DNA of 37,761 nucleotides, taken from positions 1-37,761 of the forward strand of contig JAMWZW010000017.1 in assembly GCA_024281995.1 (NCBI GenBank), read 5' to 3'. Positions within the stretch are counted from its first letter, which is position 1. Each line of letters opens with the position of its first letter. Shown here piece after piece: positions 1-37,761 of the stretch. The notes beneath the pieces were generated by a model. That model had not been told where the DNA came from. It searched no databases and saw only the letters and a list, made by a program, of their open reading frames with translations. The position numbers were made by a program, and so were the translations under genes. The stretch comes from Nitrosomonas sp. Its GTDB lineage: Bacteria; Pseudomonadota; Gammaproteobacteria; Burkholderiales; Nitrosomonadaceae.

Positions 1-744
1 ACTGTAACCAGTGATCCAGCATTTGGATTGCCTGCTGTATGGATAGAATCCACTCTGCGTGAACAAGCACAAATGCATGGTTATACTGTGGTTGATGCCA
101 GTACAGTAGTCACTACACATATTAATCATTTAATTCATATCCATGCGCCTGAACTTCTGGGTAGACAAGAACTGCAAAAACTTTTGGATCATCTGGGTAC
201 ACAATTTCCAAAATTGATTGAAGATCTGGTTCCAAAATTATTGCCGTTATCTACGGTTCAAAAGGTCTTGCACAACTTGCTGGAAGAAAGTGTGCATATT
301 CGCGATATGCGTACCATTATCGATGTGCTGACGGAATATGCAGTACATATCCAAGATGCCAATGAATTGACCGCTGTTGTCAGGAATGCCTTAGGCCGTG
401 CAATCGTTGAGCAGTATTTTCCAGCGGGTTCTGAGTTGCAAGTCATGAGCTTGCATCATGAATTAGAAAGCATACTGACGCAAGTGATGCAGACGGGCAG
501 TTCGCAGGGAAGTGCTGGAATAGAGCCTGGTCTGGCCGATACTTTGTTAAAAGAAGCGCGTAGTGCGGTGCAGCATCAAGAAAAGCAAGGATTGCCAACC
601 GTACTGTTGGTACCTAGCGCTATTCGCTTCTTGTTGTCGAAATTTTTGCGTCGTGCATTGCCACAGTTAAGTGTACTTTCTCATTCAGAAATTCCAACTT
701 CAAGGAAGATCAAAATCACTTCCATTATTGGAGGTAATAAATGA
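1..744 (+). CDS. flhA: Flagellar biosynthesis protein FlhA (C-terminal part, cut by window start)
   Basis: The reading frame is open from base 1 and ends in TGA at 742-744, so only about the last 247 residues are visible. They match the cytoplasmic C-terminal domain of FlhA, the export-gate component of the flagellar type III secretion apparatus that binds chaperone-substrate complexes. Recognisable stretches are PAVWIES near the left edge, VVTTHINHLIHIHAPELLGR, the segment around RDMRTIIDVLTEYA, and LLVPSAIRFLLSKFLRR near the end. The membrane half of the protein lies outside the window. The stop codon overlaps the ATG of flhF by 4 bases (ATGA), which suggests translational coupling. The usual family neighbours (flhF, flhG, fliA) follow directly. 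Confidence 0.96.
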   Translation, partial: TVTSDPAFGLPAVWIESTLREQAQMHGYTVVDASTVVTTHINHLIHIHAPELLGRQELQKLLDHLGTQFPKLIEDLVPKLLPLSTVQKVLHNLLEESVHIRDMRTIIDVLTEYAVHIQDANELTAVVRNALGRAIVEQYFPAGSELQVMSLHHELESILTQVMQTGSSQGSAGIEPGLADTLLKEARSAVQHQEKQGLPTVLLVPSAIRFLLSKFLRRALPQLSVLSHSEIPTSRKIKITSIIGGNK

Positions 745-2018
745 AAGTAAAGCGCTATATTGCTGCTACATCAAAAGAAGCGTTACGCCAAGTCAAAGAA
801 GAACTTGGTATCGATGCGGTGATACTTTCAAACCGGAAAACCAAGGATGGTGTAGAGATCATGGCACTTGCGGATTCTGAAATGTCAAGTCTAGTGGAAG
901 CATCTCCAGGAATTCCGGGTACTTATCACCAGGAGAAAAATAAAGCTTTGTCAGCAGCAGGGTCGTATTCAAAGCCTCGTAATTTGATTGATGAGCCTGT
1001 GGCAGTGCAAAAAGCACTTCCCGATGCGATGACTGTGACATTGGCACAAAACATTATTGCAGAAATACAAGCGATGAGAAGTACTTTGGAAAGTCAGTTA
1101 GCAGGTGTCGCATGGGGAAATTTTACGCAACGCAAACCAGAAAAAGTAAAGATATTACGCACGATGTTGGATGCAGGTTTCAGCCCTTTATTATCACGTC
1201 GTTTAGTTGATAAGTTAACTGCTGATTATGATTATGAACAGAGCTTAAAACAGGCAATGTCAGCTCTGGCTTATAACCTTCATACTGCAGCTAGTGATGA
1301 AATGATCGAGAGGGGGGGGGTTTACGCCTTGATTGGCCCAACGGGTGTTGGGAAAACTACGACTACCGCAAAACTGGCAGCGCGGTGCGTTATTCGTCAT
1401 GGTACAGATAAGGTGGCACTCTTGACTACAGATAGCTACCGTATTGGAGGCCATGAACAGCTAAGAATTTATGGACAGTTACTCGGTGTTCCGGTTCGGA
1501 ATATAAAAGACACGGAAGATTTGCAGCTCACATTATCAGAATTGAGAAATAAACATATGGTGCTGATCGATACTGTCGGTATGAGTCAGCGTGACCATAT
1601 GGTAGCCGAACAAATTGCAATGTTGTGTAACTGTGGTGCAGATGTTAAGCGTTTGCTAATTTTGAGTGCCGCTTCCAATGGTAAAACTCTAGATGAGGTA
1701 ATTTCTGCTTATCAAACAAAAGGTATTTATGGTTGCATCATTACTAAAGTTGATGAAACAGCAAGCCTTGGTGTGGTTTTAGATGCGATTATTCGCAGAA
1801 AATTAATGTTGCATTATGTCGCGAATGGGCAAAAGGTTCCCGAAGATATTCATGCGGCTAACGCAAGGTATTTGCTACACCGTATTTTTAAATCATCTCC
1901 GACGGATTCCGCGTTTACATTGCAGGATGCAGAGTTTGCACTGATTATGGCAACTAAAAATAGTATAGATCCAGTGGGTGTAGCTGAGAAATCATTGGTG
2001 GGATTCAATGATGACTAA
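741..2018 (+). CDS. flhF: Flagellar SRP-like GTPase FlhF
   Basis: FlhF is an SRP-family GTPase that, with FlhG, sets flagellar position and number at the cell pole. The 425-residue product has the expected basic N-terminus (MKVKRYIAATSKEALRQVK) followed by a linker. The NG GTPase domain carries a P-loop GPTGVGKTTTTAKLAA at about residues 196-211, then LLTTDSYRIGGHEQL, the switch motif LIDTVGMSQRD, and the specificity motif TKVDETASLG. The length is normal for the family. The ATG overlaps the flhA stop by 4 bases, and the 3' end overlaps flhG by 11 bases, so the genes are probably one operon. A run of nine G residues lies just before the P-loop codons (described separately). The reading frame is intact as given. 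Confidence 0.97.
   Translation: MKVKRYIAATSKEALRQVKEELGIDAVILSNRKTKDGVEIMALADSEMSSLVEASPGIPGTYHQEKNKALSAAGSYSKPRNLIDEPVAVQKALPDAMTVTLAQNIIAEIQAMRSTLESQLAGVAWGNFTQRKPEKVKILRTMLDAGFSPLLSRRLVDKLTADYDYEQSLKQAMSALAYNLHTAASDEMIERGGVYALIGPTGVGKTTTTAKLAARCVIRHGTDKVALLTTDSYRIGGHEQLRIYGQLLGVPVRNIKDTEDLQLTLSELRNKHMVLIDTVGMSQRDHMVAEQIAMLCNCGADVKRLLILSAASNGKTLDEVISAYQTKGIYGCIITKVDETASLGVVLDAIIRRKLMLHYVANGQKVPEDIHAANARYLLHRIFKSSPTDSAFTLQDAEFALIMATKNSIDPVGVAEKSLVGFNDD
1312..1320 (+). repeat. G9 homopolymer inside flhF
   Basis: Nine consecutive G residues encode the end of Arg and the Gly-Gly-Val just ahead of the FlhF P-loop. The tract length fits the frame needed for full-length FlhF. A gain or loss of one G would end translation before the GTPase domain. 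Runs this long are typical slippage sites in other bacteria, but whether the tract varies here cannot be seen from one sequence. Confidence 0.9.
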
Positions 2019-2907
2019 AGCGATTAGACAAGACCAAGCAGCGGGATTGAGAAATTTGATGCCGTTTCAGGTTAATAATGCAGCACGAGTATTTACCATT
2101 GCCAGCGGCAAACCTCGAGTCGGGAAAACCAGTGTGGTAGTGAATCTGGCTACTGCATTAGCAAAGAATGGTAAGCGTGTGCTCTTAATTGATGAAAATC
2201 CATGTCATAACAATATCTGCACCAATTTGGGATTACAAGCGCGTTTTGATTTGCTGCATGTGATCAATAAGGACAAACAATTAAATCAGGTGCTACTACA
2301 AGGGCCTGAAAATATAGCCATATTATCTGCCATGCGTGGTATTCATGCACTCTGCAAACTTAGTTCTATTGAGCAAGATTGGCTGATCAAAAGTTTCTCA
2401 GAGTTAACCGAGAATGTTGATATTGTGTTGATTGATACCGCAATGACCGGTACTTCGCATGTACTGCCATTGGGTTTGGCCTCAGAACAAATCTTGATCG
2501 TGATTTCCGGATCGGCTGTTTCGTTAACTGGCGCATATGCCCTTATTAAAATTATGAGTCAGGAATATGCAAAGCAGCATTTTCTTATTTTAGTTAATAA
2601 AGTGGATTCGGAAAAAGAATCGCACGTGATTTTTCAGAATTTGTATCGAGTAGCGCGTCAATATCTTTCTGTAACACTTGAATTTGTTGGTTATATCGAA
2701 AGTGATGAGAAATTACGTAATGCAAATCAATTGTGTAAGCCGGTCATTGATGCTTTTCCGGCTTCGCAAGCGGCAATGTGTTTTAAGCAATTGGCTCATA
2801 ACATTTTTCGTTCTTCATGTCCTGATAAATATAACGGGGGGATTGATAATTTTATGCAACGGTTAATTCGAACAAGCCATCTGAGTATGGCAAATTTTAC
2901 GGTGTGA
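2008..2907 (+). CDS. flhG: MinD-like ATPase FlhG (FleN)
   Basis: This is a ParA/MinD-family ATPase that works with FlhF to restrict flagellar number. The 299-residue protein has a deviant Walker A at about residues 33-42 (SGKPRVGKTS, where relatives usually read KGGVGKT), then VVVNLATALAKNGKRVLLID. The second switch region reads VLIDTAMTG. The segment EQILIVISGSAVSLTGAYAL matches the usual position where these proteins have E-x-x-V-V-x-x-P-x-x-T-S-x-x-D-A-Y. Both the signature Lys and the P-loop Lys-Thr are kept, so ATP binding is likely. Two ATGs occur in tandem at 2008 and 2011; either could be the start. The gene overlaps flhF by 11 bases and ends 6 bases before fliA. Confidence 0.93.
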   Translation: MMTKAIRQDQAAGLRNLMPFQVNNAARVFTIASGKPRVGKTSVVVNLATALAKNGKRVLLIDENPCHNNICTNLGLQARFDLLHVINKDKQLNQVLLQGPENIAILSAMRGIHALCKLSSIEQDWLIKSFSELTENVDIVLIDTAMTGTSHVLPLGLASEQILIVISGSAVSLTGAYALIKIMSQEYAKQHFLILVNKVDSEKESHVIFQNLYRVARQYLSVTLEFVGYIESDEKLRNANQLCKPVIDAFPASQAAMCFKQLAHNIFRSSCPDKYNGGIDNFMQRLIRTSHLSMANFTV

Positions 2908-2913
2908 TTGATC

Positions 2914-3630
2914 ATGTATACAGCGACTGGAACTAATACGATCGATAAGGAACAATTCGTGGTGGAATTTACGCCATTGGTGAAACGAATTGCCTACCAT
3001 ATGATGACTCGCTTGCCAGCAAGTGTACAGGTAGATGATCTGATTCAAGCCGGAATGATAGGTTTACTTGATGCCATTAATCGTTACGAAGGTTCATACG
3101 GCAGACAATTTGAGAGTTATGCGGCACAAAGGATACGTGGTTCTATTTTAGATGAATTGCGCGAAGCCGATTGGTTACCACGGAGTATACGGAAAAAAAT
3201 GCGTCGTATAGAAGCTGCTGTTAATTTGTTGGAGCAGCGCAATGGCTGTGCACCCAGTGAACAAGATTTGGCGGAAGAGCTAGACATGTCCCTTGATGAA
3301 TATCATGGAACACTTCAAAGTGCACGAGGTGCTCAATTAATTTATTACGAAGATTTCCAGCAAGAAGATGAAGAGCCATTTTTGGATCGATTATTAGTTG
3401 ATTCTGAAGGGGATCCGCTTAATGCATTATTGGATGAAAATTTTAGGAACTTATTGATATCTGCAATCGATAATCTGCCGCCCCGAGAAAAGCAAGTGAT
3501 GGCGATGCATTACGAACAGGAAATGAATTTACGAGAAATTGGCGAGGTGCTCGGTGTTAGTGAATCGCGCGTTTGTCAATTGCATACGCAAGCCGTAGCA
3601 CGCTTACGTAGTCGTTTAAGAAATTCGTGA
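2914..3630 (+). CDS. fliA: RNA polymerase sigma-28 factor FliA
   Basis: FliA directs transcription of late flagellar genes and is held inactive by FlgM. The 238-residue product shows sigma region 2 (LVKRIAYHMMTRLP, VDDLIQAGMIGLLDAI, FESYAAQRIRGSILDELR, then the typical ADWLPRSIRKKMR). Region 3 follows around residues 105-130, and region 4 is near the end (LPPREKQVMAMHYEQEMNLR, then EIGEVLGVSESRVCQLHTQA). The ATG at 2914 was chosen over an in-frame TTG six bases upstream because a GGTGTGA-like ribosome site precedes it. It follows flhG by 6 bases, as in many polar flagellates. A matching sigma-28 promoter is visible upstream of flgM within this same window. Confidence 0.97.
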   Translation: MYTATGTNTIDKEQFVVEFTPLVKRIAYHMMTRLPASVQVDDLIQAGMIGLLDAINRYEGSYGRQFESYAAQRIRGSILDELREADWLPRSIRKKMRRIEAAVNLLEQRNGCAPSEQDLAEELDMSLDEYHGTLQSARGAQLIYYEDFQQEDEEPFLDRLLVDSEGDPLNALLDENFRNLLISAIDNLPPREKQVMAMHYEQEMNLREIGEVLGVSESRVCQLHTQAVARLRSRLRNS

Positions 3631-3673
3631 GAGATAATTTCAAGATTGTTCGTTGTGATTGAGCGACTTTCCG

Positions 3674-4432
3674 ATGAATAAAAAATCTAAAATAGATTTG
3701 AATAGTATTATCGGTATCTTACTGGCTTTCGTTGCAATTGTTGGTGGACAAATACTGGAAGGTGGTCATGCGGGTTCCCTAATTCAAGCGGCAGCTTTTT
3801 TAATTGTAATGGGAGGGACTATTGGAGCTGTATTATTACAAAGTCCAGTGAAAATTTTTCTGAATGGAATCAAGATGAGTCGTTGGGTCTTTTTTCCGCC
3901 TGATTACTCCCCACAGTCTTTAATTAAGCAAATCATCAATTGGTCCCACATTGCAAGGAAAGATGGCTTATTGGCTTTAGAGTCACATGTCGCGGTTGTA
4001 AAAGACCCCTTAACAAAAAAGGGCCTGCAATTGCTTGCTGATGGCAGTACTGCTGAAAAGCTGCGTGAAGTTCTGGAAATTGATATTACTGCAATAGAAG
4101 AATATCAGCGTCAGTCGGCAAGAATATGGGAAGCTGCAGGTGGGTATGCACCTACTATTGGCATATTAGGTGCGGTTTTGGGATTAATTCATGTGATGGA
4201 GAATTTATCAGATCCGGAGTTATTAGGTAGCGGTATTGCAGTTGCCTTTGTTGCGACTATTTATGGTGTGGGATTCGCAAATTTGATATGTCTGCCAATA
4301 GCTAATAAGTTAAAAAGCATCATTAATGCACAAATGATCATGCAAGAAGTTCTGGTTGATGGATTTGTGGCTATTGCAAATGGTGAAAATCCTCGATTTA
4401 TCGAGAATAGGCTGAAAGGCTATTATGTTTAA
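3674..4432 (+). CDS. motC: Flagellar stator protein, MotA family (MotC type)
   Basis: This is an inner-membrane stator subunit of the flagellar motor, conducting ions with its MotB-type partner encoded next. The 252-residue protein has the MotA/TolQ/ExbB layout. TM1 is near the N-terminus (SIIGILLAFVAIVGGQILEG), TM2 is near residues 30-50, a charged cytoplasmic loop follows, and then come TM3 and TM4 around GYAPTIGILGAVLGLIHVME and IAVAFVATIYGVGFANLICL. The TM1-G-G-Q-LEGG pattern and the single-unit loop fit the MotC paralogue of polar flagellates rather than enteric MotA, though the two are hard to separate by eye. The ATG at 3674 is preferred to an upstream TTG at 3659. It lies 43 bases after fliA and 48 bases before motD. 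Confidence 0.9.
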   Translation: MNKKSKIDLNSIIGILLAFVAIVGGQILEGGHAGSLIQAAAFLIVMGGTIGAVLLQSPVKIFLNGIKMSRWVFFPPDYSPQSLIKQIINWSHIARKDGLLALESHVAVVKDPLTKKGLQLLADGSTAEKLREVLEIDITAIEEYQRQSARIWEAAGGYAPTIGILGAVLGLIHVMENLSDPELLGSGIAVAFVATIYGVGFANLICLPIANKLKSIINAQMIMQEVLVDGFVAIANGENPRFIENRLKGYYV

Positions 4433-4480
4433 ATATTAATTTAAAATTCGAATACTTTTACGATTCCCTGAGTAACGGCG

Positions 4481-5287
4481 ATGCCAAGAAGAAAGCAAAG
4501 AAATTCTGAGTCTGGCGAGAATCATGAGCGCTGGCTTGTATCATATGCTGATTTTATAACGCTGCTCTTTGCATTTTTTATCGTGATGTATGCAGTTTCT
4601 TCAGTTAATGAGGGTAAGTATCGCATTTTGAGTCATTCACTAGTTAGTGCATTTAAAAGTAATACTAATTCATCAGACTTAGCATCCGCGACACCTTCAG
4701 AGGTTGCAATGTTAGATAACCTAAACCTGCAGTCAAAACGAGGTGACTCAATTAAGCCAATTGAAGAGCTGGCGCATAAAATAAAAAAACAAGAAAAAAT
4801 GCAGAGTATGGCTAAGAATATTCATCATGCGTTGGAATCGCTTGTAAAAGATGGTCAGGTGAGAGTTACGCAAAGTTCCCTCGGAATTACTGTAGAAATT
4901 AACGCAAGTGTACTTTTTTCTCCAGGACAGGCCAAACTTGCAGACAATTCTACTCTGGCATTACAAGCAGTTGCACATGTAATTAGAGGTCACGAGCATG
5001 AAATTCATGTAGAAGGGCATACAGATAATTTGCCAATACATACAGACTATTTTCCATCTAATTGGGAGTTGTCGGCTGCTCGTGCAAGTAGTGTAATTAG
5101 GTTATTTATTGAAAGTGGTGTTGAAGCTAAAAGACTTACTGCTGTTGGTTATGGTGAGAATAGGCCAATCGAGTCTAATGAAACGCCTGAAGGTAGAAAA
5201 AGAAATCGTCGAGTTGCTGTAATGATTTTATCCAATGATGCTGACAAAGTAACGGAATTACCAATAATTGAGGAGAATGCCAATTAG
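4481..5287 (+). CDS. motD: Flagellar motor protein MotD (MotB family, OmpA-like)
   Basis: This is the stator partner that anchors the motor to peptidoglycan. The 268-residue protein has a short basic N-terminus and one TM helix carrying the conserved ion-binding Asp (WLVSYADFITLLFAFFIVMY, residues about 18-37). A periplasmic linker follows, then an OmpA-like peptidoglycan-binding domain with VEGHTDNLPI, NWELSAARASSVIRLFIE and RLTAVGYGENRPI. The SANEG-like peptide after the TM matches MotD/MotB plug regions. It lies directly after motC, which makes the pair a complete stator. Its stop codon at 5285-5287 is only two bases from the stop of the convergent flgN, so no independent terminator fits between them. 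Confidence 0.94.
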   Translation: MPRRKQRNSESGENHERWLVSYADFITLLFAFFIVMYAVSSVNEGKYRILSHSLVSAFKSNTNSSDLASATPSEVAMLDNLNLQSKRGDSIKPIEELAHKIKKQEKMQSMAKNIHHALESLVKDGQVRVTQSSLGITVEINASVLFSPGQAKLADNSTLALQAVAHVIRGHEHEIHVEGHTDNLPIHTDYFPSNWELSAARASSVIRLFIESGVEAKRLTAVGYGENRPIESNETPEGRKRNRRVAVMILSNDADKVTELPIIEENAN

Positions 5288-5289
5288 AA

Positions 5290-5739
5290 TTAAATATAAG
5301 TTTGACCATTGGGGCCATAGAGAGAGATATTCCCGGCTGCACAATGTAATGCAGAAAAAGCGCGTTGATTATGTTGTAAGCGAGTCCAAACGATTAATCC
5401 ATTTGATTGATTGATTTTTTGAGCCACATGAGCCAAAGCTATTAACTCGTCCCATAAGGCTTGAACTTCTGATTGATCAGTATACTGTTCTTGTAGCCAG
5501 TTTTTTATGGCGGCTTTTTCTATCTTGAGTCCTTGATTCTGCAGATATTCGTTGCGTCGATTATCAATTTGTATTAGTTTTTCGATCAAATGAGATTTAT
5601 TCGAGGCAAAGGAATCAATTTTTTCTATTTTTCCCTCAATTAGGGCATCTTCTTCCTTTTTTAGGATTTCGATGAAAATCTCCAGAGTATTTTTCTCAGC
5701 TTTTAATATCGAAGTAAAATCTAGTGGTGATAACGCCAT
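5290..5739 (-). CDS. flgN: Flagellar export chaperone FlgN
   Basis: FlgN is a small helical cytoplasmic chaperone for the hook-filament junction proteins FlgK and FlgL. The 149-residue product is almost wholly alpha-helical by composition. It starts with a heptad-rich segment (LKAEKNTLEIFIEILKKEED, residues about 12-31), followed by ALIEGKIEKIDSFASNKSHL, which matches the FlgN pattern of an L-x-x-E-x-x-A-L-x-x-G-D/K stretch. A polar helix with NRR and a conserved N-x-x-N-G near the C-terminus (KINQSNGLIVWTRL) follow. The start codon overlaps the flgM stop by one base, and the two genes share the FliA promoter upstream of flgM. Sequence identity in this family is low, so the call rests partly on position next to flgM. 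Confidence 0.88.
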   Translation of the reverse strand: MALSPLDFTSILKAEKNTLEIFIEILKKEEDALIEGKIEKIDSFASNKSHLIEKLIQIDNRRNEYLQNQGLKIEKAAIKNWLQEQYTDQSEVQALWDELIALAHVAQKINQSNGLIVWTRLQHNQRAFSALHCAAGNISLYGPNGQTYI

Positions 5740-6044
5740 TAAACATTATCCTTTTTAGATTGTATTAATTCTTTAACAGTTTCAAGGAGTCGATCAGCAA
5801 TAGCTTCGGGATTTATCTTAAAATTTCCTTCACTAATTGCTTGCTTTATTTCTTGAACTCGAGCTGTATCTACAATAGTGTCAGTAGCAGAACTACCATT
5901 TATGTTATGCAGCTTTGCAACATTTGGGCTGAAGTGCACATTATTTTCTTGTGATGCGCTAGGATTAGCAATGACGTCGGTACGCCTTTTCCCATCGTTG
6001 ACAGAAACAGTCGTTACTGATTGCATAGATTTGTCTATTTTCAT
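5739..6044 (-). CDS. flgM: Anti-sigma-28 factor FlgM
   Basis: FlgM binds FliA and blocks late flagellar transcription until it is exported through the completed hook-basal body. The 101-residue protein has the typical short length. Its N-terminus is polar and disordered-looking, and the C-terminal FliA-binding helices include VDTARVQEIKQAISEGNFKI followed by NPEAIADRLLETVKEL, the strongest signature of the family. A good ribosome site (AAGGA at 6053-6057 on the minus strand) precedes the ATG. The gene lies behind a sigma-28 promoter, giving the expected feedback loop in which FliA drives its own inhibitor. Confidence 0.95.
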   Translation of the reverse strand: MKIDKSMQSVTTVSVNDGKRRTDVIANPSASQENNVHFSPNVAKLHNINGSSATDTIVDTARVQEIKQAISEGNFKINPEAIADRLLETVKELIQSKKDNV

Positions 6045-6080
6045 TTTCTTTTTCCTTCGAAATAGATTTTATTGAACGAT

Positions 6081-6107
6081 TTATCGACATTTTTGCATAA
6101 AACTTTA
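6081..6107 (-). promoter_or_regulatory. Sigma-28 (FliA) promoter of flgM-flgN
   Basis: Read on the minus strand the site is TAAAGTTT (6107-6100), an 11-base spacer, then GTCGATAA (6088-6081). The known FliA consensus is TAAAGTTT-N11-GCCGATAA, so only one base differs and the spacing is exact. It ends 36 bases before the flgM start codon. Confidence 0.9.
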
Positions 6108-6347
6108 ATATTTAGCTTATCTATATTTTCTAACTAATTGCTTACTTAGTTTGGATGATCAACGGGAATGATTTTATCTTTTACTTTAAATGCGGCATAT
6201 TATCGAATTTATTTATAATTTGAATGGTAAATCATGACTTAAATGTGACTGATCAGTGATAACCTTTTGTTACTGCATTTGTAAGCCAGGATGGTATTTA
6301 AACGAATCACCATCTAGCAATTAACATATATTTTTGGAAATTAGAAT

Positions 6348-7073
6348 ATGTCTTTGGTATTGAAAGCGATGATAAACGCACTTAGAGATCTAATTCGATT
6401 TAGGATAGCTTGGATTATTATTTGGCCAATTCTGGTTGCTACTTTTTTTTGGTTCATCGTTGGGTATATCTTCTGGGATAATTTCTCAGAAATAATGTAT
6501 CAAGTATTGGGAGAGATCGGTATTGGTGAGTGGTTGCAAAATATTCAACCTAAATGGATTGCAATAATTGTTCAAAGTTTGATTCATATTATTATATTCG
6601 TTCCACTCATCATAATAACTACTTTAATTATTACAACGATTTTTGTGATGCCTGCTCTCATTAAATTAGTTGCTAATCGCTATTACCCTGAGCTTAAGCG
6701 TGAGAATGGGGGGGGGATTAGTGGAAGTATTATTAATGCGGTACTGGCAACAGGCATTTTTATTCTGGTCTGGATCGTTACTTTGCCTTTGTGGGCTGTC
6801 GGGGTAGGTATTGTTGTTCCATTTATAGCTGCAGCTTTTATGAATCAGCAATTGTTTCGCTATGATGCGCTATCCGAGCATGCAAATAAGCAAGAAATTA
6901 AGATAATCTGTGATACTAATAGATTTTCATTATGGGGTTTAGGATTGTTAACAGGTTTTGTTCAGTTCATACCTTTGCTTAATTTGTTAGCTCCAATTTT
7001 TACAGCACTTGCATTTATTCACTTTGGGCTTGCACACTTAAAACTTTTACGAGCAGGCATTAAATATGCCTAA
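6348..7073 (+). CDS. EI24-domain integral membrane protein
   Basis: This 241-residue protein is strongly hydrophobic with about five to six predicted membrane segments: residues about 17-40, 65-92, 120-155 (two helices) and 190-225. The overall pattern, an N-terminal KAMINALRDLIRFRI helix, a central FVMPALIKLVANRYYPELKR and the ending FIHFGLAHLKLLRAGIKYA, fits the EI24/CysZ-like family (PF07264) of uncharacterised proteobacterial proteins. I see no catalytic motif and do not claim sulfate transport. The gene stands alone, with about 300 bases of AT-rich sequence separating it from flgM. A G9 run in the middle of the coding sequence is listed separately. Confidence 0.75.
   Translation: MSLVLKAMINALRDLIRFRIAWIIIWPILVATFFWFIVGYIFWDNFSEIMYQVLGEIGIGEWLQNIQPKWIAIIVQSLIHIIIFVPLIIITTLIITTIFVMPALIKLVANRYYPELKRENGGGISGSIINAVLATGIFILVWIVTLPLWAVGVGIVVPFIAAAFMNQQLFRYDALSEHANKQEIKIICDTNRFSLWGLGLLTGFVQFIPLLNLLAPIFTALAFIHFGLAHLKLLRAGIKYA
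6708..6716 (+). repeat. G9 homopolymer inside the EI24 gene
   Basis: Nine G residues encode three consecutive glycines after RENG in a cytoplasm-or-loop segment between predicted membrane helices. As given, the tract keeps the gene in frame. It is the second G9 run in this AT-leaning window, the other being in flhF. Confidence 0.9.
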
Positions 7074-7218
7074 CTAAATAGGATTGCGATAGGGTTTTTT
7101 TCGAGAGGTATGTAATTAAACATGGATTGCTTTGCTAACAGCGTTTGCGAATTTTCCATTATGTCATTATTTTTAAGATGTATTCAGTTAGGATGAATCC
7201 CAGTTATATAAATACGCG

Positions 7219-8034
7219 ATGAAAATCCAAAACTGGAATCCAGATTTTATGCATCTTTCTCCGATATTTGCTCCTTTTAAGCACTTTCAGAAGTACGTCG
7301 GAGGTATGCAAGATTGGCCCGAGCTTTCTTACCTAAATGCAATGATAATTCAACAAAGGTTACATATTGTGTCTGGATCAGGCAAAAGAATTTGTTTTGT
7401 ACCTGCGATAATTAAAAATAAACACGCTGAAAAAAAATACGAATCTGCGGTTTATTTGACGGGTCAAGTGCAAACAAGAGTTAAAAGCTGGCATGATTTT
7501 TTTAATGCATTGGTATGGCAAATTTTTCCGCGTGCCAAGTCTGTGCTTAATCAAATCCATTACCAGGATCAATTAATTGAATCATTGAATAAGGTTAAGC
7601 ATCGTAGTGCATTAAGAGATGCGGTGACACATTTCGATGAGTCTGGTGTGATCGTTGTGAGTAGTGAGAAAACATTAATTCAGTTATTAAAAAATTTTGA
7701 ATGGAAGCAATTATTTTGGCAAGAGCGTAAAGCAGTTTTGTCCTCCATGCGTTTTTTTGTTTTTGGGCATGGACTATATGAGAAGGCGTTGAACCCTTAT
7801 ATTGGCATGACAGGCAAAGGCATCATTATTGATGTCGATGATATTTTTTTTAAACGAGATGTATCAGAGCAATTGCAATTTATCGATCGAATGCTAGAGT
7901 CTTTTTTATTAGAATCCTTATCAACAAATGCTGATTTAACACCAATTCCGCTTTTAGGATATCCTGATTGGACTAAAGATAATACTTATGAGGCTTATTA
8001 TGAAAATAACAAATATTTTCGTGATCGTCATTAG
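7219..8034 (+). CDS. DUF3025 domain-containing protein
   Basis: The 271-residue soluble protein matches the DUF3025 pattern of beta- and gammaproteobacteria. Recognisable parts are a W-x-x-LN/LNAMI segment near residue 40, the block VYLTGQVQTRVKSWHDFFNA then LVWQIFPRAKSVLNQIHY at about residues 75-113, a RSALRDAVTHFDESGVIV block, and FVFGHGLYEKALNPYIGMTG at about residues 176-195. The C-terminus ends with LLGYPDWTKDN, also typical. The function of the family is unknown. No signal peptide or TM helix is present. The ATG at 7219 is the only plausible start. It lies 145 bases after the EI24 gene and 93 bases before the rhodanese gene, on the same strand. Confidence 0.85.
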   Translation: MKIQNWNPDFMHLSPIFAPFKHFQKYVGGMQDWPELSYLNAMIIQQRLHIVSGSGKRICFVPAIIKNKHAEKKYESAVYLTGQVQTRVKSWHDFFNALVWQIFPRAKSVLNQIHYQDQLIESLNKVKHRSALRDAVTHFDESGVIVVSSEKTLIQLLKNFEWKQLFWQERKAVLSSMRFFVFGHGLYEKALNPYIGMTGKGIIIDVDDIFFKRDVSEQLQFIDRMLESFLLESLSTNADLTPIPLLGYPDWTKDNTYEAYYENNKYFRDRH

Positions 8035-8127
8035 TTTGGTTCAAATAAGGTGACATTTTGGCGTGGAGTTTACGTATTTTGTTCTTATCGAAGTTGGAAA
8101 ACAAAGCTTATTGATGGAGTCGTTAAC

Positions 8128-8556
8128 GTGAAAATAAAAGAAACTTGGATTAGTGTGGTTTTTTTTCTGTTTTTGTTGATAGACACTACAAATGCCGATA
8201 ATTTTGCACCCGAAAATATTGATGGTGCTCGTACGATCAATACTGCAGCAGCAAAAGTATTATTCAACAGAAACTATCCCTTTATTGATGTAAGAGGGTC
8301 TGATGATTACAAAACTGCACATGTCCCGGGAGCTCATCATCTGTCTATTAAAAACGATTTTACTGAACAAAATTTAAGAAAAATTGTAGAAAAAGATCAA
8401 CCTGTTGTCATTTATTGTAATGGTATTTCATGTATGGGTAGTTCTGTAGCAACTCAGCAGGCGGTTGCATGGGGTTGGTCAAATGTTTTTTATTATCGTG
8501 AAGGTATAACAGGATGGAAGCAACAAGGATATTCAGTACAATCTTCAGATCCCTAA
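8128..8556 (+). CDS. Periplasmic rhodanese-like protein
   Basis: This is a 142-residue single rhodanese domain with an N-terminal signal peptide (KETWISVVFFLFLLIDTTNA, residues about 4-23). The CDC25/rhodanese signature is present as FIDVRGSDDYKTAHVPGAHH and the presumed active-site loop as VIYCNGISCMGSS, in which the first Cys occupies the catalytic position and a second Cys lies four residues on. Rhodaneses move sulfane sulfur or act as redox/sulfur sensors; the substrate here is not known. A GTG at 8128 was chosen because GGAG lies 9 bases upstream and the signal peptide then starts immediately. An upstream in-frame TTG at 8050 would add an unlikely extension. Confidence 0.85.
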   Translation: MKIKETWISVVFFLFLLIDTTNADNFAPENIDGARTINTAAAKVLFNRNYPFIDVRGSDDYKTAHVPGAHHLSIKNDFTEQNLRKIVEKDQPVVIYCNGISCMGSSVATQQAVAWGWSNVFYYREGITGWKQQGYSVQSSDP

Positions 8557-8690
8557 ATGAAAATATTTTTCTTTGCATAAATTCATATTGCAGAATTTTT
8601 CAGTAATCTGGTGCTGCATCTTTTCTCAAAGTCACTGTGTATATTTTGTTAGAATACACATTTAATTTTACTAATTTATTGGAGTACTTA

Positions 8691-9116
8691 ATGGCGATTG
8701 AAAGAACGTTATCCATTATCAAACCGGATGCAGTTGCAAAAAATGTGATTGGAAAAATTTATTCTCGGTTTGAGTCAAATGGCTTGAAGATTATCGCAGC
8801 TCGCATGGTGCATTTGTCAAAGTCAGAAGCTGAACAATTCTACGCAATACATCGCGAACGTCCTTTTTTCAATGACTTAGTGAAATTTATGACATCTGGC
8901 CCCGTGATGGTTCAAGTATTGGAAGGAGAGGAGGCTATTAAAAAGAATCGTGATCTCATGGGAGCGACAGATCCTAAAAAAGCAGAAAAAGGAACAATTC
9001 GAGCGGACTATGCTGATAGTATCGATGCCAACGCTGTTCATGGTTCGGATGCTCCTGAAACGGCCAGTGCCGAAATTGCATGTTTTTTCCCAACGTTAAA
9101 TATTTATTCACGTTAG
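8691..9116 (+). CDS. ndk: Nucleoside diphosphate kinase
   Basis: Ndk transfers the gamma-phosphate between nucleoside triphosphates and diphosphates. The 141-residue product has the full family fingerprint: [60 protein letters not shown], and the catalytic His in [20 protein letters not shown] (His at about residue 117). The ATG at 8691 follows a clear GGAG ribosome site. An in-frame TTG 54 bases upstream would only add an unrelated leader. It stands 21 bases before rlmN and opens the conserved ndk-rlmN-pilF-rodZ-ispG-hisS cluster. Confidence 0.98.
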
Positions 9117-9137
9117 TATCTAGCGGTTATCTAAAGC

Positions 9138-10238
9138 GTGGTTACCAATCTGTTAAATTATGATGCTAAAAGCTTAGCTGATTTTTGTGTGGAAATTGGG
9201 GAAAAACCTTTTCGTTCAAAACAATTGTTGCGCTGGATTCATCAGTTTGGCATCAGCGAATTTTCCGGGATGAGCGATTTGGCAAAAGGTTTACGCGAGA
9301 AACTGGCAACACTAGCAATTATTGAACCTCCACAAATTATTTCAGATCATGTGGCGATGGATGGAACCCGTAAGTGGCTACTATCAGTAGGTGCTGGGAA
9401 TGGTATAGAAACTGTTTTTATTCCTGAGGCCAATCGCGGTACTTTGTGCGTGTCCAGTCAGGTTGGTTGTGCGTTGGCTTGTACTTTTTGTTCAACGGGT
9501 AAACAAGGATTTAATCGTAATTTGACGGTTGCTGAAATTATTGGGCAGTTATGGCTTGCGAATAGGGCCTTGAGAGACAACCCAAGGGTAGCGGCAAATG
9601 ACTCGGATCGAGTGGTAAGTAACGTGGTGATGATGGGCATGGGCGAGCCATTGGCTAATTTTGAAAATGTTGTGACTGCACTTGATTTGATGTTAGATGA
9701 TCACGCCTATGGATTATCTCGGCGCAGAGTCACGGTGAGCACTTCGGGATTGGTGCCTGCCATGGATCGATTACGTGAGCGTTGTCCAGTTGCTTTGGCA
9801 GTTTCTCTTCATGCACCGAATGATGACTTGCGTGACCAATTGGTACCTATCAATAAAAAATATCCGATTAAGGAATTGCTGGCGGCTTGTCTGCGTTATT
9901 TGTCAGTAGCACCCAGAGATTTTATTACTTTTGAGTATGTAATGCTGGATGGCATCAATGATAGTGTCGTGCATGCACGGGAGTTAGTGAAACTAGTGCA
10001 AGACATACCTTGTAAATTTAACTTGATTCCTTTTAATTCCTTTCCGGGGTCGGGTTTGAAACGTTCTTCACCAGAGGCCATTGCTGTTTTTCGTGAGCAA
10101 TTGATGCAAGCTGGGTATGTGGTAACCATCAGAAAAACCCGTGGTGATGATATTGCAGCTGCTTGTGGTCAATTAGCTGGTCAGGTAAAAGATAAAACGC
10201 GCCGTTCAACGTGCGTAAGAGCTGAAATACTATCATGA
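9138..10238 (+). CDS. rlmN: Dual-specificity RNA methyltransferase RlmN
   Basis: RlmN is a radical-SAM enzyme that methylates C2 of adenosine 2503 in 23S rRNA and of A37 in some tRNAs. The 366-residue protein carries the CxxxCxxC iron-sulfur motif as [15 protein letters not shown] (about residues 111-125). It also has the [16 protein letters not shown] block, the [17 protein letters not shown] block and the conserved methyl-carrying Cys near the C-terminus ([10 protein letters not shown]). The length is standard. The start is a GTG at 9138, since no better ATG precedes the conserved N-terminus [14 protein letters not shown]. The last codons overlap the pilF ATG by 4 bases. Confidence 0.97.
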
Positions 10239-11020
10239 AAAAAATCCTCTTAGCTTTTTTCATTGTATTAATACTATGGGGATTGAATGCCTGTGTGCAA
10301 CAATCAATCAATGATGGTATGTCAGATCAGGCCAGAGCAGAGCGGGCTCATCTTAGTGCTAAGATTCACACAGAGCTCGCGGCAGAATATTTCAATCGAG
10401 GCCAATTGGAGGTGGCATTAGAAGAGGTAGCGGAGGCATTAAATGCTCAAGCCAATTATGCACCTGCATATAATGTACTGGGCTTGGTGTACATGGCGCT
10501 CAATGAAAACGATAAGGCACTGGAAAACTTTGAGCGAGCGATTCAAATAGCTCCTAAAAATTCTGAAATAAATAATAATTATGGATGGTTTTTATGCCAA
10601 CGATTTCCTCAACGTATGGATCAAGCGATTGGCCATTTTATGGCTGCTACTACAGATCCACTTTATGCAACACCAGAAATGGCATTTGCAAATGCCGGTC
10701 TTTGTGAAATTAAGCGTAAAAATTACGATGCAGCAGAAGCTTTTCTTCAAAAGGCTTTGTTAATTCAATCGAAATATTCTCCAGCAGTAATAGGAATAAT
10801 TGATATAGATTTTCAACGCGGTAATTTAGTAGCTGCAAAATCTAAGCTTACCGATTTCTTACAGAATAATGCTTCAACACCTGAGAGTTTATTATTAGCG
10901 ATACAAATCGAGCAGGCAATGGGTGATCAATTGACTGCTGATAGTTATATTTTTCAATTACAAAAGCATTTCCCAGATTCCAAAGAAGCAGTAGCTATTC
11001 GAGAAGGAAAAATAAGATAA
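10235..11020 (+). CDS. pilF: Type IV pilus biogenesis/stability lipoprotein PilF (PilW)
   Basis: PilF is an outer-membrane lipoprotein pilotin that helps the PilQ secretin assemble. The 261-residue product starts with a lipoprotein signal ([13 protein letters not shown], lipid-modified Cys at about residue 20). It continues with tandem TPR repeats, including [60 protein letters not shown] and [20 protein letters not shown]. The [17 protein letters not shown] segment is diagnostic for PilF/PilW. It overlaps rlmN by 4 bases and rodZ by 1 base (TAATG), so coupled translation is likely. Other pilus genes are not in view. Confidence 0.93.
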
Positions 11021-12255
11021 TGAATAATATAAATCAAAATAGCAGTAATGATCAATTTTCGGGTGATTTGGCGGTTAATATTGATTTAAATGCAACAATG
11101 AGAAGTTATTTGCCGCAAACACAACATGAAACTGAAGGGAATACAAAGCACGATTCGACGCTAGGCCAAGGTAATTTATTGCCTACGGAAGAAAATAATT
11201 CAATTTCTTTGGATACCACGCATACTAACCATTTAATCACAATACCTGGAAATCAGGACAACCATGGTGTCGGATATACCGCAACAGATCATCATGAAGA
11301 AATACGTACAGAATTTGATCCTCAATATGCTAACAACGAGTTGGACAATATTAATTCTTCAAGTCTCGTCCAAAGTGTTGGACACATATTACGTAAAGCA
11401 AGAGCAGCTAAAGGTTTGAGCATAGATGATGTGTCTCGGCAATTGCGTCTTTCAGTTCAGCAAGTTGAGGCAATTGAGAAAGAAGATTATGAAAAATTAC
11501 CGGGACGTACATTCTTGCGTGGTTTTATTCGTAATTACGCCAACCTACTTCAGTTGAATTCTGTTCCTTTATTACAGATGTTGCCTGAGTCTGCTCCAGT
11601 AAAATCAACTTATGAACGTACTCCGCTTAGCAAGAAACAAATATCATTTGTTTCAAACCGGCAAAATCCAGGGAGCAATCGTCTGATTATTATCATTGTT
11701 TTATTAATCTTTATCTTAGGTATTTATTATTTTTCTGATAGAGATTACTGGAATAAAAATTCAGCTAACTCTGTTAATAACGCAACTAATGTGATTACAG
11801 ATAAGGCATCAGTTGAAATTCACCTGCCTTTATCGTCGCCAGTAAGAGATGGCTTAAATACTCAATCTAACAAAATACCAGAAATAAATACGCAAATAAT
11901 TTTTGATAAAAGTAGTATTGAGCCCCATACAAAAACTGAGTTATTGACAATCCCTATAGAAAATAAGTCTGATAGTAAAGAGACTCAACAACCATCAGCT
12001 ATGTTATCTAATGGTATGGGAAATCTGCATTTTAGATTTACAGCGGATTCATGGGTCAAAATAATAGATGGTAACGATGTAACCATATTAGAACAGATTA
12101 GAAAAGGCGGGAGCGAGCAGACTATCACGGGCAAGAGACCATTTTCGATTGTGTTAGGCAATGCAGCCGGAGTCAATCTCACCTATAATGATACGGAAAT
12201 TGATCTATCTTCCTACAAAAAACAAGACGGTACAGCACGCTTCACCCTCGAATAA
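11020..12255 (+). CDS. rodZ: Cytoskeleton/cell-shape protein RodZ
   Basis: RodZ links the MreB cytoskeleton to the cell-wall elongation machinery. The 411-residue protein has a long acidic, low-complexity N-terminal extension (about residues 1-110). A Cro/C1-type helix-turn-helix domain follows (VGHILRKARAAKGLSIDDVS through GRTFLRGFIRNYANLLQL, about 121-185), then one TM helix (RLIIIIVLLIFILGIYYF, about 224-241), a periplasmic linker, and a C-terminal DUF4115 beta domain (LHFRFTADSWVKIIDGNDVT, then KRPFSIVLGNAAGVNLTYND). The N-terminal extension of about 110 residues before the HTH is longer than in enteric RodZ, where the HTH begins almost at the start. It lies between pilF and ispG, the usual place. 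Confidence 0.93.
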   Translation: MNNINQNSSNDQFSGDLAVNIDLNATMRSYLPQTQHETEGNTKHDSTLGQGNLLPTEENNSISLDTTHTNHLITIPGNQDNHGVGYTATDHHEEIRTEFDPQYANNELDNINSSSLVQSVGHILRKARAAKGLSIDDVSRQLRLSVQQVEAIEKEDYEKLPGRTFLRGFIRNYANLLQLNSVPLLQMLPESAPVKSTYERTPLSKKQISFVSNRQNPGSNRLIIIIVLLIFILGIYYFSDRDYWNKNSANSVNNATNVITDKASVEIHLPLSSPVRDGLNTQSNKIPEINTQIIFDKSSIEPHTKTELLTIPIENKSDSKETQQPSAMLSNGMGNLHFRFTADSWVKIIDGNDVTILEQIRKGGSEQTITGKRPFSIVLGNAAGVNLTYNDTEIDLSSYKKQDGTARFTLE

Positions 12256-12291
12256 GAATGTTTGTAACTTTTTGATCTCAATATATTAATT

Positions 12292-13530
12292 ATGTCTGAA
12301 AACAGTTTTTGTATACGCCGCCGACCGAGTATAGGCGTTCGGGTTGGAACGGTAATGATAGGTGGCGGCGCACCGGTTGTAGTGCAATCAATGACGAATA
12401 CCGATACGGTGGATGAGATAGCGACTACTGAACAAGTTGCACAATTGGCGCGCGCAGGTTCTGAGTTGGTGCGTATCACCGTTAATTCGATGGAAGCAGC
12501 AAGCGCTGTGCCAGGAATTCGCGCTCGTCTGGACGATATCGGCTGTCACGTGCCATTGGTCGGTGATTTTCATTTCAATGGTCACAAGCTACTGACAAGC
12601 TACCCGGAATGCGCCAAAGCTTTAGCAAAATTCCGTATCAATCCCGGCAATGTCGGGCATGGCAGAAAACGCGATGAGCAATTCACTACCCTTATTGAAA
12701 CTGCCTGTAAATATGATAAGCCGATACGTATCGGTGTTAATTGGGGCAGTCTCGATCCTGAAATGCTGGCGCGCATCATGGATGAAAATGCAGCCTCCAG
12801 TGATCCACAAGATGCTAAGTATGTTATGCGCGAAGCATTGATTACATCTGCGCTGGAAAGTGCGGCCAAGGCCGAGGAAATCGGTCTTCAGCGCAATAAA
12901 ATTGTGTTGTCTTGCAAGGTCAGCGGTGTGCAAGATTTAATCATGGTATATCGCGAGTTGGCTTCACGTTGCGATTATGCTCTGCATCTGGGATTAACAG
13001 AGGCCGGTATGGGTTCGAAAGGTATTGTGGCATCGACTGCAGCATTGGCAGTACTCCTGCAGGAAGGCATTGGCGACACTATCCGCATTTCCCTAACGCC
13101 GGAGCCGGGTGGAACGCGCTCACGGGAAGTTATTGTTGCACAGGAAATTTTACAAACGATGGGTTTGCGGGCATTTGTTCCGCTCGTGGCGGCTTGTCCC
13201 GGGTGTGGCCGCACTACGAGTACTTATTTCCAGGAACTGGCGGAAAACATTCAAGCGTATGTACGTAATGAAATGATTGTATGGCGTGAGCAATATGAAG
13301 GGGTTGAAAATATGTCATTGGCAGTCATGGGATGCGTGGTGAACGGGCCGGGTGAAAGCAAACATGCCAATATCGGTATCAGCTTGCCAGGCTCAGGCGA
13401 GAATCCGGTGGCGCCGGTATTCGTCGATGGGCAAAAAACTGTGACGCTTAAAGGTGACAATATCGCCAATGAATTTCGCCTGATCATTGACAAATACGTT
13501 AGCGAGAAATATCCGAGAAAAGCTGTCTGA
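12292..13530 (+). CDS. ispG: 4-hydroxy-3-methylbut-2-en-1-yl diphosphate synthase (flavodoxin)
   Basis: IspG carries out the penultimate step of the MEP isoprenoid pathway, converting MEcPP to HMBPP with a [4Fe-4S] cluster. The 412-residue protein shows the N-terminal TIM-barrel block ([20 protein letters not shown], then RVTV-like [16 protein letters not shown]) and [20 protein letters not shown] and [19 protein letters not shown]. Cluster-binding cysteines are in [18 protein letters not shown] and [20 protein letters not shown]. The length fits the two-domain bacterial type. No strong ribosome site is seen before the ATG. The stop overlaps the hisS ATG by one base. Base composition is clearly richer in GC than in the rodZ gene before it. 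Confidence 0.98.
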
Positions 13531-14789
13531 TGGCTAATAGTGTAAAAGCGATTCGCGGCATGAACGACATATTGCCGGATAAGTCTCATTTATGGATACA
13601 TTTTGAACAGATCGTTCATCAATGGCTCGCCGCCTATGGTTATCGCAATATCCGTACACCGATTGTAGAACAGACTGATTTATTCGTTCGATCGATTGGT
13701 GAAGTTACTGATATCGTTGAAAAAGAGATGTATACCTTCAATGATCATCTCAACAATGACAGTTTGACCTTGCGTCCTGAAGGTACCGCATCATGTGTAC
13801 GCGCTGCAATCGAGCACAATCTATTATATGCTGGCCCACAGAGGCTATATTATGCAGGCCCGATGTTCAGGCATGAGCGGCCTCAGAAAGGGCGCTATCG
13901 CCAGTTCCATCAAGTAGGCGTCGAAGCATTGGGTTATGTTGGACCGGACATCGATGCAGAGCTGATTGTCATGTGTTCGCGTTTATGGGAATTACTTGGC
14001 ATATCCGGTCTTCGTCTGGAAATTAGCACGCTTGGGGATAGCGAATCGCGGGCGCGACATCGTGCGCGCTTGGTCAAGTATTTTGAATTGCACCGGGATA
14101 AACTTGACGAAGATTCATTGCGGCGTTTGCATACCAATCCGTTGCGCATATTGGATAGTAAGAATCCTCGGATGCAAGAAGTCATTGATAGTGCACCTAA
14201 GCTTATTGATGATTTGGATGAGGAATCCTGTATTCATTTTGAATCCTTGCAACATATATTGCGTGAACAAGGTGTCATTTTTGACATTAATTTGCGTTTG
14301 GTGAGGGGACTCGACTATTACAATCGCACGGTATTTGAATGGGTTACTGATAAATTAGGCGCCCAAGGAACAGTTTGCGCAGGAGGACGGTACGATGGTC
14401 TAGTAGAGCAGATTGGTGGAAAATCTGCACCAGCGTGCGGTTTTGCTATGGGAATTGAAAGATTGCTCACACTTATGCAAGAAAACGGCAATGAAATACT
14501 GCAGCCTGTACCCGATATTTATATTGTTCATCAAGGTAAACAAGCTATGGATTATGCGTGGAAATGTGCGGAACTGCTTCGTTGCGAAGGATTGAGCGTC
14601 ATATTGCACTGCGGTGAAGGCGGCTTCAAATCACAGATGAAAAAAGCGGATGCAACGGGTGCTCGTTATGCACTGATAATTGGCGATGACGAAGTCAATG
14701 CACAAGAAGTTACGCTCAAACCGTTACGGGAGCCAACTGAACAAGCAAGTGTGAAATTGGCTACAGTTGTCGAATTGGTTGGTAAGTAG
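13530..14789 (+). CDS. hisS: Histidine--tRNA ligase
   Basis: HisS is the class II aminoacyl-tRNA synthetase that charges tRNA-His. The 419-residue product has motif 1 around residues 20-60 ([20 protein letters not shown]), motif 2 ([20 protein letters not shown], with [10 protein letters not shown] after it), the histidine-specific motif ([15 protein letters not shown]), and motif 3 ([12 protein letters not shown]). The C-terminal anticodon-binding domain follows ([33 protein letters not shown]). The size is standard. The ATG overlaps the last base of ispG, so the two are co-translated. Confidence 0.98.
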
Positions 14790-14880
14790 TACCACCATTA
14801 GCGTTTGAATGTTTAGTATTGCAAATGGTTTATGATAATTATTGAGTTTTTTCGATCTACAATTTATTCAGGAACAGATA

Positions 14881-15519
14881 ATGGCAACTTATAACCTCGA
14901 TGAACAGGAAAAAATTGATAGCATCAAGAATTGGTGGGACAAGTATGGTACTGTTATTAGTGTCGTTTTAACGGCTTTTCTAGTGGGCGTTGGTGGAACA
15001 CAACTGTGGAAATATTACCAACAGCAGCAAGCGAAGCAAGCAGCTGATTTATATGCATTGTTGCAACAAGTTAAAGCATCCAATGAAGCGATAAAAATAA
15101 ATGATGCAGCTCAGTTAATTATCGAAGGTTTTCCATCTACTGGATATGCTCCCCGTGCTGCATTTGTTGCGGCACAAGCGGATATTGAGGCTGGTAACAC
15201 CAAACGTGCCATACAAAATCTACAATGGGTAATCGATCATGCAAAAGAAGCTGCGTTACACGATGTAGCACGGCTAAGAATTGCCGGTATTTTGTTGGAT
15301 GAAGATAAATATGATGAAGCATTGAGAACACTGAGTGTTCCGCATGGCGAAACATTTGCGGGGTTATACTCGGATCGAAAAGGCGACATACTCGCAGCAT
15401 CCAAGAAAATTTCAGAAGCACGCCTTAGCTATCAAGCTGCCATTGATAAACTGAGCAAAAATAACAATTACTACAATATCGTGCAGATGAAATTGGATGC
15501 ATTAGGTGATTCTGAATAG
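14881..15519 (+). CDS. YfgM-like TPR membrane protein (SecYEG ancillary)
   Basis: This 212-residue protein has a short cytoplasmic N-terminus (YNLDEQEKIDSIKNWWDKYG), one TM helix (VISVVLTAFLVGVGGTQLW, about residues 25-43) and a periplasmic TPR-like domain (QAADLYALLQQVKASNEAIK, FVAAQADIEAGNTKRAIQNL, VARLRIAGILLDEDKYDEAL). This is the layout of YfgM (PF09976), which associates with the SecYEG translocon and the chaperone PpiD in E. coli. The ATG at 14881 is preceded by AGGA and starts the usual N-terminus. An in-frame upstream TTG at 14842 is less likely. It sits between hisS and bamB, as in E. coli and most betaproteobacteria. Confidence 0.9.
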   Translation: MATYNLDEQEKIDSIKNWWDKYGTVISVVLTAFLVGVGGTQLWKYYQQQQAKQAADLYALLQQVKASNEAIKINDAAQLIIEGFPSTGYAPRAAFVAAQADIEAGNTKRAIQNLQWVIDHAKEAALHDVARLRIAGILLDEDKYDEALRTLSVPHGETFAGLYSDRKGDILAASKKISEARLSYQAAIDKLSKNNNYYNIVQMKLDALGDSE

Positions 15520-15527
15520 CCTTTAAA

Positions 15528-16754
15528 GTGATTATTCAGTTGAATTTTGCCAAATCCTGGCGGTTTTATCTGTTTTTAAAGGGTGTTGTTCTTTTGCTAG
15601 TAGGTTGCAGTAGTATGACAAATCCTTTCGATTTGCGTATCGTTGAATCAATGAGTACAGGCATCTCTGATATTTTCGCAACGGAAGAGGTAATCGTTTA
15701 TGAAAAGGAAGAGCTTGATGCGCTGAAGGCAGCCGATAAAATTCCCTTGAAATGGAAAGATAAGGTTGGTGAAAGTCAACTAGCATCTTTTCTTCCTGTA
15801 TATGATAAGGAAGCACTGTATGTCGCTGATGAGGAAGGGAAATTAACAAAATATGACGCTGCCACTGGTGAAAAAATATGGCAGATAAAAACCCAAGGTA
15901 AATTCTCGTCGGGAATCGGAGTAGGCGAGGGACTAATTCTGATAGGCACATACAAAGGTGAAGTGCTGGCTTATAATGAATATGGGCATATTGTATGGCA
16001 GGTTTTGGTAACCAGCGAGATTTTGAGCCCACCACAAGTACAAAATAATATTGTCGTGGTGCGTACTGTTGATGGCCGGATATTTGGGTTAGATGCGATT
16101 GACGGATCACGAAAATGGGTTTACCAGGGCGCAACACCTTCACTTACTGTTCGTAGTACTGCTGGTGTAACGCTTGCGCATGGTGCGGTTTTTGCAGGTT
16201 TCCCAGGTGGGAAATTGATAGCAATGAGTTTGTTCAATGGTAATGTCGGTTGGGAAGCGGTTGTTTCTCAACCACGGGGCGTGACAGAGCTAGAACGTAT
16301 AACTGATATCACAAGTGCTCCGGTAGTAAATAATCAATTTGTTTGTACAGTGTCTTATCAAGGTCGTGCGGCTTGCTTTGTCATTAATGAAGGTTCTCAA
16401 ATATGGTCTCGAGAGTCGTCAAGTAGTGCTGGCCTGACGATGGATAAAGATTATCTTTATGTGACAGAAGAAAAGGGAGTTGTTGCTGCATACGACTTGA
16501 TTAGCGGTGCTACGATGTGGAAGCAAAGTAAATTAGGAAGTAAAAAATTAACGCGTCCTCTGATTCAAGGTCAATATGTCGTTGTGGCAGATGATCGAGG
16601 CTTCGTCAATTTATTGCGCAATTATGATGGCGTGTTGATTGCCCGTTCAGCTACTGATGGCAGTCTTATTAAAACTTTTCCTAGCGCATTGCCGGATGGA
16701 TTTGCGGTACAAACTGAGAAGGGTGGTATTTTTGCGTTTAGTACTCAATTTTAG
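15528..16754 (+). CDS. bamB: Outer membrane assembly lipoprotein BamB
   Basis: BamB is the beta-propeller lipoprotein of the BAM complex that inserts outer-membrane proteins. The 408-residue product begins with a lipoprotein signal (FLKGVVLLLVGCSSM, Cys at about residue 27). It has repeated PQQ-type propeller blades, for example YVADEEGKLTKYDAATGEKI, GEVLAYNEYGHIVWQVLVTS, RIFGLDAIDGSRKWVYQG, KLIAMSLFNGNVGWEAVVSQ and VVAAYDLISGATMWKQSKLG. The start is a GTG at 15528, 8 bases after the YfgM-like gene; no ATG lies before the signal peptide. The ending FAVQTEKGGIFAF is typical of the last blade. Confidence 0.95.
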   Translation: MIIQLNFAKSWRFYLFLKGVVLLLVGCSSMTNPFDLRIVESMSTGISDIFATEEVIVYEKEELDALKAADKIPLKWKDKVGESQLASFLPVYDKEALYVADEEGKLTKYDAATGEKIWQIKTQGKFSSGIGVGEGLILIGTYKGEVLAYNEYGHIVWQVLVTSEILSPPQVQNNIVVVRTVDGRIFGLDAIDGSRKWVYQGATPSLTVRSTAGVTLAHGAVFAGFPGGKLIAMSLFNGNVGWEAVVSQPRGVTELERITDITSAPVVNNQFVCTVSYQGRAACFVINEGSQIWSRESSSSAGLTMDKDYLYVTEEKGVVAAYDLISGATMWKQSKLGSKKLTRPLIQGQYVVVADDRGFVNLLRNYDGVLIARSATDGSLIKTFPSALPDGFAVQTEKGGIFAFSTQF

Positions 16755-16867
16755 CGGCTTTATTATCAATTTTTCCGAACCTGAGTACTTCATCGCTGTT
16801 CCAATATGACTCTCAGCTTTATTTTCATTTCATGCTAGGCATGCAAGCATATATTTAGTAATTCATA

Positions 16868-18265
16868 ATGAAACCCATACTTGTTTTGGTTGGCCGTCCG
16901 AATGTCGGAAAATCTACCTTATTCAACCGTTTGACGCTTAGCCGTGATGCGATCGTAGCTGATATCCCGGGTTTGACAAGGGATCGTCATTACGGTCAAG
17001 GCAGAGTGGGTGATAAGCCTTATCTAGTGATGGATACGGGTGGTTTTGAGCCCGTTATCAAAGAAGGTATTTTGCATGCCATGGCCAAGCAAACATTGCA
17101 AGCGGTAGATGAAGCCGACATCGTGCTATTTATTGTCGATGGGCGCCAGGGCGTAACTGCTCATGATAAAATTATTGCTGAGCAATTACGTAAAAGCGGG
17201 CAAAAAATTTTACTAGTTGTCAATAAAACTGAAGGCATGGCGGCTGCTGTCGTCACAGCGGAGTTTTATGAATTGGGTTTGGGCGAACCATGTGCAATTT
17301 CCGCCATGCATGGCGAACATGTCAAAGAACTTGCTGACTGGGCGTTAGCAGATTTTCCTGACACGATTGAGGAAACGCCTGCAAGTAAGCATCCCAAAAT
17401 TGCCATCGTTGGTCGTCCCAATGTCGGAAAATCAACGTTGATCAACACATTACTTGGTGAAGAACGGGTTATTGCATTTGATCAACCAGGCACCACGCGC
17501 GATAGCATATATATTGATTTCGAGTATAACGAAAAATTCTATACTTTGATCGATACGGCAGGTTTGCGGCGCCGTGGCAAAGTGTTTGAAACCATAGAGA
17601 AGTTTTCGGTCATTAAAACCCTGCAAGCGATTGAAGATGCAAATGTTGTAGTGTTGGTGCTCGATGCGCGCAATGAAATTTCCGATCAGGATGCCCATAT
17701 CGCGGGATTTATTTTGGAAACGGGGCGTGCGTTGGTGATTACAGTGAACAAATGGGATGGACTGGATGAGTACCAGCGTGATACCGTAAAGCGCGAACTG
17801 AACCGTAAATTGGCATTCCTTGGTTTTGCCGAATTGCACTATATCTCGGCGCTACACGGCACTGGTCTGAAAAAGCTGTTGCCTTCTATTGATACAGCTT
17901 ATGCTGCAGCAATGGCGAATTTGCCTACACCTAAATTGACACGCACGTTGATTGCTGCGGTAGAAAAACATCCCCCTCCTCGCGGCGGTATGTCACGCCC
18001 GAAACTGCGCTATGCCCATCAAGGCGGCTCCAATCCTCCGCTTATTATCATACACGGAAGTATGCTTGATCATGTATCGGAAACCTACCGGCGTTATCTC
18101 GAAAACACCTTCCGTAAAGCTTTCAAATTGATAGGTACGCCACTACGCGTTGATTTTAAGGTTGGACAGAATCCTTACGCCGATAAAAAGCCGGCACCGC
18201 CGACTGAGGCTGAACTTCGCCGTGCGCATAACCGGCGGCGGCGCAATCGGAAGAAGTATGGTTAG
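16868..18265 (+). CDS. der: Ribosome biogenesis GTPase Der (EngA)
   Basis: Der is an essential double GTPase required for 50S subunit assembly. The 465-residue protein has two G domains. The first has [15 protein letters not shown] at residues about 8-22, DTGGFE and VNKTEG. The second has [16 protein letters not shown] at about 183-198, [11 protein letters not shown] and [12 protein letters not shown]-like domain follows, ending with [19 protein letters not shown] and a basic tail ([15 protein letters not shown]). In the first domain the usual NKxD reads NKTE, a variation also common in relatives. It follows bamB after 113 bases. Its usual betaproteobacterial downstream neighbour hfq is absent here. 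Confidence 0.98.
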
Positions 18266-18289
18266 AAGTAACTTATTAAGGGAATTTAA

Positions 18290-18439
18290 ATGACCATCGA
18301 TAACTTTTTTCTTGGTGTTATTGGCAAATCCACTACCGAAGAAGACGCGAATATCGCAGGGTGGTCTCGTTTGCTGATTGAGTTGAGCGCCAGTACGCAG
18401 AATTACCAGATCAATACCACCCATAATATCTGTCCTTAG
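18290..18439 (+). CDS. Short unrecognised ORF (49 aa) after der
   Basis: An ATG at 18290 preceded by a good ribosome site (AAGGGA, about 6 bases upstream) opens a 49-codon frame ending in TAG at 18437-18439. The peptide starts MTIDNFFLGVIGKSTTEEDA and is polar with no clear TM segment or domain I recognise. It begins 24 bases after the der stop, so it could be translated from the der transcript. It could also be the 5' remnant of a lost gene, because the sequence after it contains stops in all forward frames. A 118-residue antisense frame overlaps it but has no convincing start site. Existence as a gene is uncertain. Confidence 0.35.
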   Translation: MTIDNFFLGVIGKSTTEEDANIAGWSRLLIELSASTQNYQINTTHNICP

Positions 18440-18783
18440 TATATCTGATTGATAAGAAAACTGCCTTAATTGAAAGGCTTGTTGACTTGACGTGAACACT
18501 TCAGCGTCAAGATAAGTACTGGTTATTGCAATTTTAGATCCTTCTCAATTCTTGCTTGCCTATATATTCTATTTTTTACCTGTACTAAAAAGGTTATTGA
18601 TTTGTTGAGCAGTATATTTAACCACTTGCTAAATTATTACGAATTGGTGTTTTTTTTATTGCTCATTGAGTTTATTTAGTATTCGATAAAATTAGACCAA
18701 ACTATTCTTCATGGCAGGGTAAACTATACTGAACTATTTGGAAAACACGGCATAGAAATTTAGAAACTGAGGAAATTTCCATT
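18440..18783. other. AT-rich intergenic stretch before the pseudokinase gene
   Basis: About 340 bases without a supportable gene. It is AT-rich and has many stops in all frames. The last part must contain the promoter of the following gene, but no confident -35/-10 pair stands out. Immediately before the start codon lies GAGGAAATTTCC; the palindrome GGAAATTTCC (18771-18780) covers the ribosome site. Confidence 0.6.
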
Positions 18784-20451
18784 ATGATACATCTACATAA
18801 CAATGTTTTACCTGCAGGTACACAAATTGGCGTTTATGAAATTAAGGATGTTATAAATGTTGGCCCTTTTGATATAACCTATCGTGCCTGGAATCATCAT
18901 CTGAAAGAAGGGGTAAAAATACAAGAATATTTTCCTTATGTTTATGCCAAGCGAGCAAACAATGGCCTTGGCACTGAACTGAAATCCGAAAGTGATAAAG
19001 AAAATTTTGAGTATGGTTTAAAGGCATTTCTGGATCAAGCTGAAGCTCTCGTGCAAATCGAAGATCCCAATATTGTTGCAACTGAGAACGTTTTGCAATT
19101 CAATGGTACAGCTTATCTGATTATGGCTCTACAAAAAGGTGTTTCGTTATCAAGACTGGTCGAATCCCAAACTGTATTACCTGAAACTGAATTAAGATTC
19201 ATTGTGATGTCGATTCTGGCAGCTTTACAGAAAATTCATGCGCATCAAATCATACACGGGGGCATTCAGCCGGGAACTATATTATTAGGCAAAGACGGCG
19301 AGCCACAATTAACTGATTTTTCCGCAGCACGACTGGCAGTTGCTGCACGTACTGATCGGCTCGCTGAAGTCCTTTTTACTGGCTATGCTCCGATTGAGCA
19401 ATATGAAGTCGGGAATGCCAATGGACCTGCAACCGATTTTTATTCGTTGGGTGCAACGATCTATTACTGTATGACGCATCAGCAACCTATTGCTGCCCAG
19501 CAGCGGATAATGGCTTTAAGCAAAGGCGAATCCGATCCAATGGTTTTACTCTCTACATCTACAAATACTTCCTATAGCGCAGAATTGCTGCAAGCAGTCA
19601 ATTGGATGCTGCAACTTGAATACAGTAAACGGCCGCAATCGGCACTTGAATTATTAACGTTGCTAGAATCAGTAGCTAGCGATGAGCGGTCTGAATTTAC
19701 AGTTTCCAACCAGCAAGCAATTACGGAAACGAGTAGTCGCCGTAAGTACTTATTGGGAGGGGCTGCTGTCATTGCAGGGATAATTGTGTTAGTTGCTGTT
19801 ATGCTGCGTTTTGACGGAAAGGCTGTAGAAGTATTAGTCGATAAATCCGGTATGGCAGTGACACCCTCAGTACCTGAACAAACCATAGCGATATCGAAAT
19901 CAACACAAACAGATGCAGTGAGCAGTATTGATTCGGATGCGACATCAGTTTCAGAAGGGATGATGGGGGCCAGCCAAGAGTTGATGAATGACGCTGAAAA
20001 ACAATTAGCAGAAAATGAAATTATTGTGGAAAATTCCTCGCGTGTTGCCACAATAGAACCTGAGACAAATCAGCAAGCAACTCGGAATCAATCATTGGTG
20101 CAGCCCGAACAGTGGAAGAATCAAGAAAACACAGTAGATGCTGAATTAAACAAAAAGTATTTGTCTGCCGCTGTAAGAGCCTTAAAAGCCGGACGTCTTA
20201 CCACGCCTATGAAAGATAATGCTTATAAATATTACCAGGCTGTACTAGCTGTAGAGTCGGATAATGAGGAAGCACTTGCAGGTTTGCAGAAAATAGTTGA
20301 TCGGTATATTCAGTTTATAAACACTGCAGAAGCTTTAGGCAAGCTCAACGAGGCCAAACTATATCTGCAGAGAGCTGAATCGGTTCTGCCCGGTGATCCT
20401 GAATTACAGAATATACGTGCTAAGTTACTGGCTACTACAACGAATGAGTAA
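18784..20451 (+). CDS. Membrane-anchored serine/threonine pseudokinase with periplasmic TPR-like tail
   Basis: The first 290 or so residues have the fold signature of bacterial Ser/Thr kinases (the family whose members usually read VAIKEYFP, HRDIKP and DFGAAR). The key residues are changed. The glycine loop is INVGPFDITY (24-33), the VAIK Lys is Gln47 (VKIQEYFP), the HRD loop is HGGIQPGTI (158-166, catalytic Asp replaced by Gly160), and DFG is DFS (178-180). Structural features such as TDFYSLGATIYY and TGYAPIEQYE are kept. A TM helix (YLLGGAAVIAGIIVLVAVML, about 322-341) separates the cytoplasmic domain from a Ser/Thr/Glu-rich linker and a TPR-like C-terminus (KYYQAVLAVESDNEEALAGL, LNEAKLYLQRAESVLPGDPE). 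ATP-dependent phosphotransfer is therefore unlikely; a scaffold or sensor role is inferred. The ATG has a GAGGAAA ribosome site. Confidence 0.88.
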   Translation: MIHLHNNVLPAGTQIGVYEIKDVINVGPFDITYRAWNHHLKEGVKIQEYFPYVYAKRANNGLGTELKSESDKENFEYGLKAFLDQAEALVQIEDPNIVATENVLQFNGTAYLIMALQKGVSLSRLVESQTVLPETELRFIVMSILAALQKIHAHQIIHGGIQPGTILLGKDGEPQLTDFSAARLAVAARTDRLAEVLFTGYAPIEQYEVGNANGPATDFYSLGATIYYCMTHQQPIAAQQRIMALSKGESDPMVLLSTSTNTSYSAELLQAVNWMLQLEYSKRPQSALELLTLLESVASDERSEFTVSNQQAITETSSRRKYLLGGAAVIAGIIVLVAVMLRFDGKAVEVLVDKSGMAVTPSVPEQTIAISKSTQTDAVSSIDSDATSVSEGMMGASQELMNDAEKQLAENEIIVENSSRVATIEPETNQQATRNQSLVQPEQWKNQENTVDAELNKKYLSAAVRALKAGRLTTPMKDNAYKYYQAVLAVESDNEEALAGLQKIVDRYIQFINTAEALGKLNEAKLYLQRAESVLPGDPELQNIRAKLLATTTNE

Positions 20452-20563
20452 TAGCTTTTACTGGTGTACCGGGAGCTGCTCTATTTGTTGATTATCTTGG
20501 TCATTCATTACGCAATAAAAGTGGGACGACTAAATGTAACCTTATGTATTTATTTAAGATATT

Positions 20564-21247
20564 TTATTGTCGTAAGGCTTTAAGTAATAATTCAGCGACT
20601 GCACCACCAGATGCCGGATTTTGTCCTGTGATCAGCCTACTATCCTCTACAGCGAATACTGACCAGGGCTTGGTGGCTTTTTGGTAAAGTGCACCACGAT
20701 TGATCAATTCTGTTTCTGTCAGGAATGGTACGTATTGGTCGAGTTTGGCAAGTTGTTCCTCTTCGTTTGAAAAGCCCGTGAGTTTTTTACCTTTGATCAG
20801 CAAAGTGCCGTTGGATAATCGAATATTGAGAAGGCCAGCGGCGCCATGGCATACTGATGATACATACCCGCCATTTTCATAGATTTTTCGACTAATTGCT
20901 TGTAGTGCTTCGTTATCGGGGAAATCCCAGATAACGCCATGACCACCTGTGAAGTAAATAGCTGCGTAGTCATCGGGATTGATTTGATTAGGTTTTAATG
21001 TTGAACCGAGACTATTCATGAATCCTTTTTTCTGATACCAAACCCAATCGATCTCATCTGCCATGGTAAGGCTATGAGGATCAATCGGTGTGTAGCCGCC
21101 TTTGGGGCTGATATAGTCTATTTGGTAACCGGCATTTTCCATTTTTTCAACGAAATGAACGGCTTCTCCAAGCCACAAGCCGGTTGCACGATTCATGTCT
21201 GGATATTTTTCGACACTGGTTAATACCACAAGAATTTTTTTATTCAT
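20564..21247 (-). CDS. DJ-1/PfpI-family protein (class I glutamine amidotransferase-like)
   Basis: The 227-residue protein belongs to the Hsp31-like branch of the DJ-1/PfpI family, whose members act as glyoxalases, chaperones or deglycases; the true substrate here is unknown. Visible motifs are KKILVVLTSVEKYPD, the TGLWLGEAVHFVEKMENAGY block with the conserved Glu near residue 28, ISPKGGYTPIDP, the AIYFTGGHGVIWDFPDN block, and the nucleophile elbow SSVCHGAAGLLNI with Cys near residue 133 and the adjacent His. The ending RLITGQNPASGGAVAELLL is typical. The gene is convergent with the pseudokinase gene and its start codon lies only 33 bases from the end of the first IS5 copy, so its native upstream region has been cut off or altered. 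Confidence 0.93.
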   Translation of the reverse strand: MNKKILVVLTSVEKYPDMNRATGLWLGEAVHFVEKMENAGYQIDYISPKGGYTPIDPHSLTMADEIDWVWYQKKGFMNSLGSTLKPNQINPDDYAAIYFTGGHGVIWDFPDNEALQAISRKIYENGGYVSSVCHGAAGLLNIRLSNGTLLIKGKKLTGFSNEEEQLAKLDQYVPFLTETELINRGALYQKATKPWSVFAVEDSRLITGQNPASGGAVAELLLKALRQ

Positions 21248-21280
21248 CAGCTAATTGTCCTGCCAATTGATGATTGATTA

Positions 21281-22138
21281 GGGTCTGTTGACATTTCACA
21301 TAGGTAGCCACAGAAATCGACACGCCATGGCTACCATACTCTCAAGATTTCGCTTTAGTTTGTCGTATCGTGTCGCTATTGCCCGATACTGCTTTAGCCG
21401 GGCAATAGCATTCTCCACCAAATGCCGGCATCTATACAAACCTCAATCCATATCTGCGTTACCCTTCAACGAGTTGCGCTTTCTCGGTATCACAGCCCGA
21501 GCCCCCCTTCTTCGTTATCTGTTCCCGTATACATTCGCTGTCATAGCCTTTGTCCGCAACAATCGCTTTCGCATCAGGCAACCTGGCAATCAACTCAGGT
21601 GCTGCAGAACAGTCATTGATTTCTCCACCGGTAATTTCAAACTCAACTGGTAAACCATAACCATCGACCGCTAAATGGATCTTTGTGGTATTGCCTGCAC
21701 GGCTTTTGACCTTCAGCCTGCGAATCTTGACTCGCTGCTCCCGCACTATGCTGATGCGCTTTAACATAGCCGCCATCAATAAATTCCCATTCCCAATCCG
21801 GATCAATAGCCAACGCCTTGAAAATCCTTAACCATTTGTTGCTTAATGACCACGCATTGAATCTTTTATAGATGGAATTCCAGCCGCCGAACGCCTTGGG
21901 CAGGTCTCGCCACGGACAGCCAACCCGCATTCGATACAGTATTCCTTCTACCGTCATGCGCAGATTGCGCTTGTTATAAATCGCTTCTTGAAGCAGAATC
22001 TTCTCCAGCTTCGACCAAAACTCATCACTGAGCATCAATCGAGGCATCGCAAACTCGTTTTGTTAGTGGTGTAGGAACCTCAATATTGCGATTTTGTTTT
22101 TATAAATTAAATACTTAGTTAAAAATGTCAACAGGGCC
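21281..22138 (-). mobile_element. IS5-family insertion sequence, copy 1
   Basis: This 858-bp element is flanked by TA on both sides (21279-21280 and 22139-22140), a 2-bp target duplication. The inverted ends are GGGTCTGTTGACATTT and, from the other end, GGCCCTGTTGACATTT. The transposase is on the minus strand. Two further near-identical copies lie at 24734-25589 and 27515-28370 in the opposite orientation. The transposase frames and the TA target fit the IS427-type subgroup of IS5. This copy has a run of six G where the others have five, and keeps an A that the other two have lost. Confidence 0.92.
21296..22047 (-). pseudogene. IS5-family transposase, frame-broken (copy 1)
   Basis: The first part (22047 down to 21643) encodes MPRLMLSDEFWSKLEKILLQ, the HTH-like N-terminal region and the first catalytic Asp in FIDGGYVKAHQHSAGA. 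The second part, in the +1 frame (open to 21459), encodes TTKIHLAVDGYGLPVEFEIT and the second catalytic Asp in VADKGYDSECI. The rest (KGARAVIP onward through the LYRCRHLVENAFARLKQYRA block with the catalytic Glu) is thrown out of frame by a sixth G in a homopolymer at about 21501-21506 (C6 on the plus strand). The step from the first to the second part may be a programmed frameshift, since all three copies share it; the G insertion is specific to this copy. Confidence 0.85.
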
Positions 22139-22207
22139 TAGAGTAATTGCATCATCTGTTAAGAAATTTCATATTTAAGCGGCCGCAGTTAAGTAAACAT
22201 TTCACAT

Positions 22208-22900
22208 CTATGCCACCATACTAAATGGCTTAATAGATTTTACTGCAAGTGCAGCAGCATAGTAATTTGGCACCTCAATTGACCAAACCTTAATCTCCGA
22301 CCACTCCAGACTATCGCTCTCGATACGATAATCCACATTGCCATTTGATGGTAATAACGAAATCGTTTGCAAATGTTCAGAAATTCCTATACCTATAGCT
22401 TTTAATGCAGATTCCTTTGCTACCCAGTGTTTAATAAAATCCCCATTTGAAAGTGATGCAGATTGCCGTTCTATATGGGTAAAAACATATTCAGCCAATG
22501 CAGACACATCCATCTGACGCTCATAGTTTTCGATATCTACACCCACCTGTCCAGTAGTTGAAATTGCGATAAGTGCATATTCACCAGCGTGTGAAACATT
22601 AAAATCAAGACTGAGGTTACCCTGTAAATAAGGTTTACCATATTGATTTGTAATAAATCGAAGTTCATTTGCAGATGTCTCAACTTTTGTTGCAATTAGT
22701 CTTCGTAAAGCCGCACGTGTTGCAACTGAACGTACCTGATCCGCATGAGTCTGCAAACTCATTGCACGAACTCGTTCAACTTCACTTAATAACAAGAAGT
22801 CTGAATTTGACATTGGCAATTGCAAATCTAACTTAAGTAACCAAGCTTCGACCCCACTGGGAATTGTAGTTGGCAAAGTCAGTTGTTGGATATTATTCAT
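22208..22900 (-). CDS. 4'-phosphopantetheinyl transferase (Sfp type)
   Basis: This enzyme family moves the phosphopantetheine arm of CoA onto a Ser of carrier proteins (ACP, PCP or similar). The 230-residue product has the Sfp-type double-domain length. The family motifs are visible: RAALRRLIATKVE near residue 60, the LDFNVSHAGEYALIAIS block with the conserved NVSH, VGVDIENYER with the Mg-binding Asp and Glu, and the KHWVAKESALKAIGIGI block equivalent to W-x-x-K-E-x-x-x-K-x-x-G. No polyketide, peptide synthetase or carrier protein gene is in the window, so the substrate is unknown. The ATG at 22900 is preferred over an in-frame TTG at 22906. It is divergent from the TIGR03032 gene across about 740 bases and enclosed by two IS5 copies. 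Confidence 0.92.
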   Translation of the reverse strand: MNNIQQLTLPTTIPSGVEAWLLKLDLQLPMSNSDFLLLSEVERVRAMSLQTHADQVRSVATRAALRRLIATKVETSANELRFITNQYGKPYLQGNLSLDFNVSHAGEYALIAISTTGQVGVDIENYERQMDVSALAEYVFTHIERQSASLSNGDFIKHWVAKESALKAIGIGISEHLQTISLLPSNGNVDYRIESDSLEWSEIKVWSIEVPNYYAAALAVKSIKPFSMVA

Positions 22901-23189
22901 ACGCAAGTAAAAAATTATGTAATGAATTACAACCCAGCTCCAAGCACAGAATTAAATTATTCATAAGCTGTAAAAAATTTATATCAAATTTGAATACACT
23001 TTTTCAATGTCTTTTTAATTGAAGGCACCTTTTAAATCAAGCTTGTATACCTTAAGATATAGCAAGGTATCTATTTGCATCCACCAGTCTGATTCAGAAC
23101 CTTTCAAATTAACATTGATGGATAATTATCGTATAAATTGCATATGATAATAATAGGGTTCACGTTACCCACCGATTAATTTACGGTAA

Positions 23190-23209
23190 AATTCAACTGT
23201 AGTTGAATT
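23190..23209. promoter_or_regulatory. Inverted repeat, 8-bp arms
   Basis: AATTCAAC (23190-23197), loop TGTA, GTTGAATT (23202-23209): a perfect dyad. It could bind a dimeric regulator. No terminator-type T-run follows it. Function is inferred only from symmetry and from lying between divergent genes. Confidence 0.5.
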
Positions 23210-23233
23210 CTTGATTTTTTTGCTATTAAACTC

Positions 23234-23258
23234 AGATATCTTGTGATGCAAGATATCT
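23234..23258. promoter_or_regulatory. Inverted repeat, 10-bp perfect arms
   Basis: AGATATCTTG (23234-23243), loop TGATG, CAAGATATCT (23249-23258). The arms are perfect. It sits 24 bases after the first dyad. Only three T residues follow it on the plus strand and the stem is AT-rich, so an operator or an RNA hairpin is as likely as a terminator. Confidence 0.55.
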
Positions 23259-23637
23259 TTCTAGCGACAGAAGAGCTGGCATTATGAGGTCATGCGACCT
23301 ATTACAAAAAAACAGCCAGAACTAGACCAAATGTTGTTTTTGCCACATTTGATAAAATTGTTATAGATTGTTCGAGATTTCTGAAGTTTCTTTTTAAAAA
23401 CTTTAATCTATGAAAATACAATGAATTAAGAATTCAGAAAAAGATTTTTATAAAAGTCTCTATACCCAGCCATACTAATACCATATTGACCGACTTAGTC
23501 ACGCTATAAATAGCAGTTTAAAGTTTGACAGTTTAAAAGGAAATAGTACCGCAGTGCATTGACGTTTGCTGGAATCCCTCTGATAATTGATTATATGTAT
23601 AAACCACCCGTATTTTTTCTTTACATATAACTCTGAT

Positions 23638-24690
23638 ATGGCTACTAACGAGACAGCTACACCACCAGTCCTTGAAATCAACACTTCCCGCCAAATGCTG
23701 GCATGGCTGGCAGAGCAAAATCTTTCCATCGCACTAACAACATACCAAGTTGGCAAGTTATATTTTATTGGCTTAAAGCCTGATAACACCCTATCAGTAT
23801 TCGAACGCAGTTTTAATCGTTGCATGGGTTTGTGTGCGACATCAACGGGTTTGTACATGAGCAGTCTGTATCAGATTTGGCGCTTTGAAAACGTATTTGA
23901 ATCGGGACAACAACAAGATGGTTACGATCGCCTATATGTACCACAAGTAGGTTACACCACCGGCGATCTCGATATCCACGATATGGCCGTGGATCGTAAT
24001 GGTCAGTTGGTATTTGTTAATACATTGTTCAGTTGTTTATCGACTCTAAGTAACACGCATAGCTTTAAACCACTTTGGCGCCCCCCCTTTATTAGCAAAC
24101 TCGCAGCAGAAGACCGCTGCCACCTTAATGGCTTGGCAATGAGAGACGGTCAACCGGCCTACATGACGGCAGTGAGTCAATCCGACGTAGCTGATGGATG
24201 GCGCGAACATCGTACTCAGGGTGGAATTGCCATTGATGTCAATAATAGCGAAATTGTGTGTACCGGTTTATCTATGCCACATTCACCGCGCTGGTACAAC
24301 GATCGTTTGTGGTTGCTCAATTCCGGTACAGGTGATTTTGGTTATGTTGATCTCAATACGGGACGTTTTGAACCGCTGTGTTTTTGTCCCGGTTATATGC
24401 GAGGTTTAAGCTTTCATGGGCATTTTGCTTTAGTTGGGTTGTCCAAGCCACGTCATAATAAAACTTTCAGCGGTTTAACTTTAGACGATAATCTTAAATC
24501 ACGAAATGCTGAAGCTCGTTGTGGGATACAAATCATCGATTTGCGCAGCGGAGACATTGTCCATTGGTTACGCATGGAAGGTGTAGTTGAAGAATTATAC
24601 GATGTAGTTGCATTACCCAATATACGCCGCCCGATGGCTTTAGGATTCAAGACTGATGAAATCCGACGAGTATTAAGTATAGAAGCGTAG
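23638..24690 (+). CDS. TIGR03032 / DUF4915 family protein
   Basis: The 350-residue protein matches the TIGR03032 family of unknown function. Typical parts are the N-terminal QMLAWLAEQNLSIALTTYQV then GKLYFIGLKPDN, the block FNRCMGLCATSTGLYMSSLY then QIWRFEN, YVPQVGYTTGDLDIHDMAVD, FVNTLFSCLSTL, CHLNGLAMRDGQPAYMTAVS, the GIAIDVNNSEIVCTGLSMPH block followed by SPRWYNDRLWLLNSGTGDFG, and CPGYMRGLSFHGHFALVGLS. The repeated short beta motifs suggest a beta-propeller-like fold. No signal peptide is seen. The ATG at 23638 starts the conserved region; an in-frame TTG at 23587 is less likely. A C7 run occurs at 24081-24087 within the gene. The family is often found near secreted or cell-surface proteins, but no role is established. 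Confidence 0.88.
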   Translation: MATNETATPPVLEINTSRQMLAWLAEQNLSIALTTYQVGKLYFIGLKPDNTLSVFERSFNRCMGLCATSTGLYMSSLYQIWRFENVFESGQQQDGYDRLYVPQVGYTTGDLDIHDMAVDRNGQLVFVNTLFSCLSTLSNTHSFKPLWRPPFISKLAAEDRCHLNGLAMRDGQPAYMTAVSQSDVADGWREHRTQGGIAIDVNNSEIVCTGLSMPHSPRWYNDRLWLLNSGTGDFGYVDLNTGRFEPLCFCPGYMRGLSFHGHFALVGLSKPRHNKTFSGLTLDDNLKSRNAEARCGIQIIDLRSGDIVHWLRMEGVVEELYDVVALPNIRRPMALGFKTDEIRRVLSIEA

Positions 24691-24733
24691 GGTCAATCAT
24701 TACTCAAGCTTAAAAAATTTCTCTAGCTGTGTA

Positions 24734-25589
24734 GGTCCTGTTGACATTTTGAACTAGGTATTTAATTTATAGGAACAAACCCGTAATATTGAGGTTCTTA
24801 CACCACTAACAAAACGAGTTTGCGATGCCTCGATTGATGCTCAGTGATGAGTTCTGGTCGAAGCTGGAGAAGATTCTGCTTCAAGAAGCGATTTATAACA
24901 AGCGCAATCTGCGCATGACGGTAGAAGGAATACTGTATCGAATGCGGGTTGGCTGTCCGTGGCGAGACCTGCCCAAGGCGTTCGGCGGCTGGAATTCCAT
25001 CTATAAAAGATTCAATGCGTGGTCATTAAGCAACAAATGGTTAAGGATTTTCAAAGCGCTGGCTATTGATCCGGATTGGGAATGGGAATTTATTGATGGT
25101 AGCTATGTTAAAGCGCATCAGCATAGTGCGGGAGCAGCGAGTCAAGATTCGCAGGCTGAAGGTCAAAAGCCGTGCAGGCAATACCACAAAGATCCATTTA
25201 GCGGTCGATGGTTATGGTTTACCAGTTGAGTTTGAAATTACCGGTGGAGAAATCAATGACTGTTCTGCAGCACCTGAGTTGATTGCCAGGCTGCCTGATG
25301 CGAAGCGATTGTTGCGGACAAAGGCTATGACAGCGAATGTATACGGGAACAGATAACGAAGAAGGGGGCTCGGGCTGTGATACCGAGAAAGCGCAATTCG
25401 TTGAAGGGTAACGCAGATATCGATTGGGGTTTGTATAGATGCCGGCATTTGGTGGAGAATGCTTTTGCCCGGCTAAAGCAGTATCGGGCAATAGCGACAC
25501 GATACGACAAACTAAAGCGAAATTTTGAGAGTATGGTAGCCATGGCGTGTGGATTTCTGTGGCTACCTATATGAAATGTCAACAGACCT
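24734..25589 (+). mobile_element. IS5-family insertion sequence, copy 2
   Basis: This 856-bp element has flanking TA at 24732-24733 and 25590-25591. The ends are GGTCCTGTTGACATTTTGAA on the left and, read inward from the right, AGGTCTGTTGACATTTCA. It is oriented opposite to copy 1 and in the same direction as copy 3. It differs from copy 3 by a few substitutions only. Confidence 0.92.
24825..25574 (+). pseudogene. IS5-family transposase, frame-broken (copy 2)
   Basis: The product is split into three frames. The N-terminal part (24825-25229) ends after the first catalytic Asp region. The middle part is open at 25066-25356 and contains TTKIHLAVDGYGLPVEFEIT. The C-terminal part (25377-25574) contains the LYRCRHLVENAFARLKQYRA block with the catalytic Glu. 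The break between middle and C-terminal parts is caused by loss of one A after CCTGATGCGA (GCGAAAGCG in copy 1 reads GCGAAGCG here, near 25298-25305), so the VADKGYD motif is lost from the frame. The same lesion is present in copy 3. Confidence 0.85.
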
Positions 25590-25911
25590 TAGCTATAATC
25601 AGCAAATTTTTCTCGATCTATCGCTTAAACAGCACGCATTTTTTATGCACCCTCCGATTTACTTGTAAGATTATTTCTGACAATTACCTACAATTTAAAT
25701 GAATCAATAGAAATTAAAAACATTTGATTTTAGGACTGAACGTAGGTAATGAGAATCGGTCTGTTCAAGTATCTCGAAACAAAAGTGTATGGTTTGCATT
25801 AGAATGCCGTTACCCTCGAAATCAGGGAGATAAAATCGTGTTAAAAACATCAATAGATTGCCGCAAAAACTATTCCATAATCATGTTTATTTACAGATTT
25901 ATAGTAAATCA
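25590..25911. other. Intergenic stretch upstream of the metalloprotease gene
   Basis: About 320 bases between the IS5 copy 2 end and the metalloprotease start. I see no supportable gene; a 63-codon frame from 25724 has no ribosome site and no recognisable features. It should hold the protease promoter unless that is supplied by the IS. No clear hairpin or operator is seen. Confidence 0.55.
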
Positions 25912-27450
25912 ATGACTACGCCATTCGTATCAAGCGATGTTACAGATATTCAAATTGCCAATATCAATACAATTGACTCCTTATTAAGTGATTTACGTTG
26001 GACGAACCCAACCATTTCCTACAGTTTTCCAACAAGCAATAGCCCTCTCCTATGGTCAACACTACCAGGATCAGGTTATGGTCCGCAATTTGGTGATGGT
26101 GAGCCTTGGAACGCAGCAGCCCAGCCACTAACGACGAAAGATCAAATCAATGTCGAACAGGCGCTGCAAAAATGGGCGAATGTTGCTAATATTAATTTTA
26201 TTAAGCTTTTTGAAACCGCCGATGAAGTCGGCGATATCCGCGTAGCGTACAGTGAAGATCCAGAAGAATTCGTGTTAGCTTGGTCTTATCTGCCGGGTTT
26301 CAGTGTCCGGGCGGGCGATATCTGGATTAATACCCTGGGTATTCTAAATTTCCAGGATTGGGATCCTGGCACGATCTCCTTTCAATCTATTTTGCATGAA
26401 ATTGGTCACACAATAGGCCTCAAACACCCCTTTTTTGATTCTGACAACCCATCCGCTGCGACACTTCCAACCGATCAGGATAATAAACTGCATACCATCA
26501 TGAGCTATACTTATGCGAACTTGCAAGGTGATGAAGGCAATGAATTTTCCTTTCATCCCACCACACCTATGGTACTTGATATCGCTGCCATTCAATATCT
26601 CTATGGTGCCAACAACACTTACCAGTCTGGTAACGATACGTATTCTTATGGTGATGGCAACATCTATCATGAAACTATTTGGGATACCGGCGGAACAGAC
26701 ACTATCCAGTACACAGGCGTGACTCCAACGAGCATTGATTTAAATGCTAAGAACGGATCGTATATTGGCCAATCCGTATATGTCCAATCCAATGGTGTCA
26801 AGCTTGGCTTGCCCATTCCCAATATATGGATCGCTGGTGGCGTTACTATAGAAAATGCCACTGCAGGTCAGGGTAACGATATACTGATAGGCAACGTTAA
26901 TAGTAATACGTTGGATGGCGGCTCAGGTATCGACACGGTTGTGTCGAGAACTAGCCACAATCAATTTACCCTAAACAAAATAGCCAACGGCTACACTGTC
27001 ACCGATAACGCCAATTCTAACAATCGTGACACCTTGATAGCTGTTGAGCGCCTTAAATTTGATGATATTGGAATAGCCCTAGACTTAGACGGTCATGCGG
27101 GTGAGGTTGCCAAATTATTGGGTGCTGTATTCGGCACCTCTGCCATTGCTAACCGGGAATATGTCGGCATAGGCTTAACTGAAGTTGATAAGGGTTTAAA
27201 TTATGAACAATTAGGCGAATTGGCGATCAACGCAAAAGGACTAAAAACTTCAGATGAAATTGTAACCTTGTTATGGAGCAATCTGTTTGGATCTCTACCC
27301 TCAAAATCTGAAAAAGCGCCGTACATGAAAATGCTTGATAGCGGCCAAATATCTATTGGCGCCTTGGCCGTTGCTGCTGCCGAAAGTAACTTCAACGCCG
27401 ACAACATCGACTTGGTTGGACTTATACAAACAGGCCTTGAGTTTATCTAA
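25912..27450 (+). CDS. Serralysin-like M10 metalloprotease with DUF4214 C-terminus
   Basis: The 512-residue protein has the metzincin zinc site LHEIGHTIGLKHPF (His162, Glu163, His166, His172) and a Met-turn TIMSYTY about 30 residues later, as in serralysins. The substrate is unknown. After the catalytic domain comes a short beta region with AGQGNDILIGNVNSNTLDGG, one RTX-like nonapeptide pair (GGSGID) rather than the usual long array. The last 115 residues form a DUF4214 domain (LDLDGHAGEVAKLLGAVFG, then EYVGIGLTEVDKGLNYEQLG) ending in GLIQTGLEFI, a hydrophobic end typical of type I secreted proteins. There is no N-terminal signal peptide, which agrees with type I export; no transporter genes are in view. 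The ATG at 25912 has no obvious ribosome site. Confidence 0.87.
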   Translation: MTTPFVSSDVTDIQIANINTIDSLLSDLRWTNPTISYSFPTSNSPLLWSTLPGSGYGPQFGDGEPWNAAAQPLTTKDQINVEQALQKWANVANINFIKLFETADEVGDIRVAYSEDPEEFVLAWSYLPGFSVRAGDIWINTLGILNFQDWDPGTISFQSILHEIGHTIGLKHPFFDSDNPSAATLPTDQDNKLHTIMSYTYANLQGDEGNEFSFHPTTPMVLDIAAIQYLYGANNTYQSGNDTYSYGDGNIYHETIWDTGGTDTIQYTGVTPTSIDLNAKNGSYIGQSVYVQSNGVKLGLPIPNIWIAGGVTIENATAGQGNDILIGNVNSNTLDGGSGIDTVVSRTSHNQFTLNKIANGYTVTDNANSNNRDTLIAVERLKFDDIGIALDLDGHAGEVAKLLGAVFGTSAIANREYVGIGLTEVDKGLNYEQLGELAINAKGLKTSDEIVTLLWSNLFGSLPSKSEKAPYMKMLDSGQISIGALAVAAAESNFNADNIDLVGLIQTGLEFI

Positions 27451-27514
27451 AACCGTGCCTCCACGCTTCTTAACCATTTAATCAGATTTAAGCATTTTCC
27501 AGTAAACTTTACTA

Positions 27515-28370
27515 GGTTCTGTTGGCATTTTGAACTAAGTATTTAATTTATAGAAACAAAATCGCAATATTGAGGTTCCTACACCACTAACAAAACGAGT
27601 TTGCGATGCCTCGATTGATGCTCAGTGATGAGTTCTGGTCGAAGCTGGAGAAGATTCTGCTTCAAGAAGCGATTTATAACAAGCGCAATCTGCGCATGAC
27701 GGTAGAAGGAATACTGTATCGAATGCGGGTTGGCTGTCCGTGGCGAGAGCTGCCCAAGGCGTTCGGCGGCTGGAATTCCATCTATAAAAGATTCAATGCG
27801 TGGTCATTAAGCAACAAATGGTTAAGGATTTTTAAGGCGTTGGCTATTGATCCGGATTGGGAATGGGAATTTATTGATGGCGGCTATGTTAAAGCGCATC
27901 AGCATAGTGCGGGAGCAGCGAGTCAAGATTCGCAGGCTGAAGGTCAAAAGCCGTGCAGGCAATACCACAAAGATCCATTTAGCGGTCGATGGTTATGGTT
28001 TACCAGTTGAGTTTGAAATTACCGGTGGAGAAATCAATGACTGTTCTGCAGCACCTGAGTTGATTGCCAGGTTGCCTGATGCGAAGCGATTGTTGCGGAC
28101 AAAGGCTATGACAGCGAATGTATACGGGAACAGATAACGAAGAAGGGGGCTCGGGCTGTGATACCGAGAAAGCGCAATTCGTTGAAGGGTAACGCAGATA
28201 TCGATTGGGGTTTGTATAGATGCCGGCATTTGGTGGAGAATGCTTTTGCCCGGCTAAAGCAGTATCGGGCAATAGCGACACGATACGACAAACTAAAGCG
28301 AAATTTTGAGAGTATGGTAGCCATGGCGTGTGGATTTCTGTGGCTACCTATGTGAAATGTCAACAGACCC
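27515..28370 (+). mobile_element. IS5-family insertion sequence, copy 3
   Basis: This 856-bp element has flanking TA at 27513-27514 and 28371-28372. The ends are GGTTCTGTTGGCATTTTGA on the left and, read inward from the right, GGGTCTGTTGACATTTCA. It has inserted into codon 109 or so of the minus-strand gene described above. Precise removal with one TA restores that gene frame. Confidence 0.93.
27606..28355 (+). pseudogene. IS5-family transposase, frame-broken (copy 3)
   Basis: It has the same three-frame arrangement as copy 2: parts open at 27606-28010, 27847-28137 and 28158-28355, carrying the FIDGGYVKAHQHSAGA, TTKIHLAVDGYGLP and LYRCRHLVENAFARLKQYRA blocks respectively. It shares the one-base A loss of copy 2 near 28080, and keeps the correct five-G run. 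It differs from copy 2 by single substitutions such as Asp to Glu after CPWR. The shared lesion shows that copies 2 and 3 have a common damaged ancestor. Confidence 0.85.
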
Positions 28371-28481
28371 TAGTACCGGTATCTGATTTTGCGTCAAGGA
28401 TAGCTTCTACACCTTGATCAGGACAATGTGCCATCGCGGCAACAGTTGCTTCGAAAAGATAATTCCTGGCTTCGTTTGATT

Positions 28482-29700
28482 TGTAGTAGTTCAGACTTGA
28501 TCTGACAGTAGGTCTTGCCAAAGGTGGGATTACCCGGTTTGATAGAGGTGTGAATCTTTATCAACGAAGCGCGCAAGCGCAAAGGAGTAATCCCATGAGT
28601 AGTATTCAACGAACTATCATCAAACACAAGATTGGTTTGCTTAATCTGGCAGCCGAGCTTGGAAATGTATCCCGAGCCTGCAAGGTAATGGGTTTTTCAC
28701 GCGATACTTTCTATCGCTATCAGGCTGCCGTGGAGGCAGGAGGCGTTGAGGCACTGATTGATGAGAACCGGCGTAAACCCAATATCAAGAATCGCGTAGA
28801 AGAAGCGACGGAAGCAGCGATCAAAGCTTTTGCGCTGGAGCAACCTGCGTTTGGTCAGGTTCGTGTTTCTAATGAACTACGCAAACGCGGAATCATTGTT
28901 TCTCCATCTGGCGTTCGTTCGGTGTGGCTGCGTCAGAATCTGGAGTCGTTCAAGAAGCGTTTGTCAGCCTTGGAGAAACATATCGCCGAGACCGGAGCAG
29001 TGCTGACCGAAGCGCAAGTGCAGGCCCTGGAGAAGAAACAAGAAGACGATGTTGCTCATGGCGAAATCGAGACGGCTCATCCAGGCTATCTCGGCAGCCA
29101 AGACACATTTTACGTTGGCACCATCAAGGGCGTGGGTCGAATTTATCAGCAAACATTCGTCGATACTTATTCCAAGTGGGCTGCAGCGAAGTTGTATACC
29201 ACCAAAACGCCGATCACAGCAGCTGATTTGCTTAATGACCGGGTGCTTCCGTTCTTTGTCGAACAAGGTATGGGAGTCATCCGTATCCTGACCGATCGCG
29301 GTACCGAATACTGCGGTAAGCCGGAGAGTCACGATTACCAGCTCTATCTGGCACTCAATGACATTGAGCATTCCAGAACGAAAGCCAATCATCCACAAAC
29401 AAATGGTATCTGCGAGCGTTTCCACAAAACCATCTTGCAGGAATTCTACCAGGTAGCATTCAGGCGTAAGATTTACCAATCGATCGAAGAGTTACAGCAC
29501 GATCTGGATGACTGGATGGTGTATTACAACAACACACGTACTCACCAAGGAAAAATGTGTTGTGGGCGTACACCGATGCAAACTTTAATTGACGCAAAGG
29601 GGGTGTGGGACGATAAAATTACCTCATTGAATAACTGAATTTGATCTAACAGACACATCGTTAAATCGGGTAACTGTCAGATCGGGTCGAGACTACTACA
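28482..29700 (+). mobile_element. IS481-family insertion sequence
   Basis: This 1219-bp element begins TGTAGTAGT and ends ACTACTACA. The inner parts of the ends also match (GATCTGACAGT on the left, its complement ACTGTCAGATC on the right), giving inverted repeats of about 26 bp with a few mismatches. A 7-bp direct repeat TTTGATT flanks it (28475-28481 and 29701-29707). It carries one intact transposase gene, so it looks recent and possibly active. Confidence 0.93.
28595..29638 (+). CDS. IS481-family transposase
   Basis: This is an intact 347-residue DDE transposase. The N-terminal helix-turn-helix region reads LLNLAAELGNVSRACKVMGF then SRDTFYRYQAAVEAGG, typical of IS481. The rve-type catalytic core holds the first Asp near TFVDTYSKWAAAKLYTTKTP, the second in ILTDRGTEYCG, and the Glu in the block KANHPQTNGICERFHKTILQ. 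The end YNNTRTHQGKMCCGRTPMQT is the usual C-terminal motif. The ATG at 28595 follows AAAGGAG. Unlike the IS5 copies it has no frame break. Confidence 0.95.
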   Translation: MSSIQRTIIKHKIGLLNLAAELGNVSRACKVMGFSRDTFYRYQAAVEAGGVEALIDENRRKPNIKNRVEEATEAAIKAFALEQPAFGQVRVSNELRKRGIIVSPSGVRSVWLRQNLESFKKRLSALEKHIAETGAVLTEAQVQALEKKQEDDVAHGEIETAHPGYLGSQDTFYVGTIKGVGRIYQQTFVDTYSKWAAAKLYTTKTPITAADLLNDRVLPFFVEQGMGVIRILTDRGTEYCGKPESHDYQLYLALNDIEHSRTKANHPQTNGICERFHKTILQEFYQVAFRRKIYQSIEELQHDLDDWMVYYNNTRTHQGKMCCGRTPMQTLIDAKGVWDDKITSLNN

Positions 29701-30032
29701 TTTGATTTCAGTGTTTCATCTGCCACATTAACAGGCCCGTTAACCCCTTCTTTTCGTTTGTCAGAAGATATTCCCGCCTCTAAGGTATTCCAATTATCGA
29801 GACTTTTATTGTATTGTAATAATCTTCCAGGGCTTAATTTAATTTCAAGCGAAGTCATCCATTGAATTGCGACTTCATACTGCTTATAAATACTTTCGTA
29901 AGAATCGGTAGATATAAACATCTAAACCAACCCCCTGTAATTAAAGATTATGCTTGCTCCAAATCATTTGCCCTCTTCCTACTATTTTATAATGATGAAA
30001 TAAAATAAGCTGTTTCTTGTCTAATTGATTTC

Positions 30033-30477
30033 TTATATGATCTTCAACAAATCCAGCGTCTTCTGGTCCCATTCTCCGTGAAAATATTTATCCAGCAAGC
30101 GTTCAAATACTGATCCTTTTGGTGTTATGCTGGCAAAAAGCGTTGCGCAGGATCTCAATTTCATGTCATCCGGGTAGCCAAAAATTTCATGCGCAGAGTG
30201 TCCGTCAATCACCAAAAGTGCTTCCACGCATTGAATTAACCTTGGTCCAAGCACAGGATGACTCAGGTAGGCTTTGGCTTCTGCAGCACTCCGGATTGCG
30301 TAACGTTGTGACATAACGCTAACCCCTAACCCCTAACCCCATCAATTGCGGAAAGATGTACCACATCCAGTGCGATTTTTTACGACCGCTGTTAATTTCT
30401 GCGGAAGCGATCGCGAAATCTAACGCTTACGCTTGAATAAAACGTTCAAGATGATAAGGATCGTTCATCCCTGTCAT
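30033..30477 (-). pseudogene. DUF1810 family gene, broken by a stop codon and a 7-bp repeat expansion
   Basis: The intact-looking 3' part (from ATG at 30314) encodes SQRYAIRSAAEAKAYLSHPV, LGPRLIQCVEALLVIDGHSA then HEIFGYPDDMKLRSCATLFA, the typical C-terminal two thirds of DUF1810 proteins. Upstream, the missing N-terminus is still readable: MNDPYHLERFIQA, then TAA where relatives have Gln, then ALDFAIASAEINSGRKKSHW and MWYIFPQLMGLG. Between MGLG and MSQRYAI a third CTAACCC unit shifts the frame; with two units the sequence would read MGLGVSVMSQRYAI in frame. Two independent lesions make this a pseudogene, although a short product from 30314 could still be made. DUF1810 function is unknown. 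The IS630 element ends 23 bases upstream of the original start. Confidence 0.88.
30319..30340. repeat. Tandem 7-bp repeat (CTAACCC)x3
   Basis: Three exact CTAACCC units (30319-30325, 30326-30332, 30333-30339) plus one more C lie inside the DUF1810 pseudogene. A unit length of 7 changes the frame with each gain or loss. Two units restore the DUF1810 frame. The unit resembles a eukaryotic telomere repeat by chance only. Confidence 0.92.
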
Positions 30478-30500
30478 TTTTTCTCATTCTCCGCAATTTA

Positions 30501-31374
30501 TAGCAAAGCTCAAATAAAGTGATTATAATTTGCAGATGACTTATCCCTCATCATTTCGCCGCAAAGTTTTGTCCGTTCGTAAGAAGGAAGGACTTACAAT
30601 AGCGCAGGCGGCAGGGCGTTTTTGTGTGGGAATTGCCAGCGTGACGCGCTGGGTTAAAAATCCCAATCCCAAGCAGACCCGTAACAAACCGGCGACGAAG
30701 ATCGACATGATCGCATTGGCCCGTGATGTGCAGGAGTTTCCAGACGCCTATCAAGCCGAACGGGCTCGTCGACTAGGTGTAAGCGAAAAAGGTATCGGCC
30801 ACGCGCTGCGACGTATGAACATCAGCTATAAAAGAAACACTGCGGCATCCCAAAGCGGACGAAGACAAACGGCACACCTTCCAGGAGACGATTAAGGCAT
30901 ACAAAGCTCAAAACCGCGTCATCGTTTATATTGACGAGAGTGGTTTTGCTCACGATATGCCACGAACACATGGGTATGCGGCCATTGGCAAGCGGTGTCA
31001 CGGTGTGTGTAATTGGCATGCCAGAGGGCGCGTTAATGTGATCGGCGCGTTGATCGGCAAATGTCTTCTGACGGTGGGATTGTTCATAAGCAATATTGAT
31101 GCGGATACTTTTTTCGGATGGACGGTACACGATCTGTTGCCAAAACTTCCGCCAGCATCAGTTGTGGTCATGGATAACGCGACCTTTCACAAAAGGCAGG
31201 ATATTCAAAATGCAATCACACACGCCGGACATACGCTTGAATATCTGCCAGCGTATTCACCAGACCTTAACACCATTGAGCACAAATGGGCACAAGCCAA
31301 AGCAATCAGAAAACAACAAAACCAAACCGTTGAGCAACTCTTTAAAATTGAATCATTTTATGTGACGTAGGCTA
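30501..31374 (+). mobile_element. IS630-family insertion sequence
   Basis: This 874-bp element is flanked by TA at 30499-30500 and 31375-31376, the target used by the IS630/Tc1 group. The left end (TAGC followed by AAAGCTCAAATAAAGTGATT) and the complement of the right end (TAGC followed by CTACGTCACATAAAATGATT) form imperfect inverted repeats of about 30 bp. It carries a transposase in two frames. No second copy is seen in the window. Confidence 0.88.
30536..31370 (+). CDS. IS630-family transposase in two overlapping frames
   Basis: The first frame (30536-30895) encodes a helix-turn-helix region (GLTIAQAAGRFCVGIASVTR then WVKNPNPKQ) and a second DNA-binding helix (ARRLGVSEKGIGHALRRMNI). The second frame, +1 relative to the first, is readable from about 30835 (TLRHPKADEDKRHTFQETIK) to the stop at 31368-31370. 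It carries the DDE residues in VYIDESGFAHD, VVMDNATFHK and PAYSPDLNTIEHKWAQAKAI. The switch lies at TATAAAAGAAACACTG near 30828-30843. In IS630 elements this is often a programmed frameshift, but the slippery sequence here is weak, so a point indel is possible. ATG at 30536 is preferred to TTG at 30530. Confidence 0.85.
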
Positions 31375-31464
31375 TATCAGTCGAACGAAATACATTTTCG
31401 ATGCAGCAACTCGATTTATAATTTTACCGGCACATCGATTTCATCATATATTTAAGGACTCCGA

Positions 31465-31926
31465 ATGATCACGATATCTCAACGATTCAAAGCTGCTGGC
31501 GCACTGGTATTTCTAGTATGGTTGGTATTTTCTCAAAACGCGATCGCAACCGATACTTCAGTTGCTAAGCCATGCTGTCAGCAGTCTGCCGCACAAGCAA
31601 CCGCTGTGGTGGAATTGCCTCAAGAAGCTATTCAGAAGTTAAGAATCGACGCCGGATTCGGCTGGGGAATTTTTAGCGGCAGCATTTTTAATGGCAATGA
31701 AAACTATCATTTGAAACAACTGGTTGTCAGCATGACGCCCATTCACGATGGCCATGCTATGCATGGCCATGAAAACATGTCGCATGAGCCAAAGGTACAT
31801 CAAATTAACCTGGACATACCTCCTGCATCAAAGGGCGCTTTGTCCATGCCACTGCCTAATGATGATGCGCATGTGCATGATTTTAAGTGGCATATCATTA
31901 AAGTTATGGGCTATCAAACGCCTTGA
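31465..31926 (+). CDS. Small secreted His/Met-rich protein, probable metal binder
   Basis: I do not recognise a named family for this 153-residue protein. It has a clear signal peptide (FKAAGALVFLVWLVFSQNAI, residues about 8-27, cleavage likely after IATD-like residues). The mature part begins with a Cys-Cys pair (AKPCCQQS). The middle resembles a small beta-sandwich domain (SGSIFNGNENYHLKQLVVSM). A His/Met cluster follows (HDGHAMHGHENMSHEPKVHQ, residues about 93-112), with a further DDAHVHDFKWH near the end. The ribosome site AAGGA precedes the ATG. It faces the cupredoxin/multicopper oxidase pair across a shared terminator, and the composition suggests periplasmic copper binding; that is inference. 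Confidence 0.7.
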   Translation: MITISQRFKAAGALVFLVWLVFSQNAIATDTSVAKPCCQQSAAQATAVVELPQEAIQKLRIDAGFGWGIFSGSIFNGNENYHLKQLVVSMTPIHDGHAMHGHENMSHEPKVHQINLDIPPASKGALSMPLPNDDAHVHDFKWHIIKVMGYQTP

Positions 31927-31965
31927 GAAGTACCTTGTGAGCACTATTGATATTAGAGAAGTTCG

Positions 31966-32004
31966 AAAAAAAACCAATCAAATGAATCTCATCTGATTGG
32001 TTTT
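31966..32004 (-). terminator. Probable bidirectional rho-independent terminator
   Basis: AAACCAATCA (31971-31980) pairs with TGATTGGTTT (31994-32003), and ATGA/TCAT extend the stem inward past one mismatch. On the minus strand the stem is followed by a run of T (A-run at 31966-31973 on the plus strand), so it is strongest for the copper oxidase operon. On the plus strand TTTT follows, giving a weaker stop for the His-rich gene. It lies between the two convergent stop codons. Confidence 0.85.
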
Positions 32005-32033
32005 AGGAATAAACCCTTTGCAGGTCTTATGAT

Positions 32034-33029
32034 TTAATCGCTTTTTTTGCGAAAAGAAATTTTCTTGAATAAGGGAATGCTTAGCAATCCTACGAGAACT
32101 CCCATTAACATCATGCTGTATTTTTTCAGATTGGGGTTGGAAAATTCAGTTATTTCCATTGATATTAAATTCTTTTCAGCTTTATTCGAAGATTTATCGG
32201 AAGCCTTGGGCAAATTCTCAGCCTCATAGCGATCAGTTAAATTATACGGCGTCAAACCCGGGATACTCGGTATATCTTCGCCTCCCTTGCCAACCACTAG
32301 TTGCGCCTTCATACCTTTTTCCATGTGATGGGAAATATCGCAGTGCACAAGAAAGGTATCATCCGTTCCCGGCACAATGATCGTGCCGGATACGGTTTTC
32401 GGGCCCGTCACCTCGAGATGGAACATGCCGTATTTGTACAAGTATTTTGGCAAACCGTGCATCATGAATTGATGACGGATGCTATCTTCGTTAATAAAAT
32501 GAAAAGTGACTTTTGCACAAGGTTTCACATTCCATTGTTGCTTGTCAAACGCGAAAGCGGTACCGGGGAAATTTTTTGAATATTTCCGGCCGGCACGAAC
32601 AGTAATTTCTACTTCCTCCGAAATACTTTTACAGCTACTAGGCAACTTATCGAGGTTCTGCCCCATGATCATAGTACCTTCATGATCCATAATATGGTCA
32701 TGATCCATGTGGTGGTGGTGGTGCATATCTCCATGTTCCGTCGCCTGCGTGTCGTGAGCACTGTGATCAATCTCATGATCATGCCCGTGATCCGCAGTGG
32801 TAGCCGCATGTTCGCTCGCATGATCAACGGCTGAACCGCTCTTTTGACTCATTTGATGACCACTGTGATCGTGTTCGTGATCATGCGTGCTTTGATTCAT
32901 GTCATGACCGCTATGGTCATGTTGGCTATGATCATGCTCGTCTGGTTTGGTTTGTTGCTGTGCCCATACGTTTGTATTTAAAACAAGAAAGGCTGCAACT
33001 AAGAAAAAAGTTATTGTAGTCTTAGCCAT
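32034..33029 (-). CDS. Membrane-anchored cupredoxin with a long His-rich segment
   Basis: The 331-residue protein has a signal peptide (TTITFFLVAAFLVLNTNVWA, residues about 4-23). A low-complexity region follows with 26 His between residues 32 and 116, with repeats such as HDHSGHDM and MHHHHHMDHDH. The cupredoxin domain (about 130-255) has visible type 1 copper ligands: His in SIRHQFMMHGLP, and Cys, His and Met in FLVHCDISHHMEKGMKAQLV. The C-terminus has one TM helix (YSMMLMGVLVGLLSIPLF, about 302-319) and a basic tail, so the copper domain should face the periplasm. It is one base after the multicopper oxidase gene and is preceded by GGGAG, so the two are made together. A role as electron carrier or copper buffer for the oxidase is inferred. 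Confidence 0.85.
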   Translation of the reverse strand: MAKTTITFFLVAAFLVLNTNVWAQQQTKPDEHDHSQHDHSGHDMNQSTHDHEHDHSGHQMSQKSGSAVDHASEHAATTADHGHDHEIDHSAHDTQATEHGDMHHHHHMDHDHIMDHEGTMIMGQNLDKLPSSCKSISEEVEITVRAGRKYSKNFPGTAFAFDKQQWNVKPCAKVTFHFINEDSIRHQFMMHGLPKYLYKYGMFHLEVTGPKTVSGTIIVPGTDDTFLVHCDISHHMEKGMKAQLVVGKGGEDIPSIPGLTPYNLTDRYEAENLPKASDKSSNKAEKNLISMEITEFSNPNLKKYSMMLMGVLVGLLSIPLFKKISFRKKSD

Positions 33030-33030
33030 T

Positions 33031-34740
33031 TTACTGGTTACTCCCTTTGGGGCTTTTTAGACGTGAAACCATAGCCATAGCACACTGCTTAATAGACTCT
33101 CGCTTAGCGAAAATCAAATAAAGGAAAAATCCTATCAGTAATCCATACAATGCATTAAGCAATGAAGTTTGCGTTCCGGCGTCAAAACCCATTTGTCCGG
33201 CAGGTGACCCCAAACTTGCCCACTCATCAAGGTCCTGCCATATTGGGTATCTTCTTTCGTAAAATTCTTTAGTAAAATATTCACTTAAATCAATACCAAA
33301 GTGGCTTACCTTGGGCATACCATGCTCACCGAGGTATGATTTATAAACAATAGAACTCATACTGCCTCCCTCGGCCATGCCGTTGGTCGTAATTCCCTTT
33401 TCCCGATGATCGTGAATCAACCAATCACCCTCGCCATAACTATGCTTGCCATCGTTAACGGTTTCCAATTTCAGATCAAGGCGCTGCGCCGGAGCCATAT
33501 CAAAAACATCACGCATGATCTGCGCCATCGGATTGTGCTCCACACCATCGTAATGTGTGATTGTGGCATGATGGCCATGTGTATGAACGGCTATCAGTTC
33601 GCCTCCGCTATTTAATAAACGCAGTTTCACTTTTTGATCAGGTTCAACGATGATTAGAGATTCCCTTAGGGTGTAAGGAAATGACAAGCCATTCAGCGTA
33701 AAATAATCTTCAGTCGAATCGGTGATGTCATAACGCTGATTCATTTCTCGCGCAATCAACCGCGGATCGTTGTGTTTTTGGATAATCTCAGTTAATTCTT
33801 TATCCATCGCGTGATAGTGCAAATCATATTCCTGGTCGAATTGTTCCCTTACCGCAACTGAAGGATGACGCACATGTCCGCCACCGATATTCAAGGTTTG
33901 CAGCCAATTATTCGGCTTGTTTTCTTCAACCACGATCATGCCGGCCAACCCCATTGACAAATGAGTATGTGTCTGTACGTGGCAATGGTAAAACATGGTA
34001 CCTGATTGGCGCGCTTGAAACTGGTAGACGCGCCGCTCACCCGGCATCAATTCAACTTCACTGGTTTGTGGCACGCCATCTTGCCCGCCATGCTCACCAT
34101 GAGAAAAAGGATGATCTACACCGTGCAAATGGATACTGTGAGGAAAATAATGCGTATTTTCCAATACGATCTGCACAATATCACCCACTTCAACGCGAAT
34201 CACAGGTGACGGGAGACGTAACAATGGATTGGCTCTGACGCTTTCAAAATTTTCTGTCGACATGCCGCTGGTTTTTGGCGCAAACACCCAGGCGCCAGGT
34301 TGTATGCCTGGAGCAATATCAAATGTTGGAATTATTCCTGGAAAATCAGGTGAACGGCCATTCAATTCCATGATTTCCAATTTGATAATAATTCGATCAG
34401 GATCGCCATCACCGTCCAAATCGTCGGTTTTAATGATGGCATCCGGTGAAAGGCCCGTTTTCATCAAGGTGTCCATCGATATATTGTTGGTTCCTTTGAC
34501 TGCTGCCGCAATCCAAGCCGGATTATCCGGGCTGCAACCGGGCGAAGCTGCAATTTTTACACCCTCAATTTCCTGTGCTTCACGCCACGCAGGAGAAATT
34601 TTAGGATCACACATGGGTTCAGCAGTTAATGCTGACGGATCAACCTTTATAGTTTCGGGTAATTTTGAAACTGCTTGTGCAATGGTTGCCGAGAACGTCA
34701 TGCACAAGGTCAGTAGAACAATAAAAAAATGGCTAGGCAT
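33031..34740 (-). CDS. Periplasmic multicopper oxidase, C-terminally anchored, type-C-like copper sites
   Basis: The 569-residue protein has a signal peptide (FFIVLLTLCMTFSATIAQA, about 5-23). Two cupredoxin domains follow. Domain 1 has HSIHLHGVDHPF (His204, His206) and MFYHCHVQTHTHLSMGLAGM (His252-Cys253-His254, His258 or 260, Met268). Domain 2 has AVHTHGHHATI (His386, His388) and WLIHDHREKGITTNGM (His443-Asp444-His445). The type 1 Cys is present in domain 1 and replaced by Asp in domain 2, the arrangement called type C in two-domain oxidases such as one known from Nitrosomonas europaea. A calcium-site-like DDLDGDGDPD lies at 106-115 before domain 1. A TM helix (LLNALYGLLIGFFLYLIFA, about 526-544) anchors the C-terminus. 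Ribosome site AAAGGTG precedes the ATG. Confidence 0.9.
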   Translation of the reverse strand: MPSHFFIVLLTLCMTFSATIAQAVSKLPETIKVDPSALTAEPMCDPKISPAWREAQEIEGVKIAASPGCSPDNPAWIAAAVKGTNNISMDTLMKTGLSPDAIIKTDDLDGDGDPDRIIIKLEIMELNGRSPDFPGIIPTFDIAPGIQPGAWVFAPKTSGMSTENFESVRANPLLRLPSPVIRVEVGDIVQIVLENTHYFPHSIHLHGVDHPFSHGEHGGQDGVPQTSEVELMPGERRVYQFQARQSGTMFYHCHVQTHTHLSMGLAGMIVVEENKPNNWLQTLNIGGGHVRHPSVAVREQFDQEYDLHYHAMDKELTEIIQKHNDPRLIAREMNQRYDITDSTEDYFTLNGLSFPYTLRESLIIVEPDQKVKLRLLNSGGELIAVHTHGHHATITHYDGVEHNPMAQIMRDVFDMAPAQRLDLKLETVNDGKHSYGEGDWLIHDHREKGITTNGMAEGGSMSSIVYKSYLGEHGMPKVSHFGIDLSEYFTKEFYERRYPIWQDLDEWASLGSPAGQMGFDAGTQTSLLNALYGLLIGFFLYLIFAKRESIKQCAMAMVSRLKSPKGSNQ

Positions 34741-35111
34741 ATCAATGCACCTTTAAAATTTATTTAAACAATATATCAAAAATAAATATGAAAATGTGAG
34801 TGAATCATTTTTTGTGATCAATCTCAGTTTAAAAACCAACATTATCCGGTCAGACAGGTCATTCGATACAAATATTTATTTATATATTTGCTGGTAGATA
34901 AATGATATGAAATATCTTATCTTCATATGCAATACTTTTATATATTCGTCGCGCTATCATCAGCACTATTATACAGAACCCTATTACGCTTTTGTGGTTT
35001 TTACGGTACTGACACAGCGCTAAGCTTTTAACTTATGATGTAATTACCTAGGTGATAACAGCCAACTTTTTTACTTTTTCACTCCCTCTAAAATACTGGC
35101 AAAACATAAGA
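34741..35111. other. Intergenic region between divergent oxidase and efflux operons
   Basis: About 370 AT-rich bases with no supportable gene. It should carry the promoters of the oxidase operon (minus) and the RND operon (plus). A weak dyad (CAAATAT, 8-base loop, ATATTTG) lies around 34870-34892, and ACCTAGGT is a perfect 8-bp palindrome near 35047-35054, about 60 bases before the adaptor gene start. Neither can be tied to a named regulator. Confidence 0.5.
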
Positions 35112-36272
35112 ATGGTTAAAAAAAAATATGTTACTTTTTTTTGTTATAGCTTAGTAACTTCGCTACTGATTGCATGTGAAAGCAAAGAATTAGTGCAAAT
35201 ATCTCCTCCAGTGAATCAGCCAATGCAGGTAACCTTCATGATTGCAGAGCCTGTCAACATGCCTGTTAGTTTGGAAACAATTGCTCAAACTGAGGGGGCA
35301 AAAGAAATTGAAATCCGTCCGCGTGTAGGTGGTATCCTGCTCAAGCGTGTTTATGATGAAGGCACCGCAGCCAAAGCTGGACAACCCTTGTTTTTAATTG
35401 ACCCTGAGCCTTTTCAAATTACCTTGGCGGAAGCCAACGCCCTATTGCGTGAGCAAACTGTGCGTGCAATGCGTGCCAAGAGCGAAGAAAATCGTCAACG
35501 TCAGTTACTGAATGAAAATTTTGTCAGTCAGCGCGCTTATGATCAGGTAACAGCCGATCTAGCCGCTACACAAGCAGCTCTGCAAGCAGCGAAAGCTCGT
35601 GTTAAGCAAGCCGAGCTCAATCTTTCTTACACCACTGTCAGAGCGCCGGTGGATGGCATAACAGGTCGTTCGCACTTTTCTGAAGGTGCATTGATATCGG
35701 CTAACAGTAGTTTGCTGACTACATTGACTCAGTTATCCCCCATTTGGGTACGATTTAGTTTTTCGGATAACGAATTGGCAAAATTGGGTGAGCATGTGAA
35801 TGAAAAAAATGTACATCATGTCACCATGATTTTGCCTGATGGATCCGAGTATCAACAAAATGGCAAAATCAATTTTGCTGCCAGCAAGATAGATCCATTA
35901 CTCGGAACCCAACAATTACGCGCCACTTTCGACAACGCGGATGAACGTATATTACCTGGCCAATTTGTTCGCATACGAATTACCGCCGGAGAACCCAAAG
36001 CTGTTTATATAGTACCGCAAGTTGCGGTTCTAACTTCGGATTTAGGCAGATTTGTTTATGTCATCGCTGAAGACAATGTGGTGATACAACGCCCGGTTAC
36101 AGTAGGTGATTGGATCGGTAAAGACTGGATAATTTTGGATGGATTAAATACAGGCGATAAAGTCGTAGTCGACAATCTCATTAAATTAATACCCGGAAAA
36201 AGTGTTGAGCCATACTTACGCGACCACAATTCATTGCCTTCACCGGCCAATTCCGCTTCGGTCAATGGATAA
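35112..36272 (+). CDS. RND efflux periplasmic adaptor lipoprotein (membrane fusion protein)
   Basis: The 386-residue protein links an inner-membrane RND pump to an outer-membrane channel. It has a lipoprotein signal (FFCYSLVTSLLIACESKE, Cys at about residue 22). The order of domains is typical of AcrA/MexA: a lipoyl half-motif (EIEIRPRVGGILLKRVYDEG), a coiled-coil hairpin (residues about 95-165, LREQTVRAMRAKSEENRQRQ then LAATQAALQAAKARVKQAEL), the second lipoyl half (LSYTTVRAPVDGITGRSHFS), and beta-barrel and membrane-proximal domains (GTQQLRATFDNADERILPGQ, FVRIRI, AVLTSDLGRFVYVI, ILDGLNTGDKVVVDNL). An in-frame upstream ATG-less extension to 35052 is rejected because the lipoprotein signal begins at ATG 35112. 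The permease gene follows after 11 bases. Confidence 0.94.
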   Translation: MVKKKYVTFFCYSLVTSLLIACESKELVQISPPVNQPMQVTFMIAEPVNMPVSLETIAQTEGAKEIEIRPRVGGILLKRVYDEGTAAKAGQPLFLIDPEPFQITLAEANALLREQTVRAMRAKSEENRQRQLLNENFVSQRAYDQVTADLAATQAALQAAKARVKQAELNLSYTTVRAPVDGITGRSHFSEGALISANSSLLTTLTQLSPIWVRFSFSDNELAKLGEHVNEKNVHHVTMILPDGSEYQQNGKINFAASKIDPLLGTQQLRATFDNADERILPGQFVRIRITAGEPKAVYIVPQVAVLTSDLGRFVYVIAEDNVVIQRPVTVGDWIGKDWIILDGLNTGDKVVVDNLIKLIPGKSVEPYLRDHNSLPSPANSASVNG

Positions 36273-36283
36273 CAATCACATAC

Positions 36284-37761
36284 ATGGCTAAATTTTTTAT
36301 TACACGGCCTATTTTTGCATCAGTTTTGTCAATCATTATCGTTCTGGCGGGATTAGCTGCTTCTCTACAGTTACCGATTGAACAGTATCCGAAAATCACG
36401 CCACCAACCATCATCGTGACCGCAACATTTCCGGGAGCCAGCGCGGAAACGATGATAAAAACAGTTGCTGCACCCATTGAGGAAAAACTCAGTGCAATCC
36501 AAGGATTACTCTACTTTAATTCCAGCGCTGATTCGAGCGGAAGACTAACCATTACCGTCACGTTTGAAATCGGAACCGATATAGATCGTGCCGCCTTCAA
36601 TGTGAGTAATGAAGTAAATACCGCTTTAGCACGCTTACCCGACGAAGTTAGACGTACCGGCATCACTGTGCAAAAGCGCTCCAATGACTTACTGCTGGTT
36701 TTTGCAATAACTTCCAGCGACCCCAAACATACCACTTTGTTTTTAAGTAATTTTATTACCAGCAGCATCCTGGATGACTTGAGGCGCGAAACAGGTGTTG
36801 GCGAAGCGCGGATTTTTGGCGCACAGGATTACGCCATGAGAATTTGGTTACGCCCTGATCGCATGGCGCAATTAGGGATTACGACCACTGATATTGCCAA
36901 TGCCATCCGCGCCCAAAATGCCCAGCAAGCCGTAGGAAAAATAGGGCAGGAACCGGCACTTGCCGATCAGCAATTGGTCTATACCGTGACCGCGAAAGGC
37001 CGGCTACTGGAACCTGAGCAATTCGAAAATATCATTCTGCGTTCCGAAGCATCACGTGGCGTACTTTATCTTAAAGATGTCGCGCGCGTTGAACTTGGCG
37101 CCCAAGATTATTCAACCTATACACTGTTGAATGGTGAGCCCGGCTTGGGAATCGGCATTTTCTTGCGTAGCGGTGCCAATGCCCTTGAAACGGCCGCAGC
37201 AGTTAAAGCCAAAATGAATGAATTGCAGCATTATTTTCCTGAAGGGATGCAGTACTTCATTTCCTACGACACCAGTTTATTCGTCAAAGCATCAATTTGG
37301 GAGGTTGTCAAAACCTTGGGAGAAGCCATGCTTCTCGTTGTTCTGGTCGTTTATCTTTTTTTGCAGAGCTGGCGTGCTACGCTTATTCCCATCATCGCTA
37401 TACCTATTTCGCTGATTGGTACCTTCGCCGGTTTATGGATATTGGGATACTCGATTAATACCTTAACACTATTTGCCATGGTGCTCTCGATCGGCATAGT
37501 TGTTGATGACGCGATTGTAGTACTTGAAAATATCGAGCGGCTGATGTCGCAGGAAAAACTATCACCTATGCATGCCGCTATCAAAGCAATGCAGCAGGTA
37601 TCCAGCGCTGTGGTAGCCATGACCATGGTACTGGCTGCAGTTTTTATACCGGTTGCTTTTCTTGGCGGTATCGCCGGTGAGCTTTATCAGCAGTTTGCGG
37701 TGACAGTGGCTGTCGCTGGTGTTATTTCCGGCATTGTTGCTTTAACACTGACACCCACACT
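36284..37761 (+). CDS. RND efflux permease, HAE1 type (N-terminal part, cut by window end)
   Basis: The frame is open from ATG 36284 to the end of the window, giving about 492 residues of an expected 1030 or more. The N-terminus MAKFFITRPIFASVLSIIIV and the IEQYPKITPPTIIVTATFPG block are standard for AcrB-like pumps. TM4 carries the proton-relay pair in SIGIVVDDAIVVLENIERLM (two Asp). The VDDAIVVLENIER form marks the hydrophobe/amphiphile (HAE1) group, not the CusA heavy-metal group. The pore domain lies at about 40-330 and TM2-TM6 follow. With the adaptor it forms a drug-type efflux system; an outer-membrane partner would be outside the window. The permease is not broken within the visible part. 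Confidence 0.95.
   Translation, partial: MAKFFITRPIFASVLSIIIVLAGLAASLQLPIEQYPKITPPTIIVTATFPGASAETMIKTVAAPIEEKLSAIQGLLYFNSSADSSGRLTITVTFEIGTDIDRAAFNVSNEVNTALARLPDEVRRTGITVQKRSNDLLLVFAITSSDPKHTTLFLSNFITSSILDDLRRETGVGEARIFGAQDYAMRIWLRPDRMAQLGITTTDIANAIRAQNAQQAVGKIGQEPALADQQLVYTVTAKGRLLEPEQFENIILRSEASRGVLYLKDVARVELGAQDYSTYTLLNGEPGLGIGIFLRSGANALETAAAVKAKMNELQHYFPEGMQYFISYDTSLFVKASIWEVVKTLGEAMLLVVLVVYLFLQSWRATLIPIIAIPISLIGTFAGLWILGYSINTLTLFAMVLSIGIVVDDAIVVLENIERLMSQEKLSPMHAAIKAMQQVSSAVVAMTMVLAAVFIPVAFLGGIAGELYQQFAVTVAVAGVISGIVALTLTPT

What the first reader, a model, noticed from the sequence alone, without database searches (positions are those of the whole stretch)
18784..20451. Predicted pseudokinase: a membrane kinase-fold protein with nearly all catalytic residues replaced
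Compared with its bacterial Ser/Thr kinase family, the glycine loop is degraded (NVGPFD), the VAIK Lys is Gln47, HRD is HGG (catalytic Asp to Gly160), the following Lys is Gln162, and DFG is DFS. The fold-defining parts and the transmembrane plus TPR-like periplasmic part are intact and the frame is open over 555 codons, so the gene is kept but not as a normal kinase. This suggests a scaffold, ligand sensor or allosteric partner spanning the membrane. The residue changes are seen; the role is inference.
Basis: partly seen in the sequence, partly recalled or inferred. Interest (0 to 1): 0.7.

Follow-up and report, generated by a model that had tools for sequence, protein, structure and literature searches.

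The report
Genus-conserved dead kinase across the membrane
Many Nitrosomonas bacteria keep a membrane protein that folds like a protein kinase but has lost the residues needed for catalysis, which suggests that it now works as a docking or signal-relay part rather than as an enzyme.

The parts
18784..20451 (+). whole pseudokinase gene, 555 codons plus stop
   Evidence: ORF; orthologue in 37 of 85 genus genomes
18770..18773 (+). possible ribosome-binding site AGGA, 10 nt before ATG
   Evidence: read
18808..19677 (+). kinase-fold domain (predicted cytosolic), residues 9-298
18856..18873 (+). degraded glycine loop NVGPFD, residues 25-30; last position acidic in 37 of 37 orthologues
18913..18924 (+). 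VKIQ in place of VAIK, residues 44-47; Lys lost in 37 of 37; the Ala replaced by a charged residue in 32 of 37
19036..19038 (+). Gln85 in place of the alphaC Glu (Gln 34, His 2, Leu 1 of 37)
19255..19278 (+). HGGIQPGT in place of HRDxKPxN, residues 158-165; Gly160 in 37 of 37
19315..19323 (+). DFS in place of DFG, residues 178-180
19381..19404 (+). GYAPIEQY, APE-like end of the activation segment, retained; residues 200-207
   Evidence: Glu205 37 of 37
19750..19806 (+). single transmembrane helix, residues 323-341
   Evidence: hydropathy 2.81; 38 of 38 rows peak at this place, 34 of 38 have no second window at 1.6 or more; the AlphaFold helix here (327-340) has low confidence
19807..20130 (+). 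long, fast-evolving linker, residues 342-449
   Evidence: pLDDT 23-34; median omega 0.45 for residues 296-455
20131..20445 (+). TPR-like helical domain, predicted periplasmic, residues 450-554
   Evidence: helices 450-468, 479-490, 495-517, 521-534, 539-554; homologous domain in 61 of 274 genomes drawn from the class, own included; median omega 0.14

Best explanation
It is a clade-specific transmembrane pseudokinase of Nitrosomonas derived from the PpkA-like (GFGITY/GFGIVY...KEY.P) Hanks-type kinases. Shown by sequence comparison: all 37 sampled orthologues have lost the catalytic set and form one clade, most simply one loss before they diverged, and the folded domain has since been kept by selection. 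Inferred: the cytosolic domain cannot hold ATP-Mg productively and instead acts as a protein-docking module. It sits on one transmembrane helix and is coupled through a flexible tether of about 110 residues to a TPR-like helical domain in the periplasm that binds a protein or envelope ligand. The molecule would then work like EssB/YukC or the MviN pseudokinase domain, as an assembly and signal-coupling scaffold at the membrane without phosphotransfer. My own split: pseudokinase status about 0.95, docking or scaffold role about 0.55.
For: Substitution table 37 of 37 against 41 of 41. One clade on trees built without the catalytic columns: 93/93 support and 94% of 200 bootstrap trees with 37 PSKs (which warns of the long branch of L114 at that stem); 100/100 with 16 PSKs and without L114. 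Purifying selection of kinase and TPR-like domains, faster linker, 15 non-overlapping pairs. Glu205, Asp218 and Arg283 in 37 of 37. Fold predicted at pLDDT 73-89 over residues 11-190 and 221-290, matches PpkA. One transmembrane segment. No other PF00069 protein above cut-off in 27 of 37 carriers. Residues near-fixed in PSK (34-37 of 37) and rare in the others, outside the catalytic motifs (e.g. N37, K41, E87, L104, S143, Q239, M275), suggest new constraints.
Against: No binding or activity experiment. No partner identified: flanking genes differ between species and I saw no conserved operon. Patchy distribution (37 of 85) means it is dispensable in many species. The DFG Asp is kept in 14 of 37, window included. 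The structure model rests on 13 sequences, its activation segment is poorly predicted (47-59 over residues 191-220), and its pocket could not be inspected in coordinates. Topology rests on hydropathy; Lys/Arg counts flanking the helix favour a cytosolic N-terminus in only 26 of 38 rows, not in the window (3 against 3).
Confidence: 0.6

Rival explanations
1. The TPR-like domain is the working part and the kinase fold is only a folded anchor or minor docking site.
For: A short gene with the TPR-like part but no kinase domain exists in 11 of 85 genus genomes; tblastn found no kinase remnant around the ten fetched loci L054 and L096-L104. The TPR-like module occurs with different partner domains elsewhere.
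Against: Kinase-domain omega 0.10-0.24 is about as low as the TPR-like domain and well below the linker; many positions are fixed.
Confidence: 0.18
2. It still binds a nucleotide or other small molecule in the kinase cleft and acts as a sensor switch without phosphotransfer.
For: The DFG Asp is present in 14 of 37; some pseudokinases bind ATP without the beta3 Lys (EphB6, KSR1, modelled ActPs2; PMC12599244, text read).
Against: Charged residue at the VAIK Ala (lines the adenine pocket, recalled) in 32 of 37, acidic last glycine-loop position in 37 of 37, DFG Asp free to vary.
Confidence: 0.12
3. It has a non-canonical enzymatic activity (as SelO or SidJ do).
For: Precedents exist in bacteria (PMC12599244).
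Against: [quoted passage not shown] here that Lys is absent in 37 of 37 and no invariant acidic residue remains at the catalytic or DFG positions.
Confidence: 0.04
4. It allosterically controls an active Hanks-type kinase in the same cell.
For: Common role of eukaryotic pseudokinases (recalled); 10 of 37 carriers do have another PF00069 protein above cut-off.
Against: 27 of 37 carriers, this genome included, have none (own weak hits match RIO1). RIO and histidine kinases were not excluded as partners, and draft genomes may miss genes.
Confidence: 0.04
5. The gene is decaying in this strain.
For: IS copies and an inversion lie just downstream.
Against: Open frame, clade-wide losses, omega 0.21 against its nearest orthologue in the kinase domain.
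Confidence: 0.02

Closest known systems
PpkA (Ser/Thr kinase linked to type VI secretion; solved structures 5hnv, 5x1r)
   Different: PSK lacks the catalytic residues; no TssK found in this genome, whereas a genus PpkA-like gene (in L052) lies beside TagF and TssM.
Active GFGITY-type kinases fused to the same TPR-like domain in other Gammaproteobacteria (e.g. L154, 540 aa)
   Same: Same order of kinase, then TPR-like domain; L154 aligns with PSK over residues 5-550 at 30% identity.
   Different: Intact catalytic residues. Their kinase domains group apart from PSK, so the shared architecture may be inherited or assembled twice.
EssB/YukC, T7SSb transmembrane pseudokinase
   Same: Cytosolic pseudokinase with all three motifs lost plus a transmembrane part, acts as non-catalytic scaffold (PMC12599244, section read).
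   Different: Firmicutes and type VII secretion; attenuated activation loop there, retained segment here; no such family among Pfam matches up to E 1.
MviN / ActPs3 pseudokinases
   Same: All catalytic motifs lost; recruiting role (PMC12599244).
   Different: ActPs3 has an activation-loop deletion and is mainly actinobacterial; PSK keeps the activation segment.
GLW pseudokinases (proteobacteria)
   Different: GLW for HRD and LLLL/W for the ATP motif; PSK has HGG (or HCG, HSG, HEG) and Gln, Arg, His or Leu for the Lys.

Membership tests
Pseudokinase (protein-kinase fold lacking canonical catalytic residues) | Kinase fold | tested here: met
Pseudokinase (protein-kinase fold lacking canonical catalytic residues) | Loss of one or more of VAIK Lys, HRD Asp, DFG Asp | tested here: met
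   VAIK Lys and HRD Asp lost in 37 of 37; DFG Asp in 23 of 37
Pseudokinase (protein-kinase fold lacking canonical catalytic residues) | No phosphotransfer in vitro | not testable with these tools
   needs protein
PpkA T6SS kinase | Intact catalytic residues | tested here: not met
PpkA T6SS kinase | Genome has a type VI secretion system | tested here: not met
   no TssK (PF05936) in own genome, 97.6% complete, one marker only
GLW pseudokinases | GLW in place of HRD | tested here: not met
   HGG, HCG, HSG or HEG in 37 of 37
GLW pseudokinases | Transmembrane region C-terminal to kinase domain | tested here: met
   hydropathy
ActPs2 pseudokinases | Catalytic HRD Asp replaced by Asn | tested here: not met
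   Gly in 37 of 37
ActPs3 (MviN-type) pseudokinases | Deletion in activation loop | tested here: not met
   segment from DFS to GYAPIEQY aligns with active kinases without a deletion
CP1 pseudokinases | No transmembrane region; fused COG3899 ATPase | tested here: not met
   one TM segment; no ATPase domain among Pfam matches
DLHK pseudokinases | Catalytic HRD Asp retained (passage) | tested here: not met
   Gly in 37 of 37
ActPs1 and DYD pseudokinases | Family-specific constraint patterns | not tested
   review text read; constraint models not available
EssB/YukC | Sequence family membership | tested here: inconclusive
   not among the eight Pfam matches up to E 1; I did not check that the library holds such a model
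EssB/YukC | Linked type VII secretion genes | not tested
   no T7SS search was run
TPR proteins | TPR repeats over Pfam cut-off | tested here: not met
   TPR_19 17.0 and TPR_14 17.0 bits, cut-offs 25 and 23.5; helices predicted

The most novel reading that the evidence does not exclude
A Hanks-type receptor kinase was turned once, before the sampled Nitrosomonas orthologues diverged, into a phosphorylation-free trans-envelope adaptor, so that in most carriers the only Hanks-type kinase fold in the cell (by PF00069) is a dead one used purely for protein docking between the cytosol and the periplasm.
Probability: 0.4. Interest if true: 0.6.

Novelty: new variant of a known kind. Interest (0 to 1): 0.45.

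Why it matters
Bacterial pseudokinases are largely unexplored experimentally (abstract of PMC12599244). Carriers of this one often have no other Hanks-type kinase detectable with PF00069 (27 of 37), so a non-catalytic role can be tested without a kinase sibling confusing the result. Nitrosomonas are ammonia oxidisers of waste water and soils (recalled).

Tried and rejected
Strain-specific decay: rejected. T6SS role: no TssK in own genome; flanks of other PSK loci were not searched for T6SS families. Operon with der: among the PSK flanks (17 unnamed and 10 named loci, some of them the same genomes) der was seen only in L055, the 80% relative. Link with the serralysin-type metalloprotease next door: within 2 kb in 12 of 37 carriers (coordinates), but a match at E 1e-60 occurs in 29 of 37 carriers and 32 of 48 non-carriers (the weaker ones are probably a paralogue), so presence is not clearly linked. 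Descent from the active kinase-TPR-like fusions: these kinase domains group together with one row not known to be fused, and the position of PSK among active kinases is unresolved (75/27). Defence function: PADLOC matches (34 families, best 25 seen) are, in my reading, generic kinase matches. Foldseek and VIA lists were filled by the kinase domain, so the TPR-like domain's fold was not compared; a separate prediction had not returned. Literature: 'pseudokinase' with 'Nitrosomonas' gave one paper, on rice stress proteins by its listing; other searches were made, seen as listings only. One paper, PMC12599244, was opened: abstract, passages, part of its section on bacterial kinases, the text on the families through DYD, and the Discussion. 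The 42-family classification that it cites did not appear in the listing (8 of 247 shown), so a PSK-like minority inside one of those families cannot be excluded.

Errors of mine: one search translated minus-strand loci on the wrong strand and its alignment was discarded; one search repeats it correctly. The dN/dS values are Nei-Gojobori; one search lists 71 overlapping pairs and includes one duplicate row (L055 = L084), and two distant pairs there have linker omega above 1 (1.01, 1.36), so I quote (15 non-overlapping pairs, duplicate removed; the TPR-like value of one pair is undefined). On a first pass I called the kinase-TPR fusion ancestral (note); one search does not support that and I withdrew it.

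Full report

The catalytic losses. I aligned 78 distinct proteins (37 genus orthologues, one per carrier genome, and 41 other family members among the loci fetched, which are best matches and not a random sample) and counted columns. VAIK Lys: 0 of 37 against 41 of 41. AlphaC Glu: 0 of 37 (Gln 34) against 41 of 41. Catalytic Asp: 0 of 37 (Gly 37) against 41 of 41. Catalytic-loop Asn: 0 of 37 against 41 of 41. DFG Asp: 14 of 37 against 41 of 41; DFG Gly: 0 of 37 against 41 of 41. The Ala of VAIK (40 of 41) is Lys, Glu, Arg or Asp in 32 of 37. The last glycine-loop position is Asp or Glu in 37 of 37. Residues that hold the fold together (Glu205 of the APE-like motif, Asp218 of helix F, Arg283 of helix I; roles recalled) are 37 of 37 and 41 of 41. 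That the DFG Asp drifts while Gly160 is fixed argues that metal binding is no longer selected.

Not decay. On a tree built with the catalytic columns left out, the 37 PSKs are one clade (support 93/93, 94% of 200 bootstrap trees). That run warns that the very long branch of L114 meets the PSK stem; a second tree of 45 rows without L114, with 16 PSKs, gives 100/100. One clade is what a single loss predicts; it does not prove it. In 15 non-overlapping orthologue pairs, omega of the kinase domain is 0.10-0.24 (median 0.18), of the linker and transmembrane part 0.27-0.66 (0.45), of the TPR-like part 0.06-0.36 (0.14; 14 pairs defined). So the dead domain is kept about as strictly as the other folded domain.

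Distribution and company. In 85 genus genomes a PSK with a kinase-part match at E below 1e-130 is found in 37; in G008, G016, G020, G022 and G086 the match comes in two pieces of one open frame. One more genome, G004, has only an N-terminal fragment at a contig end and is not counted; G010 has extra fragments besides its PSK. PF00069 scanned over the same 85 genomes rings above cut-off in 50. Of the 37 PSK carriers, 27 have no other protein above that cut-off and 10 do (G008, G009, G011, G016, G020, G027, G062, G072, G086, G102). In the window's own genome the two sub-threshold hits match RIO1. This weakens the idea of an allosteric partner of a Hanks-type kinase. The genus also has PpkA-like kinases in 8 of the 85 genomes; the seven that I read have intact motifs (L025, L108-L113), the G006 one was not read. 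Two of these genomes, G072 and G102, also carry PSK. The PpkA-like gene of G024 (in L052) lies beside TagF and TssM.

The C-terminal domain. It is below Pfam's TPR cut-offs, but a profile of it finds homologues in 61 of 274 genomes drawn from the class, own included. Around 29 of these loci I took the ORFs that hold it. Nine are intact-motif kinases of the same GFGITY type with the domain on the C-terminal side; of ten proteins scanned against Pfam, others carry it with a TIR and a sulfatase-modifying-factor domain (L143), with ankyrin repeats (L156) or without a Pfam-named partner (L145). Kinase plus TPR-like domain is thus a recurrent architecture. Whether PSK inherited it or assembled it separately is unresolved, since the kinase domains of those nine group together, with one row not known to be fused, apart from PSK. 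In 11 of 85 genus genomes there is a short gene (242-313 aa in the fetched loci) with the TPR-like part and no kinase domain; G026 and G086 also have PSK, in G086 directly in tandem. I read a transmembrane segment by eye in the L054 copy only.

How it most likely works (inference). The cytosolic domain has lost the residues that hold and use ATP-Mg and has gained charged residues where adenine and phosphates would sit. The kinase fold is therefore most likely a docking surface. The transmembrane helix and the long flexible tether couple it to a helical TPR-like domain that, if the N-terminus is cytosolic, lies in the periplasm. Binding on one side could recruit or release a partner on the other, as the scaffold pseudokinase EssB/YukC does (PMC12599244). 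Neither partner nor signal is known; gene neighbours give no consistent lead.

Comparison with the known. The review PMC12599244 describes five all-pseudokinase families and two partly so (ActPs1-3, GLW, DLHK; CP1, DYD) plus unclassified EssB, SidJ and SelO; the words PpkA and Nitroso do not occur in its main text. PSK fails tested features of GLW, ActPs2, ActPs3, CP1 and DLHK; ActPs1 and DYD were not tested. It is a pseudokinase by definition and a PpkA-like protein by descent, but not a PpkA. I file it as a new variant of a known kind.

Noticed in passing
window 21279-22141 (-), 24732-25592 (+), 27512-28373 (+): Three copies, 97-98% identical and about 862 bp, of an insertion sequence (IS5-type by eye, not searched). 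Segment 22143-27513 is inverted relative to L055, as expected from recombination between the two opposed outer copies.
   Followed up: partly
window 25858-27450; within 2 kb of PSK in 12 of 37 carrier genomes: Serralysin-like metalloprotease gene (below the NCBIfam cut-off) that is often the neighbour of the pseudokinase; also common in genomes without it.
   Followed up: yes
L054:4596-5462 and loci L095-L104: Kinase-less gene with the same TPR-like domain. In L054 it stands between a diphthamide-synthase-like gene and a convergent gatB-like gene (gatB by eye); ORFs of similar size flank it in several other loci.
   Followed up: partly
L143:652-2742: Fusion of a TIR domain, the TPR-like domain and a sulfatase-modifying-factor (FGE) domain.
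   Followed up: no
L105:3171-5285 and L106:2864-4933: About 700-aa proteins with ankyrin repeats and an AAA-type ATPase match (weak in L105) that weakly match the TPR-like domain and lie beside ORFs similar to the window's MotB-like gene.
   Followed up: no
L114:3831-5345: A separate Ser/Thr kinase with intact HRD and DFG in Nitrosomonas genome G068, far from the PpkA-like group.
   Followed up: no
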